A stretch of DNA of 64,000 nucleotides, from contig CAMESG010000002.1 in NCBI GenBank assembly GCA_945936135.1, positions 62,001-126,000 of the forward strand, written 5' to 3'. This document shows positions 1-64,000 of the stretch, piece by piece; within the stretch, counting starts at the first letter, position 1, and the number at the start of each line of letters is the position of its first letter. This DNA comes from an uncultured Mollicutes bacterium (GTDB lineage Bacteria > Bacillota_I > Bacilli_A > RFN20 > CAG-826). The translations under genes were made by a program, and so were the position numbers. Under the pieces are notes generated by a model. The model saw nothing but the letters and a program-made list of their open reading frames with translations. It ran no database searches and was not told where the DNA came from.

Positions 1-2316
1 ATGGACTTTGGTGCTGTCGACCACTTCCGCGGTCGTGACTTCGATCGAAGCGCCTTCCAGGCTTTGGCCATCTTCACCGAGGATCGCGCCGCCATCGGCA
101 GCATCCCAGAGACCATCGAAGGTCCATCTTTCGTCTTCGAAGACCAAGGAGGAATCTCCTTCGCCCAAAACGGAGGTGTCATTGCCCCAGTTGAGGGTGA
201 AGCCGGAGGTGTTGGAGGATTTCAAGACTTCCATGAAGTTCAAGGGATCCAAGGGGTTGCCCGAGATCGAGCCGAAGCCGAGGTCGAACTGTCCAACCAT
301 CAAGTGCTCGTAGTAGACGTCCATCGATTCTTCCGGAGCGTAGTTGTTGACCACAAGGCGAACCGGCAAGCCGAGGGAAGTCGCAGCAGCGTTGAACGCG
401 CTGGAGATGTAACCGCCAAGTTGAGCGCCATCGACGGTGACTTGCGATTCCGCCATCCACCAGATATCGATGCTGATCTCTTTGGTGCTGGAGTTGATCG
501 CTCCTTCATCCAAGAGATCGTTGATCGCGGCCTTGAAGGCTTCTTGGGAGAGGGCGGTGCTATAACCATAGGTATCCACCGTGTCGCCCCAGAAGTCCGT
601 CAACGCGTCTTTGTGGGCTTGGGTGTCGGAGTAGGAGACGCCGTTTTCAGGATCGGAGAGATAGGCGCTGGAGAAGTAATCGATCGAAGGTTGCGCACCT
701 CTTGCTTTCGCGTAGGTGCCACGATCAATGGAATAGAAGAGACCGCGGATGAAGTTGTTGTTGGACATCCAGGGTTTGACGTTCCAGTAATCGGACATCT
801 TCGTTTGGGCGATGGTGCCATTGACGCCGAAGAGCTGTTCCCAGAGCTCTTCGGTGCAGGAGTTGATGTTCAATTTCCAAACCGAGTCGCCCGGGACTTT
901 GACCGTGCGAGGATCGGTGGCGTATTGGTTCAAGAAGTCACGCGGGACGCTGCAAGCATCGAGGTGGCCGAGGAGGAATTCGTTGAAGGCCGCGTTTTCA
1001 TCGCTCTTAACGGCGGCGAGGACCTTCGTGTGAATGCCACCCATGCGGTAGAGGTTCGGGTTATCGAGACGTTCGAACCAAGCATCGTTGCGCTTATAGG
1101 TGATGAGGACGTCGGTTTCCCAAGATTCGATGAAGTAAGGTCCGACCGAGAGGGTGTTGTCGACCGGGGACGTACTCTTGGTCGAATCGTAGCCATTGAT
1201 GTTCGCGACGCCAACCGTTTCGATGAAGGCCTTCGGAAGGGGCTGATAGAGATTGGAGTTGATGCTGTACATCGCGAAGAAGCGGTTGATCGGGGTCGTG
1301 AAGGTGAATTCAAGGTAGTCGCCCGCTTCGTCGGTTCCGCTCTTGATGCCAACCTTCTCGAAGGCGGCTTCCGCAGCAGCGGATTCATTGACGCCCGTAA
1401 CGCCCAAGGAAGCGGTGGTTTGGTAGTAGTTCGCCATGCCCGCCAAGGTTCCCTTGCCGGTCTTGCTCGCCATTTCCGTACCACGATAGAGGCGATTTGC
1501 GCCGTTTAAGAGCATCTTGAAGGTCGTGATGTAATCCTCCAAGGTGACATAAGTACCATCAAACGCTTTGCGGTTTTCAATGTTCGAGGCGGTGCGATAG
1601 GTAACGCGTCCTTCTTCACCGGTGCGAACGTGCATACGCCAGGTGTTGTGGAGTTCGCCAGAGTTCGCGACTGGGACGACCTTGCCGTTTTCGACGGCGA
1701 GCATATGGTCATCCTTCGAGAGGATGCCATACCACTCATAGCCGTCCTTTTCGGCGTTGAGTTTCGTTCCGAAGTAACTCGTGGACGAATCGGCGGCGAA
1801 GTCACCAATCAAGGAGCCATCCGTGTTCCAAGCATTCAAGCTCGCGGGGTCTTCCGAGGTGTAGTTGTGATAGTAGTTTTGGTAGCGATCATCGGTTTCG
1901 CCCGTGATGCCCATTCCTTCGCGGATGTAGCCATCGCGCAACGTGGAGAAACCATAATTCTTAACGTAGTTCTCCGTTCCTTTGACGATACGGCGGTTGT
2001 AAATCTGATAACCGCCGTTTTCGTAAAGAGGCAACCCGGTAAGCGCGTTGTCAACCGCGTACTTTTCGAGTTTCCCCAAGATTTCGGTACGATCTTCATA
2101 CGAACGATCGACGAATTGGTAGGCACCTGTCGCAACAGGCAATTTGACTTCAGCGGAGCTGCTAGAGCTGCTGGAATCTTCGACAACAGAAGAGTTCGAA
2201 CTTCCGGTTCCAGTATCAGAGGAACCAGGCTGGGGCTCTTCCGGACCACAGGCGGCGAGCGTCATTACAATAGCGCCGAACGCAACCGATGAAGCCACTT
2301 TGAGTTTCTTATTCAT
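1..2316 (-). CDS. Peptide-type (family 5) ABC transporter substrate-binding lipoprotein, 3' end missing
   Basis: The frame runs from ATG at 2316 to the window edge without a stop (772 residues seen), so the C-terminus is missing. The N-terminus is a lipoprotein signal: MNKK, a hydrophobic core around residues 7-20 and lipobox LAAC with Cys23, followed by a Gly/Ser-rich linker to about residue 55. The body resembles OppA/DppA-type binding proteins, with a VGPYFIESW block followed by a KRNDAWF segment, then a FIRGLFYSIDR block. It should be anchored on the outer face of the membrane and deliver a peptide-like ligand to a permease outside the window. An AAAGGAG site precedes the start by about 8 nt. 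It is longer than typical OppA (about 540 residues); the ligand cannot be told. Confidence 0.8.
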   Translation of the reverse strand, partial: MNKKLKVASSVAFGAIVMTLAACGPEEPQPGSSDTGTGSSNSSVVEDSSSSSSSAEVKLPVATGAYQFVDRSYEDRTEILGKLEKYAVDNALTGLPLYENGGYQIYNRRIVKGTENYVKNYGFSTLRDGYIREGMGITGETDDRYQNYYHNYTSEDPASLNAWNTDGSLIGDFAADSSTSYFGTKLNAEKDGYEWYGILSKDDHMLAVENGKVVPVANSGELHNTWRMHVRTGEEGRVTYRTASNIENRKAFDGTYVTLEDYITTFKMLLNGANRLYRGTEMASKTGKGTLAGMANYYQTTASLGVTGVNESAAAEAAFEKVGIKSGTDEAGDYLEFTFTTPINRFFAMYSINSNLYQPLPKAFIETVGVANINGYDSTKSTSPVDNTLSVGPYFIESWETDVLITYKRNDAWFERLDNPNLYRMGGIHTKVLAAVKSDENAAFNEFLLGHLDACSVPRDFLNQYATDPRTVKVPGDSVWKLNINSCTEELWEQLFGVNGTIAQTKMSDYWNVKPWMSNNNFIRGLFYSIDRGTYAKARGAQPSIDYFSSAYLSDPENGVSYSDTQAHKDALTDFWGDTVDTYGYSTALSQEAFKAAINDLLDEGAINSSTKEISIDIWWMAESQVTVDGAQLGGYISSAFNAAATSLGLPVRLVVNNYAPEESMDVYYEHLMVGQFDLGFGSISGNPLDPLNFMEVLKSSNTSGFTLNWGNDTSVLGEGDSSLVFEDERWTFDGLWDAADGGAILGEDGQSLEGASIEVTTAEVVDSTKVH

Positions 2317-2341
2317 AGTCCTTTCTCCTTTCGAGATGAGG

Positions 2342-2371
2342 TTAGTAAAAGGCACATACAAAAATCGTCAA
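2342..2371 (-). promoter_or_regulatory. Promoter of the substrate-binding lipoprotein gene
   Basis: On the minus strand TTGACG (2366-2371) is followed after 18 nt by TACTAA (2342-2347), about 26 nt upstream of the ATG at 2316 and its Shine-Dalgarno site. Confidence 0.5.
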
Positions 2372-2409
2372 GGATTTTTTTAAAGTAAAGCACTTTCTTT
2401 TTTAAAAGA

Positions 2410-2799
2410 TTAACCAACGATCGCGTAAAGAACGATGGACGAAACCATTAGCAGCGTGCCCAAAACCGCCCAAGGCCATACGAAAAGACCAACCTCGCGA
2501 CGTTTCACTTTCTTGCCTTCCATGTAGGCGTAATAATCAGGGTATTGATCGCACGCGTTTCTATAATTAGGAGAAAAATGTTTGAAGACGGACCGGAAAC
2601 CATAGACGACAAAATCGAAGGCGCCGAAATAGCCAAGGACGGTCAAAAGGCCTCCGCCAAGAACGAAAATCGAAGAGAAAAACAAGGCGTTGGCCCAACC
2701 GATCATTTCGTAGTTGCCCTGCAAGAAAAAGCAAAGGCAAAACGTGCCGATCGCAAGGATGGGGAAGATGATCAAGGAGGCAATCGTGCTTTTCTTCAT
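2410..2799 (-). CDS. Small membrane protein, DUF3899-like
   Basis: A 129-residue protein with three likely membrane segments (about residues 6-27, 34-60 and 105-127). The segment around residues 56-72, FGAFDFVVYGFRSVFKHF, resembles the DUF3899 family of small Firmicutes membrane proteins, which has no assigned function. A hydrophilic Tyr/Lys-rich stretch (residues 75-100) separates the second and third segments. No good Shine-Dalgarno site lies at normal spacing; an AT-rich TTATAA stretch sits immediately before the ATG, so the start is uncertain. It lies between the PIN-domain gene and the lipoprotein gene, all on the minus strand, and downstream of a terminator, so it is probably transcribed alone. 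Confidence 0.6.
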   Translation of the reverse strand: MKKSTIASLIIFPILAIGTFCLCFFLQGNYEMIGWANALFFSSIFVLGGGLLTVLGYFGAFDFVVYGFRSVFKHFSPNYRNACDQYPDYYAYMEGKKVKRREVGLFVWPWAVLGTLLMVSSIVLYAIVG

Positions 2800-2835
2800 G
2801 CTTATAATCTTTAAGGAGAATTACAGAATTTGCAA

Positions 2836-2866
2836 GAAAAAGGGCCTCACGGCAAGATGAGGCCCT
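2836..2866 (-). terminator. Intrinsic terminator of the PIN-domain gene
   Basis: A 9-bp stem (2841-2849 with 2858-2866, AGGGCCTCA/TGAGGCCCT) with an 8-nt loop is followed on the minus strand by TTTTT at 2836-2840. The stem overlaps the stop codon of the upstream gene. Confidence 0.85.
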
Positions 2867-4766
2867 ATTTCGCTGGTTTATTTTGTTTGGGCGTAAACGA
2901 AGGTTTTTGTTTTGGACCGCCCGTCTTCTTTTTCGAAGAAGCATTCGTTTTCTTTGGTGTCGAAGTCTTCGGCTTCTCCGTTGGCTTCTTCTTTTCCAAA
3001 GGCTTCTTCGTTTCTTTGCCTGGTTCGAAGACGATCAGGCGGCCGTTTTCGGAAGAGGCATTCGAAGCGGCAGGTGAGGTCGCGCGCTTCGTTTCCTTCT
3101 TTTTCGGTTCAGTTTTAGGCGCAGCCTGCTTAGGCTCGCTCCTGCTTTCCGCTTTGGAAGGGGCAGGTGCCGACTTCTTCTGTGGCTTAGCCTTTTTCAA
3201 GGGCTCAGCCGCGGGCGAAGAAGACTCAACAGGCTTCTTTTCTTCAACCTTGAGAGAAGTTTTCTTCTTCGCGGTTGTCTTTGGTTTGTCTGCCTTCGGA
3301 GAAGCTCTCAGTTCTTCTTTTTTGTTCTGGGCAGGCTTAGAAGATTCAGGCTTCTTCGGTGCTTCTTTGGCGTTAACAACAGGTTTTGTTGGCACTTCTT
3401 CCTTCTTACCTTTGTATAAGAGGACCTTGAAGCCATCGCTATTGGTGGCTTCCGTGGACAAAACGCCTTCATCTTGTAGGCGCTTCACGAGTTTGGACGC
3501 TCGATAATAACCACAAGAGAAGACCTTGCCCGCTTTGCTGATTGTCAAGAAGGGATGGTTCTCAATGATCGCGGCCTTCCCTTTTTCGTAATCGATATCA
3601 GCGGCAGGAGAAGCTGCTTTCTCCGCCTTTTCCTTTGTAGCTTTTGTCGGTTTTTCTTTCGGTTCGGCTTTAGGTTCTACATCAGCCTTTTGTGCCGATT
3701 CCGCCGTCTTTTGCGTCAATTCCGCTTTCTTTTGCGCCGTTACGCGGAAGGAATCGACGTTAAGGCGTTCGCCCTTCCAATAGAAGTCCTTGAAAAGGAA
3801 TTCCTTGGGGGCGCCCAGATTCTTTTGCAGGCTTTCGAGGATTTTATCTTCCTCCCCTTCGATCAAATCCGCAGGGCCGTGGAATTGGGCCAAATAGGGG
3901 ATCGTCGGATATCGGAAGAGGAATCCTCCCGAATGAGCGCAAGAGAAGAAGGCGGCTTTCAGATCCTTTCCCGTCCCCGAATACACGGGGCTAGCAGTCG
4001 TTGGTTTTTCCTCTGGGGCTTTTTCAACAATCGTTTTAACGGGAGCCGCAACCACGGGCTTGACTTCCTTTTTTGGAGCCTCCACGGGTTTTGGTTTCTC
4101 AACGTTTGGCGTTTTCGCCTCAACAGGTTTCGTTTCTGGCTTTGTCGCACTAGGCGCAGCAGGTTTCGAAACAGTTTGAGGTGCTCGCTCCACTTTTTTC
4201 GCGTTCGAAAAACGCGCTTTGGTTTGCTCGTTGCTCTCTAAGAGAAGTTCGCCTTTGTTGGAAACGAGTTCGCCGTTAACGTCGATTTTTGCTACATCAA
4301 TGAAGCGTCCGCGCTGGGATAACAATCCGTTCAAACCGATGATATCGCTGGCAAGTTTCTTATCTTGGGTAATCACCAAGACCTTCTTGTCCAAACGATC
4401 GGCGGTTAGCTTCATCATAATGGCGTGGTCCGCGAAACTTTTGGCGTTATGATCTTTCTTCTGAGTTTTCAAGATGCCCAATAAGCGCATCCTTTTCGCG
4501 CCTTTGAGGATTTGCAGCGCCCTTAGCGCTCCACTTCTTTTCATGAAATCCTCAACGCTCTTCGTATGTCCCTTCAATTCTTCTACACATTCTTTTGGGA
4601 CGAAGATCTTCGCTGAACGGCCTTTGTGTTTTGCTTTCGATGTCGCAAGGCGATCCATCCACAAAGGGAAGGAATCTTCCATCAGAGAACAGGTATCGAT
4701 GAGGGCGTAGTCGTAAGTTTGGGGCTTACCGGACACGGTCATCGCGATGTTCTCGTCGCTATGCAT
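2865..4766 (-). CDS. PIN-domain nuclease-like protein with winged-helix module and Lys-rich tails
   Basis: 633 residues. Residues about 17-165 form a PIN domain with the acidic set expected for a metal-dependent ribonuclease: D24 (ALIDTCS), E63 (CVEELKG), D113 (FADHAIM) and D135 (VITQDKK). A Lys/Pro/Ala-rich linker (about 195-262) leads to an unassigned globular stretch (263-345) and, after a second linker, a winged-helix-like segment (about 391-452, YYRASKLVKRLQDEGVLS) that resembles the FtsK gamma DNA-binding domain. The last 180 residues are again Lys/Ala/Pro-rich and probably disordered. The ATG at 4766 is chosen because AAGGAGG lies 7 nt upstream and a TATAAT at 4794-4799 gives a promoter; an upstream in-frame ATG at 4847 lies inside mutY. 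Substrate unknown; a role on RNA or on nucleoid DNA is inference. Confidence 0.75.
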   Translation of the reverse strand: MHSDENIAMTVSGKPQTYDYALIDTCSLMEDSFPLWMDRLATSKAKHKGRSAKIFVPKECVEELKGHTKSVEDFMKRSGALRALQILKGAKRMRLLGILKTQKKDHNAKSFADHAIMMKLTADRLDKKVLVITQDKKLASDIIGLNGLLSQRGRFIDVAKIDVNGELVSNKGELLLESNEQTKARFSNAKKVERAPQTVSKPAAPSATKPETKPVEAKTPNVEKPKPVEAPKKEVKPVVAAPVKTIVEKAPEEKPTTASPVYSGTGKDLKAAFFSCAHSGGFLFRYPTIPYLAQFHGPADLIEGEEDKILESLQKNLGAPKEFLFKDFYWKGERLNVDSFRVTAQKKAELTQKTAESAQKADVEPKAEPKEKPTKATKEKAEKAASPAADIDYEKGKAAIIENHPFLTISKAGKVFSCGYYRASKLVKRLQDEGVLSTEATNSDGFKVLLYKGKKEEVPTKPVVNAKEAPKKPESSKPAQNKKEELRASPKADKPKTTAKKKTSLKVEEKKPVESSSPAAEPLKKAKPQKKSAPAPSKAESRSEPKQAAPKTEPKKKETKRATSPAASNASSENGRLIVFEPGKETKKPLEKKKPTEKPKTSTPKKTNASSKKKTGGPKQKPSFTPKQNKPAK

Positions 4767-4793
4767 TAAATGTCCTCCTTTTTGAACGGGGCT

Positions 4794-4799
4794 ATTATA
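4794..4799 (-). promoter_or_regulatory. -10 element for the PIN-domain gene
   Basis: A perfect TATAAT on the minus strand between the mutY stop and the AAGGAGG site of the PIN-domain gene. No convincing -35 hexamer. Confidence 0.4.
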
Positions 4800-4830
4800 C
4801 AACGTTTCGAAAATTCTCCTATGGGTGAAG

Positions 4831-5847
4831 TTAGGGCAGATAAGCAAGGAAAGCCGAAGGAATGGAATAACGTTCCTTCCGTTCTTTCTCGCCGACGAAA
4901 AGCATGCCTTTATTGCTTTCTTTCACGCGGACAAGATATCCTTTCATATGCCAAATAACATGGGAGAACACATGCTTCGAAGGGCCAAGGTCTTCGATAG
5001 ACAACGCCGGCAGACCCATATCGCTTAGATAGGCAATAACCTCTTCTTCATTAAGGTGGCCTTCGAGGTTCAACGGCTGGTAAAGGGAAGCGAGCAACCC
5101 TTTCTCCGGCCGTTTCTCTAAATAGGTTTTTCCTTGGCACTCGATCAAAACGATGGTGCGGTTCTCTTCTTTCTTTGGCTTTGAAAGGCTCGCTTGAGGA
5201 TAGAAAAGTTCCTCGTTCCTCTTATGGGCAACACAATGTTGCTTCAACGGGCACTCTCCGCATAATGGCGCGCCATGCGGGAGGCAAATCGTTCGACCGA
5301 TATCCATCAATGCTTGATTGAAGACGGATGGATCAATATCCATCTCTTCCTTAAGTCGAAGGCGAACAAGCCCCTTGTCCTTCTCGCTCTTTGGATTCCA
5401 AGGAGTGGCAAAATAACGCGAGGCAACCCGTACGAGATTCCCGTCGACCGCGACTTCTTTTTGATGAAAGGCGATGGAAGCGATCGCCGAAGCCGTATAA
5501 GGTCCGATCCCCGGAAGTTTTGAAAGTTCTTCGAACGTTGAAGGAAAAGCGCCCCCATGCGTCTTTTGGAGTTCCAAAGCGGTACAATGCATGTTGCGCA
5601 CTCTTGAATAATAACCAAGCCCTTCCCATTGCTTTAAATAGCGGTCTTCTTCCGCGGAAGCGAAAGAATCCAAGGTTGGGAAAGCCTCAAGGAAGTCTAA
5701 ATAATAAGATCTCACCGTCTCGACGCGCGTTTGTTGAAGCATGACCTCACTGATCCAGACGTGATATGGCGTTGGGTCTACTCGCCAAGGCAAAAGGACA
5801 GGGTGTTCCCGATAATAAGTTTCAAGAAGCTTACCCAAGGTCGACAT
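4831..5847 (-). CDS. mutY: A/G-specific adenine glycosylase MutY
   Basis: 338 residues, normal for MutY. It removes adenine mispaired with 8-oxoguanine in base-excision repair. The HhH-GPD fold is plain: catalytic Glu34 in WISEVMLQQTRVE, the helix-hairpin-helix LPGIGPYTASAI (residues 111-122) and catalytic Asp135 in AVDGNLVRV. Four cysteines C188, C196, C199 and C205 form the [4Fe-4S] site, but the first spacing is seven residues rather than the usual six. A C-terminal NUDIX-like 8-oxoG recognition domain follows from about residue 230. The ATG at 5847 lacks a Shine-Dalgarno site; TGCTAAAAT ends 6 nt upstream, suggesting a leaderless message. The gene is divergent from the lipoprotein gene at 5.9 kb. 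Confidence 0.95.
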   Translation of the reverse strand: MSTLGKLLETYYREHPVLLPWRVDPTPYHVWISEVMLQQTRVETVRSYYLDFLEAFPTLDSFASAEEDRYLKQWEGLGYYSRVRNMHCTALELQKTHGGAFPSTFEELSKLPGIGPYTASAIASIAFHQKEVAVDGNLVRVASRYFATPWNPKSEKDKGLVRLRLKEEMDIDPSVFNQALMDIGRTICLPHGAPLCGECPLKQHCVAHKRNEELFYPQASLSKPKKEENRTIVLIECQGKTYLEKRPEKGLLASLYQPLNLEGHLNEEEVIAYLSDMGLPALSIEDLGPSKHVFSHVIWHMKGYLVRVKESNKGMLFVGEKERKERYSIPSAFLAYLP

Positions 5848-5853
5848 GGTTGG

Positions 5854-5862
5854 ATTTTAGCA
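5854..5862 (-). promoter_or_regulatory. Extended -10 promoter of mutY, apparently leaderless
   Basis: Minus-strand TGCTAAAAT is an extended -10 element. Only 6 nt separate it from the ATG, so transcription should begin at or within a base of the start codon. Confidence 0.55.
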
Positions 5863-5926
5863 TTTTCCTCTTCTCAACGAGAGGGAAACGCCTAGAATGG
5901 ACTTGGGACGGGGAGAAAGGTCTCCA

Positions 5927-7258
5927 TTGAAACAACTTATCTTGCTTTGCAGCACCATGCTTTTATTTTCGTGTGCCGCGCCACCGCCGGAACAAAGCCC
6001 TTCTTCGCTTTTTCCTCCTCTATCCTCCTCTAGTTCTTCCCTTTCTTCTTTTCGCGAAGAGCAAGATGAGACCCTCCGTAATCTTTGGCTGCGTTTAAGC
6101 GAAAATAACGGAAGGGTAATAAAAGAAGGAAGCCCGATACGCGCCTACCTAGGGGAGGCGATGTTTGAAACTGAATCCAAGGGAAGGATCTATCTTCAGG
6201 ATCAAGGTTTATATTCTTTCTCCTATCCATCCGAAGTCGTCATCGAAGATTTCCTTTCTCCAAAACGCTTGTCTTCTCTAGAAGGATTATCCTACTTTGC
6301 AAGATTAGCTCCGGGCGCGTTCGAAACGAAGGAAGGGCGATATATGCTTCGCTCAGAGAAAGAACCTTGCGTGGATGTTTTCCTGAATCTCGTTGACGAC
6401 CCTCGCCCTGCTTCCGCCTTGAGGAGCATGACTTTAGAACTAAAGAACAAAGACATCGCTTTTTCCTGCGATTTTCTTGGCCAAGAGGAAGGCGAAACCA
6501 TTGAAAGAACGACCTATTATTTTGATCAAATTGGAGGCGTACGCATGCAAGAAATTGAAAATTTGCTGCGTTTCCCTCCCAAGCTTCCACGCAGAACCGC
6601 CTTCGACGATTCGATTTCTGACTTCCTCGGCCGAACGCTCCAAGATCAAAATGCCTTGCCCTTTCCCAATGGTGCAACACATCAATTTTCCGATCAAGCG
6701 GATGATCGGGGCATTGAATTTTCTTCTTACCGGACATCGCTTTGGGGGTCTTACCAAAAGCAATTGGAAAAAGCGGGGTTCGAACCTCAGGACAATGACC
6801 TTTGGATCAAGAGGTTCCGAGTTAATGACAAAATCATCCGAGGAACGCTTTCCCACGAACAAAAAGAAGACTTTGAATGTTTTCACTTCTTCTTATCCGA
6901 TGAAATGCTCGAATGCCAAGGGTTCGCCTTCATCAACGAACGTCTCCAGAATTCCCCCTTCCCTCCTTTTCCTTCTTCTTTGAATGTTTCAAAAACCGGT
7001 ATACGAAAGGAAGAAGACAGCCTCCTTGAAGTCGAGATCGCCTTTTCTTCTTTTGAAAATGCAAAGGAATATTTTGAAGTCGTCTATCTCCCTTTGCTAA
7101 GAGAAAGGGCGTTTATCCCCGAACCAAATCAAAGTCAAAGTTCTTGGCGATGGTCTTATGAAAAGAAAAACAAGAAGGTAGTCATTGCCTTAGGAGGAAC
7201 TCTAGAGGGTCCTGCGGTTTATTCCGTATCGTTTCAAGGATCTCTAGACGAACCTTAA
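5927..7258 (+). CDS. Unknown lipoprotein
   Basis: 443 residues from a TTG start at 5927, preferred over the in-frame ATG at 5897 because GGAGAAAGG lies 6 nt upstream and the product then begins with a textbook lipoprotein signal: Lys-Gln, a hydrophobic run and lipobox LFSC with Cys at about residue 16. A Pro/Ser-rich linker follows. The rest is soluble, with many short acidic and aromatic segments and no domain recognised. The gene starts 80 bp from mutY on the opposite strand and ends just before the riboswitch ahead of the queuosine-precursor transporter. Function unknown; location on the outer membrane face is inferred from the signal. Confidence 0.75.
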   Translation: MKQLILLCSTMLLFSCAAPPPEQSPSSLFPPLSSSSSSLSSFREEQDETLRNLWLRLSENNGRVIKEGSPIRAYLGEAMFETESKGRIYLQDQGLYSFSYPSEVVIEDFLSPKRLSSLEGLSYFARLAPGAFETKEGRYMLRSEKEPCVDVFLNLVDDPRPASALRSMTLELKNKDIAFSCDFLGQEEGETIERTTYYFDQIGGVRMQEIENLLRFPPKLPRRTAFDDSISDFLGRTLQDQNALPFPNGATHQFSDQADDRGIEFSSYRTSLWGSYQKQLEKAGFEPQDNDLWIKRFRVNDKIIRGTLSHEQKEDFECFHFFLSDEMLECQGFAFINERLQNSPFPPFPSSLNVSKTGIRKEEDSLLEVEIAFSSFENAKEYFEVVYLPLLRERAFIPEPNQSQSSWRWSYEKKNKKVVIALGGTLEGPAVYSVSFQGSLDEP

Positions 7259-7289
7259 TTTCAGTGGTAAGGTAGCCGAGGAGAAATCC

Positions 7290-7335
7290 CGACAGTTCGT
7301 TGTTGCCATCCTGTCGTTAAACAAAACCAGGAACG
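7290..7335 (+). promoter_or_regulatory. Candidate preQ1-I riboswitch aptamer
   Basis: Stem CGACAG/CTGTCG (7290-7295 with 7311-7316) closes a loop beginning TTCGTTG, and is followed by an A-rich tail TTAAACAAAACCAGG (7317-7331). The order of short hairpin, TTCG-containing loop, then A-rich strand ending in GG is that of preQ1 class I aptamers, and the downstream gene belongs to the VUT family of queuosine-precursor transporters. The tail CCAGGAACG (7327-7335) can pair with CGTTTTTGG (7360-7368) inside the terminator stem, giving an antiterminator. The loop is longer than in the best-known examples and the pseudoknot pairs are not resolved. Confidence 0.6.
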
Positions 7336-7350
7336 AAAGAACTCTTTATC

Positions 7351-7386
7351 GGCGTCCTTCGTTTTTGGAGGGCGCCTTCTTTATTT
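7351..7386 (+). terminator. Riboswitch-controlled intrinsic terminator
   Basis: GGCGTCCT (7351-7358) pairs with AGGGCGCC (7369-7376) and is followed by TTCTTTATTT. It lies between the aptamer and the ribosome-binding site of the transporter. The alternative pairing with the aptamer tail predicts ligand-dependent termination. Confidence 0.75.
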
Positions 7387-7396
7387 GGAGCGATCA

Positions 7397-8152
7397 ATGA
7401 AGTTTGAATCTTTGGCCACGCGCCTAAAAAGCGAAAAGAAAGAGGTTACGTTGTTGTTCCGCGGCATCCCCGGAATTACCTTGTCCCTTTTTGCGTTGTC
7501 GCTTGTAGGCATGAATCTTCTCGCGAACAAATCCATCGATTTTCCTTTGCCCTATCTTGCCTTGGATGCCGGGATTCTCTTTTCTTGGGTGTCCTTCCTC
7601 GCGATGGACGTCATCGTCAAACACTTCGGGGTCAAAGGAGCAAACGAGGTCGCGATCCTCGGAACGGTTCTCAATCTCTTCATGTGCTTGATCTTTTTTA
7701 TCGCCTCATTCATTCCAGGGGCTTGGAGTTTTTCTGCGAACGATCCTTCGATCGACATAGCTTTGGACGAAACCTTCCGGGGACAATGGTTCGTGATTCT
7801 TGGAAGCACCGTTTCTTTCCTCGTTTCTTCGATCGTCAATAACGTTCTTTCCTGGTTGTTAGGAAAAGCATTCAAGAAAGACAACGCCGTGGCTTTCTAC
7901 GTAAGAAGCTATGTATCTACTTCTATCGCCCAGTTCCTTGATAATTTTATCTTCGCTTTGATGGTATCCATCCCCTTCTTCTCTTGGTCGATTCCCCAGG
8001 CCCTTACCTGCGCGGCGTTGGGAATGGTCGCGGAATTGCTAATGGAGATCTTCTTCTCGCCGATCGGTTATGCCATCAGCAAGAAATGGAAAAAGGACAA
8101 TGTAGGAAAAGAATATTTCGACTATCGAAATAGCAAAGGAGAAAACGCATGA
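7397..8152 (+). CDS. Queuosine-precursor transporter, VUT family (YhhQ-like)
   Basis: 251 residues with about six membrane segments (roughly 25-45, 52-75, 85-106, 130-156, 178-197 and 201-222). Family signatures are visible: FLAMDVIVKHFG (residues 67-78) and VRSYVSTSIAQFLDNFIF (169-186), the Arg/Gln/Asp-containing helix of COG1738 proteins. Members take up queuosine precursors (preQ0, preQ1 or queuine) across the membrane for tRNA modification. ATG at 7397 is chosen over an in-frame TTG at 7385 because GGAG lies 6 nt upstream. Expression is probably switched by the preceding aptamer-terminator unit. The last codons overlap the SDR gene by 4 nt. Confidence 0.85.
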   Translation: MKFESLATRLKSEKKEVTLLFRGIPGITLSLFALSLVGMNLLANKSIDFPLPYLALDAGILFSWVSFLAMDVIVKHFGVKGANEVAILGTVLNLFMCLIFFIASFIPGAWSFSANDPSIDIALDETFRGQWFVILGSTVSFLVSSIVNNVLSWLLGKAFKKDNAVAFYVRSYVSTSIAQFLDNFIFALMVSIPFFSWSIPQALTCAALGMVAELLMEIFFSPIGYAISKKWKKDNVGKEYFDYRNSKGENA

Positions 8153-8793
8153 ACATCTTAATCACAGGAACGAGCAGAGGCATTGGCAAGGCTATTGCAC
8201 AACTTTTCTTGCAAAAAGGTCATGAAGTTTATGGATTTGATATCAATAAGGAAACAATCCAAGACGAGCATTACCATCATTACATTGTTGATATCGTAGA
8301 TGATGAGTTGCCTAGTCTTCCCGAGATCGACATTCTTATCAATAACGCAGGTGTGCAAGATGGCGACCCCATCGCGGTGAATTTAAGAGGCACCATACGC
8401 GTCAGCGAGGTCTACGCTTTCTCTCCTTCCATTCGTTCTGTTTTGTTTATCGCTTCCGCGTCTGCATCCACGGGCGCGGAATTTCCGGAATATACCGCTT
8501 CCAAAGGAGGTGTCGTTTCCTATATGAAGAACTTAGCTTCCCGTCTTGCTCCTAAGGGCGCAACCGTCAATAGCCTCTCTCCCGGCGGCGTGAACAACGA
8601 ATTAAACGAACACATTCTTAACGATAAGAAACTCTACGAAGAAGTCTTAAATGAAACGATGCTTCATCGTTGGGCGGACGTTGAAGAAATCGCGGAATGG
8701 GCCTATTTTTTAACCGTAGTCAATCGTTCTATGACGGCCCAAGATGTCCTCGTAGACAATGGTGAAGCAGCAAAGTTCAATTTCGTTTGGTAA
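8149..8793 (+). CDS. SDR-family oxidoreductase
   Basis: 214 residues, a compact classical short-chain dehydrogenase/reductase. The Rossmann cofactor motif TGTSRGIG is at residues 6-13, NNAG at 65-68 and the catalytic YTASK at 115-119 (Tyr115, Lys119), with a Ser-rich strand (IASASAS, 101-107) supplying the catalytic serine. Reaction and substrate cannot be inferred. Its ATG overlaps the stop of the transporter gene (ATGA), so it is translationally coupled and falls under the same riboswitch, which hints at a link to queuosine metabolism. A bidirectional terminator follows at once. Confidence 0.85.
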   Translation: MNILITGTSRGIGKAIAQLFLQKGHEVYGFDINKETIQDEHYHHYIVDIVDDELPSLPEIDILINNAGVQDGDPIAVNLRGTIRVSEVYAFSPSIRSVLFIASASASTGAEFPEYTASKGGVVSYMKNLASRLAPKGATVNSLSPGGVNNELNEHILNDKKLYEEVLNETMLHRWADVEEIAEWAYFLTVVNRSMTAQDVLVDNGEAAKFNFVW

Positions 8794-8795
8794 CA

Positions 8796-8824
8796 AAAAA
8801 GTTCCGAATTAATCGGAACTTTTT
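8796..8824. terminator. Bidirectional intrinsic terminator
   Basis: AAAAAGTTCCGA and TCGGAACTTTTT form a 12-bp stem with a 5-nt loop. It serves the SDR gene on the plus strand and the convergent membrane-protein gene on the minus strand. Confidence 0.9.
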
Positions 8825-8841
8825 AATAGACTTGTTTCTTC

Positions 8842-9411
8842 TTATTTCTTCTTGGAAAGGGTTTTGATCAAACCAGCGCCAATGGTGACAACGCCAGCGA
8901 GAAGGGCAGCGATCGCGGTTCCAACAAAGCCGAAATCCAAATTGCACTTTTCCATAAGCTCGGCAGCATCTTCGGCAGAGATATCCGGAGTGATCGCAAG
9001 CGGGAGGCTATTCTTAACCGAGAAGAAGAGGATGCCAGAGGCAACAAAGAGAACACCGGCGACAACAAGAACAAGCGCACCTTTCTTTCCTTTGAGCATA
9101 GCCATGTAAGCGCCAACCAAGGCGGCGAGCAAAGCAACCACCAAGATGACCCAAGCGGCAATGGCGAGAGGAGCCGGTCCTTTCAAGGTCGGAAGAGCGG
9201 TGGTCGTGGCCGATCCGTTAATGGTGATGGTGGTTTGAGCCGCGCCACCAAAGATGAAAGCGTAGGCGCTTCCAACAACCGTAGTCGCGGTGCCCAAGAC
9301 GCTGGTAGCAGTGGAGGAATATGCCGAAGCCAAAGGCAAAAGCAAGGCCGCGACACCGATAACAAGCGCCACCATGGCAAGGATCGTTGCGAGAGAGAGT
9401 TTTTTCTTCAT
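8842..9411 (-). CDS. Unknown four-helix membrane protein
   Basis: 189 residues with four predicted membrane helices (about 7-28, 82-104, 112-132 and 160-183). A Thr/Ser/Ala-rich loop (30-78) lies between helices 1 and 2, and a shorter acidic loop with one Cys (about 137-158) between helices 3 and 4. The C-terminus is KTLSKKK. No family recognised. The nearest purine-rich site (AAAGGAG) is 26 nt upstream of the ATG, too far to act, whereas TAAAAT ends 7 nt upstream, suggesting leaderless translation. It is a single-gene unit between a terminator and the aldose-epimerase gene. Confidence 0.7.
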   Translation of the reverse strand: MKKKLSLATILAMVALVIGVAALLLPLASAYSSTATSVLGTATTVVGSAYAFIFGGAAQTTITINGSATTTALPTLKGPAPLAIAAWVILVVALLAALVGAYMAMLKGKKGALVLVVAGVLFVASGILFFSVKNSLPLAITPDISAEDAAELMEKCNLDFGFVGTAIAALLAGVVTIGAGLIKTLSKKK

Positions 9412-9418
9412 AACAAGA

Positions 9419-9424
9419 ATTTTA
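9419..9424 (-). promoter_or_regulatory. -10 element of the four-helix membrane protein gene
   Basis: TAAAAT on the minus strand, 7 nt before the ATG at 9411; no clear -35. Confidence 0.4.
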
Positions 9425-9501
9425 TGCGCGTATTGCGCTCCTTTCTTATTAAGGATATCAGATTTCCTTGCTTTGTATAGCCTTATCCAACTTTTTGAAG
9501 A

Positions 9502-10332
9502 TTAATCCAAACGAAAGCGGATGCGAGTCGTGAACGTTTTGCTTTGGCCCGGTTCGATCTGGTTCAATGTTTCACGTTCAAGGAGTTCTTCTGGATCATG
9601 ATCAAAACGAGGAAGACCCCACCAAGGCTCGACACAAAGAAGACCATCTTTGGCGTCTTCACACCAAATCGCAACATAAGGAGATGGGTAATAAAATTCG
9701 ATGGATACACCTAGCCCCGTTTCCAAAACGATGGGCTCATAATCATGAACCAAGATTAAGGGACTTTGTCCTTCAAGGAAGGCGCGATCTTCCCCAAGCG
9801 TAACCCCTTCATTTACCGCAAGTGCGGCTAAGAAAGGCCCGCTGGTCATGCCCTTCGCGTAAGGTACGTAGGCCGTGTCCTTATAATGCAGTTTCGCTTT
9901 TCCAAACTTGACGCGAAAAGCAGGGTGGGCGCCCAAGGCGAAGGGAAGCTTGGAACTTCCGGTGTTCTTTACTTCAAAGGAACGGACCAAAACATCGTCT
10001 TCCAAATACAAGGTTTCAATAAAGCGGAATGGATAGGGAAAATTTCGTAAAGTGTCGGGGTTGGATTCTGCAGAAAACCGAAGGCAAGTTTCGTTCACTT
10101 GCTCTTCTTTCATATCCATGGAATGAAGGAAACCATGGGAACTCATGCTCATGGGAACATAGCCGCAAGTGTAATGATCCGCACGACCGATCAAAGGAAA
10201 GAGAATCGCGTCTTGAAATGGCCAACGGCCTTCCTTTTGATGGAGCACTTCTTGTGAGAAAAGTTGGACGGATGTCAAAGCACCGCCATAAGAAGTTGCT
10301 TGAACGGAAAGAAACGGGTTTTTGATTTTCAT
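9502..10332 (-). CDS. Aldose 1-epimerase family protein
   Basis: 276 residues of the galactose-mutarotase fold, closest in style to the short LacX/YphB-like members. Visible family features are SSHGFLH with His66, GAHPAF with His136 (the two histidines expected in the active site), the PYPFRFIETLYL strand and CVEPWWG with the likely catalytic Glu235. Such proteins interconvert alpha and beta anomers of hexoses; the actual sugar is not readable. An AAGAAGAG stretch about 11 nt before the ATG may serve as a weak ribosome-binding site. The gene stands alone, though a carbohydrate importer lies 5 kb away. Confidence 0.85.
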   Translation of the reverse strand: MKIKNPFLSVQATSYGGALTSVQLFSQEVLHQKEGRWPFQDAILFPLIGRADHYTCGYVPMSMSSHGFLHSMDMKEEQVNETCLRFSAESNPDTLRNFPYPFRFIETLYLEDDVLVRSFEVKNTGSSKLPFALGAHPAFRVKFGKAKLHYKDTAYVPYAKGMTSGPFLAALAVNEGVTLGEDRAFLEGQSPLILVHDYEPIVLETGLGVSIEFYYPSPYVAIWCEDAKDGLLCVEPWWGLPRFDHDPEELLERETLNQIEPGQSKTFTTRIRFRLD

Positions 10333-10483
10333 GGTTTCTTAGCTCTTCTTTATCATAATAAGGAAAAGAAAAGTGAGCAATATCGCGAGATGAAAACGTA
10401 TCAAGTTTCCATTTTTATTTGAAGGGATCAGCTAACGAAAGACGCTTAATCGTTCTGAAATTCAGCGCTTCTTCAGACAAGGC

Positions 10484-10518
10484 AAAAAAATAACCTGCAA
10501 TGACGAGTACTGCAGGTT
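10484..10518 (-). terminator. Terminator of the tRNA-Lys unit
   Basis: AACCTGCA (10492-10499) pairs with TGCAGGTT (10511-10518); on the minus strand seven T residues follow (10484-10490). The rest of 10333-10529 shows no gene. Confidence 0.8.
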
Positions 10519-10529
10519 TTTGAACAAAA

Positions 10530-10605
<76 letters not shown>

Positions 10606-10627
10606 ATGCGCCTTTTTAGGCTCGTGT

Positions 10628-10656
10628 ATTCTAGCGCCCCTCTTTCCCCCGTTCAA
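10628..10656 (-). promoter_or_regulatory. Promoter of tRNA-Lys
   Basis: TTGAAC (10651-10656), a 17-nt spacer and TAGAAT (10628-10633) on the minus strand, starting transcription roughly 15-20 nt before the mature tRNA end. Confidence 0.65.
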
Positions 10657-10685
10657 CCATTATTTTTAAAATTTCTGAAGACTGC

Positions 10686-11930
10686 TTAAATCTCAGGCTC
10701 GATTTCCAAAACGTTTTTCCAAGAAGACACGATCTCGTGCACCTTCTTTTGGGCGGCGTCTTGGTTAATGTTCCCTCTTAAAATATCGAATATCAGTTGC
10801 CCAATTTCTTCCGCTTGCTCTTTGGTGCAGCCTCTGGTGGTCGCTGCGGCGAAGCCAATCCGAAGCCCCGAGCATTCCGAAGGTTTCAAGGTATCTCCAT
10901 GGATCATGTTCTTATTCGTGGTGATGCCACAGGATTCTAGTTTTTCTTGGGCTTCCTTTCCCGTTAAACCAAAAGAAGAAAGAACGTTTAATAAGAAGAG
11001 ATGGTTCTCGGTTCCGGAGCTTTCGCAACCCAAACTTCTCAACTTTGCATCGCAGGCCTTTGTGTTTTCCAATACGCGTTCCATATAGCGTTGGAACGAA
11101 GGCGAGAGCGCTTCTCCAAAGCATGCGGCTTTCGCGGCGATGATGTGTTCCAAGGGCCCGCCTTGAGCATAAGGAAAGACGGCGCTATTGATCTTTTTCG
11201 CGAGATCTTCGCGGTTCGTTAAAATCATGCCTCCGCGAGGTCCGCGCAAGGTTTTGTGCGTCGTTGTGGTAACAATATCGGCGTAATCGCATGGATTTTG
11301 CGTTAATTTCGCCGCAACAATACCCGCGATATGCGCCATATCAACCATGAAATAACAAGGCGTTTCCGCGTGAGTATTGTGACGGTCGATGATCTCCCTC
11401 ATCCTCTTGAAATCAATTTCGCATGGGTATGCGCTATAACCGGCGAGAAATAAATTTGGGTTCTCTTGATCGATGATTTTTTCAATGAGTTCATAATCCA
11501 AACGGCCATCTTCGCCCAAAGGATAATGAACAAAAGAATACATTTGGGAAGAGAACGAAACCGGGGAACCGTGGGTCAAATGCCCCCCATCATTCAAGGT
11601 GAGTGAAAGGATCTTGTCCCCGGGTTTTAAAACGGCATGGTAGGCAGCGAAATTTGCTTGAGATCCGCTATGGGGCTGGACATTCGCAAAAGAACAACCA
11701 AAAAGTTTCTTTGCGCGTTCAATGGCAAGATTCTCGGCTTCGTCCACGTTGACGCAGCCTCCGTAATATCGACGGGAAGGATAGCCTTCCGCGTATTTGG
11801 CGGTAAGGATGGATCCGCTGGCCTCCATTACGTCCGTCGAGGGATAGTTCTCGCTGGCAATCAATTCAATCCCTGCGTTTTGTCGTTCTGCCTCTTTGGC
11901 AAAAATGCTTTCAATCGTCTTGTCCTTCAT
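10686..11930 (-). CDS. glyA: Serine hydroxymethyltransferase
   Basis: 414 residues, normal for GlyA. It is a cytosolic PLP enzyme that interconverts serine and glycine while loading tetrahydrofolate with a one-carbon unit. Hallmarks are IELIASENYPS (residues 21-31), the YPSRRYYGG segment (50-58), HSGSQAN (87-93) and the PLP-binding VTTTTHKTLRGPRGG with Lys226. A GGGAG site lies 7 nt before the ATG. The gene is divergent from the SIR2-like gene across a 118-bp gap and is followed by the separately promoted tRNA-Lys gene. Confidence 0.97.
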   Translation of the reverse strand: MKDKTIESIFAKEAERQNAGIELIASENYPSTDVMEASGSILTAKYAEGYPSRRYYGGCVNVDEAENLAIERAKKLFGCSFANVQPHSGSQANFAAYHAVLKPGDKILSLTLNDGGHLTHGSPVSFSSQMYSFVHYPLGEDGRLDYELIEKIIDQENPNLFLAGYSAYPCEIDFKRMREIIDRHNTHAETPCYFMVDMAHIAGIVAAKLTQNPCDYADIVTTTTHKTLRGPRGGMILTNREDLAKKINSAVFPYAQGGPLEHIIAAKAACFGEALSPSFQRYMERVLENTKACDAKLRSLGCESSGTENHLFLLNVLSSFGLTGKEAQEKLESCGITTNKNMIHGDTLKPSECSGLRIGFAAATTRGCTKEQAEEIGQLIFDILRGNINQDAAQKKVHEIVSSWKNVLEIEPEI

Positions 11931-12011
11931 TTTTTTCTCCCGTTGGCCTCTATTAATTCATTGTGGCACAAAAGAAGATTTAGCCCAACCACTTTCCTAA
12001 CGTGTTGTCCT

Positions 12012-12040
12012 TTGACAAATCCTAAGCGCTTATCTACGAT
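12012..12040 (+). promoter_or_regulatory. Promoter of the SIR2-RDD operon
   Basis: Consensus TTGACA (12012-12017), a 17-nt spacer and TACGAT (12035-12040). The ATG at 12049 begins 8 nt after the -10 box and no Shine-Dalgarno site fits between, so the message looks leaderless. Confidence 0.65.
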
Positions 12041-12048
12041 AAAACCAA

Positions 12049-13314
12049 ATGAACCGAGCGCCGCGTCAACAATATCTTGCCCAAAAGAAGGCTCTTCTCG
12101 TCCTTCTTTATGTGCTTTTCCGTTCGAATATCCCCCATGACGCGGTGATTCTTCGCTCGTTCGGTTTTCAATTTGATCCTTCTTGTAACTTCAAAGTTAT
12201 CCTCAAAGAAAACGAGACAAATGTTTTAAAATTTGGGGTACACATCTTCTTAAAAAACGAACGAAAGCAAAGCGAGGATCTGCCCGGGACCATCAATATC
12301 TTCGAAAGCAAAAAGATAGAAGGCGACCCCGTTCACTCTTTATCCATTTCGATGGCGGAAGGCGGGTTTGAAGCTCGCGGCCTATTCAAAGAAAAGCCCC
12401 TCCATATCAAAGGCCCAGAATCCGCTTGCTCCTCCTTGCTAAGTTGCTTGATCGAATGTAAAGAAGCGAACAATCAAGGCGAAACCTTTTTGCTTTGGCT
12501 GATGCGCTTCTTCCTTTCGAAACTTCCCACGGATCTCGTGATGGGCGCTGGGATCAACAAAGACTACGGGGCTAAAGATTGGCAGGAATTGGTCTCTGCT
12601 TTAAACGATTCTTTTTACCAAGGAAACAAAGAAGACGAACGGCAGGTTCATCATTACGTTGGAAGGGAATTGTTCACCTCTCCTTCCATCTATCGGAAAC
12701 CTTTCAATGTCTATGAAAAACTCGCTCATGAGCTCTATGAATTTGAAGAAGCGAAGTCCTTCAATGACCCGGATTCAACGTTATACAAATGTGTTAACTT
12801 CCTTTCAACTCATCCAAAAGTCGAAGTCATCACCTACAATTACGACACAAATCTCGAATATCTTTGCAAAAAACGGAACCTTCTATATTGTTCAACCTAC
12901 GAAGATAGCTGCTTCTCCATCAAGGAAAGTTCGATCAATATCTATCACGTCCACGGTTTGTTGCCCTATGGCAAATACAACGAGGCGCGATATACCCAAT
13001 CGCTCGTTTTCAACGAATCGGATTATTATGACCTCTACAATAGCCCTTATTCTTGGAACATCGCCAAGCAGCTTCATGACTTCAAATTCAACGTCTGTTT
13101 CTTCCTTGGAATCTCGTTAACCGATCCCGACATGAAACGTCTTTTGGAATTGGGACGGAACCAGTTGAAATTCAATTTCATTTTCGCCCGCAAAGAAAAA
13201 GGCTATGACGAATCGGTCTTTGAGGCCATCGCGTCTTACTTTTTCTCCTTCGACTTGATCGTGGTTTGGGTCGAAGAATATTCGGAGATTGGCAAATGGT
13301 TGGAACTTCTCTAA
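12049..13314 (+). CDS. SIR2-like domain protein, possible NADase effector
   Basis: 421 residues. The N-terminal 155 residues show no recognised domain and look strand-rich. From about residue 160 a SIR2-like fold is readable: LVMGAGIN with D172 and G174 in KDYGAKDW (nucleotide-binding start), ITYNYDTNLE at 261-270, IYHVHG at 298-303 with the candidate catalytic His, and FFLGISLTDPDM at 351-362. Families with these motifs (SIR2_2 type) cleave NAD+ in several anti-phage systems such as Thoeris, DSR and SIR2-HerA; whether this one does is inference. The start is fixed by the promoter rather than a ribosome-binding site. The 3' end overlaps the first RDD gene by 19 nt. Confidence 0.75.
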   Translation: MNRAPRQQYLAQKKALLVLLYVLFRSNIPHDAVILRSFGFQFDPSCNFKVILKENETNVLKFGVHIFLKNERKQSEDLPGTINIFESKKIEGDPVHSLSISMAEGGFEARGLFKEKPLHIKGPESACSSLLSCLIECKEANNQGETFLLWLMRFFLSKLPTDLVMGAGINKDYGAKDWQELVSALNDSFYQGNKEDERQVHHYVGRELFTSPSIYRKPFNVYEKLAHELYEFEEAKSFNDPDSTLYKCVNFLSTHPKVEVITYNYDTNLEYLCKKRNLLYCSTYEDSCFSIKESSINIYHVHGLLPYGKYNEARYTQSLVFNESDYYDLYNSPYSWNIAKQLHDFKFNVCFFLGISLTDPDMKRLLELGRNQLKFNFIFARKEKGYDESVFEAIASYFFSFDLIVVWVEEYSEIGKWLELL

Positions 13315-14417
13315 GACCGAAAAGAGGAAAACGACTCGCCGCCTTCTTTTTGGACGCTTTGACCATCGGCTGCGTTTCCATCTTGGTGAACCTTTTCTCT
13401 TGGAACGTTTCCTTGGCGCTGCCTTCGGTTAAAGAAGCTACTTTATCCTTGGCAGCCGCTCAAAAAAACGTATCCGACGTCATCGTTTCAAGTCACCTAA
13501 ATTCCTTTACGGAAAAAGGGCAATTCTACGCGCAAAATTACCTCGCGGAAAAGTATGTAGTTTCCCTTGCAAAAGGGAGTTTGCTTTTTCACGGAGTCGA
13601 AGAAAAAGATCTTTCTTCTTTTTATGCCGATACTCCCGCGATCAACGAAACAAACGATCGCGCTTATTACTATTTCGTGACCTTCAAAACCGAACATCAA
13701 AATGGATATCCCTCCCAGGATGAATCGGGGCAAAACTTCTACCAGGAACTGATATCAAAAGACCTTGGGGGCATTTTTTCTCAAGAAGGTTATCCCTTCC
13801 TTCAAGAAGAAAGCGCGAAAATCCTCGATGAAGGGCTGCGGAACGAAGATTACAAACCCGGACAAAATTTGAAGACGAAACTGGTAACTCGTTATCTGGA
13901 ACTTCTAAAAAAAGGGGCAGCGGATCTATCCACGAACTACCAACCCTACCTTGAAGCGGAAAGCGCCTATCTTCAAAAGAGAAACGACTTCTCTAGAATT
14001 CAAATCGCCGTTGCCGTTCTCTCTAGTTTTGTATCCGGGTTGATCCTTTTGTCCATCGTTCCCATCTGCAACGAAAACCGAACGATCGGACAACTTGTCT
14101 TAAAGCTCGATTCTGAAAACGAAAACGGAGACCCGCCTTCAAGAGGAAAGAGCGCTCTTCAACACGCTTTCTTCCCTTTGCTTCTACCAATGATCGCGAT
14201 TTTTCCGGTTTTGTTCACTCCCGGATTTGGAGCAGATTTGTTGCTTTGCCCTCTAACGGGACCCCTCGGGCTAATATTCTATGCATCGATCTCTCTGATC
14301 CTTTTGTTCATCGATTACCTGTTCACCTTTTTCGGAGTCAAAGATACGGCATACGAACGGCTTGCAAAGACGCACCTAAAAATGAGGGAGGGGCTTCATG
14401 GAACCGAAACTCGCTAA
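13296..14417 (+). CDS. RDD-family membrane protein with large external loop (1)
   Basis: 373 residues. An Arg-x-x-Ala-x-x-x-Asp motif in KRLAAFFLDAL starts the first membrane helix (about 14-36). A loop of about 190 residues, probably extracytoplasmic, precedes a second helix pair near residues 236-260, the RTIGQLVLKL segment typical of RDD proteins, and C-terminal hydrophobic helices ending in IDYLFTFFG. ATG at 13296 is chosen because GGAG lies 8 nt upstream; it lies inside the SIR2-like gene, so translation is likely coupled. RDD proteins have no single agreed function; some are linked to solute or ion transport. The 3' end overlaps the next RDD gene by 20 nt. Confidence 0.75.
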   Translation: MVGTSLRPKRGKRLAAFFLDALTIGCVSILVNLFSWNVSLALPSVKEATLSLAAAQKNVSDVIVSSHLNSFTEKGQFYAQNYLAEKYVVSLAKGSLLFHGVEEKDLSSFYADTPAINETNDRAYYYFVTFKTEHQNGYPSQDESGQNFYQELISKDLGGIFSQEGYPFLQEESAKILDEGLRNEDYKPGQNLKTKLVTRYLELLKKGAADLSTNYQPYLEAESAYLQKRNDFSRIQIAVAVLSSFVSGLILLSIVPICNENRTIGQLVLKLDSENENGDPPSRGKSALQHAFFPLLLPMIAIFPVLFTPGFGADLLLCPLTGPLGLIFYASISLILLFIDYLFTFFGVKDTAYERLAKTHLKMREGLHGTETR

Positions 14418-15321
14418 AGAACTTACCTATCCCTTGCCCCGCTTTCTTAGATCATTTGGGGCGGCGTTGTTTGATCTATTTACTCTTTTCACCATCGGAA
14501 TGGCCTTGCTTTTCGCTTCTCAGCAGATCATGCGTGGCACTCCGCATTACCAAGAACTTCGCTCCGTTGAAACCACGCTTCGACTCGATTCAAGGCTTTA
14601 TATTGAAGATAACGGGGTCCTTACCCTTGATGAATACCTTCAAAGCAAGGAACTAACCCGCAAGGAACAAAGCGAGTTTTACGAGTGCCGTTTGGATTAT
14701 TTCTTTGAGGAATTTCTCAACGAAGCGCCTTCTTTAAACGGGGCTGAACGTTATTTTAGTGATAAACATAAAGCTTCTTTCAACGATCAACCTCTCTTTG
14801 ATGAAAAAGGTCACAGAATTAGCGATCACACCGACTTAGACGGAGCCTATCTTTCCTTTTTCGAAGAAGAATATTCTTCCGTGGCCCTAGGTTATTTACG
14901 AGAATTCCCCGCGTATTGGGAAAATGCGAAAGACATGTTAGGGCTTTCTCTTCTTTATGGCTTCCTTTCTTTCTCCATCGCCCATATTCTCGTCTATCTC
15001 GTTGTTCCTTTTTGCTTTATTCGGGGCAAGAAAACCTTGGGGATGTTCTTTGCTCACCTATCCTACGTTGAAGCAAGCGGGCTTTCGCTTCCTTGGCACA
15101 AGCACCTCTTCCATTGGTTCTTTCAGTTCGTCTTCATCTTCTGGGGATCGATTCTCGCCTTTCTTTTGCCGTTGGCCCTTTCGATCGGGATGTCGATGCT
15201 GCGAAAGGATCACCAAAATCTAGGCGACTATCTCTTTAACATTCACATGATCGACGATCAAAACCAAAAAGTCTTCCGCACGTCTTTGGAAGTCGCTGCT
15301 TCCGAATACGAAAATCGATAA
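14398..15321 (+). CDS. RDD-family membrane protein with large external loop (2)
   Basis: 307 residues. Near the N-terminus PRFLRSFGAALFDLF gives the Arg and Asp of the RDD signature at the first helix (about 19-41). A hydrophilic loop of about 130 residues with many charged residues follows, then helices near 180-205, the segment IRGKKTLGMFFAHLSYV matching the family's TLG block, and a C-terminal helix leading to DHQNLGDYLFNIHMID, the equivalent of the third conserved Asp region. GGGAGGGG lies 6 nt upstream of the ATG. It overlaps the previous RDD gene and closes the three-gene unit; the ABC importer starts 37 nt later from its own -10 box. Confidence 0.75.
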   Translation: MEPKLAKELTYPLPRFLRSFGAALFDLFTLFTIGMALLFASQQIMRGTPHYQELRSVETTLRLDSRLYIEDNGVLTLDEYLQSKELTRKEQSEFYECRLDYFFEEFLNEAPSLNGAERYFSDKHKASFNDQPLFDEKGHRISDHTDLDGAYLSFFEEEYSSVALGYLREFPAYWENAKDMLGLSLLYGFLSFSIAHILVYLVVPFCFIRGKKTLGMFFAHLSYVEASGLSLPWHKHLFHWFFQFVFIFWGSILAFLLPLALSIGMSMLRKDHQNLGDYLFNIHMIDDQNQKVFRTSLEVAASEYENR

Positions 15322-15344
15322 TACCGATTTCGCGCGCGTGCACA

Positions 15345-15350
15345 TATAAT
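15345..15350 (+). promoter_or_regulatory. -10 element of the sugar ABC transporter operon
   Basis: Perfect TATAAT ending 8 nt before the ATG at 15359, with no Shine-Dalgarno site between; no clear -35. Predicted leaderless start. Confidence 0.5.
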
Positions 15351-15358
15351 TACGTTAC

Positions 15359-16801
15359 ATGGAAATCAAAATTGAGAACCTGAACAAAGAATATCCTTCC
15401 CGGGAAAAAGGTGGCAGCCCCACCAAAGCCGTTTTGGATTTGGATTTAACCGTCAAAGATGGGGAATTAATGGGATTGCTTGGCCCTTCGGGATGTGGCA
15501 AATCCACGACCCTTTATATGATCGCGGGCCTCCAAGATCCTACCTCCGGGTTCATCTATTTTGATGAAGATGATGTCACCCATCTAGACGCGGAAAAACG
15601 CGGCATTGGACTCGTTTTCCAAAACTACGCCCTTTATCCTCACATGAGCGTTTATCAAAACGTCGAATTCCCTTTGACGAACTTGAAGGTCGAGGAAGAG
15701 GAAAAAGCCTATGACCTCGAATACGAAGACACGCTTCTCAACATTTTGAAGAATGATGAAGCCTTAATCGCCCTTATCAAAGAAACGATAACTTCTGGAA
15801 AGAAATCGAAGGTCGCGCTCGCAGAGGCGCTAATCCGTTCCTACCACATCGCCCCTTCTTTGGCGAAAACGATTGTGAATGCCCTCAAAAAAGAAGGGGA
15901 AAGTTATCAACATTCCATCAATGTCTTGGCGGCGAAAGCCGAAGGCAAAAAAGGAAAAATCCTTCAACGTTACGCCAAACAAGGCATCGAAATTGATGAA
16001 CAATATCGCCTGTTACGCAATGGCGAGCCTCGAAAAATCCAGCGTTCGCTCACCAAGGATGAACGCGACACTTATGTAAAAGAAACTGCAAAGCTCGTTC
16101 AAATTGAAGAGTATTTGGAACGCAAACCCAGCGAATTGTCCGGCGGGCAGCAGCAACGCGTTGCGATCGCACGAGCCTTGGTGAAACGTCCGCGCGTCTT
16201 GCTTTTGGATGAACCTCTTTCCAATTTGGATGCCCGTTTGCGCATTCAAACGCGCGAAGAAATCCGCCGCGTTCAGCAAGCAACGAAAATCACGACCGTT
16301 TTCGTTACCCACGACCAAGAAGAAGCGATGTCCATCTGTGATCGTATCTGCGTTATGGAAAAGGGTGAGGAACGCCAAGTCGGCAAACCTCAAGACATTT
16401 ATAAAGATCCCAATTGCCTCTTTGTCGCCAAATTCCTTGGCACTCCCCCCATCAACGTTTTCTCAGGCTCCGTCCGCTCTGGAAAAGTCTACATTGGGGA
16501 GGAAGCCGTTTTTAAAGGCGTTGATATCCCAGATCAAGAAATAACCATCGGGATCCGTCCCGAAGGATTCAAGGCAAAGCCGAAGAAAACCGATTTGAAG
16601 TTGCATTTGCCAATTGATGATATATTGACCCAAGGAAGAGACGTCACCTTGGTTTCTTCTTCTCCTTTGGTGGAAGGCGGCATCGTCAAAATCATCGTCG
16701 ATAGCGATCTGCCTTTTAAAAAAGGCGAGGAAGCATTCGCGATCAAGCCAAACAAAATCTTTCTTTTCGAGAAAGAAACCGGAAAACGAATTCGATTCTA
16801 A
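15359..16801 (+). CDS. Carbohydrate ABC importer ATPase (MsmK/UgpC-like) with insertion
   Basis: 480 residues against about 370 for MalK/MsmK relatives. It energises the importer encoded downstream. Walker [10 protein letters not shown] is at 42-50, Q-loop Gln88, signature LSGGQ 260-264, Walker B VLLLDE 280-285 and H-loop His318; a C-terminal regulatory (OB-like) domain runs from about 360 to 480. Between Q-loop and signature there are 172 residues instead of about 52, because about 120 Lys/Glu-rich, probably helical residues (roughly 113-235) are inserted in the helical subdomain that contacts the permeases. The frame is intact through the insertion. The gene follows the second RDD gene and precedes the permease by 2 nt. 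Confidence 0.92.
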
Positions 16802-16803
16802 TT

Positions 16804-17754
16804 ATGGACAAAAAGAACAAGTGGAAAGCCTGGCTCTATCTAGCCCCCGTCTTGATATTGATGGCCGTTTTCACGTTCTATCCGATTATTTCAACGTTCA
16901 TTGCTTCGTTTCTAAAAGACTATAACAACGTGACCGGCGAAAATTCGGGCTTCACGTTCTACAACTATCAATATGTTCTTGGGTTGGCGGAACGTTATGA
17001 AGGGTCCGGGGTCTTCTTCAAAGAGTTCTTCTCTCTAAATCCCGCCGAGCACAGCGCCTTTTGGAACACGATGTTCATTACCTTTGTCACCGTCCCAATC
17101 TCCGTTGTCCTTTCTCTTGCGATCGCCATCCTCATTCACTCCATCAAGCCATTAAAGAAAATCTTCCAGACCGTGTTCTTCATGCCCTACGTGACGAATG
17201 TCATCGCGGTCGGCATGGTCTTCTCCCTCCTTTTCAGTCAATTCGGCGTATGGAATCGAATCTTCGGGCTTTCCACTGCTTGGCTTGCGGACAATAGCGC
17301 CACCTGGGGTGGCGTGATGTTCGTCTTATGCCTCTACATCATTTGGTCGGCTTTGCCTTATAAGATTTTGATCTTCCTTTCGGGTTTTGAAGGAATCGAC
17401 CGCCAGTATTATGAAGCGGCGAAAATCGATGGCGCGGGCCGCTTCAAAACGACGATGAAAGTGACAATCCCTTTGATTTCCCCGCAAATCCTATATATCA
17501 CCGTCACTTCTTTCATCGGCGCGTTCAAAGAGTATTCATCGGTCGTCGGCTTGATCAACCGTTCCTATTCGAGTGATCAAAACGTCCAGGATCTCTACAC
17601 GGTCGTCTATTGGATTTATGATCAAATGTCGAAAGGCGATTGGAACACGACTTCTCAATTCGCAGACGCGGCGGCGATGATCCTCCTTTTCGTTATTTTA
17701 ATCTTCACTCTCATTGAACTTTGGGTTTCGAAGAAGAAGGTGGTGTATCGATGA
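16804..17754 (+). CDS. Carbohydrate ABC importer permease, MalF/UgpA-like
   Basis: 316 residues with six predicted membrane helices starting at residue 9. The cytoplasmic EAA loop contacting the ATPase is readable as YYEAAKIDGAGRFKTTMKVTIP, shown here as YYEAAKIDGAG plus the following IPLI segment, in the latter half of the protein. With the partner permease it forms the translocation path. The loop between helices 1 and 2 is long, as in MalF/UgpA/MsmF types. It starts 2 nt after the ATPase stop and overlaps the second permease by 4 nt. Confidence 0.92.
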   Translation: MDKKNKWKAWLYLAPVLILMAVFTFYPIISTFIASFLKDYNNVTGENSGFTFYNYQYVLGLAERYEGSGVFFKEFFSLNPAEHSAFWNTMFITFVTVPISVVLSLAIAILIHSIKPLKKIFQTVFFMPYVTNVIAVGMVFSLLFSQFGVWNRIFGLSTAWLADNSATWGGVMFVLCLYIIWSALPYKILIFLSGFEGIDRQYYEAAKIDGAGRFKTTMKVTIPLISPQILYITVTSFIGAFKEYSSVVGLINRSYSSDQNVQDLYTVVYWIYDQMSKGDWNTTSQFADAAAMILLFVILIFTLIELWVSKKKVVYR

Positions 17755-18737
17755 AACAGGCTTACATCACAACCACGCTTCGTTTGGTCCCTCCTTCTTG
17801 CAAAACCAAAAAGAAGAAAGAGAACACGAGCGAAAATCTCGCCATGATCGAGAAAAACCAGAAGATCAAAAAGATTGTTGGGCTTGTTTTCGTCTATGCT
17901 TTTTTGGCATTTTTCGCCCTTATCGTCCTGTTTCCTTTCTATTACATGATCGTTGCGAGCTTCATGACTCAGCAGGAGGCTTATCAAGGGGCCTTGTTTC
18001 CTGAACTATCGAGCGTCTTTGAAAACATCGCCTACAACTATTCGAACACGTTTGAACGTCTGGATTTCATGAGCCACGTTGGAACGACTTTGATCGTCGC
18101 AGTCGCAACCACAATTCTTCAACTTCTCACAACGATTCTCGCGGCCTATGCTTTTGCTCGCTTGGAATTCCGCGGAAGGGATGTTCTCTTCATCTTCTTC
18201 TTGACCACGATGATGGTCCCCGGCGAGCTCCTTGCCATTGCAAACTACACCACAATGGCCAATCTTGGCTTCATCAACAAGAGCCAAACCTACGGGGAAG
18301 CGCTCTTCGTAATGATCGTTCCTCTCATTGCTTCTTCTTTCTATATCTATCTTCTCCGCCAAAATTTCAAGCAAATCCCCAATGAATTGTATTTGGCGTC
18401 GAAAGTTGATGGGAAATCGGATTGGACTTTCCTTTGGAAGGTCATGGCGCCTTTATCGAGCCCGACCCTCATTACGATCGCGATCCTTTCCTTTATCAGC
18501 TCCTGGAACTCTTACGTCTGGCCAAACCGTTCGGTCACCAAACCCGAATTCCAGGTGATCTCCGTCATCATCCGCACAGGCAGCTTGACCGTTCAAGACG
18601 AAATGGGCAATTGGGTGACCATGCTTCCGTGGCAAATGACCGCTTCCGTTTTGACCGTTGTTCCCTTGCTTCTTCTCTTCATCATTTTCCGCAAATACAT
18701 CATGTCTGGCACTGGTCGCAGCGGCATCAAAGGCTAA
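17751..18737 (+). CDS. Carbohydrate ABC importer permease, MalG/UgpE-like
   Basis: 328 residues with about six membrane helices and a 50-residue Lys-rich cytoplasmic N-terminus before the first helix (about 47-70). The EAA-type loop is YLASKVDGKSDWTFLWKV with the conserved DG. ATG at 17751 is chosen because it overlaps the previous stop as ATGA; an in-frame start at 17721 would lie deep in the upstream gene. The partner of the MalF-like permease. The binding-protein gene follows after 100 bp that contain a perfect palindrome and another -10 element. Confidence 0.92.
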   Translation: MKQAYITTTLRLVPPSCKTKKKKENTSENLAMIEKNQKIKKIVGLVFVYAFLAFFALIVLFPFYYMIVASFMTQQEAYQGALFPELSSVFENIAYNYSNTFERLDFMSHVGTTLIVAVATTILQLLTTILAAYAFARLEFRGRDVLFIFFLTTMMVPGELLAIANYTTMANLGFINKSQTYGEALFVMIVPLIASSFYIYLLRQNFKQIPNELYLASKVDGKSDWTFLWKVMAPLSSPTLITIAILSFISSWNSYVWPNRSVTKPEFQVISVIIRTGSLTVQDEMGNWVTMLPWQMTASVLTVVPLLLLFIIFRKYIMSGTGRSGIKG

Positions 18738-18741
18738 ACTT

Positions 18742-18759
18742 TCCAATATGCATATTGGA
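18742..18759. promoter_or_regulatory. 18-bp perfect palindrome, candidate operator
   Basis: TCCAATATG followed directly by its complement CATATTGGA, without a loop. It lies about 41 bp upstream of the TATAAT ahead of the binding-protein gene, a position suited to a dimeric regulator; there is no T-run, so a terminator is unlikely. Confidence 0.45.
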
Positions 18760-18799
18760 CGTCTCTTCCTTTCCTTATTTAAAGTTTTCCCATAGCGTT

Positions 18800-18805
18800 T
18801 ATAAT
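18800..18805 (+). promoter_or_regulatory. -10 element of the sugar-binding lipoprotein gene
   Basis: Perfect TATAAT 32 nt before the ATG at 18838, leaving a leader that holds AAAGGAG. It would raise binding-protein expression over the transporter genes. No consensus -35. Confidence 0.5.
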
Positions 18806-18837
18806 GTTGGAGTTCCTAAGAACCTAAAGGAGAAACT

Positions 18838-20352
18838 ATGAAAAAATCCACGAAGACCTCGGCTCTCGTGCTTGCGCTTCTTAGCGTGACCGCCGGCCTA
18901 GCTTCTTGCGGCGAAACACCCGCCACCGGACCCAAGAACATAGAATGGTGGGTACCCTGCGGGACCGATACCACGGGAAATACCATTTTCGCCTACTGCA
19001 ACGATATGGCGACCGCCTTTAATGAATCCCAAGACGACTACATTGTGAACGTCGTTTCCAAAGGCAGCAAAGGCAACGACTACGGCGGAACCGCCTCTGC
19101 GGTTTCCGATGCCTTGACGGGCGGCAACACCCCGAATATGGTCACGACTTACGGCACCTATGTCGCCGCCTGGCGCAAAGCCTCCGCGGAAGCCGTCGCC
19201 GATGTTACGGATCATGGCAAAACCTTGGAAAAGGACGCCGACTTCAACCAACGCTATCTCGACGTCGAACGTCAGCAATACGGCGGAGAAAAATACTTCT
19301 CCCTCCCCTATTCCAAATCCGGCGAAGTCTATCAATACAACGTTGAAGCCTTCAAAGCGGTCGGCTCCGCTCCAGCCGGCGCCGTCATCGAAAATGGCTA
19401 TCCCGCCCCCGCCGCTCGCGCTGAAAAGACCGCTTATGAGGTCCCGACCACGATCAAAGGCATCATGGAATTGTCCCGCCGCATCAAAGCGGATTATCCC
19501 AACATCGCCTGGGGCCGCGGCGAAGATAAGTATTATCAAGCCGTTCCGTTCATCTACGAATCCTCGATGAACCTCTTCGTCACCGCGCTTGAATCCGCGG
19601 GCATCCCCTTCATGGATGCGAGCAAGCCGCTCACCCAAAGCGTGACCTGGCTCGACGATGCGCGCGCCAAAGAAGTCGTCAAAGAACTCAAAAAATGGTC
19701 GAATGAAGGTCTCTTCGCCACCGCGAATCAACTCCCGATGCGCAACGCCTCCAGCCACGAATATCCTTCGACCTTCATTGGAAAAGGCAACGCTTTCTCG
19801 ATGATTACGAGCACCGCGAACGCCCCTTGGGACGCCGCGGATGGCTACTCCATCGGTTTCGCGAAAGTCCAAAAATGGGATGATACCGCTGCATTCAAGT
19901 CCCTTTCCCAAGGACCGAGCATCGCCTTCTTCAACCACCAAGATGAAGGTGAACTCAAGGGCGCCCTTGCTTTCTACGACTTCCTCACGAGCAAAGAAAA
20001 CAGCGCCCGCCTCGCGCTAGATACCTCTTACTTCCCGACCCGTGCTTCTTCCTACGAAACGGAAGGCATCAAGGCCGCGATCGAAAACGCTAAGAAGACC
20101 GTCACCTATGAGACGGATTACGCCACAAAGAAATCCGCTTACCTCGGCGATGTCTTGAACCTCAATAACGAAGCGACCTCGAACAACGAATACTTCATGT
20201 CGCCCGTCAATGAGCTTTCGGGCAAGGTCCGCAGCGCCGTCTCCGGCATGCTCTCCAACCTCTTCAACGATGTTGCTACCATCGAGGATAGCGCGATTTC
20301 CGACATGGTTGACGCAGAATTCGTCAAGGCGAGAAACTGCATCTTCGCGTAA
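18838..20352 (+). CDS. Carbohydrate ABC importer substrate-binding lipoprotein (family 1)
   Basis: 504 residues. The N-terminus is a lipoprotein signal (KKSTK, hydrophobic 8-20, LASC with Cys24). IEWWVPCGTD begins the mature fold, as in UgpB/MalE-like family 1 binding proteins; further family-like blocks are TPNMVTTYG, the central FSLPYSKSGEVYQYN and the C-terminal ALAFYDFLTSKENSA. It captures the substrate outside the membrane for the importer encoded upstream. AAAGGAG precedes the ATG by 6 nt. The substrate is not readable; sugar, oligosaccharide or glycerol phosphate are all possible. Confidence 0.9.
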   Translation: MKKSTKTSALVLALLSVTAGLASCGETPATGPKNIEWWVPCGTDTTGNTIFAYCNDMATAFNESQDDYIVNVVSKGSKGNDYGGTASAVSDALTGGNTPNMVTTYGTYVAAWRKASAEAVADVTDHGKTLEKDADFNQRYLDVERQQYGGEKYFSLPYSKSGEVYQYNVEAFKAVGSAPAGAVIENGYPAPAARAEKTAYEVPTTIKGIMELSRRIKADYPNIAWGRGEDKYYQAVPFIYESSMNLFVTALESAGIPFMDASKPLTQSVTWLDDARAKEVVKELKKWSNEGLFATANQLPMRNASSHEYPSTFIGKGNAFSMITSTANAPWDAADGYSIGFAKVQKWDDTAAFKSLSQGPSIAFFNHQDEGELKGALAFYDFLTSKENSARLALDTSYFPTRASSYETEGIKAAIENAKKTVTYETDYATKKSAYLGDVLNLNNEATSNNEYFMSPVNELSGKVRSAVSGMLSNLFNDVATIEDSAISDMVDAEFVKARNCIFA

Positions 20353-20354
20353 GC

Positions 20355-20723
20355 ATGAAAGGCGAAAAGAAAGATACGAAGCTTCAAGGGGGAGGCAACT
20401 CCCCCTCTTTGCCTTCTTCCCGCCAAGAGCTTTGCGCCGAAATCCATAAAATCGATCTCGCGAAAAGCCACACCTATGCCCTTTTTGTGATCGGAGGAAT
20501 CCTTCTTTGCGTCGCTTTGATCTTCCTTGCAATGTCTTTTAAGTACTCTTCAATTGGAAAACAAAGCTTCGCGCCCAAGAGCATGGAGTTCATCGTTTGT
20601 TGCCTCACCGGGGCCGCAAGCGTGATCCTCCTAGGCACGGCTTCCGTCCTTTGCATCCTTCAAACGTCCAAGCAAAAAAGATTGAAAGACGAATTGAAAA
20701 GGTTGCAAAACAAAATCGATTGA
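20355..20723 (+). CDS. Small two-helix membrane protein at the end of the ABC operon
   Basis: 122 residues: a hydrophilic N-terminus (1-38), two predicted helices (about 41-61 and 76-98) and a basic, probably coiled C-terminal tail (KQKRLKDELKRLQNK). Not recognised. It starts 2 nt after the binding-protein stop and is followed by a strong terminator, so it belongs to the importer operon. The binding-protein end lacks an obvious Shine-Dalgarno site for it, so translation may be coupled. Confidence 0.6.
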   Translation: MKGEKKDTKLQGGGNSPSLPSSRQELCAEIHKIDLAKSHTYALFVIGGILLCVALIFLAMSFKYSSIGKQSFAPKSMEFIVCCLTGAASVILLGTASVLCILQTSKQKRLKDELKRLQNKID

Positions 20724-20741
20724 TTCGATTTCTTCATAATG

Positions 20742-20774
20742 AAAAGGGATCTCCCGTGAAGGAAGATCCCTTTT
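20742..20774. terminator. Bidirectional terminator between ABC operon and RDD gene
   Basis: AAAAGGGATCT (20742-20752) pairs with AGATCCCTTTT (20764-20774), giving T-runs on both strands for the two convergent units. Confidence 0.9.
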
Positions 20775-20786
20775 GTCTTATGTAAT

Positions 20787-22283
20787 TTACTTCGTTTCCG
20801 GCGAATCGACGAAGTCGTCAACATTTGGATCTTCGTCTTCTTTCTCGCCTTCCTCATCTTCCTGCATGGCAAGGTTTTTTTCCTTGCTTAAGCCATCCAT
20901 TTCCATCATGGCTTTCATTTCAGGATCTTCGAGGAGTTCTTCATCGCTTAAAGAGGAAGGATCGATGGCTTCTTCCTTCTCTTCCGCGTCTTTCTTCGCC
21001 TCATATTCATCGAAGGAGACAATGCTCGCGGCTTCTTTGCGCGCGCTTCCAATGGTGCGCGAATCCAAGACCACGGGAGCACTCTTGATCGTCGCGGTAG
21101 GAAGGTCGTTTTCTCCATACCCGCGGATCATGCGCGCCAAGGTATCGTCGTTGTTTCTTCCGTATTCCGCTTCTTCTTCGGGGGTATCGAAGATCGCTTC
21201 CGTTTGGCGATCGTCGATAACGATGGTCGCGGAAAGCATTTCATGGACGGATTGATGGTTCTTGCTGAACATGGCAACAAGGTAATCGCCAATGTAAACA
21301 AAGCCCAAAAGGCCCATCATCAACAATTGATTGACCGGGAGGATCAATAGTTCCATCGGAAGCATCAAGACCAAAGCGTGAAGCAAGATATTCGGTTTCT
21401 TGGCCTTGTAGCCTTCTTGGGAGACGACGGAGATTTTCGTGATCAACTTGCCCAAGGTCTTGCCGCGCTTCAAAACGACGGGGAAAAAGAAGAAAAACAG
21501 AAAGGGCGCGATGACCACGCCAGGGATGTTCGCATAGAAAGCCGCTTTATTCCCGATCGCGTTCAACGCCATGGCCTTCTCTTGGCTCATGAAGCTCGCG
21601 CGCGCGGTATAATATAGACCATAGGTCGTTTGGGAATCCCCGTTGAAATATTGCCAGACGCTCTTTTTCGTCGCAAGGCGGGTATCGATGTTATCGCTAC
21701 TGAATTTGTTCTTCGTTTCTTCGTTTAAAACAGGAATCTTGGTGTAATCCTTGATACCATCGGATAAAGGCGCCACAAAGTAGGCGTTTGGATGTTCAAT
21801 TTCCTCTTCTCCTTCCACCTGGATGAGATAGATGTTTTGATAGAGGTATTTCCCAAGTTCTTCTTGATACGCCTTAGAGCCGAGTTTCTGCTCGCTAGAG
21901 AAGTCAGGCAAAGTGAAATTGGTTTCCCCGTTCGCTTGCCCTGCTTCCACGAAATAATAGTTCCAGATCTTGTCGTGGAGGGTCTCCCAGTTGTTGTAAA
22001 GGGCTTCGTCTTTAAGCATTTCCCCTTTGTCGTCCGTGAAGACAAAGGCTTCGACGTTGCCACTTTCATTGCGTTGATATAGGCCACTAGCAACGGCAAG
22101 GTCAAAATACTCTTCTTGGGCTTCGTTATAGCCCGCGGCAGGGGCGATGACCATCGCGCCAAGGGTATTGTTGATCGCGAAGCCGACGACGAAGGCAAAG
22201 AAAGCATCCAAGGCAAAGGCGCCGGCGCGTTTTCCATACGAGGCAGGAACGAGATAGGTAGGCAATTTACGTACTTTTTTCAT
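20787..22283 (-). CDS. RDD-family membrane protein with long acidic tail (3)
   Basis: 498 residues. KRAGAFALDAFFAF (18-31) carries the RDD Arg and Asp at helix 1. A loop of about 215 residues, probably extracytoplasmic, precedes a Phe-rich helix near 255-272; KRGKTLGKLITKISVV follows, then two more helices and HQSVHEMLSATIVIDD, the third signature block. The last 150 residues (about 350-498) are soluble and strongly acidic, ending in Glu/Asp-rich repeats, presumably cytoplasmic. It is a paralog of the two RDD proteins near 13-15 kb. No Shine-Dalgarno site; TGCTAAGAT ends 9 nt before the ATG. Confidence 0.8.
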   Translation of the reverse strand: MKKVRKLPTYLVPASYGKRAGAFALDAFFAFVVGFAINNTLGAMVIAPAAGYNEAQEEYFDLAVASGLYQRNESGNVEAFVFTDDKGEMLKDEALYNNWETLHDKIWNYYFVEAGQANGETNFTLPDFSSEQKLGSKAYQEELGKYLYQNIYLIQVEGEEEIEHPNAYFVAPLSDGIKDYTKIPVLNEETKNKFSSDNIDTRLATKKSVWQYFNGDSQTTYGLYYTARASFMSQEKAMALNAIGNKAAFYANIPGVVIAPFLFFFFFPVVLKRGKTLGKLITKISVVSQEGYKAKKPNILLHALVLMLPMELLILPVNQLLMMGLLGFVYIGDYLVAMFSKNHQSVHEMLSATIVIDDRQTEAIFDTPEEEAEYGRNNDDTLARMIRGYGENDLPTATIKSAPVVLDSRTIGSARKEAASIVSFDEYEAKKDAEEKEEAIDPSSLSDEELLEDPEMKAMMEMDGLSKEKNLAMQEDEEGEKEDEDPNVDDFVDSPETK

Positions 22284-22292
22284 AGTGGATAT

Positions 22293-22301
22293 ATCTTAGC
22301 A
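22293..22301 (-). promoter_or_regulatory. Extended -10 promoter of RDD gene 3
   Basis: Minus-strand TGCTAAGAT ends 9 nt before the ATG at 22283, with no ribosome-binding site between. Confidence 0.45.
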
Positions 22302-22343
22302 AAGAATAGAAGAGTACAGGGGAATTTCGTGTCGTAGGCAACG

Positions 22344-22374
22344 AAAAAGCCACCCGAGTTAACGAGTGGCTTTT
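22344..22374 (-). terminator. Terminator of the str operon after tuf
   Basis: AAAAGCCAC/GTGGCTTTT stem around an AT-containing loop; on the minus strand the stem ends in TTTTT. It separates tuf from the RDD gene 3 promoter. Confidence 0.85.
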
Positions 22375-22391
22375 GGATCGTTACGAGATTC

Positions 22392-23585
<1,194 letters not shown>

Positions 23586-23625
23586 TGTTTTTTCCTCCAA
23601 GTTTGGTTTGCAAATTGGCTTAGTA

Positions 23626-23654
23626 ATGATATAGCGCGGAAATCCGTTTTACAA
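23626..23654 (-). promoter_or_regulatory. Internal tuf promoter
   Basis: TTGTAA (23649-23654), 17-nt spacer, TATCAT (23626-23631) on the minus strand in the fusA-tuf gap. A small hairpin CAATAC-AAA-GTATTG overlaps the -35 side. Confidence 0.5.
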
Positions 23655-23669
23655 TACTTTGTATTGGGA

Positions 23670-25772
23670 TTACCGGTTGCTCATGGACGACTTCTTGACG
23701 ATTTCGTCCTGAACGTAACGCGGAACTTCTCCATAGTGCGAGAAGGTCATCTGGAAGTTGCCACGGCCTTGCGTAATGGAACGAAGGTCGGTGACGTATC
23801 CGAACATCTCGCCGAGCGGGACTTCCGCATCGATTTCCTTCGCGTTGCCGCGTTGGATTTCTCCGGTCATGTTGCCACGGCGGCGGGCAAGGTCGCCGAT
23901 GATGTCGCCGTAGTATTGTTCCGGAGCGGTGACCTCGACCTTCATGATCGGTTCGAGGATGACCGGGTCGCACTTCTTGGCAGCCTCTTTGAGGGCCAAG
24001 GAGGCAGCGACTTTATAGGCGGCTTCCGAAGAGTCGACATCGTGGTAAGAACCATCGAAGAGGGTCGCTTTGATGTCGATCGCTTGGTAACCGGCGATAA
24101 GGCCGCGTTGCATGGCGTCTTCCAAGCCTTGTTGCGTCGGCTTGATGAATTCCTTCGGGATCGCACCGCCAACAATGGCGTCGACGAATTCGAATCCTTT
24201 GCCAGGGTTCGGCTCGAAGCGAATCTTGACGTCGCCGTATTGGCCGTGACCACCAGACTGCTTGACGTAGCGGCCTTGGGTTTCGGCGGAAGAACGGATC
24301 GTTTCGCGGTAGTTGACTTGCGGAGCGCCGACGTTGACCGAGACGCCGAATTCGCGGCGGAGACGGTCGATAAGCACGTCGAGCTGAACCTCGCCGATAC
24401 CGGCGATGATCGTTTGGCCCGTTTCTTCGTCGGTGTGGACGCGGAAGGTCGGGTCTTCTTCGGCAAGTTTGACAAGAGCGGCAGACATCTTCTCTTGGTC
24501 GGCTTTGGTCTTCGGCTCAACCGCTTCTTCAAGAACCGGCTCAGGGAAGGAAAGCTTTTCGAGGATGACGCCGGAGTCGAGGTCGCAGAGGGTGTCGCCG
24601 GTGGTCGTGGACTTCAAGCCAACGACAGCGCCGATTTCGCCAGCGTGCAAGACTTCGACTTCCTGGCGGTGGTTCGCGTGCATCAAGACCAAGCGAGCGA
24701 TACGCTCCTTGGTGCCCGTGCTGGAGTTAAGGATGTAAGAGCCAGAACGGAGAACGCCTTGGTAAACGCGGACGTAAGCGAGACGGCCGACGAAGGGGTC
24801 CGTGGCGATCTTGAAGGCAAGACCGACAAATTCCTTATTATCGTTCGGTTCGCAGACGTAGGGTTGATCATCCTTCATGCCCTTTTCGCCGGGAATATCA
24901 AGCGGCGAGGGGAGGTAGTCGACGACGGCGTCAAGAAGCGGCTGGACGCACTTGTTTTTGAACGCGGTACCGCAGAGGACCGGGAAGAAGGTGACGGTCA
25001 AGACGGCCTTGCGGATCGTCTTCTTGATGAGTTCGACGTCGGGTTCTTCCCCTTCGAGGACCATCATCATGAGGTCATCGTCATAAGCGGCGAGCTTTTC
25101 GAGCATTTCGGCACGATAGGCAAGGGCTTTGTCCTTGACTTCTTCAGGGCAATCGACGACCTGAGGAGCGTCGTTCTTCTCGTTCGTGTAGATATAGGCT
25201 TTCATCGTCACGAGGTCGACGCAGCCTTTGAAGCTACCTTCGCGGCCGATCGGGCATTGGATCGGAGCGGCGTTGACGCCAAGAAGGTTCTTCAAGGAGT
25301 TCAAGCAGACATCGAAGTCGGCGCCCGTGGCGTCCATCTTGTTGCAGAAGATGATACGCGGAACGTTGAATTGGTCAGCTTGGCGCCAGACGGTTTCGGT
25401 CTGCGGCTCGACGCCGTTTTTGGAGTCGAGGACGGTGACCGCGCCGTCGAGGACGCGGAGGGAACGTTGGACTTCAACGGTGAAGTCGACGTGCCCCGGA
25501 GTATCGATGATGTTGAAACGATAGCCTTTCCAGAAGCAGGTGGTCGCGGAGGAAGTGATCGTGATACCACGTTCTTGCTCTTGAACCATCCAGTCCATGG
25601 TCGCGGTGCCTTCGTGGACCTCACCGATTTTGTGGGTACGGCCCGTGTAGTAGAGGATGCGCTCGGTCGTCGTGGTTTTGCCCGCGTCGATGTGCGCCAT
25701 GATCCCGATGTTACGGGTATGGGGGAGATCGTAAGTTTCGCTCTCCTTGATCATGTTCTCGTTATCAGCCAT
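23670..25772 (-). CDS. fusA: Elongation factor G
   Basis: 700 residues, full length. EF-G catalyses translocation of tRNAs and mRNA on the ribosome using GTP. The G domain shows [28 protein letters not shown] and [10 protein letters not shown]; domains II-V follow, including the domain IV segment [17 protein letters not shown] lies 7 nt before the ATG. Third gene of the str operon, 15 nt after rpsG. Confidence 0.98.
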
Positions 25773-25787
25773 GGGGTTCTCCTTCTA

Positions 25788-26258
25788 TTACCAGCGGAAG
25801 TGGGCATAGGCTTTGTTGGCTTCGGCCATCTTATGGACGTCTTGCTTCTTCTTCACGGAAGCACCAGCGCCGTTGGCGGCGTCGATGATTTCGTTCGCGA
25901 GCTTATCTTCCATGGTCTTCTCACCGCGGAGGCGGGCATAGGAGACGAGCCAACGAAGGCCGAGGGTCTGCTTGCGTTCCGGGGAAACTTCGACCGGGAC
26001 CTGGTAGTTCGCAGCGCCGATGCGACGGACTTTGAGCTCGACTTCCGGCATGATGTTCGAGATGGCGGTCGCGAAGACATCCATCGCGGGTTTGCCGGTC
26101 TTCTCTTCGATCTTGTTGAAGGCGTGGTAGATGATGGTTTGGGCGGTGCCGCGCTTGCCATCGTACATCACGCGGTTGATCAAGCGGGTGACGAGTTTCG
26201 AGTTATAAACAGGATCTGGTAAGACGTCACGCTTTTCGTGTTTTGTTCTTCTAGACAT
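25788..26258 (-). CDS. rpsG: 30S ribosomal protein S7
   Basis: 156 residues, normal length. S7 nucleates the 30S head on 16S rRNA and lies at the tRNA exit region. The family signature near the start, [20 protein letters not shown], is preceded by [20 protein letters not shown] and the C-terminal [15 protein letters not shown] are typical. Second gene of the str operon, 17 nt after rpsL, with an AGGAGG-like site. In many bacteria S7 represses its own operon. Confidence 0.97.
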
Positions 26259-26275
26259 GGTCGGTTCCTCCTATC

Positions 26276-26695
26276 TTATTTGCTTTCCTTCGGCTTCTTG
26301 GTGCCGTAGAGGGAGCGGCCTTGGCGACGGGCGTCGATACCGGCGCAGTCGAGGCAACCACGGATGATGTGGTAACGAACGCCAGGGAGGTCCTTGACAC
26401 GGCCGCCGCGAATCATGACGGTGCTGTGTTCCTGAAGGTTGTGTCCCTCGCCGCCGATGTAGGCGGTGACTTCATATCCGTTGCTCAAACGGACACGGGC
26501 GTATTTGCGAAGAGCCGAGTTCGGCTTCTTCGGAGTCATGGTGCCGACACGGGTGCAGACGCCACGCTTTTGAGCGGACGCTTGGGCGCTGGCGCGTTTG
26601 GTCAGGGAATTCCAGCGACGGCCGAGAGCCGGGGTCTTGGATTTCTTTGTCGCGGACTTGCGACCCTGCCGAACGAGTTGGTTAATGGTTGGCAT
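26276..26695 (-). CDS. rpsL: 30S ribosomal protein S12
   Basis: 139 residues, normal length. S12 lies at the decoding centre. [11 protein letters not shown] starts the protein, the streptomycin-loop sequence [15 protein letters not shown] retains the wild-type Lys residues, and the second loop [14 protein letters not shown] is also unaltered, so no streptomycin-resistance substitution is apparent. First gene of the str operon, preceded by a structured leader of about 95 nt and a strong promoter; AAGGAG lies 9 nt before the ATG. Confidence 0.98.
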
Positions 26696-26790
26696 TTGTG
26701 TCTTTCTCCTTTTTTTCTTTCACACAATTCCCGGTGTATCAAGCACCGGGGTAAATAAAGCGGCCAAAAGGCCTTTACTTACGTCCGTGC
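26696..26790 (-). promoter_or_regulatory. Structured 5' leader of the str operon
   Basis: Two hairpins are readable between the promoter and rpsL on the minus strand: GGCC-TTTT-GGCC and, nearer the gene, CCCGGTG-loop-CACCGGG. Either could serve ribosomal-protein feedback or mRNA stability; no named leader family was recognised. Confidence 0.4.
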
Positions 26791-26793
26791 GGT

Positions 26794-26822
26794 AGTTTAG
26801 GGGTTCCGACCCCCGATGTCAA
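26794..26822 (-). promoter_or_regulatory. Promoter of the str operon
   Basis: Consensus TTGACA (26817-26822), 17-nt spacer and TAAACT (26794-26799). The spacer itself is an inverted repeat, GGGGT-CGGA-ACCCC, an arrangement that could bind a regulator. Confidence 0.75.
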
Positions 26823-26907
26823 ATGTTTTTTCAAAAGAATTTTGTATCCACGGATCCCGATGTGTCAAAAGAAGGATTTCGCGGGTAGATCAATAAGATA
26901 AATAGGT

Positions 26908-28440
26908 TTAGGAAAGGCGCTTGCGGAAAGAGACGCTTGCCCTGGCCATGGAAAGGTCTTTCACCTTCCAAGCGTAGGATATGGTTTCGGTGTTTTGACT
27001 CATGGATTGCGGGTGGAAACGGAAATTCCGGAAGTCACCTTCGTCCATGCCCATGCCCTTCGTGAAGAATACGTTGCGCAAGGTGGATCCTTCTTCCGCT
27101 TTCTCTTCGCTCGAGCCAACAAAGTTTGGAATCAGATCCTGCGAATCGCTTGAGCCATCGATCAATTGGAGAAGGTGATCTCCTTTGACCCTTCCTTCAT
27201 TGAGGGTTCCCCCGCTGTTGTCGTGATAAAAGAAGACGCTGAAGCCGTCGATGTTCGTGCTTTCTTCCACAAAACCCCTGGGAATCGAATTGTTCGTTTG
27301 GAAATAGCCAAGACGCGCGTCGACTTGATAGGCCAAAACCCCGGAGGCGTTTGGCATGCAGAAAGCATCGTTATCGCGCAAAATCGCGTCGAAGTAATTG
27401 ACAGAACCGGGCGTGTAATAGGTTAAGAGGAGGTATTGATCGTAAAGGCTCTTGTTAAAGGAGGGGGACGGGATCAGCAAGCAATCCCCCGTATCGGCGA
27501 AAGGACGTAACGTGACTTCCCCTTCTCCCGTCGGGATCATGGGTTTGACCCAGCCGAGCATGAACTTCGTAAACGGGTTATGGTCGCCCAAGCTGCAATC
27601 CATCATATCGATACGGCCCAAAGGCGAGGAAAGATTCTCTTGTCCTTGCGTATCGTAATAGTCAGGGATGCCGAAAAGATGCCCGGTTTCGTGGATGCAC
27701 GTATGCGTATCTAAGCCAGAATCGGACCGGAGCATGTCAAGGCTCACCCACGAAATCGGGGCGGGATCGTTGATCGTGAACGCCCAAAACATGGAGGAAC
27801 GGTTCGAGACCTCTTTCACTTGATAAGGCGCGCGATAGACGAAGAACACGGGGACGAAGGTTCGTCCTTGATAGGTGCAGGCATAGGAAGCACTAGGATC
27901 ATCCACGTGCGTTTCGTCGTACCACTTCAACGCGTCCGCATAGATTTCCTGCAACGCCGCTTTCGTCTTTCGAGATCCAGAGATCGAGGAAAGCTCTTGG
28001 ATGGTCTTCTTGGAACGGTAATAGGAGGAGGCAACCTTGCCCTTTACCTGCAACCTTCCATACGAAGAGAGATCGTAGTATTCGGCGACGCTTGGCATTT
28101 CGTTTCGCTGCATCTGTCCAAAGAAAACGCGACGAATGTCGTTAAGGTCCTGCAAAGAGCCTACCGAATCCTCGAAATCAACGGGGATGACCAAAAACTT
28201 TTGTTCCCCGATGGACGGCAAACAATAACGATGACTTTCGTTGTACATTTTTGAATAAACCGAAGAGATATCTTTTCCCGCATGCGGAAAATCGCGCGAT
28301 TCCAGACTTTGATAGCCTGCCCCGTTTTGCGGTGTAAACGATGTGTTCAAATCTCCGTAAACGTACATGGTGTTGTTCGTCACGACGTTGCAAGCGGCAA
28401 GGGAGAGAAGCAGCGAGAAAAGAAGCAAAGGTTTTTTCAT
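26908..28440 (-). CDS. M6-like zinc metalloprotease lipoprotein
   Basis: 510 residues. The lipoprotein signal ends in LAAC with Cys17. The catalytic zincin motif HETGHLFGIPD is at residues 250-260 (His250, Glu251, His254, with Asp260 as the possible third ligand), followed by DMMDCSLGDHNPFTKF, the block seen in M6/immune-inhibitor-A-like peptidases. A beta-rich C-terminal region (about 300-510) follows. It should act on proteins outside the membrane; substrate unknown. It lies between the str operon promoter and the rpoC terminator, as a single-gene unit. TATAAT ends 8 nt before the ATG and no Shine-Dalgarno site fits, suggesting leaderless expression. Confidence 0.85.
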   Translation of the reverse strand: MKKPLLLFSLLLSLAACNVVTNNTMYVYGDLNTSFTPQNGAGYQSLESRDFPHAGKDISSVYSKMYNESHRYCLPSIGEQKFLVIPVDFEDSVGSLQDLNDIRRVFFGQMQRNEMPSVAEYYDLSSYGRLQVKGKVASSYYRSKKTIQELSSISGSRKTKAALQEIYADALKWYDETHVDDPSASYACTYQGRTFVPVFFVYRAPYQVKEVSNRSSMFWAFTINDPAPISWVSLDMLRSDSGLDTHTCIHETGHLFGIPDYYDTQGQENLSSPLGRIDMMDCSLGDHNPFTKFMLGWVKPMIPTGEGEVTLRPFADTGDCLLIPSPSFNKSLYDQYLLLTYYTPGSVNYFDAILRDNDAFCMPNASGVLAYQVDARLGYFQTNNSIPRGFVEESTNIDGFSVFFYHDNSGGTLNEGRVKGDHLLQLIDGSSDSQDLIPNFVGSSEEKAEEGSTLRNVFFTKGMGMDEGDFRNFRFHPQSMSQNTETISYAWKVKDLSMARASVSFRKRLS

Positions 28441-28448
28441 GTGTGAGT

Positions 28449-28454
28449 ATTATA
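28449..28454 (-). promoter_or_regulatory. -10 element of the metalloprotease gene
   Basis: Perfect TATAAT on the minus strand, 8 nt before the ATG at 28440, immediately downstream of the rpoC terminator. Confidence 0.5.
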
Positions 28455-28476
28455 TTTTGCCTTTCAAAGAAAAGAA

Positions 28477-28515
28477 GCAAAAGAAAATCCGCCCCGAACG
28501 ATTCGAGACGGATTT
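28477..28515 (-). terminator. Terminator of the rpoBC operon
   Basis: A 14-bp stem (28485-28498 with 28502-28515) with a tiny loop is followed on the minus strand by a TTTTCTTTT run. Confidence 0.9.
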
Positions 28516-28522
28516 CGCTTGC

Positions 28523-32668
<4,146 letters not shown>

Positions 32669-32683
32669 GGTTTCTCTCCTTTC

Positions 32684-36739
<4,056 letters not shown>

Positions 36740-36740
36740 T

Positions 36741-37346
36741 TTATACTCCTTGTTTGGTCGCGATGAGGACGCGGAATCCCTTGTGCTGGGCCGCTCTTTC
36801 CACATGGGGGAAGATCGACTTTAGATAGGCTTCAGCGGATTCTGCGCCTTGCTTTTTACGAATGACGACGACGAGTTTCCCGTTATCTTCTAAATGAGAG
36901 AACGCGCCCGCGTACATCGCGTAGGTAACCTTTTTCCCCGCGCGAATCGGTGGATTGGTTACGATTGTGGAGAATGTAGTGTCAATGTTGAGGTAGACGT
37001 CGCTAAGAACGATCTTCACTTGATCGCGAACGCCAAGGGTCGTGGCGTTTTTTTCCGCGCAAGCTAGAGCTCGCTCGCTCACGTCCGCTAAGGTGACGCG
37101 ACGAGTCGAGTCGAGGTGAGCCAGGATTAGTCCGATTGGTCCGACTCCCGCCCCGAGATCGAGGATGTTGGTCCCAAGATCGGTCTGGGCGATGGTTTCA
37201 AGCAACAAACGTGTCCCATCGTCAAGGCCATCTTTGGCGAAGACCCCAGAATCGCTTTGGAAGGCGAATTTCTCCCCAAAAATCTCGAAAGAATATTGAA
37301 TATTCTGATGTTCCAATGTTTCATCGTTATCGAAATATTGGCTCAT
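36741..37346 (-). CDS. RsmC-like class I methyltransferase (YbxB type)
   Basis: 201 residues. The SAM-binding motif I is [13 protein letters not shown]; the catalytic [10 protein letters not shown] motif is that of the small rRNA N2-guanine methylases related to RsmC. In Bacilli this gene (ybxB) sits exactly here, between rplL and rpoB, and is presumed to methylate 16S rRNA; direct substrate evidence is lacking. It starts downstream of a terminator-like hairpin after rplL and ends 1 nt before rpoB, so it is the first gene of the RNA polymerase part. The upstream GGGTGA is only a weak ribosome-binding site. Confidence 0.85.
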
Positions 37347-37374
37347 AGATTTTCACCCTCTAAAACGCAAGAAC

Positions 37375-37404
37375 CCCGCCTGAAGGGAACGTCCTCCAGG
37401 CGGG
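37375..37404 (-). terminator. Attenuator-like hairpin between rplL and the rpoBC part
   Basis: CCCGCCTG (37375-37382) pairs with CAGGCGGG (37397-37404); on the minus strand it is followed by a weak T-containing tail, GTTCTTGCGTTTT. Partial termination here would favour L7/L12 over RNA polymerase, as known for the equivalent site in other bacteria. Confidence 0.6.
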
Positions 37405-37434
37405 TATACTTTTCCAAGTGGATTTCGGTTGAAA

Positions 37435-37812
37435 TTACTTGATTTCGACTTCGGCGCCAGCGGCGACGAGGGTCTTCTTGTGCTCTTCGGCTTCGACCGG
37501 AGAGATGTGCTCTTTGACCGCGGCCGGGATGGCATCGACGATCTTCTTGGCATCCATAAGGCCAGCGCCAGTGATGGCTTGGACGGCCTTGATGACGGCG
37601 ACTTTGGAGCCGGTGATGCCTTTGATGATGAGCGAAACTTCGCTCGGTCCCTTGTCGGCGACGGCTTCTTCTTCAGCAGCCGGGGCAGCCGCGACAGCGG
37701 CAGCAGCGGTGACGCCGAAGGTTTCTTCGACGAGGTGGATGAGGTCGTTGAGTTCGAGGACGGTGTACTCCTTCAAGGATTCAACGATTTCTTCTTTGGT
37801 GAGTTTAGCCAT
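37435..37812 (-). CDS. rplL: 50S ribosomal protein L7/L12
   Basis: 125 residues. The N-terminal dimerisation helix (EEIVESLKEYTVLELNDLI) is followed by an Ala/Glu-rich hinge (about 38-55) and the C-terminal factor-binding domain with the DAKKIVDAIP and ETE-like HKKTLVAAGAEVEIK end. L7/L12 forms the stalk that recruits elongation factors. GGAGG lies about 10 nt upstream. It follows rplJ by 15 nt and is followed by the attenuator-like hairpin. Confidence 0.97.
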   Translation of the reverse strand: MAKLTKEEIVESLKEYTVLELNDLIHLVEETFGVTAAAAVAAAPAAEEEAVADKGPSEVSLIIKGITGSKVAVIKAVQAITGAGLMDAKKIVDAIPAAVKEHISPVEAEEHKKTLVAAGAEVEIK

Positions 37813-37827
37813 GGTGATATTTCCTCC

Positions 37828-38340
37828 TTAGTTGGCGGCCGGCGCTTCGGCCGGGGCTTCTTTGTCCGCGATCGCTTTAACCGTAGCGGCGAACTTGGTA
37901 ACGGGTGCCTTGAGACACGATAGGAACATGGAGAGCATGCCGTTCTTGTCGAGGAGCTTGCTGACTTCCTTCATCCCCTTGTCATCGACCACGGTGCCAT
38001 CGACGATGCCGCCTTTGACAACGAGGTGCTCATGAGTGCGGGCGAATTTGAAGAGGGCTTTCGGGCCGGCGCCGTATTCTTTGGAGAAGACGAAGCCATT
38101 CGGACCTTCGAGCACTTTGCCAAGATCCGGTCCATTCATCTCGTTAAGCGCCCGGCGAACCATCGTGTTTTTGTAAACGGTGAAGGTTGCATCGGCCTTT
38201 TCGAGTTCCTTGCGGAGTTGGGCGATTTCGGCAACGGTAAGTCCTTGATAAGAGACGACCACGAAGGCCGCAGAGCCATTGTAGGATTCTTCAATCGCTT
38301 TAACGGCGTTCTTCTTGGCTTCAAGAGCTTGCTGATTCAT
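37828..38340 (-). CDS. rplJ: 50S ribosomal protein L10
   Basis: 170 residues, normal length. L10 carries the L7/L12 dimers. The KNTMVRRAL segment (rRNA-binding side) and the C-terminal helix for L7/L12 binding are present; an Ala/Pro/Glu tail ends the protein. AGGAGG lies 8 nt before the ATG, and an L10-leader RNA precedes it, so the L10-L12 complex probably represses its own translation. Confidence 0.97.
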   Translation of the reverse strand: MNQQALEAKKNAVKAIEESYNGSAAFVVVSYQGLTVAEIAQLRKELEKADATFTVYKNTMVRRALNEMNGPDLGKVLEGPNGFVFSKEYGAGPKALFKFARTHEHLVVKGGIVDGTVVDDKGMKEVSKLLDKNGMLSMFLSCLKAPVTKFAATVKAIADKEAPAEAPAAN

Positions 38341-38394
38341 ATTTCTACCTCCTTTCTGTCGGATAAGATATGTGATGCTTCAATATAACTAGTG

Positions 38395-38487
38395 GGTTGT
38401 GAAGATCGAACCTCAGCAGGGTGTTGGTTTTAAGGCAAGTGCCCCCGGCTATCTTAGGAATACGAAGCGATTCACCAGATTTGGTGG
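38395..38487 (-). ncRNA. Ribosomal protein L10 leader
   Basis: On the minus strand the gap between rplA and rplJ contains CCTAAGATAGCCGGGGG and, after a short loop, CCCTGCTGAGGTTCG, which match the two conserved strands of the L10 leader (AAGACCGYAGG and CCTGCCGAGGT in the family). An additional hairpin CACCA-loop-TGGTG lies just after rplA. It binds L10 (with L12) for feedback control. Confidence 0.75.
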
Positions 38488-38496
38488 GCGGAAGGA

Positions 38497-39189
38497 TCAG
38501 TTCCGTCCCGCGAAGGTAACGGGGATCGCGGGTCCCATGGTCGTCGTAATGACGCAGGTGCGGATGTAGGTGCCTTTGACCGTCGAGGGGCGGGCTTTGG
38601 CGATCGCATCCGTGATGGCGGTAAGGTTGTCGAGGAGGTCCGCTTCCGAGAAGGAGACGCGGCCGATACCCATCGAGAGGTTGCCATCGCGATCAACGCG
38701 GTAAGCGATCTTACCACGCTTGATGTCGGCAACGGCGCCTTTGACGTCCATCGTGACGGTGCCGGTTTTGGGGTTCGGCATCAAACCCTTCGGGCCAAGG
38801 ACACGGCCCATTTTGCCGAGTTCGCCCATCATGTCAGGGGTAGCGACGATGATGTCGAAGTCGAACCAGTTCTCACGTTGGATCTTTTCCAACATTTCCT
38901 TGCCACCGAAGAATTCGGCGCCGGATTCCTTCGCATCGTCCAACTTAGTGTTGGTGACGACGAGAACGCGCTTCGTTTTGCCGTTGCCGTGCGGAAGAGT
39001 GATAGTTCCGCGGATGAGCTGATCGGCGAGCGTCGGGTTGACGTTGAGGTTGAAGCTGATGTCGACGGAGGAGTCGAACTTGGTCACGCTCGTTTCCTTG
39101 CAGAGCTTAGCGGCTTCTTCAAGGGAGTAGAGTTTGGAAGCATCGACCTTTTTGAAGGCGGCTTCATACTTTTTGGTAACTTTTTTCAT
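38497..39189 (-). CDS. rplA: 50S ribosomal protein L1
   Basis: 230 residues, normal length. L1 forms the mobile stalk at the E site. Typical blocks are the N-terminal DASKLYSLEEAAKL, TLPHGNGKTKRVLV, MGELGKMGRVLGPKGLMPNP and the C-terminal KGTYIRTCVITTTMGPAI (each a recognised L1 segment). It follows rplK by 17 nt with an AGGAG-like site. In many bacteria L1 represses the rplKA unit by binding its leader. Confidence 0.97.
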   Translation of the reverse strand: MKKVTKKYEAAFKKVDASKLYSLEEAAKLCKETSVTKFDSSVDISFNLNVNPTLADQLIRGTITLPHGNGKTKRVLVVTNTKLDDAKESGAEFFGGKEMLEKIQRENWFDFDIIVATPDMMGELGKMGRVLGPKGLMPNPKTGTVTMDVKGAVADIKRGKIAYRVDRDGNLSMGIGRVSFSEADLLDNLTAITDAIAKARPSTVKGTYIRTCVITTTMGPAIPVTFAGRN

Positions 39190-39206
39190 GTTGCTCGTCT
39201 CCTTCC

Positions 39207-39614
39207 TTACTTAATGGCGATGCCCATTTGACGGCAGCTGCCAGCGACGATCTTCTTCGCCGCTTCAAGATCCTCGGTATTGAGATCCGGCAATTTGTAC
39301 TTGGCGATCTCTTCGAGTTGGGCTTCCGTGATGGAGCCGACGATCTGTTTGCTGTTGCCAGATCCCTTGGCGACGTTGGCCGCTTTGAGGATAAGAGGGG
39401 CAACCGGGGTGGTCTTGATCACAAAATCGTAGGACTTGTCTTCATAGGCCGTGATGATAACCGGGACGACATCACCCTTGCGGTCGCCGGTCTTGGCGTT
39501 GAAATCCGTGCAGAATTTCGACATATTCACACCGGCGGACGCAAGTTTTGGGCCCGGGTGCGCATTGCCGCCAGGAAGTTCCATCTTGACGACTTTGGTA
39601 ACACGTTTCTTCAT
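39207..39614 (-). CDS. rplK: 50S ribosomal protein L11
   Basis: 135 residues from ATG at 39614, chosen because AAGGAGG lies 7 nt upstream; an in-frame start 63 nt earlier lies in the leader. L11 binds the GTPase-associated 23S rRNA region with L10. The N-terminal domain is slightly shortened compared with the usual 141 residues but has LPGGNAHPGPKLASAG, and the C-terminal rRNA-binding domain with GSGNSKQIVGSIT and GSCRQMGIAI is intact. First gene of the rplKAJL unit. Confidence 0.97.
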   Translation of the reverse strand: MKKRVTKVVKMELPGGNAHPGPKLASAGVNMSKFCTDFNAKTGDRKGDVVPVIITAYEDKSYDFVIKTTPVAPLILKAANVAKGSGNSKQIVGSITEAQLEEIAKYKLPDLNTEDLEAAKKIVAGSCRQMGIAIK

Positions 39615-39709
39615 GTGATTTCCTCCTTGGAAATTGCATTGCAGTGGTCTGCGAACTCCTGATCCGAGTTCTCCCACGCATTAGCGCGCCGCGTAAAACG
39701 CGCTTGTGT

Positions 39710-39739
39710 ATGATACGCGTGTGTAGAAAAGTGTGTCAA
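39710..39739 (-). promoter_or_regulatory. Promoter of the rplKA(JL) operon
   Basis: TTGACA (39734-39739), an 18-nt spacer and TATCAT (39710-39715) on the minus strand. The leader of about 90 nt forms two hairpins, AGCGCG/CGCGCT and GAACTC/GAGTTC, that could include an L1-binding site. Confidence 0.75.
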
Positions 39740-39781
39740 GGTTTATTTGTGCGTTAACGAAAAGTTTTTGGAAAACATCGA

Positions 39782-41722
39782 TCAACGGCGAAATTTTCTT
39801 TTTCTCTTCTTCTTTCTCTCCCAGAAAAGAGAGATGGTCAAAAGCACGCAGAGAAGAGTGACGCCGGTATCGCCCAACACCGAGACAAAAAGAGGCACGC
39901 TCCAGGTACCCATGAAGCCAGCGATTGTGGACAGGATCATCAATCCGACCTTGATCGTCAAAGCAAAAGAAATGCAGGCAATCGCACGGCGCTTTGTCTT
40001 GTGAGCCAAATGTAAAAAATCAACAAAGGAAAGAGGGTCGTCCGTCATCAACAGCACGTCGGCGGAAGACATCGCAAGGTCGCTTCCAAGACCGCCCATC
40101 GCCACGCCAATATCCGCAAAAGAAAGGCTGGGTGCATCATTGATGCCGTCTCCAATAAATGCGATGGCGCCTTTGTTTTTCTCCTTCTCCTTTTTCAAAT
40201 ATTCAAATTTTCCTTCCGGGGTCAATTCATAAGCAAACGAATCAAGATTCAGCGCCCAAGAAACACGTTCGACGTTCGCTTCTTTATCCCCGGAAAGCAA
40301 AAGGGTTTCCACGCCAATTCGATGTAATTTTTCAATCGTTTTCTTTGCGTTTTCTTTTAAAGAATCCGCGAAGACGGCATAGCCTTGATCCACTCCATCG
40401 ACCACAAGGTAGGAGACGATTCCGATGGTGTCTTTTGGGCAAGCGTTCTCCGAATTCTTAGGTTGATTCAAAACCTCATATTGATGGCCTTGGTAAAAGA
40501 CATTTGCCCCTCGGCCCGCGATCTCTTCTCCTTTTTCCACCTGAACTGTTTTCCCTTTGTTTCGGGCAAAAACGCGAAATGCGTTTGCAATGGGGTGATT
40601 CGAGATGGATTCTCCGATTAAGAAAGCGGAAATGAAGTCGGATTTATTCATGCCGATCGGAACAATTCGCTCAACATAAAGCATTCCGTTCGTCAATGTT
40701 CCGGTTTTATCGAAAGCGACCAAGCGAAGCGATTCCGCAACATCAAAGAAAGAGGCACCCTTCACAAGAATTCCGTGTTTTGAAGCGCGGCCAATACCCG
40801 CGAAATATGCAAGCGGAACGGAGATAACGATCGCGCAGGGGCAGCTCACAACTAAGAAATTCAAACCTACATATAGGAAGCGACGCCAATAATCCATTTC
40901 GCCTGGGCCCATAATCAAGGGAGGAAGAACGGAAAGAAGGGTGGCAAGGACCGTCACAACAGGCGTGTAGATACGAGAGAATCTCGTCAGAAATCTCGTG
41001 GCCTTGCTTTTGGATTTCGCGCCATTTTCAACCATGGCCAAAAGATGGGAAACCGTCGAGTTTTCATATTCCTTTTCGACGCGTACCAACGTTTGCCCAA
41101 AAAGGAAAATCGTGCCGGAATATACAGGGTCGTCCACTTGCTTTTCCAGAGGCATGGCTTCGCCAGTCAGGCTGCTTTCATCAAAGTATCCTATTCCAGA
41201 AGAAATCACGCCATCACAAGGACACTTTTCCCCCGCACGAAGCAAAACGATATCGCCGATTTGCAAGTTTTTTGCAGGCGTTTCAATAAAATCATCGCCT
41301 TTTCTTACCAAAGCGATTTGTTCGCGCAAATCCATGGTGGATCGAATGGATTGCCGAGATTTTTCTTCCGCAAGATCTTCGAAAAACTCACCAATTTGAA
41401 ACAGAAGGATCACCAAAACCCCTTCGAAATATTCATTGCTCTCGGGGCCGAAAAAACGCAATGCAAAAGCGCCAAGGGAGGCCAAAACCATCAGGGTTTC
41501 TTCTTCGAAAAACTGATGCTCGAAAATCATGGATTTCAGCATGTTAACGATGATGTCGTAGGCAATGACAAGATAGCTTGCGCTCATCACAAACAAGTTC
41601 ACCCACCAAGGAAAGTTTTCTTCATTCAGCCAAAGCAAGCCCAAAAGAGCAAGGACAAGCGAAATCCCAACGCGGATCCAAAGAAGAATAGATTTAGGGA
41701 TAGCGAAAGAACGCTTACTCAT
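39782..41722 (-). CDS. Zn2+/Cd2+-type P1B ATPase exporter (ZntA/CadA-like)
   Basis: 646 residues. The metal-translocating helix has SCPCA (Cys294-Pro-Cys296), the actuator TGEA at 186-189, the phosphorylated Asp338 in DKTGTLT, the P1B-specific SNHPIANAF and the hinge GDGINDAPS. CPC without the Cu-specific features, plus the ArsR/SmtB gene just upstream, points to export of Zn, Cd or Pb. There is no N-terminal heavy-metal-binding domain, and the C-terminus ends in Lys/Arg-rich residues. ATG at 41722 overlaps the regulator gene by 8 nt and has GGGGA upstream. The substrate assignment is inference. Confidence 0.92.
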   Translation of the reverse strand: MSKRSFAIPKSILLWIRVGISLVLALLGLLWLNEENFPWWVNLFVMSASYLVIAYDIIVNMLKSMIFEHQFFEEETLMVLASLGAFALRFFGPESNEYFEGVLVILLFQIGEFFEDLAEEKSRQSIRSTMDLREQIALVRKGDDFIETPAKNLQIGDIVLLRAGEKCPCDGVISSGIGYFDESSLTGEAMPLEKQVDDPVYSGTIFLFGQTLVRVEKEYENSTVSHLLAMVENGAKSKSKATRFLTRFSRIYTPVVTVLATLLSVLPPLIMGPGEMDYWRRFLYVGLNFLVVSCPCAIVISVPLAYFAGIGRASKHGILVKGASFFDVAESLRLVAFDKTGTLTNGMLYVERIVPIGMNKSDFISAFLIGESISNHPIANAFRVFARNKGKTVQVEKGEEIAGRGANVFYQGHQYEVLNQPKNSENACPKDTIGIVSYLVVDGVDQGYAVFADSLKENAKKTIEKLHRIGVETLLLSGDKEANVERVSWALNLDSFAYELTPEGKFEYLKKEKEKNKGAIAFIGDGINDAPSLSFADIGVAMGGLGSDLAMSSADVLLMTDDPLSFVDFLHLAHKTKRRAIACISFALTIKVGLMILSTIAGFMGTWSVPLFVSVLGDTGVTLLCVLLTISLFWERKKKRKRKFRR

Positions 41723-42029
41723 CTTCGTAATCCCCAACCTTTTCTTTCGCGTGTTCTTCTACCGCCATCAAAAGTTGACGAACGTGATCATCGGCAAAGC
41801 GATAATAAACACGCGTTCCTTCCTTGCGGCTCGTAAGAAGATTTGCTTCGCGTAGCGTGCGCAATTGATGGGAGACTAACGATTGAGAAGCCGAGATCTC
41901 TTCGCAGATTTCGTAGACGCACTTTTCTTCTTCGGCAATGGAATAAAGAATTTTAAGTCGCGTCGTGTCCGCGGCAATTGAGAGCAGTTTGCCCATCTCA
42001 ATCAAGGTTTCGGGTTTCGGTTGGCCCAT
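41715..42029 (-). CDS. ArsR/SmtB-family metal-responsive repressor
   Basis: 104 residues from ATG at 42029, chosen because GGAG lies 7 nt upstream; a longer in-frame start at 42056 would put the start codon at the transcription start. It is a winged-helix dimer: ISASQSLVSHQLRTLREANLL is the recognition helix region (here read as SASQSLVSHQLRTLRE). The alpha5 metal site is complete and spaced as in zinc sensor SmtB: Asp80-x-His82, His93 and Glu96. An additional CVYEIC pair (Cys37, Cys42) lies near the alpha3 site of CadC-type sensors. It should release its operators when zinc or cadmium binds. Confidence 0.92.
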   Translation of the reverse strand: MGQPKPETLIEMGKLLSIAADTTRLKILYSIAEEEKCVYEICEEISASQSLVSHQLRTLREANLLTSRKEGTRVYYRFADDHVRQLLMAVEEHAKEKVGDYEDE

Positions 42030-42040
42030 ATCATAACTCC

Positions 42041-42088
42041 ATGAACAACGGTTCATGTTTATTATATGAACAAAAATTCATATTTCAA
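42041..42088 (-). promoter_or_regulatory. Metal-regulated promoter with two operator palindromes
   Basis: On the minus strand TTGAAA (42083-42088), a 16-nt spacer and TATAAT (42061-42066) drive the regulator-ATPase pair. The spacer is almost exactly one inverted repeat, ATGAAC-AAAA-ATTCAT (42066-42081, one mismatch); a second, perfect one, ATGAAC-AACG-GTTCAT (42041-42056), covers the transcription start. The centres are 25 bp apart. Binding at both would block RNA polymerase, typical of ArsR/SmtB control. Confidence 0.8.
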
Positions 42089-42093
42089 GAGAA

Positions 42094-42600
42094 TTAGAAT
42101 TTGATTTCCTGAAGAAGCGTTTGATCGTCCAAACGATATAGTCCGATTCCTCGCTCCGTGATCCAGGCGTAGCTCGCCGAAGAATCGCGTGGATAGGCGA
42201 TCGATCCTGGGTTTAGATAAATCACGCCCATTTCCTCATAGAGGGTTTTCACATGGGTATGACCGGTGAAAACGAGATCGCCTTCAGGAAAGGCGCTCCA
42301 AATTGGCCGATGCCCTAAATGAGCGGAGCGCCCAAATATGGAGATGTCTCGGCGATCTGGTAAGGAAACGCCTAGCAAGCGTTCATCTTCTTCGCGATCG
42401 CAATTCCCACGAACCGCAATGATCTTATCGGAATACTTTTTTAATTCCCGCGCGCACGCAAAGCCTCCGCCTTCGTAGCCGCCATTCAAGATATCGCCCA
42501 AAAGAATAATGCGATCTGGTGGATCTTGCGCCCAAATGGAAAGAACTTTTCGAAGCGAAGAAATTGAGCCGTGCAAATCGGAAAAGACGAAGATTTTCAT
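42094..42600 (-). CDS. YfcE-type metallophosphoesterase
   Basis: 168 residues from ATG at 42600. A calcineurin-like fold is shown by SDLHGS (Asp8, His10), ILLGDILNGG, VRGNCDREEDE and FTGHTHV, the metal ligands of YfcE/MJ0936-like phosphodiesterases. Members hydrolyse phosphodiesters in vitro; the natural substrate is unknown. A longer frame up to 42720 is rejected because TATAAT sits at 42608-42613, only 7 nt before the chosen ATG. It stands alone between the metal-exporter regulator and the tnpB element. Confidence 0.85.
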   Translation of the reverse strand: MKIFVFSDLHGSISSLRKVLSIWAQDPPDRIILLGDILNGGYEGGGFACARELKKYSDKIIAVRGNCDREEDERLLGVSLPDRRDISIFGRSAHLGHRPIWSAFPEGDLVFTGHTHVKTLYEEMGVIYLNPGSIAYPRDSSASYAWITERGIGLYRLDDQTLLQEIKF

Positions 42601-42607
42601 CGCTTTG

Positions 42608-42613
42608 ATTATA
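42608..42613 (-). promoter_or_regulatory. -10 element of the yfcE-like gene
   Basis: Perfect TATAAT on the minus strand, 7 nt before the ATG at 42600, no Shine-Dalgarno site between; predicted leaderless. Confidence 0.5.
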
Positions 42614-42738
42614 GCGTTTTCCGTGAGGGCATAGGAAAGTTCGGCACCCGAAAATATTTTTGACCAAAAAATTTTCAAAAATTTTTCTTCGATCCCATCG
42701 ATGTTTTTCGACTTCTCCATTGGGAAAATGGCCGAAAA

Positions 42739-43994
42739 ACGTGGTGATTCGCCACGTATAGTAGAGGGAGGTTAAAATGATCGCTCACAAAATCCGCATC
42801 TATCCGAACAAGGCCTTTCGCGAGCTATTCAGCGAGCAGTTTGAATACGCTCGAAGAGATTACAATCGCCAACTCGACATGTTGGTCAAGGGTATCAAGT
42901 CTCAACAGATCACGCCCTACAATCTCGACGCATCGTTAAAGAAGATTTGGTCTTATTGCCTTAAACACGCGGATTTCTTCCATAAGGATTCATATCATTT
43001 CCCAGATATCATCCGGTGGAATTCGAAACGGCTTTCGATGTTGGCTCCAAAGTTGTTAAACGGTGGCGTGGAACCGCATTTCAAAGCCCTCGGCGTGGGG
43101 AAACAAGCATTCAAGATGTGCGCGGCACCTCTTGATGAGCATCGCTACCTCGTGACACAAGGCAAGCGACTGATCATCAAAGGTTTCGGGTCCATTACTC
43201 TGGCGGAAGAAACCCGTTTCCATTCTTTCCCAATCTCCATTGAATTCGTTCTCCACAACAATCGCTACTACGCCTGCTTCCTATTCAAGGAAAACCATCC
43301 CGTTTATCTAGAGACGGGGCGGAGGGTTGGACTGGATGTCGGTATTTCTACCTTCGTCGTTGCCTCAGAGGAAAACGGCCCGACACGCCGTTTCGACTTA
43401 AAAATGGGGAAACGCGACGCCATCGCCAAGAAGATCAACAAGTACACGAGTTTGTTGTCTTGTAAAGTCAACGAACACAAGACGAGTCACCCATCTTCGA
43501 AGCGGTACGCAAAAACGCTCAAACGCCTTCGCGATGCCTACCATAGGCACAGCAACTTAAAGAAGAACTTTATTGAGCAAACCTGCCACGTCATTGCGAG
43601 AGACTACGATTTCATAGGCGTCGAAAATCTCTCCATGACCCGCATGTTGCAAAAACGAAGCGTGGCACGTTGGTACATCCATAAACCATACGCTGCTTTC
43701 TTGAGTCGGCTTATCGTAAAAGCGCGAGAAGCGGGGAAACACGTCCAGGAAGTCGCCAGAAACTTCCCTTCTAGCCAGCTATGCCATGAATGCGGCAAGA
43801 AGTCGAGCATCACGAAGAATCTCTCGATACGGGCCTGGACGTGTCCCCATTGCGGCGCCCATCTGGATCGCGATGAAAACGCGGCCAAAAACATTCTTCG
43901 ACAAACACTTCTTGATGCGCACCTCACATAAAGAAGTTGTTCTTGGGGGCGAGGAACGCCCATTATATAACGCGGGAGAAGCAACCCTAGCTTC
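42739..43994 (+). mobile_element. IS200/IS605-like element carrying only tnpB
   Basis: A left-end hairpin ACGTGG-TGATTCG-CCACGT (42739-42757) lies just upstream of tnpB, and a right-side hairpin GAAGC-AACCCTA-GCTTC (43978-43994) lies downstream within CGCG flanks. A second hairpin GGGCG-AGGAA-CGCCC is at 43947-43961. Subterminal hairpins and no terminal inverted repeats suit this family. No tnpA is present, so it cannot move alone. The exact ends are not fixed; the right end could lie beyond 44117. Confidence 0.55.
42777..43931 (+). CDS. tnpB: TnpB RNA-guided nuclease-like protein (IS605 OrfB)
   Basis: 384 residues, full length for TnpB. The RuvC-type catalytic residues are all present: Asp187 in GLDVGIS, Glu283 in GVENLS and Asp366 in DRDENAAKN. 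The zinc ribbon has CHECG (336-340) and CPHCG (356-360). TnpB proteins are RNA-guided DNA nucleases that use an RNA from the 3' end of the element. GAGGGAGG lies 7 nt before the ATG with TATAGT upstream. The intact frame suggests recent arrival or continued selection; no tnpA accompanies it. It separates the yfcE-like gene from nusG. Confidence 0.95.
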   Translation: MIAHKIRIYPNKAFRELFSEQFEYARRDYNRQLDMLVKGIKSQQITPYNLDASLKKIWSYCLKHADFFHKDSYHFPDIIRWNSKRLSMLAPKLLNGGVEPHFKALGVGKQAFKMCAAPLDEHRYLVTQGKRLIIKGFGSITLAEETRFHSFPISIEFVLHNNRYYACFLFKENHPVYLETGRRVGLDVGISTFVVASEENGPTRRFDLKMGKRDAIAKKINKYTSLLSCKVNEHKTSHPSSKRYAKTLKRLRDAYHRHSNLKKNFIEQTCHVIARDYDFIGVENLSMTRMLQKRSVARWYIHKPYAAFLSRLIVKAREAGKHVQEVARNFPSSQLCHECGKKSSITKNLSIRAWTCPHCGAHLDRDENAAKNILRQTLLDAHLT

Positions 43995-44016
43995 GACGAT
44001 CGCGTTGAGGAAGGAA

Positions 44017-44117
44017 GGTGACGTAGTCATCCTTCATTCCATTCCGGATGACATAGTTTGTACTCTTCGAGTCCAAACATACGTCACCGTAGCACGTCCC
44101 ACCGGAACGTTTGCTAC
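44017..44117. other. Gene-free stretch with nested inverted repeats, RNA-like three-way junction
   Basis: This lies in the 348-bp gap between tnpB and the next gene. A 9-bp perfect stem, GGTGACGTA (44017-44025) with TACGTCACC (44080-44088), encloses GTCATCC/GGATGAC (44026-44032 with 44046-44052) and GTTTG/CAAAC (44056-44060 with 44074-44078), the latter continued by ACTC/GAGT. A fourth stem-loop follows, GTAGC-ACGT/ACGT-GCTAC (44089-44117). Further hairpins GCTCG-AAAA-CGAGC (44159-44172) and an imperfect one at 44219-44243 follow. It could be part of the tnpB guide RNA/right end or an independent RNA. Confidence 0.5.
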
Positions 44118-44244
44118 CATCAAAAATCGTTCTCACCTTTGCGTTTGGACGAAAAACCGCTCGAAAACGAGCAATTCGATTCATCATCTTTGCAAAACGC
44201 CATTCTTTCCATTGAAAAACAAACGCAAAAATCTTGCGGTTTGC

Positions 44245-44273
44245 TTGGAAGAAAGTCAGGAAACGTCTATAGT
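44245..44273 (+). promoter_or_regulatory. Promoter of the unknown gene at 44.3 kb
   Basis: TTGGAA (44245-44250), 17-nt spacer and TATAGT (44268-44273), ending 6 nt before the ATG at 44280. Predicted leaderless. Confidence 0.55.
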
Positions 44274-44279
44274 AAAGCC

Positions 44280-44879
44280 ATGAATAGCGCTCCTATGTTT
44301 TACGAAGACTTGCGGGATTGGTTTCTCTATACCGCAAGAAGTTGGCTCCATCTTGATTTGGCTTCCGCCACCATGGATGAAGCGAACGAAATCTGCGGCG
44401 CAGCCGCCTTCCTCTTTGGCCATCTCTTTTTGGCCGAAGACGTCGGTCCTTCGATCACACGCCTCGTGAAGGCGGATCTTGGACCCCATTATTCATCGGA
44501 GCGCCTAAGCGGCCTTGCGACGAAGATGAGGCTTGCCATGACCGGAGATGACTTCTCCCTTGGCACTTCTCCTCTTCGCGAATACATCAAATGGGTCAAG
44601 CCCTCCGCGCCGACCGTGGAATACGCTTTCACGGATAACGCCGGCAAGCTCGTCTTAGTGACCGCCGAAGAATTCGTAAATCTCTTTTTACGCGAAAACG
44701 ATGCCCAGCACGCGCCGCTTCACGTATCGGAAATCGTCTTCTTGACGCTTACGGATCTCTTCGCCAATTACTACATCCGTTCGCAAGGGAATGACAACTT
44801 CCGCGCCTTCCGAAGCTATCCTTACTTCGAATCCATTTCAGAAGAAATGAAACGAATCCGTTCGGAAAGCATCGAATGA
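44280..44879 (+). CDS. Unknown 199-residue protein
   Basis: Soluble, mostly helical by composition, no signal or membrane segment. Recognisable neither as enzyme nor regulator. Residues 1-70 are rich in aromatic and Ala residues (FYEDLRDWFLYTARSW), the middle has several Thr/Glu/Phe clusters, and the C-terminus is charged. ATG at 44280 is preferred to an earlier in-frame start at 44058 because the promoter TTGGAA/TATAGT ends 6 nt before it. It sits alone on the plus strand, convergent with nusG, and may have arrived with, or been separated by, the neighbouring tnpB element. Confidence 0.6.
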   Translation: MNSAPMFYEDLRDWFLYTARSWLHLDLASATMDEANEICGAAAFLFGHLFLAEDVGPSITRLVKADLGPHYSSERLSGLATKMRLAMTGDDFSLGTSPLREYIKWVKPSAPTVEYAFTDNAGKLVLVTAEEFVNLFLRENDAQHAPLHVSEIVFLTLTDLFANYYIRSQGNDNFRAFRSYPYFESISEEMKRIRSESIE

Positions 44880-44880
44880 C

Positions 44881-44905
44881 AAAAAGCCGGCCCACTCGGG
44901 TCGGC
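44881..44905 (-). terminator. Terminator after nusG
   Basis: GCCGGCCC-ACTC-GGGTCGGC stem; on the minus strand it ends in TTTTT. It closes the rpmG-secE-nusG unit and probably also works for the convergent unknown gene. Confidence 0.85.
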
Positions 44906-44925
44906 ATTTGTTTAATGGGAGGCAA

Positions 44926-45507
44926 TTAGTCGCCAACCTTTTCGATCTCGGAGAATTCGACATCGACCGGAGTTGCGCGTCCGAAGAAGACCGTGTTGAC
45001 GGTGCAGGCGCCCGTTGTGCGATCGATCGAAGCGATCTCGCCGTAGGTGCCTTCCAAGGCGCCGTGGATGATCTTGACGGAGTCGCCGATCTTGTAACGA
45101 TCGTACATGCTCTCCTCGACCATCTTCATTCTCTTCAAGACAGGTTCGATTTGTTCGCGCGGAACGGGGCAGGGTTTCTGTCCACCGCCGGAGGAACCAA
45201 CGATGCCGGTGACGCCCGGAGTGTTACGAACCATATACCAGGATTCGTCCGTCATGATCATTTCGACGAAGAAATAGCCCGGATAGTAGTTCTCCATCTT
45301 AGTTTCGCCCGTCGGCGTTCCATCTTTCGCCAAAACAGGAACTTCGTGTTCGGCGACGATGACGCGGAGGATGTACTTCTGCATCCCCATCGTTTCGATG
45401 CGGCGCTTCAGATTTTCCGCGGCCTTTTGTTCGTTCTTCGAATAAGTGGTGACGATATACCAGGCTTTGTCGCCCAAGTTTTGGACGTTGCTATTCATGT
45501 CCGCCAT
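44926..45507 (-). CDS. nusG: Transcription elongation/antitermination factor NusG
   Basis: 193 residues from ATG at 45507, with GGAGGG 7 nt upstream; an in-frame start 21 nt earlier would overlap secE. NGN-domain blocks are AWYIVTTYSKNEQKAAENLK, read as AWYIVTTYSKNEQ, and YYPGYFFVEMIM; the C-terminal KOW domain is KIGDSVKIIHGALEGTYGEI. NusG couples RNA polymerase to ribosomes or Rho. It lies 1 nt after secE, but unlike in Bacillus it is followed by a terminator and not by rplK, which is 5 kb away. Confidence 0.96.
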   Translation of the reverse strand: MADMNSNVQNLGDKAWYIVTTYSKNEQKAAENLKRRIETMGMQKYILRVIVAEHEVPVLAKDGTPTGETKMENYYPGYFFVEMIMTDESWYMVRNTPGVTGIVGSSGGGQKPCPVPREQIEPVLKRMKMVEESMYDRYKIGDSVKIIHGALEGTYGEIASIDRTTGACTVNTVFFGRATPVDVEFSEIEKVGD

Positions 45508-45508
45508 G

Positions 45509-45703
45509 TTATTTCCCTCCAAAGACATTGCGAAGCTGATTGATGATCGAGCCAGCCGTGAAGTCTTCTAACGCCAAAAAGAGCGCAACAAACATGCTAA
45601 TCGCGATAACGACGACGATGGAAGAGAAGAGAACATCACGCTTCGGCCAGCGAATGCGCTTTCCTTCTTTCACGACTTCTTTTGTGTACTTGATCGGATT
45701 CAT
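45509..45703 (-). CDS. secE: Protein translocase subunit SecE
   Basis: 64 residues with one membrane helix (about 27-47), preceded by the amphipathic segment EGKRIRWPKRDVL that carries the conserved WP. It clamps the SecY channel. GGAGG lies 6 nt before the ATG; the ORF starts 12 nt after rpmG. Confidence 0.93.
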   Translation of the reverse strand: MNPIKYTKEVVKEGKRIRWPKRDVLFSSIVVVIAISMFVALFLALEDFTAGSIINQLRNVFGGK

Positions 45704-45715
45704 CCATGTCCTCCT

Positions 45716-45865
45716 TTATTTGCTTTCCTTGTGCAACGTATGCTTGTTGCACGTAGGGCAAAATTTGTTGAGTTCGAGACGGCGAGCGTCATCTTGGCGC
45801 TTCATGACCGTGTAATTGCGGCTGAGGCACTCGGTGCAGATTAAAAAAACTTTTTCGCGACCCAT
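45716..45865 (-). CDS. rpmG: 50S ribosomal protein L33 (zinc-binding type)
   Basis: 49 residues. Two CxxC pairs (CTEC and CPTC) give the zinc ribbon, with [11 protein letters not shown] between and ending HTLHKESK. First gene of the rpmG-secE-nusG unit, as in Bacilli. No strong Shine-Dalgarno site; the start is only about 15 nt after the predicted transcription start. Confidence 0.93.
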
Positions 45866-45886
45866 ATCATCAACTTTCTGTCTCGA

Positions 45887-45915
45887 ATCTTAGTCGTGGA
45901 TTCGTGGCCTGTCAA
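45887..45915 (-). promoter_or_regulatory. Promoter of rpmG-secE-nusG
   Basis: TTGACA (45910-45915), 17-nt spacer and TAAGAT (45887-45892) on the minus strand, just downstream of the sigma-factor terminator. Confidence 0.75.
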
Positions 45916-45960
45916 GAATTTTAGCACCCGTTCCCCAAAAGGGGAATCCAAAAGGACAAG

Positions 45961-45993
45961 GAAAAGGGGCCGCCTCTTTTGTGAACGGCCCCT
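45961..45993 (-). terminator. Terminator after the sigma-factor gene
   Basis: AGGGGCCG (45965-45972) pairs with CGGCCCCT (45986-45993), followed by TTTTC on the minus strand. Confidence 0.8.
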
Positions 45994-46000
45994 CCTCTAC

Positions 46001-46663
46001 TTATTTCCGGTTTTTATCCTTTGGCTCGCGATGAATCCCCTCCCGTTTTTCAAGGTAGCGGCGAAGGCCTTCAATGATGCGGCGCATCCGATTTCGATCG
46101 ATGCAAAGGGTACGAGCGATTTCGTTGATCGTCATCCCGCGCGACAAGGCGACCGCCACCGTGTAGGTGAAAGGATCGTACTTATCGAAGGGGAGTTTTT
46201 CGATATCATCGAACAATGAACTAGAGGAAACCATTTTGACGACATCGCTGTTAAATGACGTGTCAAACAAGGTGTCCGATGGCGTTCCTGAATCATCGTC
46301 CGGGCCCTTTGGTGAATCCAAAGACACGGGCGCATGGTAAACCATCATCGTTTTCAATTCGCGGTAGGCGTGAAGGGCGCAATTGCGGAAGCAGGCCGTG
46401 AAGTAGGTGGAGAAGCGATGGCCTGTCTCAAAATCGAATTTTTGGAGAGCGACGGTAAACGCTTGGAAGAAAACGGCGTTCAGATCCCAATCTTTCAGGA
46501 AATCTGCAATGTTGGGGCAAACCTTCTCTAGAAGAGAAACTCGGATAGCGTAGTACTTTTGGATAAGTCGGTCGTAGGCCTCCATATCGTTCTCTTTGGC
46601 GCGCAAAGCCAAGATTTCGTCATTAAGTTTGCGATACGAAAAGCCAGTCTGCTTTTTAGACAT
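46001..46663 (-). CDS. Sigma-70 family factor, SigH-like by position
   Basis: 220 residues. Region 2 is seen at about 62-103 (FFQAFTVALQKFDFETGHRF then STYFTACFRNCALHAYREL), and a region 4-type helix-turn-helix at about 177-205 (MTINEIARTLCIDRNRMRR). The linker is Ser/Asp-rich. The rlmB-sigma-rpmG-secE-nusG order is exactly that of sigH in Bacillus, where SigH drives competence and early sporulation genes; its regulon here is unknown and spore formation cannot be assumed. The AGGAG nearest the start is 29 nt upstream, before a GGGTTACACCC hairpin; TAAAGA ends 6 nt before the ATG, so the start could be leaderless. Confidence 0.8.
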   Translation of the reverse strand: MSKKQTGFSYRKLNDEILALRAKENDMEAYDRLIQKYYAIRVSLLEKVCPNIADFLKDWDLNAVFFQAFTVALQKFDFETGHRFSTYFTACFRNCALHAYRELKTMMVYHAPVSLDSPKGPDDDSGTPSDTLFDTSFNSDVVKMVSSSSLFDDIEKLPFDKYDPFTYTVAVALSRGMTINEIARTLCIDRNRMRRIIEGLRRYLEKREGIHREPKDKNRK

Positions 46664-46698
46664 AATAATTCTTTACGAGGGTGTAACCCCCGCTCCTG

Positions 46699-47424
46699 TT
46701 ATATATTTTTGTTTTGAATTTCGCGAATCAGCGCAAGCGAGATCCCACAAGAAACAGAGGCGTTTAATGAATTTACATGGCCCGTCATGGGGATTTTCAC
46801 AAGGTAATCGCTATTCGCAAGGACAAGGCGTGAAATGCCTTCTCCTTCGGATCCAACAATCAAACATGTTGGAAAATCATAAGCTATCGACCCCAGCGTG
46901 TCTTTGGCAGATCCGTCTGTGCTAACAACCCAGAACCCCGCTTTTTTGATATCTTGAATCGCAGAGGAAAGGTTGGGGACGAGCGCTACGTCGACGTAGT
47001 TGATCGCACCAGTAGACACCCTGGCCACGGTTTCGTTCAATGGAACCGCATTATTCTTCTTGATGATGACCCCATCTACGCTGAAAGCGTCGCAAGACCT
47101 TAGGATAGCGCCGAAATTATGGGGGTCCTTAATTCCATCCAAGATTAGGAGGAGAGGACGGGGTTTACCCTTCACTTTATCCAATATCGAATGAAGGGAT
47201 GTATATGTAAGTGGCTTTACTTCGGCAACGATGCCTTGATGATGGTCAGTTTTGGAGAGTTGACGCAGCCGGGCATCGTTGACGATCTCGAAAGGGATGT
47301 TCTCTTTCTTCATTTCAAACAACAGTGAATGAGAAAGAAGCCTTTCACCACAATAAACTTTTATGACTCGATGCGAGCGGGCGTATTCACGTACCGCGTT
47401 AATCCCGTAAGCAATGGAATCCAT
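46699..47424 (-). CDS. rlmB: 23S rRNA 2'-O-methyltransferase, TrmH/RlmB family
   Basis: 241 residues. The SPOUT-fold motifs are NFGAILRSCDAFSVDGVI with the conserved N and R, CLIVGSEGEGIS and IPMTGHVNSLNASVSCGI. An N-terminal substrate-binding domain (1-75) precedes. RlmB methylates G2251 in E. coli 23S rRNA; target identity here is inferred from family and from the cysS-rlmB-sigH gene order of Bacilli. It starts inside the end of the MgtC gene region, 5 nt after its stop. Confidence 0.9.
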   Translation of the reverse strand: MDSIAYGINAVREYARSHRVIKVYCGERLLSHSLLFEMKKENIPFEIVNDARLRQLSKTDHHQGIVAEVKPLTYTSLHSILDKVKGKPRPLLLILDGIKDPHNFGAILRSCDAFSVDGVIIKKNNAVPLNETVARVSTGAINYVDVALVPNLSSAIQDIKKAGFWVVSTDGSAKDTLGSIAYDFPTCLIVGSEGEGISRLVLANSDYLVKIPMTGHVNSLNASVSCGISLALIREIQNKNI

Positions 47425-47429
47425 GGGTT

Positions 47430-48197
47430 CTATTCCGTCAGGGAAGCATTGACTTGCATGGAAAGAGGACGAACCTCGGAACGAAGCATATCGACGAAAG
47501 CCGAGATCGTTCCAGGTCTACTTCTTCCAATGCGAGCCACGAGTCTAAGGGCAGCCTTGCCTTGATACGTAATCAATTCCGAAAAGGTTTCCTCCACTTG
47601 GATGCCATGATCCTTCGCTAAAGAAAGGAAGGTTCCAAGGATGGGGTGATCTGTCGGAACGATGAGGATGATCGCAGGATTACGTTTCGCGGCAAGAATC
47701 TCAATGCGTGACAAGCCAATGAGAACGAAGAACGAAAACGCAGTGACACAACCTGCGACAATAAAACATCCAGAACCGCACGCAAGCCCAATCGCCATGG
47801 CAACCCATAGCGTCGTAGCCGTTGTGAGGCCCTTGATGTTCATACCGGTCTGAATGATGGTTCCAGCACCTAAGAAACCGATGCCAGATACCACCTGCGC
47901 TGCAAGGCGCGCGGGATCGCGCGATATGCCTTGCGGAAGGTAAATCGAATCCCAGTACCCGAATCCATACAGGGATAAGACCATAATGGTGCATGCGCCA
48001 AGAGCAATCATAACGTGGGTGCGAAGCCCGGCACTATGGCCGTGGTATTCGCGTTCAAAGCCTAAAAGGCCGGAGAAAATCAATGTCAAAATGAAGGAAA
48101 GCAAAATGAGCGCGACGCTTCCGACGAGCCCGTTAGAAAAATTCGTTCCGAAATCGGTGCTGAACCATTCGACGATTGTCTTGTCAACGGTATTCAT
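47430..48197 (-). CDS. MgtC/SapB-family membrane protein
   Basis: 255 residues. Helices at about 25-46, 64-82, 100-120 and 128-160 carry the MgtC signatures GLRTHVMIALGA, SGIGFLGAGTI and GLTTATTLWVAMAIG; a soluble ACT-like domain (about 175-255) follows. MgtC proteins are linked to magnesium limitation and, in pathogens, to F-type ATPase regulation. It occupies the place where Bacilli have the RNase Mini-III gene, between cysS and rlmB, 2 nt after cysS and 5 nt before rlmB. Confidence 0.9.
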   Translation of the reverse strand: MNTVDKTIVEWFSTDFGTNFSNGLVGSVALILLSFILTLIFSGLLGFEREYHGHSAGLRTHVMIALGACTIMVLSLYGFGYWDSIYLPQGISRDPARLAAQVVSGIGFLGAGTIIQTGMNIKGLTTATTLWVAMAIGLACGSGCFIVAGCVTAFSFFVLIGLSRIEILAAKRNPAIILIVPTDHPILGTFLSLAKDHGIQVEETFSELITYQGKAALRLVARIGRSRPGTISAFVDMLRSEVRPLSMQVNASLTE

Positions 48198-48199
48198 CG

Positions 48200-49546
48200 C
48201 TAAAGAATGCCTCCTTCCACCAGGATTTTCCGGAGCCGATCACTTTCAACAAAGTCCTTGTTTTGCTTTGCTTCGAGGTACTGACAATATAGCCCCAGTT
48301 CAGAATTGGTCAAGTACTTTATTTCAACAGGGAGTCCCAAAATCCTTAAATAATCCCTGATTTTGGCAAAGCTTTGTTCCACGAGATCAAGGTCTACGTC
48401 TTTGGTTCTGAGCAATTGATTCGCATTTTTGACTTCACCATAAAGAATCGTAATCGCATTGGGCGTGTTCAAGTCTTGGCAAAGCTCATGGAGGAATTCT
48501 TCTTCTCCTTGACCTTTGACGTTTTCCAAATCGCGCCCCGCGGATTGCAAGGCCAATACGAGGCTTTTTAAGGTTGTTTCGATCTTCTTTACGTTCTTCT
48601 GCGCTTCCGAAATCGTTTCTTCGCTGAAAGAGACCGGGGCGCGATAATGCGCATTGAGGATCATCAAGCGGAGGGCAGCGCCGCCATACATCTTGATCAC
48701 GTCGGTCGCGAGCAACACGTTGCCAAGCGATTTCGACATCTTCTCGTTATTGATGTTGATGAAACCATTGTGCAACCAATAATGGGCCAAGTGGTTTCCA
48801 TTGTGCGCTTCTGCTTGCGCGATTTCGTTTTCGTGGTGGGGGAATTTCAAATCGAATCCGCCGCCATGGATATCGATTAAGCCGTTCGTCTTTGGAAAAA
48901 GGGAATGGATCATGACGCAGCATTCGGTATGCCAACCTGGGCGCCCAACGCACCACGGCGTTTCCCACCGAATGCCGGTGCTCGTTTCTTTCCAAAGGGC
49001 AAAATCCAGCGGGGACTCCTTCCCTTCGTTTACTTCAATTCTCGCGCCAGAAAGCAAAGATTCCGGGGTATTCCCGGACAAAGAACCGTAATCCTTGATC
49101 TTGGAAACGCGGAAATAAACGCCATCATTGCTTTGATAGGCGTAACCCGTCTTTACCAAGTCATCGATATAGGAAATGATTTGGGGCATGTAGACGGTGG
49201 GCTTTGGGGTCACATCGGGAATCATCGATCCGACGGCGTGAACCGCTTCTTCGTATTCCTTGATCACCGAGGTGGTGAGTTCTTGTTCCGAGACGCCAAG
49301 TTCCGCTGCTCTCGCGATAATTTTGTCATCAACGTCCGTATAGTTGGAAACGAACGTGACCTTGTAGCCAAGTTCGAGGAAAAGCCTTCTCCAGGTATCG
49401 AAAACGATGACGGGACGGATGTTGCCGATGTGCGGATGGTTATAGACCGTGGGCCCGCACACGTAAAAAGAAACTTCGTTTGGAACGAGGGGAACGAACT
49501 CCTGAAGAGCGTTCCCTAATGAGGAATACAAATAAACTTTTTGCAT
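48200..49546 (-). CDS. cysS: Cysteinyl-tRNA synthetase
   Basis: 448 residues, normal length. Class I signatures are CGPTVYNHPHIGNIRP (Cys30 as zinc ligand, HIGN at 39-42) and EKMSKSLGN; WHTECCVM and FPHHENEIAQ supply the remaining zinc ligands. It charges tRNA-Cys. No Shine-Dalgarno site; TAGAAT ends 6 nt before the ATG, so translation may be leaderless. It heads the cysS-mgtC-rlmB-sigma unit. Confidence 0.97.
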   Translation of the reverse strand: MQKVYLYSSLGNALQEFVPLVPNEVSFYVCGPTVYNHPHIGNIRPVIVFDTWRRLFLELGYKVTFVSNYTDVDDKIIARAAELGVSEQELTTSVIKEYEEAVHAVGSMIPDVTPKPTVYMPQIISYIDDLVKTGYAYQSNDGVYFRVSKIKDYGSLSGNTPESLLSGARIEVNEGKESPLDFALWKETSTGIRWETPWCVGRPGWHTECCVMIHSLFPKTNGLIDIHGGGFDLKFPHHENEIAQAEAHNGNHLAHYWLHNGFININNEKMSKSLGNVLLATDVIKMYGGAALRLMILNAHYRAPVSFSEETISEAQKNVKKIETTLKSLVLALQSAGRDLENVKGQGEEEFLHELCQDLNTPNAITILYGEVKNANQLLRTKDVDLDLVEQSFAKIRDYLRILGLPVEIKYLTNSELGLYCQYLEAKQNKDFVESDRLRKILVEGGIL

Positions 49547-49552
49547 ACGACC

Positions 49553-49558
49553 ATTCTA
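49553..49558 (-). promoter_or_regulatory. -10 element of cysS
   Basis: TAGAAT on the minus strand, 6 nt before the ATG at 49546 and overlapping the end of the HAD gene; no clear -35. Confidence 0.45.
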
Positions 49559-50221
49559 CAAAGGTTTGCCGTTTTGAATAGAGGAAACTTGCGTTACGCC
49601 AGAAAGATTTTTCAAAAGGCGATCCGCTTGGGTGCAAAGGGTCTCGTCATAGACGCCATAGCCATAAAGACAAAGACAGATGGGAAGAGAGGCGTTTTTC
49701 GCCGTCAAAACATCCACGTAGGAATCGCCAACGAAAATCGTTTCTGCTCTATCAAGGTGAAAATCGCGCAAAATCCGTTCCACTTGAATGGGATTCGGCT
49801 TGACGGGGTCGCCATCTTTATGTCCAGCAACGAAAGAGAATCGAACCATCGGAAGTGTTCTTTGCACGATATCCTGGGCCATCAAATTGGGCTTGTTGCT
49901 CGCAATGAAAAGCAAATCGCCCCGTTCTTGCAGGGTTTGCAGGGTTTCTACGACGTTTGGAAAAGGCTTCGTCTTACGTCCTTGATAGGAAAGGTAACGC
50001 GGTAAATAAGCCTTCTTCAAGGCCTCAAAATGAAGAGGATCGTCGAGATCTTTCAAGGCGCGATGCATCAGGATGTCCACGCCGTTACCGATAAGTTTCT
50101 TGGCCTCTTCATAGGTATAGGAATAGGGCACGCCGATTTCTTTCAAAGCGTCGTTTAAGGCGTCTTTGATGTCCTCTAGGGTATCCAGAAGCGTGCCGTC
50201 CAAATCGAAAATGAAATTCAT
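49556..50221 (-). CDS. HAD-family hydrolase, phosphoglycolate phosphatase-like
   Basis: 221 residues from ATG at 50221. HAD motif I FDLDGTLLDT has nucleophile Asp6 and acid Asp8, motif II is the IASNKP segment, and motif III/IV spans KPNP and VGDSYVDVLTA; an alpha-helical cap (about 16-85) is of the phosphoglycolate phosphatase/beta-phosphoglucomutase type. Substrate unknown. A longer frame up to 50257 is rejected because TATAAT ends 6 nt before the chosen ATG. It is a single-gene unit after the ribosomal cluster terminator. Confidence 0.88.
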   Translation of the reverse strand: MNFIFDLDGTLLDTLEDIKDALNDALKEIGVPYSYTYEEAKKLIGNGVDILMHRALKDLDDPLHFEALKKAYLPRYLSYQGRKTKPFPNVVETLQTLQERGDLLFIASNKPNLMAQDIVQRTLPMVRFSFVAGHKDGDPVKPNPIQVERILRDFHLDRAETIFVGDSYVDVLTAKNASLPICLCLYGYGVYDETLCTQADRLLKNLSGVTQVSSIQNGKPL

Positions 50222-50227
50222 GGTTAG

Positions 50228-50233
50228 ATTATA
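50228..50233 (-). promoter_or_regulatory. -10 element of the HAD phosphatase gene
   Basis: Perfect TATAAT on the minus strand, 6 nt before the ATG at 50221; no -35, no Shine-Dalgarno site. Confidence 0.5.
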
Positions 50234-50243
50234 GATTAAGGCG

Positions 50244-50277
50244 AAAAAAGCGTCCATCCACGAAGGACAGACGCTTT
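50244..50277 (-). terminator. Terminator of the S10-spc-alpha cluster after rplQ
   Basis: AAAGCGTC (50247-50254) with GACGCTTT (50270-50277), followed by TTTTT-rich sequence on the minus strand. Confidence 0.9.
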
Positions 50278-50290
50278 GTAGGTTGATCGA

Positions 50291-50692
50291 TTAGTCGACC
50301 CAGGAAACGAGCACGACTTCGGCGTTGTCGCCTTTGCGGGCACCGAGCTTGATGGCGCGGGTGTAGCCGCCTTTGCGTTCCGCGAACTTCGGTCCGATTT
50401 CATCGAAGAGCTTGTGAAGCGCATCGACGCCATTGGCATCGACGTAGCCGTTGCGGATGACGCGAGCGGCTTGACGACGCGCATGGAGATCGCCGCGTTT
50501 CGCAAGCGTAACGAGGTGATCCGCAAGGGTCTTGAGTTCTTGGACGACGCCAGAGGTGACTTTCACTTGGCCGCAGACGATGAGGCTCGAGACGACGTTG
50601 CGAAGCATCGCCTTGTTTTTGGAAGCGGTATAACCCGCCTTAAAGCGAACACCGGTCTTGCCGTGAACGTTCTTTCTTCCTTGTGCTGCCAT
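50291..50692 (-). CDS. rplQ: 50S ribosomal protein L17
   Basis: 133 residues. AMLRNVVSSLI and the central LVTLAKRGDLHARRQAA are typical, ending GGYTRAIKLGARKGDNAEV. Last gene of the alpha cluster, 2 nt after rpoA, followed by the cluster terminator. Confidence 0.97.
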   Translation of the reverse strand: MAAQGRKNVHGKTGVRFKAGYTASKNKAMLRNVVSSLIVCGQVKVTSGVVQELKTLADHLVTLAKRGDLHARRQAARVIRNGYVDANGVDALHKLFDEIGPKFAERKGGYTRAIKLGARKGDNAEVVLVSWVD

Positions 50693-50694
50693 GA

Positions 50695-51693
50695 TTATTC
50701 TCCTATGTAGTCACGGAAGTGCAACCCGATTTCCACGAGTTTTTCTTTCACTTCCTTAAGGGATTTCTTGCCGAGGTTGCGGACCTTCATCATTTCATCC
50801 TCACTGCGTTGGGTGAGTTCCATGACGGTGGTGATGCCCGCGCGCTTCAAGCAATTGTTGCTGCGAACGCTGAGATCGAGTTCTTCGATCAACATGTTCT
50901 GGAACTTGTTTTCCTCGACCTTGGCTTGTTCTTTCACCATCTTGTAGTCCTTCATCGGCTCAATGGCGGCGAAGGTGGAAAGCTGGTTCATGAGCAACTT
51001 GGCGGCGAGGGTGACCGCTTCCGAGGGCGTGCAGCTGCCGTTCGTGGTGACTTCAAGGGTCAACTCATCGAACTTGCTGTCGTGCTCGACGCGCGTCGGC
51101 TCGACTTGGTAGGCGACCTTCACGACCGGGCTGTAGTTGCTATCGGTCGAGATGACGCCAACGCTGTCGATCTTACGAAGGACCTTGTTCTGCTCCGAGG
51201 TGACGTATCCGCGGCCAGTGGCAACGAGGACGGTCATATGGAGCGAGCCTTCGGCGTTGAGGTGGGCGATTTCAAGATCGCCGTTGACAACGGACACGAG
51301 GGCGGGGCAAACAAGATCGGAAGCCTTGACGGTGCAAGGGCCTTGCACATCAAGAGTCAAATACTTGGTCTCGGGCGTGTCATCGTCCACTTTGAGGACG
51401 AGATCTTTGAGATTCAAGATGATGGCGGTAACGTCTTCATCACAACCTTTGATGGCCGTGAACTCATGACGGACGCCTTCGATTTGAACGGCATAGACAG
51501 ACGCACCGGGAAGGGCGCTGAGAAGAACGCGACGAAGCGCGTTACCAAGCGTAATTCCGAAGCCTCTTTCAAGCGGGCCAACCACGAATTTGGTGTAGTT
51601 GTTTTCCACGATCGGAGTTTCGATCTTAAACGGCTCGAATTGGTTCGGAAGGGTGACAATTTCTTTTTCTTCGGCTTTGTTAACGATGGCCAT
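50695..51693 (-). CDS. rpoA: RNA polymerase alpha subunit
   Basis: 332 residues, slightly longer than Bacillus RpoA (314). The N-terminal dimerisation domain has GPLERGFGITLGNALRRVLLSALPG (recognised from FGITLGNALRRVLLS) and the C-terminal DNA-binding domain has LDLSVRSNNCLKRAGITTV and VRNLGKKSLKEV. AGGAGG lies 6 nt before the ATG. It lies between rpsK and rplQ; there is no rpsD between rpsK and rpoA. Confidence 0.98.
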   Translation of the reverse strand: MAIVNKAEEKEIVTLPNQFEPFKIETPIVENNYTKFVVGPLERGFGITLGNALRRVLLSALPGASVYAVQIEGVRHEFTAIKGCDEDVTAIILNLKDLVLKVDDDTPETKYLTLDVQGPCTVKASDLVCPALVSVVNGDLEIAHLNAEGSLHMTVLVATGRGYVTSEQNKVLRKIDSVGVISTDSNYSPVVKVAYQVEPTRVEHDSKFDELTLEVTTNGSCTPSEAVTLAAKLLMNQLSTFAAIEPMKDYKMVKEQAKVEENKFQNMLIEELDLSVRSNNCLKRAGITTVMELTQRSEDEMMKVRNLGKKSLKEVKEKLVEIGLHFRDYIGE

Positions 51694-51749
51694 TTCAATT
51701 CCTCCTAGTTATCATCGTGTCGCGCATTCGATTGCAAATCGCAAGCGAA

Positions 51750-52145
51750 TTAACCGCGAGGACGCTTAGGCGGACGGCAACCGTTGTGGGGGACCGGGGT
51801 CGTGTCTTCGATCGAGAGGATTTGGAGGCCCACGGTGCTCAAAGCGCGAACGGCGGATTCACGGCCGGCGCCAGGTCCCTTGACCTCGACGTCGACTTGG
51901 CGAAGGCCTTGATCAAAGGCGGTCTTGCCCGCAGCTTCCGCGGCGAGCTGAGCGGCGAACGGAGTCGCTTTCTTGGCGCCTTTGTAGCCAAGGGCACCCG
52001 CCGAGCTCCAGGAAATCGCATTCCCTTGGACGTCGGTGATGGTGACGATGGTATTGTTGAAGGTGCTGTGAATGTGAGCGACGCCCTTCGTATAAGTGCG
52101 TTTGATCTTCTTCTTGCGAGCGGTAGTTTTCTTTGCTTGTGCCAT
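51750..52145 (-). CDS. rpsK: 30S ribosomal protein S11
   Basis: 131 residues. [15 protein letters not shown], the central [16 protein letters not shown] and the C-terminal [11 protein letters not shown] are the family blocks; a Lys-rich N-terminus ([13 protein letters not shown]) precedes. S11 lines the mRNA exit channel. It follows rpsM by 14 nt, with AGGAGG upstream. Confidence 0.98.
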
Positions 52146-52159
52146 TTTGTTCTACCTCC

Positions 52160-52534
52160 TTAGCGCGTGGCTTCCTTCTTGTTGGCGATGGTCTTTCTCT
52201 TGCCTTTGCGGGTACGGGCATTGGTGCGAGTGCGCTGACCGTTCACCGGGAGGCCTCTCTTATGACGGATGCCGCGATAGCAGCCGATTTCCATGAGGCG
52301 CTTGATGTTGAGCGCGGTTTCGCGGCGGAGGTCACCCTCCGTGCGGTATTTGGCGATCTCGGCGCGAAGGGCGGTCAATTGCTCATCGGTGAGATCCTTG
52401 GTGCGGATGTCCACGGAGACGCCGGCGTCTGCGCAGATCTTCGCAGCAGTCGTGTTTCCGATACCATAGATGTAGGTAAGAGAGATGACGATGCGTTTCT
52501 CGTTTGGGATATCAATCCCTGCAATACGTGCCAT
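52160..52534 (-). CDS. rpsM: 30S ribosomal protein S13
   Basis: 124 residues, normal length. [20 protein letters not shown] opens the protein, the helix-two-turn-helix region contains YGIGNTTA, and [20 protein letters not shown] is the conserved basic tail segment. S13 bridges the 30S head to L5. Follows rpmJ by 28 nt. Confidence 0.98.
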
Positions 52535-52562
52535 ATTTTGGTTCGTTTCCTTTCCTTAACGC

Positions 52563-52676
52563 TCAACCTTGGCGCTGTTTGTGCTTGGGGTTGGAGCAGA
52601 TAACCATGACTTTGCCATGGCGCCGAATGACTTTGCACTTGTCGCAAATCGGCTTAACAGACGGTCTGACTTTCAT
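52563..52676 (-). CDS. rpmJ: 50S ribosomal protein L36 (zinc-binding type)
   Basis: 37 residues: [18 protein letters not shown], then [18 protein letters not shown]. The CxxC plus distal Cys and His form the zinc site. Between infA and rpsM as in other Firmicutes. Confidence 0.96.
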
Positions 52677-52696
52677 GATTTTTCTCCTGAATGGAA

Positions 52697-52918
52697 TTAG
52701 TTCCTGTAGCGGAACGTGATGCGCCCACGTGTTAAATCGTAGGGTGAGAACTGGACGGTGACCCGATCACCGGGGAGAATTCGTATGTAGTTCATGCGGA
52801 TTTTTCCCGAAACGCAGGCCTGGACCACGACGCCCGTTTGTAGTTTCACCTTGAAGTTCGCGTTGGGAAGGCATTCCACAACGGTCGCTTCGACTTCGAT
52901 ACAATCTTCTTTGCTCAA
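52697..52918 (-). CDS. infA: Translation initiation factor IF-1
   Basis: 73 residues, normal length, OB fold with [19 protein letters not shown] and the end [12 protein letters not shown]. The start codon is TTG at 52918; the product [12 protein letters not shown] aligns with the usual IF-1 N-terminus and no better ATG exists. A purine-rich AAGGAACCAAGGA site precedes. A TTG start may limit expression. Between map and rpmJ. Confidence 0.96.
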
Positions 52919-52937
52919 ATCCTTGGTTCCTTTCTTT

Positions 52938-53687
52938 TTAAAGCTTCGTCAAGATCTCGCAGCCATCCTTGGTCACCGCGAGGGTGTTCTCGTAATGGGC
53001 GGTCAGGCCTTTGTCTTTCGCGACAACGGTCCAGCCATCCTTCAAGACGCGCACATCGTTGCGGTGCTCGAAGATCATGGGTTCGATGCAGATGGTCATC
53101 CCTTCACGGAGGATAGGTCCGCTGCCGGGGGTTCCATAGCAAGGAATGTAGGGGTCTTCGTGCATTTCGCGTCCGATGCCGTGACCGGTGTAGTCCCGCG
53201 CGACGCTGCAGCCGTGTTTTTTGGCCGTTTCCTCGATCGCGTGGCACACATCGCCGAGATGCACCCCTGGTTTTACCAGGGACATAGCATTATCGAAGCA
53301 TTCTTCCGCGACGGCAACCATTTTTTTCGCCCGTTCAGAAGGAATTCCTACTACGTAGGAGCGACAAGCGTCCGCGCAGTAGCCGTCCTTCTTCACGACG
53401 AGGTCCAAGGAGATGAGATCTCCGTCCTGGAGATGCTGCTTCTTGGAGGGGATGCCGTGGAGGATTACTTCGTTCACGCTGACGCAAATCGAAGCGGGAT
53501 AGCCGTAATAGCCTTTCTCCGCGGGATAGCCGCCTTCCCTTGCCACGATCCGTTCCACCGCTTCGTCGATTTCGGCGGTGCTCGTGCCGGGCACTAAGAG
53601 AGGTTGCAATTCCTCGAAGACCAAGGCCACCACGCGGCCGGCTTCACGGATGAGGCCGATCTCGCGTGGGGACTTGATGATGATCAT
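52938..53687 (-). CDS. map: Methionine aminopeptidase, type I
   Basis: 249 residues. The metal ligands of the pita-bread fold are in [20 protein letters not shown] (two Asp), [12 protein letters not shown] (His), ICIEPM (Glu) and the C-terminal [11 protein letters not shown] (Glu). It removes N-terminal Met from nascent proteins. Its ATG overlaps the adk stop by 4 nt. Confidence 0.97.
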
Positions 53688-54337
53688 TGATGAGCCTCAA
53701 GGAGGGAAGAAACCTCTTTGAAGAGTCCATCGGCGCCCACCGCGCCATCGTAGACGTGGTAGATGCCTTCCGCTTGGTAGAAAGATTGAAGCGGAGCGGT
53801 TTGCTTGTTGTAGTTATCCAAGCGAACCTTGAAGGAAGCCTCGTTATCGTCCTTGCGCTGAATGAGCTCGGCGCCGCAGCGATCGCAGATGCCTTCCTTT
53901 TGGGGCTTCATATTCTTGACGTGATACGAAGCGCCGCATTTCGGGCAGACGCGACGTCCGCTGATGCGCGGGATGAGGATCGATTCGTCGCAGGTGATGT
54001 CGATCACGAGGTTGACCTCGCGTCCGATCTCCTTGCCCAAGGCCTTGAGGGCCTCGGCTTGGGGAATCGTGCGCGGGAATCCGTCGAGGAGATACCCCTC
54101 GGCGCAGTCGGGTTTGGAAAGGCGTTCCTTCACCAAGCCGACCGTGATATCGTCGGGGACGAGATCGCCCCGTTCGATGATGGCTTTGGCCTTCAAGCCC
54201 AAGGGCGTGCCTTGCGCGATGGCCTCGCGGAACATATCGCCCGTGGAGATGTGGGGGAGATGAAAGGCATCGACGATACGCGTCGCCTGCGTGCCTTTTC
54301 CAGCGCCCGGCGGACCCATGAGAATGATATTGAGCAT
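53684..54337 (-). CDS. adk: Adenylate kinase with zinc LID
   Basis: 217 residues. P-loop GPPGAGKGTQA (residues 8-18), DGFPRTIPQAEAL and the LID domain with CPKC...CDRC (four Cys, structural zinc) define it. It interconverts 2 ADP with ATP and AMP. Between secY (3 nt) and map, as in Bacilli. Confidence 0.98.
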   Translation of the reverse strand: MLNIILMGPPGAGKGTQATRIVDAFHLPHISTGDMFREAIAQGTPLGLKAKAIIERGDLVPDDITVGLVKERLSKPDCAEGYLLDGFPRTIPQAEALKALGKEIGREVNLVIDITCDESILIPRISGRRVCPKCGASYHVKNMKPQKEGICDRCGAELIQRKDDNEASFKVRLDNYNKQTAPLQSFYQAEGIYHVYDGAVGADGLFKEVSSLLEAHQ

Positions 54338-54340
54338 GGA

Positions 54341-55699
54341 TTATTGACCTCCTTGGACTTGTTCGAAGCTTTTGCCCGCGAGAAGACCGTCGATTTGCGC
54401 GTTCAACTCGATGGCAACGCCAACCACGATGATCATGCCGGTGCCGCCGATGGCCAAGGAAGTGTCGTTCCCGAAGATGCCAGACAAGGTCAAGACAACG
54501 GGGAGCGCACTGATCACGGCCAAGGCGATGGCGCCGATGCAGGTCACGCGATTAAGCACTTTGCGGACATAACGTTCGGTTTCTTTGCCAGGGCGAATGC
54601 CCGGGATATAGGAACCGCTCTTTTGGAAGTTGTCCGCCATCTGTTCCGGATTGATCTGCAATTCGGAATAGAAGAAGGTAAAGACGACGATCAACAGGAT
54701 GTAGATCAGCAAACCCCAAGGCATGCCCCACTCCTTGCCGTCAATAGGCGGCATGGGATAGAGAGCCGAATAGTTGAAGATCTGCAGCCACTGGGCGTTG
54801 GCGGCATCCGCGCTTAGGAAGCTCGCGATGACCGAGGGGGCCATCATGAGCGAAGAGGCGAAGATGACGGGGATAACGCCCGCCGAGTTGATTTTGATAG
54901 GAAGGAAGGAGGCGCGGGCCATCGAGGCCGTTTGCCCGCTCTTCCCGGCGTGTTGGACCGGGATCTTGCGCTTCGAGAGTTCGAAGAACACGACGCCGGC
55001 AACGATCGCAATCAACGCGAGAATATAAATCACGAAGATGAAGGAGCCGCGGATGAGCGCGTTGGAGCCGACGTTTTCGTTTTGGAGCACCCACTTGTTG
55101 AATGCGGTGCTGATTTGCGTCGGAAGGCTGCGAACGCACCCCGCGAAGATGATGACGGAGATGCCGTTTCCAAGGCCCTTTTCCGTAATTTGGTCGCCAA
55201 GCCACATCGTAAGCATGGCACCCGCGAGCATAACCGTGACGATATAGAGATACGTCCAGAAGTTATCCGCGAGCGTCAAACTGATATAGCTTGAGTTTTG
55301 CATCGTTTTAATGATGCCGTAGGACTGAACGGCGCCAAGCAAGAGGGCGAGATATCGCGTGGACATCTCGATCTTCTTGCGGCCGTATTGTCCTTGTTTC
55401 GATAATTCCGTCAGGGCAGGGAGAACGTCTTTTGTGAGAAGTTCGACGATGATCTGAGCGGTGATGTAAGGCGAAACGCCTAGGGCGAAGACGGAGAAGT
55501 TGCTCAACGCGCCGCCACCCATCAAGTCCATCAAGGCGATGGCGTTGCCGGAGTTAAGAGCGTTTTGCAGTTCTTTCTCGACTTGGACGCCAGGGACCGT
55601 GATGGCCGCCCCGATCCTGACGACAAAGAGGATCATGATCGTGAAGAAGATACGACCAACGATCTCTTTGTTCTTAAAGATCGAGACGAACTTGCGCAT
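54341..55699 (-). CDS. secY: Protein translocase subunit SecY
   Basis: 452 residues with ten membrane helices; the N-terminal FFTIMILFVVRIGAAITVPG, the plug region after it (GGALSNFSVFALGVSPYITA), KAGVIP-like INSAGVIPVIFASS and the cytoplasmic loop SGSYIPGIRPGKETERY are diagnostic. It forms the Sec channel with SecE from the 45.5 kb unit. Its ATG overlaps the rplO stop by 1 nt. Confidence 0.98.
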   Translation of the reverse strand: MRKFVSIFKNKEIVGRIFFTIMILFVVRIGAAITVPGVQVEKELQNALNSGNAIALMDLMGGGALSNFSVFALGVSPYITAQIIVELLTKDVLPALTELSKQGQYGRKKIEMSTRYLALLLGAVQSYGIIKTMQNSSYISLTLADNFWTYLYIVTVMLAGAMLTMWLGDQITEKGLGNGISVIIFAGCVRSLPTQISTAFNKWVLQNENVGSNALIRGSFIFVIYILALIAIVAGVVFFELSKRKIPVQHAGKSGQTASMARASFLPIKINSAGVIPVIFASSLMMAPSVIASFLSADAANAQWLQIFNYSALYPMPPIDGKEWGMPWGLLIYILLIVVFTFFYSELQINPEQMADNFQKSGSYIPGIRPGKETERYVRKVLNRVTCIGAIALAVISALPVVLTLSGIFGNDTSLAIGGTGMIIVVGVAIELNAQIDGLLAGKSFEQVQGGQ

Positions 55700-56154
55700 T
55701 AGGCAATCACCTTGGCTTCGCCGCCGAGGTCCTCAATCGCCTTCTTCGCGGAAGCGGAGAAAGCCTTAGCTTCGACGATGAGCTTCTTGGTGAGCTTGCC
55801 ATTGCCGAGGACTTTGATGCCGGAGAGTTCTTTCTTGATGATCTTCTTTTCAAGCAAGGCAGCGGCGTTGACGGTCGCTCCATCCTCGAAATGCTTCTCA
55901 AGCGTGGAAAGATTCACTTCGGCGTAAACGGTCGGTTCGTTCTTGTGCGTTTTGCGCGCGCCGAACTTCGGAAGACGACGAGCGATCGGGGTTTGACCAC
56001 CTTCGAAGCCGTTCTTCTTGGTCTTGGCGTGGGCGCCTTGGCCCTTTTGGCCTTTGCCAGCGGTCTTACCGTTTCCGGAACCGCGGCCGCGGCCGACGCG
56101 GAAACCTTCGGTCTTCGCGCCTTCGACGTTATGGAGATTGTGGAGGGTATGCAT
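55699..56154 (-). CDS. rplO: 50S ribosomal protein L15
   Basis: 151 residues, normal length: GRGRGSGNGKTAGKGQKGQG and FEGGQTPIARRLPKFG are the family blocks. It starts 2 nt after rpsE: the L30 gene normally found between them is absent. Confidence 0.97.
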   Translation of the reverse strand: MHTLHNLHNVEGAKTEGFRVGRGRGSGNGKTAGKGQKGQGAHAKTKKNGFEGGQTPIARRLPKFGARKTHKNEPTVYAEVNLSTLEKHFEDGATVNAAALLEKKIIKKELSGIKVLGNGKLTKKLIVEAKAFSASAKKAIEDLGGEAKVIA

Positions 56155-56156
56155 GA

Positions 56157-56867
56157 TTACTTATCTCCTTTCGTGGCGGCTTTGCGGGCCGCGCGTTCCG
56201 CATCACGCTTGGCTTTGATTTCTTCGGCCGTCTTCTTGCCGCGGAGAACCATGACACGTTCATAGCTCTTGAGGGATTGAAGACCCGCAGAAGTCGCGCG
56301 GATCACGTTGATCGGCGTGCGGGAGCCATAGACCTTGGCGACGACGTTCTTGATGCCGGCGAGTTCGACGACGGCGCGGACGGCGCCGCCGGCGACGATA
56401 CCGGTGCCCGCGGGAGCGGGTTTGAGAACGACTTTGGTCGCGCCGAAGACGCCTTCGACGTCATGGGCGATCGTGCCTTTGATCAATTGGATGCTGTACA
56501 TGTGCTTGCGAGCCGCCGCGAGCGATTTCTTGATCGCGTCGGGGACTTCGCCGGATTTGGTCATCGCAAAACCGTATTTGCCCTTGCCATCGCCAACGAC
56601 GGCGAGCGCGGAGAAGCGGACATGCTTGCCGCCTTGGACGGTCTTGGAGACGCGGTTGATGGCGACGACTCTTTCGGTGAGACCATCATCGTTGCCAGTG
56701 CGGAAACCGCCGCGGCCACCGCGACGTTCCGAAGGACGTCCGCGGTGCGAACCGTCTTTGCGATCGCCAGGGCGGGGAGCAGCCACGGAGCCGTGGGGTT
56801 CATAGCCGCTCTTGGGGGCTTCCTCGGTCGCGTTTTCGACCGGGGTATTGACTTTGTTTTCTTCCAT
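56157..56867 (-). CDS. rpsE: 30S ribosomal protein S5 with long N-terminal extension
   Basis: 236 residues against about 166 usually. The S5 core (about 62-225) has RVVAINRVSKTVQGGKHVRF (first block), SALAVVGDGKGKYGF and PAPAGTGIVAGGAVRAVVE. About 60 residues precede it, first acidic, then Gly/Arg-rich (GRPSERRGGRGGFRTGNDD), and a Lys/Ala/Glu tail follows. S5 guards decoding accuracy and mRNA entry; the extension would reach out from the 30S entry side. GGAG lies 7 nt before the ATG, supporting this start. Confidence 0.96.
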   Translation of the reverse strand: MEENKVNTPVENATEEAPKSGYEPHGSVAAPRPGDRKDGSHRGRPSERRGGRGGFRTGNDDGLTERVVAINRVSKTVQGGKHVRFSALAVVGDGKGKYGFAMTKSGEVPDAIKKSLAAARKHMYSIQLIKGTIAHDVEGVFGATKVVLKPAPAGTGIVAGGAVRAVVELAGIKNVVAKVYGSRTPINVIRATSAGLQSLKSYERVMVLRGKKTAEEIKAKRDAERAARKAATKGDK

Positions 56868-56878
56868 GTTCGTGCTCC

Positions 56879-57235
56879 TTAGAACTTGAGGCCGCCTTCA
56901 CGCGCGGCGTCGGCCAAAGCGGCGACGCGGCCGTGATAGAGGTATCCGCCGCGGTCGAAGGCAACGATTTCGATGCCTTTCGCCTTGGCTTTCTCGGCGA
57001 GATCAGCGCCCACTTTGGCAGCGCCTTCACAGTTGCCGCCGTTGGTGAGCTTGAGTTGGACGGAAGAGCTGGAGACCAAGGTGACACCCTTCGTGTCGTC
57101 GATGATCTGAGCTTCGATGTGCTTGTTGGAGCGGAAGACGCAAAGGCGCGGCTTTTCCGCAGTGCCGGAGACCTTCGCGCGAACACGAGCGTGCTTGCGG
57201 AGGCGGGCAGCGTTTCTTGACGTTTTTTCGATCAT
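56879..57235 (-). CDS. rplR: 50S ribosomal protein L18
   Basis: 118 residues, normal length: [32 protein letters not shown] and the C-terminal [22 protein letters not shown] blocks. L18 binds 5S rRNA with L5. 11 nt before rpsE, 17 nt after rplF. Confidence 0.97.
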
Positions 57236-57252
57236 AGGTGCTTTCCTCTTTC

Positions 57253-57801
57253 TTACTTCTTACCGCCGGCGGCACGTTTACCTTCCTTGCGGAGGATGAC
57301 TTCGCCCTTGTACTTGATGCCCTTGCCACCATAAGGTTCGGGACGGCGAGCATCATGGATGAGAGCGGCGGTCTGGCCGACTTTCTGCTTGTCGATGCCT
57401 TCGACCGCGATGTGGGTTTCGTCCTTGGCCGAGATTTTGACACCTTCGACCGGGGCGATCACCACTTCGTGGGAATAACCGACGTTGAGGACGATCGAGG
57501 TACCGCGCATGGCGCAGCGGTAGCCGATACCGACGATTTCGAGCTCCTTCTTGAAGCCTTCGTGGACGCCCACAACCGCGTTGTGGATGTTGGCGCGGGT
57601 CGTTCCATGGAGGGTACGCTCTTCGATTTCATTGCCCTTGACGGTGCAATGAATCGCGCCGTCCTTCACCTCGACGCTCACGCAAGCGGGGACGCTCACG
57701 CTTAATTCGCCTTTGGGTCCTTTGACGGCGATGGCGCCTTCGCCCATGGTGGCCGTGACGCCTTCGGGAAGAACGATGGGTTTAAATCCAATACGAGACA
57801 T
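57253..57801 (-). CDS. rplF: 50S ribosomal protein L6
   Basis: 182 residues, normal length. [14 protein letters not shown] opens the protein and [13 protein letters not shown] near the C-terminus is the L6 signature. It supports the factor-binding region near the sarcin-ricin loop. 18 nt after rpsH. Confidence 0.97.
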
Positions 57802-57819
57802 AATTTCTTCCTTTCTAGA

Positions 57820-58215
57820 TTACCAGACGAAGCAGAGGACTTCGCCGCCGACGTTGGCCTTGCGGGCTTGCTTGTCGGTGAGAAGGCCGTTCGCCGTGGA
57901 GAGGATCGCGATGCCGAGTCCGTGGAGGACGGACGGGATCTTGTCGGCCGGGGCGTAAACGCGGAGGCCAGGTTTGGAAATCCTCTTAAGGTTCGTGATG
58001 ACACGATCCCCGGTGTTGCTGTATTTGAGGTTGAGGACAAGGGTCTTCTTGCCGTCGGCCTCATCGATGCGGTAGTTTTCGATGAACCCTTCGCTCTTGA
58101 GGATCTTGGCGATGCCTTCCTTCATTTTGGAAGACGGCATGGAGACCTCTTCATAACGGAGAGCGTTGGCATTGCGGATGCGGGTAAGCATATCCGCGAT
58201 TGGATCTGCGTTCAT
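57820..58215 (-). CDS. rpsH: 30S ribosomal protein S8
   Basis: 131 residues. [20 protein letters not shown] starts it and the C-terminal [20 protein letters not shown] then GGEVLCFVW is typical. S8 often regulates the spc operon by binding its mRNA near rplE; no such site was searched. 19 nt after the S14 gene. Confidence 0.97.
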
Positions 58216-58234
58216 TGTTTCTGATCTCCTTTCA

Positions 58235-58420
58235 TTACCAAGAAGCCTTCTTCATGCCCGGGATTTCTCCCTTGTAGGCCAATTCACGAAGGCAGATGCG
58301 GCAGAGGCCGAAGCGGCGAAGGACGCCGTGCGGACGGCCGCAGCGCTTGCAGCGGGTGTACTCGCGGGTGGAGAACTTCGCCGGGCGAGCAGCTTTATTG
58401 ATCAAACTTTTCTTAGCCAT
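58235..58420 (-). CDS. rpsZ: 30S ribosomal protein S14, zinc type
   Basis: 61 residues with CKRCGRPHG and CRICLREL zinc ribbons and the end IPGMKKASW; the short zinc form common in Firmicutes. Between rplE and rpsH. Called rpsN in annotations that do not separate types. Confidence 0.97.
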
Positions 58421-58431
58421 GGGAATTCTCC

Positions 58432-58998
58432 TTATTTGCGGAACGGCATGCCGAGCTTTTCGAGCAAGGCAGCCGCTTCTTTGTCGCTGTGGGCGGTCGT
58501 GACGAGGACGATGTCCATGCCGCGGACCTTGGCGACTTTATCGTAATCGATCTCCGGGAAGATCAATTGTTCCTTGACGCCGACGGTGTAGTTGCCGTGG
58601 CCATCGAAGGAGTTGCGGCTGATGCCGCGGAAGTCACGAACGCGGGGGAGCGCGATGGAGACGAGCTTATCGAGGAACTCGTACATGCGGACGCCGCGGA
58701 GGGTGACCTTGCATCCGATGGCTTGGCCTTCGCGCACCTTGAAGGTCGCGATGGACTTCTTCGCCTTCGTGATGACGGGCTTTTGTCCCGTGATGGTCGC
58801 AAGATCGGCGACGGCATCATCGAGGGCTTTGGAGTTTTGGGTCGCATCGCCAACGCCCATGTTGACGACGATCTTCTCAAGGCGCGGGGCCATCATGACC
58901 GAGGAATAGTTGAATTCCTTGACGAGGGCCGGGCGGATTTCTTCCTTGTACTTCTTCTCAAGACGGTTGACGTACTTGGCGGTGGTATTTTCTGCCAT
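58432..58998 (-). CDS. rplE: 50S ribosomal protein L5
   Basis: 188 residues. [38 protein letters not shown] and the C-terminal [20 protein letters not shown] are family blocks. L5 binds 5S rRNA. 14 nt after rplX. Confidence 0.97.
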
Positions 58999-59012
58999 GG
59001 TTCGTTACCTCC

Positions 59013-59318
59013 TTAATCAAGCGCCTCGCCGGATTTGGCGACGCGGATCTTCTTGCCGTCCACGACCTTGTGATAGATGCGGGTCGGCTTCTTGGTCTTC
59101 GGATCGATGACCATCACCTTGCAAGCGAGGATCGGGGCGTACATCTCGACGATGCTGCCTTCGGGGACCGCTTGGGTCGGCTTCTTGTGTTTCTTGCGGA
59201 CGTTGACTCCTTCGACGACGACTTTGCCAAGCTTCGGGTAGGCGCGTTGAACGATGCCTTCCTTGCCCTTGTCGGCGCCGGAGATAACGACGACCTTATC
59301 ACCTTTTTTGATGTTCAT
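59013..59318 (-). CDS. rplX: 50S ribosomal protein L24
   Basis: 101 residues with the KOW motif [18 protein letters not shown] and [11 protein letters not shown]. An assembly initiator of the 50S subunit. 12 nt after rplN. Confidence 0.97.
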
Positions 59319-59330
59319 GTCTGTCTCTCC

Positions 59331-59699
59331 TTATAGAACCTCGACGGCAAGCGAGACGATCTTCATATAACCGGCGTCGCGGAGTTCGCGAGCGACCGGC
59401 CCGAAGACGCGGGTGCCGACGGGATTGCCGTCATTGTCGATGATGACGACGGCGTTGTCGTCGAAGCTGATCGTGGAGCCGTCTTTACGTTGCACCGGGT
59501 GCTTCACGCGGACGATGACGCCTTTGACGACGTCGGATTTCTTCACTTTCGCATTCGGGGTGGCTTCCTTGACGGCGCAGAGAACCACGTCACCAAGGGA
59601 AGAGGATTTGCGGTGGCTTCCACCATAGAGGCGGAAGACGCGGACCGAGCGGGCGCCGGAGTTATCGGCAACCACGAGGTTGGTTTCGGTTTGGACCAT
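59331..59699 (-). CDS. rplN: 50S ribosomal protein L14
   Basis: 122 residues, the family norm. [20 protein letters not shown] and [20 protein letters not shown] are diagnostic. Its ATG overlaps the rpsQ stop by 1 nt. Confidence 0.98.
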
Positions 59700-60001
59700 T
59701 ATTTGACCTCCTCAGCTTCGGTAGCGGCATCGTTCACGGCTTCAGGAACGATGGCCTTTTTGTCAATGCTCACAAGACGGAAGCGAACCATCTTGGAGAT
59801 CGGACGGGTGGCCATGATGGTCACGACATCGCCGAGTTCGGCGCTGTTGTTCTCATCGTGGGCGTAGAATTTCTTACGGTAGCCAACGCGCTTTCCATAA
59901 AGCGGGTGGTTGCGCTCCGTGGAGACGGTCACGACGATCGTCTTGTTCATTTTGACCGAAGTGACGGTCCCTTGAACGGAGATGCGATTGTTTCTTTCCA
60001 T
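59699..60001 (-). CDS. rpsQ: 30S ribosomal protein S17
   Basis: 100 residues, slightly longer than usual because of an Ala/Glu-rich tail ([12 protein letters not shown]). [16 protein letters not shown] and [19 protein letters not shown] mark the OB fold. 11 nt after rpmC. Confidence 0.97.
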
Positions 60002-60012
60002 GGTGTGTCTCC

Positions 60013-60213
60013 TTACTTCTCAATGCCAAGCTCGCGTTGGCGCTTGACGGTTTCGGCCTTGGCGAGGTCCTTGCGCACGGCGCGGACGACGTTGCCATTT
60101 TCGAGGTTTCCGACCGCTTTCTTGCGGCGAAGCTCGAAGAGTTGGCTCTTCAACTCGTAGATCTTTGCGTCGAGCTCCTGCGGAGTCAAGGCGCGGATTT
60201 CTTTGATTTCCAT
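60013..60213 (-). CDS. rpmC: 50S ribosomal protein L29
   Basis: 66 residues, two-helix protein: [20 protein letters not shown] followed by [18 protein letters not shown] at 60213 is chosen with GGAGG 7 nt upstream; a start 36 nt earlier is rejected. Its ATG overlaps the rplP stop by 1 nt. Confidence 0.96.
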
Positions 60214-60632
60214 TACTTTTCCTCCGTTTCGCGTTGGATGACTTTGCACTTCACCGGGAGCTTGTAGCCCGCGAGGCGGAGCGCTTCTTTGGCAACGGTC
60301 GGATCGATGCCGCCGATTTCGAACATGACTGCGCCTTCCTTGACGACGGCGGCCCAGCCTTCGGGGCTTCCTTTACCGGAACCCATACGGACTTCGGCCG
60401 GCTTCTTCGTGAGGGCCAAATGCGGGAAGATGCGGATCCAGACCTTGCCGGCGCGGTCCGTGTAACGGGAGAGCACCTTACGGGCGGATTCGATCTGGCG
60501 ATCGGTGACGTAGTTGCCTTCCAAGGCGACGAGGCCGAAGTCGCCGAAGCTGACTTTGGTTCCGCCTTTGGCTTTTCCTTCGTACTTCAAGCCATGGGGG
60601 CGACGGTACTTAACGCGTTTTGGTTGCAGCAT
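60213..60632 (-). CDS. rplP: 50S ribosomal protein L16
   Basis: 139 residues, normal length. [32 protein letters not shown] and [18 protein letters not shown] are typical. Close to the A-site tRNA elbow. It starts inside rpsC (23-nt overlap), suggesting coupled translation. Confidence 0.98.
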
Positions 60633-61377
60633 TTTCGCTTCCTCCTTTGCGTTCGGGGCGGCGCGGCGCGCGGCGATCGTTGCCGCGGAACGTGCGTCCG
60701 GCGTTCGGAGCCTCTTCGTTCACATAGTCCATGTTGGTCTTGTTGAGCGAGCGGCAGATCCAGACCTTAACACCGATGTTGCCGTAGGTCGTGCTAGCAC
60801 TGACGTGGGCGAAATCGATGTCGGCACGGATCGTGTGAAGGGGAACGACACCTTCTTTGTAGCCTTCGGCGCGGGCGATTTCGGCTCCGCCGAGACGGCC
60901 GGAGCAGAGGGTCTTGCAGCCCTTGGCGCCGGCGCGGCGCATTCTTTGAATGGCTTTTTTCATGGTCGAGCGGAAGGCGGCGCGGTTTTCAAGCTCGCTA
61001 GCGATCCATTGGGCCATGAGGTTCGCATCGAGGTCCGGATTCTTGATCTCGACGACGTCGATGTGAACGAGTTCGGTTTTAAGAAGGGCTTTGACGGCGT
61101 CGGTGAGGCGCTTGATGTTGGCGCCTTCTTGGCCGAGGACTTCGCCTGGGCGGGCGACGTAGACGGCGATCTTGACGCTATAGCCCTTGTCCGTCTTCAC
61201 GCGGCCGATTTCGACGCGGGAGAGAAGAGCGGATTTGAGTTCTTTGGTAAGGAATTTGCGGACGGCGATATCCTCGTTGAGGAATTTGCCGTACTCCTTC
61301 TTCGGAGCGTACCACTTGGAATTCCAATCGCGGTTGATACCAACGCGCATGCCAACGGCATTAACTTTGTGTCCCAT
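60610..61377 (-). CDS. rpsC: 30S ribosomal protein S3
   Basis: 255 residues. KH domain with [20 protein letters not shown] and the C-terminal [20 protein letters not shown]; a basic tail of about 40 residues ([14 protein letters not shown]) extends beyond the E. coli length. S3 is part of the mRNA entry helicase. 18 nt after rplV. Confidence 0.97.
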
Positions 61378-61395
61378 ACTTTGTTGGATTCCTCC

Positions 61396-61968
61396 TTAGT
61401 TCCTTTCCTTGACGACGACGCGGATGTTCGCGTTGCGTTTGACGATGCCCGAGGCGGAGCCTTTGGCACGCGGGATGAAGCGTTTGATTTTCAAGCCATC
61501 GCCGACTTGGATTTCGGCGACGTAGAGTTTCGAAGCGTCCATATTGAAGTTGTTGACGGCGTTCGCCGCAGCGCTCTTGATGGTCTTTTCGACGGCGGTA
61601 ACGGCGGCCTTGTTGGTCACCGCGAGGATGCCGAGGGCAACCTTGACGTCCTTGCCACGGACGAGGTCGGCGACGAGGCGGACCTTGCGCGGGGTGACGC
61701 GGACATCGCGGGAGAACGCGAGAGCTTCATGGACGGCCGGTTTGACCGGTTCGACCTTGACTTCGGCTTTCTTCTCGGCTTTCTTGGCCGGAGCGGCCTT
61801 TTTCGCCGGAGCGGCCTTTTTCGCGGTCGTCTTCTTGGCGGTCGCGGGCTTCTTTTCGACGGTTTCGACGGTCTCGGCGGCTTCCGCTTTCTTGGCGGGG
61901 GCCTTCTTGGCCGCGGTGGTCTTCTTTGCCGGAGCTTTCTTCACGGTTTTCTTGATTTCTTCAGCCAT
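61396..61968 (-). CDS. rplV: 50S ribosomal protein L22 with histone-like N-terminal extension
   Basis: 190 residues against about 110 usually. The L22 core starts at about residue 80 (EALAFSRDVRVTPRKVRLVA) and ends GLKIKRFIPRAKGSASGIVK then VVVKERN. The first 75 residues are a run of Lys/Ala/Pro repeats such as KKAPAKK and KKAAPAKK with acidic interruptions. GGAGAAACATC precedes the ATG, and the extension is in frame, so it appears genuine. L22 lines the exit tunnel; its N-terminus lies at the surface near the tunnel exit. Confidence 0.95.
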   Translation of the reverse strand: MAEEIKKTVKKAPAKKTTAAKKAPAKKAEAAETVETVEKKPATAKKTTAKKAAPAKKAAPAKKAEKKAEVKVEPVKPAVHEALAFSRDVRVTPRKVRLVADLVRGKDVKVALGILAVTNKAAVTAVEKTIKSAAANAVNNFNMDASKLYVAEIQVGDGLKIKRFIPRAKGSASGIVKRNANIRVVVKERN

Positions 61969-61979
61969 GATGTTTCTCC

Positions 61980-62267
61980 TTACTTATTAGCGGCTTTGTC
62001 GCCGACGTTGTTGCCGTGGTGGCCAGGGAAGTTGCGGGTCGGGGCGAATTCGCCAAGCTTGTGGCCGACCATATCTTCGGTGACGTAGACGGTGATGTGT
62101 TCGTGGCCGTTGTAGACCGCGAAGGTTTCTTCGACGAAGGCGGGATAGATCGTCGAACGGCGAGACCAGGTTTTGATGATCTCTTTTTTGCCGGATTTTT
62201 GGTTCGCTTCGACCTTCTTCAGAAGGTATTCATCCACGAACGGTCCTTTTTTAGACGAACGAGACAT
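61980..62267 (-). CDS. rpsS: 30S ribosomal protein S19
   Basis: 95 residues: [19 protein letters not shown] and [20 protein letters not shown], then [18 protein letters not shown]. 11 nt before rplV, 18 nt after rplB. Confidence 0.97.
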
Positions 62268-62285
62268 GTTCTATCTCTCCTTTCT

Positions 62286-63119
62286 TTACTTCTTGGAAGC
62301 GCGACGGACGATGAGGCGCGTCGAGTTCTTCTTGTTGTGGCGGGTCTTCACGCCTTGGCAACGCTTGCCCCAGGGGCTGCGCGGGGCATCGCGTCCGACA
62401 GGGCATTTGCCTTCGCCGCCGCCGTGAGGGTGATCACAGGGGTTCATCGCGGAACCACGGACGGTCGGACGGACGCCCTTCCAGCGGCTCTTGCCGGCTT
62501 TGCCGAGGTTGATCAAGGACCAATCCTCGTTGCCGACGATGCCGATCGTGGCACGGCACTTCTTCAACAGCTTGCGGACTTCGCCGGAAGCGAGACGCAC
62601 GATGACGTATTTGCCTTCGGAACCGAGGATCTGAGCGGAAGTTCCAGCGGCGCGGCACATTTGAGCGCCTTTGCCCGGTTGGAGCTCCACCGCGTGGATG
62701 AAGGTACCTTCAGGGATGTTTTGGAGTTCGAGGCAGTTGCCGACCTTGATGTCGGTCGCTTCGCCGGAGACGATGACGTCGCCAACTTTGAGGCCCTGCG
62801 GCTCGATGATGTAGCTCTTGGCGCCATCCGCATAGCAGATGAGCGCGATGTTCGCGTTGCGGTTCGGGTCGTATTCGATCGCCTTGACGGTCGCGGGGAT
62901 GTTGTCCTTGCGACGGCGGAAATCGATCACGCGGTAGCGACGCTTGTTTCCACCACCGATGTGGCGGCAGGTGATTTTGCCCTGATTGTTGCGCCCGCCG
63001 GTCTTCTTGACCGTGCCGAGCAACGATTTTTCAGGAGCAGATTTGGTGATGTCCTCGAACGTGGAGTTCGTCATGGCGCGACGAGACTTGGTATAAGGAC
63101 GATACGTTCTGATAGCCAT
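62286..63119 (-). CDS. rplB: 50S ribosomal protein L2
   Basis: 277 residues, normal length. [17 protein letters not shown] opens it, and [19 protein letters not shown] is the peptidyl-transferase-proximal signature. GGAG lies 9 nt upstream. The 60-bp gap to rplW is AT-rich and can form a TTATAT/ATATAA hairpin. Confidence 0.98.
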
Positions 63120-63179
63120 TTTCTGTTTCTCCTATATTGGATGCTTTACTTATATCTTTATATATAAGAGGGTGATTCC

Positions 63180-63527
63180 TTACTCTTTGAAGAGATCGAT
63201 GGCCGCGCCGTCAGCGAGGGTGACGATGGCTTTCTTGAAGCCGGAGATCGTCCCTTTGTAACGTCCGCCGCGGGTCGTCGTCTTCGCGATCTGGTTGATG
63301 ACCTTGACGTCAACAACCTTGACTTGGAAGAGATGCTCGAAGGCATTCTTGATCTCGGTTTTGTTCGCAGACTTGGCAACTTTGACGGTCACTTTGTTCT
63401 GCTGTTGCATGAGGGCCATCGTCTTTTCGGTGATGACCGGAGCGATGACGACATCGAAGTCGTGGATGTCGGGCTTCGCGAAGGTCGCCTTGGTTTCTTC
63501 GACCGGAGTTTCAACTTTCTTAGCCAT
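63180..63527 (-). CDS. rplW: 50S ribosomal protein L23
   Basis: 115 residues. IHDFDVVIAPVITEKTMALM and VTVKVAKSANKTEIKNAFE are family blocks; a short Lys/Glu N-terminus (AKKVETPVEETKATFAKP) extends it. It is the docking site for trigger factor and SRP at the tunnel exit. 1 nt after rplD. Confidence 0.96.
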   Translation of the reverse strand: MAKKVETPVEETKATFAKPDIHDFDVVIAPVITEKTMALMQQQNKVTVKVAKSANKTEIKNAFEHLFQVKVVDVKVINQIAKTTTRGGRYKGTISGFKKAIVTLADGAAIDLFKE

Positions 63528-63528
63528 A

Positions 63529-64000
63529 TTACTTCAAGGCCTCCTCGATTTGATGGATGCCATCCTTCGAAACGATGATGTTGTCGAAGTAGAGGACATC
63601 GTAGACGGAGATGTTGTCGTAGGTCGTGACAACGAGGTTTTCGATGTTACGAGCGGAAGCGACGACGTTCTCGTTCGCGATTTCGGTGACCAAGAGGTTC
63701 TTCTTGCCTTCGACCTTGAGGGCCTTGAGGCAAGCGACGAAGCTCTTCGTGGACACCTTGTCAAGGGTAAGGGCGTCGACGACGACGATTCCTTTGGCCT
63801 TGGCTTTCTCGGAGAGCACGCCACGGAGGGCGAGGTTGTGTTCCTTCTTGTTCTGCGAGAGTTTGTAGTTTTGATTGCCGGTCGGTCCGAAGACGATGCC
63901 GCCACCAACCCAGACTGGGGACTTGACGTCGCCCGCACGAGCGCGTCCGGTTCCTTTTTGTCTCCAGGGTTTCTTGTTGGTGCCGTGGACTTCGTGGCGC
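63529..64000 (-). CDS. rplD: 50S ribosomal protein L4, 5' part missing
   Basis: The stop is at 63529 and the frame runs off the right window edge, so about 157 C-terminal residues are seen. [20 protein letters not shown] and [16 protein letters not shown] are the L4 signature near the tunnel loop; the C-terminal globular half ([14 protein letters not shown] onward) is complete. S10 and L3 would lie just outside. Confidence 0.95.

What the first reader, a model, noticed from the sequence alone, without database searches (positions are those of the whole stretch)
44017..44243. Dense inverted-repeat, RNA-like structure downstream of tnpB
A 9-bp perfect outer stem encloses two further stems and is followed at once by another stem-loop, all within 101 bp (44017-44117); two more hairpins follow up to 44243. 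No gene lies here. The arrangement looks like a folded RNA (three-way junction plus 3' hairpin). Its position fits the RE/guide-RNA scaffold of the tnpB element, but it begins about 20 bp after the apparent right-end hairpin, so it could be an independent small RNA.
Basis: partly seen in the sequence, partly recalled or inferred. Interest (0 to 1): 0.65.

Follow-up and report, generated by a model that had tools for sequence, protein, structure and literature searches.

The report
Resident TnpB with self-masked guide RNA
The folded sequence is the guide-RNA end of a single, vertically inherited, transposon-derived TnpB gene; in two related rumen bacteria the presumed guide is followed by an inverted copy that should hide it, while a third relative has lost catalytic residues of its TnpB instead.

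Summary
The hairpins are real: 44017-44117 folds at -41 kcal/mol, z -7.3, 0/200 shuffles. They do not form an independent small RNA. They are the 3' half of the tnpB omega-RNA, its guide and a guide-complementary tail. tnpB (42777-43931) is single-copy. Its only clear orthologs (60% and 38% identical) sit at the same locus in two of the 30 other genus genomes searched; 22 others have the flanking genes without it. NusG groups the three carriers (100/99), so it looks domesticated. All three share a 99-nt scaffold (stem 1, stem 2/3, stem 4, pseudoknot strand ATTCC) with the order of the solved ISDra2 omega-RNA; 7 pairs are compensated on both sides. The guide therefore starts near 44047. That sequence pairs with guide and scaffold beyond chance in G000 (4/1000) and G007 (0/1000), with partly different letters, but not in G012 (682/1000), whose RuvC has lost D and E. 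Best explanation: a resident TnpB RNP whose guide is masked in cis where the nuclease looks intact. Masking and its purpose are inferred; only three sequences exist; no target was found.

The parts
42777..43931 (+). tnpB, 384 aa; RuvC motifs GLDVG / GVENLS / DRDENAA intact by alignment to ISDra2 TnpB D191/E278/D361
   Evidence: Pfam OrfB_IS605, Cas12f1-like_TNB and HTH_OrfB_IS605; NCBIfam guided_TnpB; PDB alignment to 8bf8; catalytic residues from PMC10097598; single copy in genome
43947..43961 (+). omega-RNA stem 1, GGGCG-AGGAA-CGCCC; its loop GGAA is the 5' strand of the proposed pseudoknot
   Evidence: 5-bp helix never varies in three orthologs
   Evidence: 5 pairs with compensatory double changes among three orthologs
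44009..44040 (+). omega-RNA stem 4 (subterminal hairpin): GGAA-g-GAAGGTGAC-gta-GTCAtCCTTC-a-TTCC
   Evidence: lowest-energy fold of the transcript up to the end of the guide; GGAA/TTCC is GGC/GCC in G012; 2 double-change pairs
44041..44046 (+). pseudoknot strand ATTCC plus one nucleotide; end of scaffold
   Evidence: ATTCC invariant and aligned in all three orthologs; complementary to the stem 1 loop GGAA; same GGAA/UUC pairing and position as in ISDra2; no covariation because invariant
44047..44062 (+). proposed 16-nt guide GATGACATAGTTTGTA
   Evidence: placed by homology to the ISDra2 omega-RNA and by the drop in conservation among orthologs; boundary uncertain by 1-2 nt, experimentally untested
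   Evidence: interaction with scaffold+guide beyond shuffles in G000 (4/1000) and G007 (0/1000), not in G012 (682/1000); local alignment of guide with the inverted tail
   Evidence: z -7.28; homologous junction in G007, z -5.2; absent in G012, z +0.57
44245..44273 (+). promoter-like site TTGGAA-17-TATAGT of the downstream gene, its ATG at 44280 (probably leaderless)
   Evidence: consensus scan; same TTGGAA-17-TATAGT arrangement in G007 (sequence)
44280..44879 (+). conserved gene of unknown function flanking the insertion
   Evidence: homologs in 27 of 31 genus genomes; no Pfam or NCBIfam family
42094..42720 (-). phosphoesterase gene on the other side of the insertion
   Evidence: Pfam Metallophos_2; adjacent to the downstream gene without tnpB in 22 other genus genomes

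Best explanation
The stretch is the non-coding 3' end of a domesticated TnpB locus. The tnpB transcript runs into a 99-nt omega-RNA scaffold (43947-44045) of the ISDra2 type, followed by a guide starting at about 44047. Immediately after the guide lies a tail that is an imperfect inverted copy of it. In G000 and G007, where RuvC looks intact, this should keep a resident nuclease from using its guide, unless the tail is removed by RNase or trimming, or TnpB binds the scaffold before the tail is made. In G012 the tail is missing and RuvC has lost its first Asp and its Glu, so that copy could only bind DNA, as TldR proteins do. Shown: structure, ortholog conservation, fixed locus, compensatory changes, excess complementarity of the tail. 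Inferred: transcription, guide position, masking inside the cell, and its purpose.
For: Single copy with same-locus orthologs in G007 and G012 only. Carriers are one clade by NusG, 100/99. Flanking genes adjacent without tnpB in 22 genus members. Scaffold found once per genome and only in the three carriers at high score, 83-87 bits. 28-pair scaffold with pseudoknot: 95% of cells paired, 7 double-change pairs, 1/500 shuffles; slid versions have at most 2. All three orthologs align at ATTCC. ISDra2 precedent for stem order and the GGAA/UUC pseudoknot. Subterminal hairpin within 10 nt of the scaffold end in nearly all orthologs surveyed (PMC10278001). Tail interaction: G000 z -3.3, G007 z -5.3, G012 +0.7; 1 of 21 mobile TnpB controls below -3. 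Predicted unpaired probability of the guide with tail 0.22 and 0.04, against 0.63 in G012. RuvC D->T and E->D in G012.
Against: Only three sequences, and the link between masking and intact RuvC rests on three. The pseudoknot is invariant, so not supported by covariation. The inner part of stem 4 differs between species and is weak in G012. One of 21 controls (L091) also reaches z -3.2. No expression data. No target was found for the guide in the own genome, so a DNA-guided function is unproven. Energy models ignore bound TnpB, which could keep the guide free.
Confidence: 0.5

Rival explanations
1. Ordinary omega-RNA scaffold and guide of a TnpB that is merely immobilised; the downstream complementarity is incidental or has a structural role such as 3' end protection or transcript ending.
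For: The scaffold matches known omega-RNAs. A stable 3' hairpin could protect RNA ends. One mobile control shows similar complementarity (L091).
Against: Complementarity of the tail is beyond shuffles in two species with partly different letters, and guide plus tail together form the stem. No run of T follows the junction, and the terminator scan lists no site there.
Confidence: 0.3
2. Independent structured small RNA or cis-regulatory element of the downstream gene that happens to lie after tnpB.
For: Very stable fold; 27 nt identical between G000 and G007; closely precedes the promoter of a conserved gene in G007.
Against: Occurs only with this tnpB. Its 5' half is the scaffold end shared by all three orthologs. 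The promoter-like site of the downstream gene lies after it, so it is not in that gene's leader. No Rfam match.
Confidence: 0.1
3. TldR-like RNA-guided repressor in all three species: DNA binding without cleavage, the guide aimed at a chromosomal promoter.
For: The G012 copy lacks two RuvC residues while keeping ORF and scaffold; fixed chromosomal locus as in TldRs (PMC13418256).
Against: G000 and G007 keep all three catalytic residues. The G000 guide has no second genomic match with up to 3 mismatches in 16 nt except one with 3, fewer than the control pattern gave.
Confidence: 0.1

Closest known systems
ISDra2 TnpB omega-RNA (PMC10097598)
   Same: Stem 1 with a GGAA loop motif, stem 2/3, stem 4, a UUC pseudoknot strand just before the guide, scaffold of about 100-116 nt overlapping or following the tnpB 3' end.
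   Different: Here stem 1 is a compact 5-bp hairpin, the element is not mobile (no transposase gene beside it, single locus), and a guide-complementary tail follows the guide in two of three species.
TldR, TnpB-like nuclease-dead repressors (PMC13418256 and refs therein)
   Same: Domesticated TnpB at a fixed chromosomal place; the G012 ortholog has lost RuvC residues but keeps scaffold and ORF.
   Different: G000 and G007 keep the RuvC triad. No linkage to fliC, csrA or opp genes. No target found.
Self-inhibition of AmaTnpB by its own mRNA (PMC10278001)
   Same: An RNA segment of the same transcript is thought to inhibit TnpB by base pairing with the omega-RNA.
   Different: There the segment lies inside the tnpB coding sequence and is proposed to disrupt the scaffold; here it follows the guide and pairs with guide and stem 4.

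Membership tests
TnpB (RNA-guided nuclease of IS200/IS605 type) | OrfB_IS605 / TNB domains and homology to solved TnpB | tested here: met
TnpB (RNA-guided nuclease of IS200/IS605 type) | RuvC D/E/D triad | tested here: met
   met for G000 and G007; G012 has T and D in place of D191 and E278
Mobile IS200/IS605-type element | several copies or different sites, or a partner transposase | tested here: not met
   one copy in the genome, same locus in all three carriers; no transposase among the ORFs around it
omega-RNA of TnpB | structured scaffold at the 3' end of tnpB with subterminal stem and pseudoknot before the guide | tested here: met
   compensatory changes in stems 2-4; pseudoknot complementary but invariant
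omega-RNA of TnpB | binds TnpB and guides it to DNA | not testable with these tools
   needs RIP-seq and cleavage or ChIP assays
TldR | RuvC catalytic residues lost | tested here: not met
   not met for the window's protein; met only for the G012 ortholog
TldR | guide matches a host promoter or gene | tested here: not met
   no convincing second match of the G000 guide in its genome; the revised guides of G007 and G012 were not searched in their whole genomes
Rfam-described RNA families | match at the gathering score | tested here: not met
   only a tRNA in the window

The most novel reading that the evidence does not exclude
A resident TnpB lineage disarmed in two ways: by a guide-masking tail where the nuclease looks intact, and by loss of RuvC residues where the guide is free. 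The masked form would be a switchable RNA-guided nuclease, released by tail removal, with mutually exclusive stem 4/pseudoknot and three-way-junction folds acting as the switch.
Probability: 0.25. Interest if true: 0.78.

Novelty: new variant of a known kind. Interest (0 to 1): 0.58.

Why it matters
TnpB is the ancestor of Cas12, and how hosts tame it is an open question; known cases inactivate the nuclease (TldR). A lineage that keeps RuvC but masks the guide in cis would be a second route, with a natural off-switch that can be tested directly by deleting the tail. The three orthologs at one locus, one of them apparently catalytically dead, make a compact natural comparison.

Tried and rejected
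A first guess put the scaffold end at GAGGAA (44012) with the guide at 44013. Searches with that guide in G000 and G007, and its equivalent in G012, gave only matches inside coding sequence with 2-3 mismatches. The guess was dropped when all three orthologs proved to align to ATTCC and to fit the ISDra2 order. Copies of the 27-nt hairpin elsewhere: none in G000 or G007 with up to 3 mismatches; its 17-nt core gives only scattered 2-mismatch hits in the genus. Phage and plasmid DNA similarity: none. Viral contigs: no match to the hairpin or the first-guess guide; revised guides gave 1, 0 and 5 exact 17-nt matches, not beyond what I would expect by chance in so large a collection, and their host range was not examined. 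Free-standing scaffolds elsewhere in 224 family genomes: none at high score. The tree of the downstream gene alone did not resolve the carriers; NusG did.

Full report
Observation. The two later hairpins (44159-44172, 44224-44238) exist but have no counterpart in the nearest ortholog.

The gene. tnpB at 42777-43931 encodes 384 aa with OrfB_IS605 and TNB domains and aligns with ISDra2 TnpB through the RuvC motifs. The genome holds one copy. Among 31 genus genomes and 224 family genomes only G007 (60% identity) and G012 (38%) hold clear orthologs; the next best matches are far weaker (E 1e-40 against 1e-206). A scan of the GTDB-220 collection gave two loci, on contigs of the same lengths as the G007 and G012 contigs and so almost certainly the same two genomes; the records are JAQYPI010000014.1 (Bacillales bacterium SUG2074) and ONGB01000005.1 (uncultured Erysipelotrichaceae RUG275). 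That these are rumen genomes is my reading of the isolate prefixes SUG and RUG, not a tool result.

One locus, one insertion. In all three carriers tnpB sits between a phosphoesterase gene and a conserved gene of unknown function next to nusG. In 22 other genus members those two genes are present in the same fetched stretch without tnpB. NusG groups the three carriers with support 100/99; the tree of the unknown gene leaves them unresolved. This indicates a single insertion followed by vertical inheritance, that is, domestication or at least long residence. G007 keeps the RuvC residues; G012 reads GVTVG for GLDVG and IGIDD for the Glu motif, and keeps the last Asp. By the ISDra2 catalytic residues D191, E278 and D361 (PMC10097598) the G012 copy should be nuclease-dead.

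The scaffold. Downstream of the stop codon the three orthologs share stem 1 (GGGCG[A/G]GGAACGCCC), stem 2/3 and the motif GAGG. Stem 2/3 alone has five double-change pairs. Folding growing prefixes of the transcript shows a further hairpin, stem 4, at 44009-44040, closed by GGAA/TTCC in G000 and G007 and by GGC/GCC in G012. Directly after it ATTCC is invariant and all three sequences align there. In the solved ISDra2 omega-RNA a UUC strand just after stem 4 pairs with GAA near stem 1 to form the pseudoknot that precedes the guide; here TTCC can pair with the GGAA loop of stem 1 in the same order. Counted together, 28 pairs are 95% standard, with seven double-change pairs, 1/500 shuffles reaching that, and at most two in slid versions. 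The pseudoknot pairs never vary, so they are supported by position and precedent, not by covariation. A model of stems 1-3 finds the scaffold only in the three carriers at high score (83-87 bits), once each.

The guide and the tail. By homology the guide begins at about 44047 (GATGACATAGTTTGTA). In G000 and G007 the sequence after the guide is an imperfect inverted copy of it and of part of stem 4. With scaffold and guide held fixed and only the tail shuffled, the interaction energy is -12.9 (4/1000 shuffles as strong) in G000 and -20.1 (0/1000) in G007, but -2.0 (682/1000) in G012. Of 21 mobile TnpB loci treated the same way one reaches z -3.2 (L091), and there the guide is no less accessible with the tail than without it. 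Predicted unpaired probability of guide nucleotides 1-16 with the tail is 0.22 (G000), 0.04 (G007) and 0.63 (G012) (the script stopped at a final summary line, after all these rows were printed). Total-energy tests agree. In G000 the prefix through 44091 still prefers stem 4, with the guide paired to the tail, and the full stretch prefers the junction; so the two folds compete, and in both the guide is largely buried.

Reading. The most economical account is a resident TnpB RNP whose guide is masked in cis in the two species with an intact RuvC, while the third species has a free guide and a dead RuvC. Masking is inferred from thermodynamics on two sequences; the contrast with G012 rests on three. 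It is not excluded that the tail serves 3' end stability, or that bound TnpB keeps the guide open. No second target for the guide was found in the own genome, which fits a guide that is not in use or one aimed at foreign DNA; the viral-contig matches found do not exceed what chance would give by my estimate.

Known systems. TldR proteins are domesticated, nuclease-dead TnpBs acting as RNA-guided repressors (PMC13418256); only the G012 ortholog meets the nuclease-dead criterion, and no target is known. Self-inhibition of AmaTnpB by its own mRNA has been reported (PMC10278001), but through a coding-region segment. I found no description of a guide-complementary tail in the papers searched; the search covers open-licence papers only.

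Noticed in passing
L155 (G017:C73:3383-3434): GGGGCGAGGAACGCCC followed by ACGTCCGAG lies upstream of an rpsL-type ribosomal gene in a genus member without this tnpB; weak model match (23.9 bits, E 0.047), possibly a decayed scaffold or chance.
   Followed up: partly
window 44245-44282: The gene at 44280 has a TTGGAA-17-TATAGT promoter-like site ending 6 bases before its ATG, with a similar arrangement in G007, which suggests a leaderless mRNA.
   Followed up: no
L003 2769-2820: In G012 the guide-equivalent sequence runs straight into the promoter region of the downstream gene, as if the original element end abutted it; transcription of the omega-RNA there could interfere with that promoter.
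   Followed up: no
window 44138-44147 and 44220-44229: A perfect 10-bp inverted repeat (TTTGCGTTTG/CAAACGCAAA) 72 bases apart, upstream of the promoter of the next gene and absent in G007.
   Followed up: no
window 42743-42763: Inverted repeat CGTGG-TGATTCG-CCACG overlaps or abuts the putative -10 (TATAGT) of tnpB; a similar GGTG-TTTCGCC arrangement precedes TATAGT in G007, a possible operator.
   Followed up: no
L091: A mobile TnpB of another genus whose RE flank also shows strong complementarity to the tested scaffold-end and guide stretch (z -3.2 to -4.0), the only one of the controls to do so.
   Followed up: no
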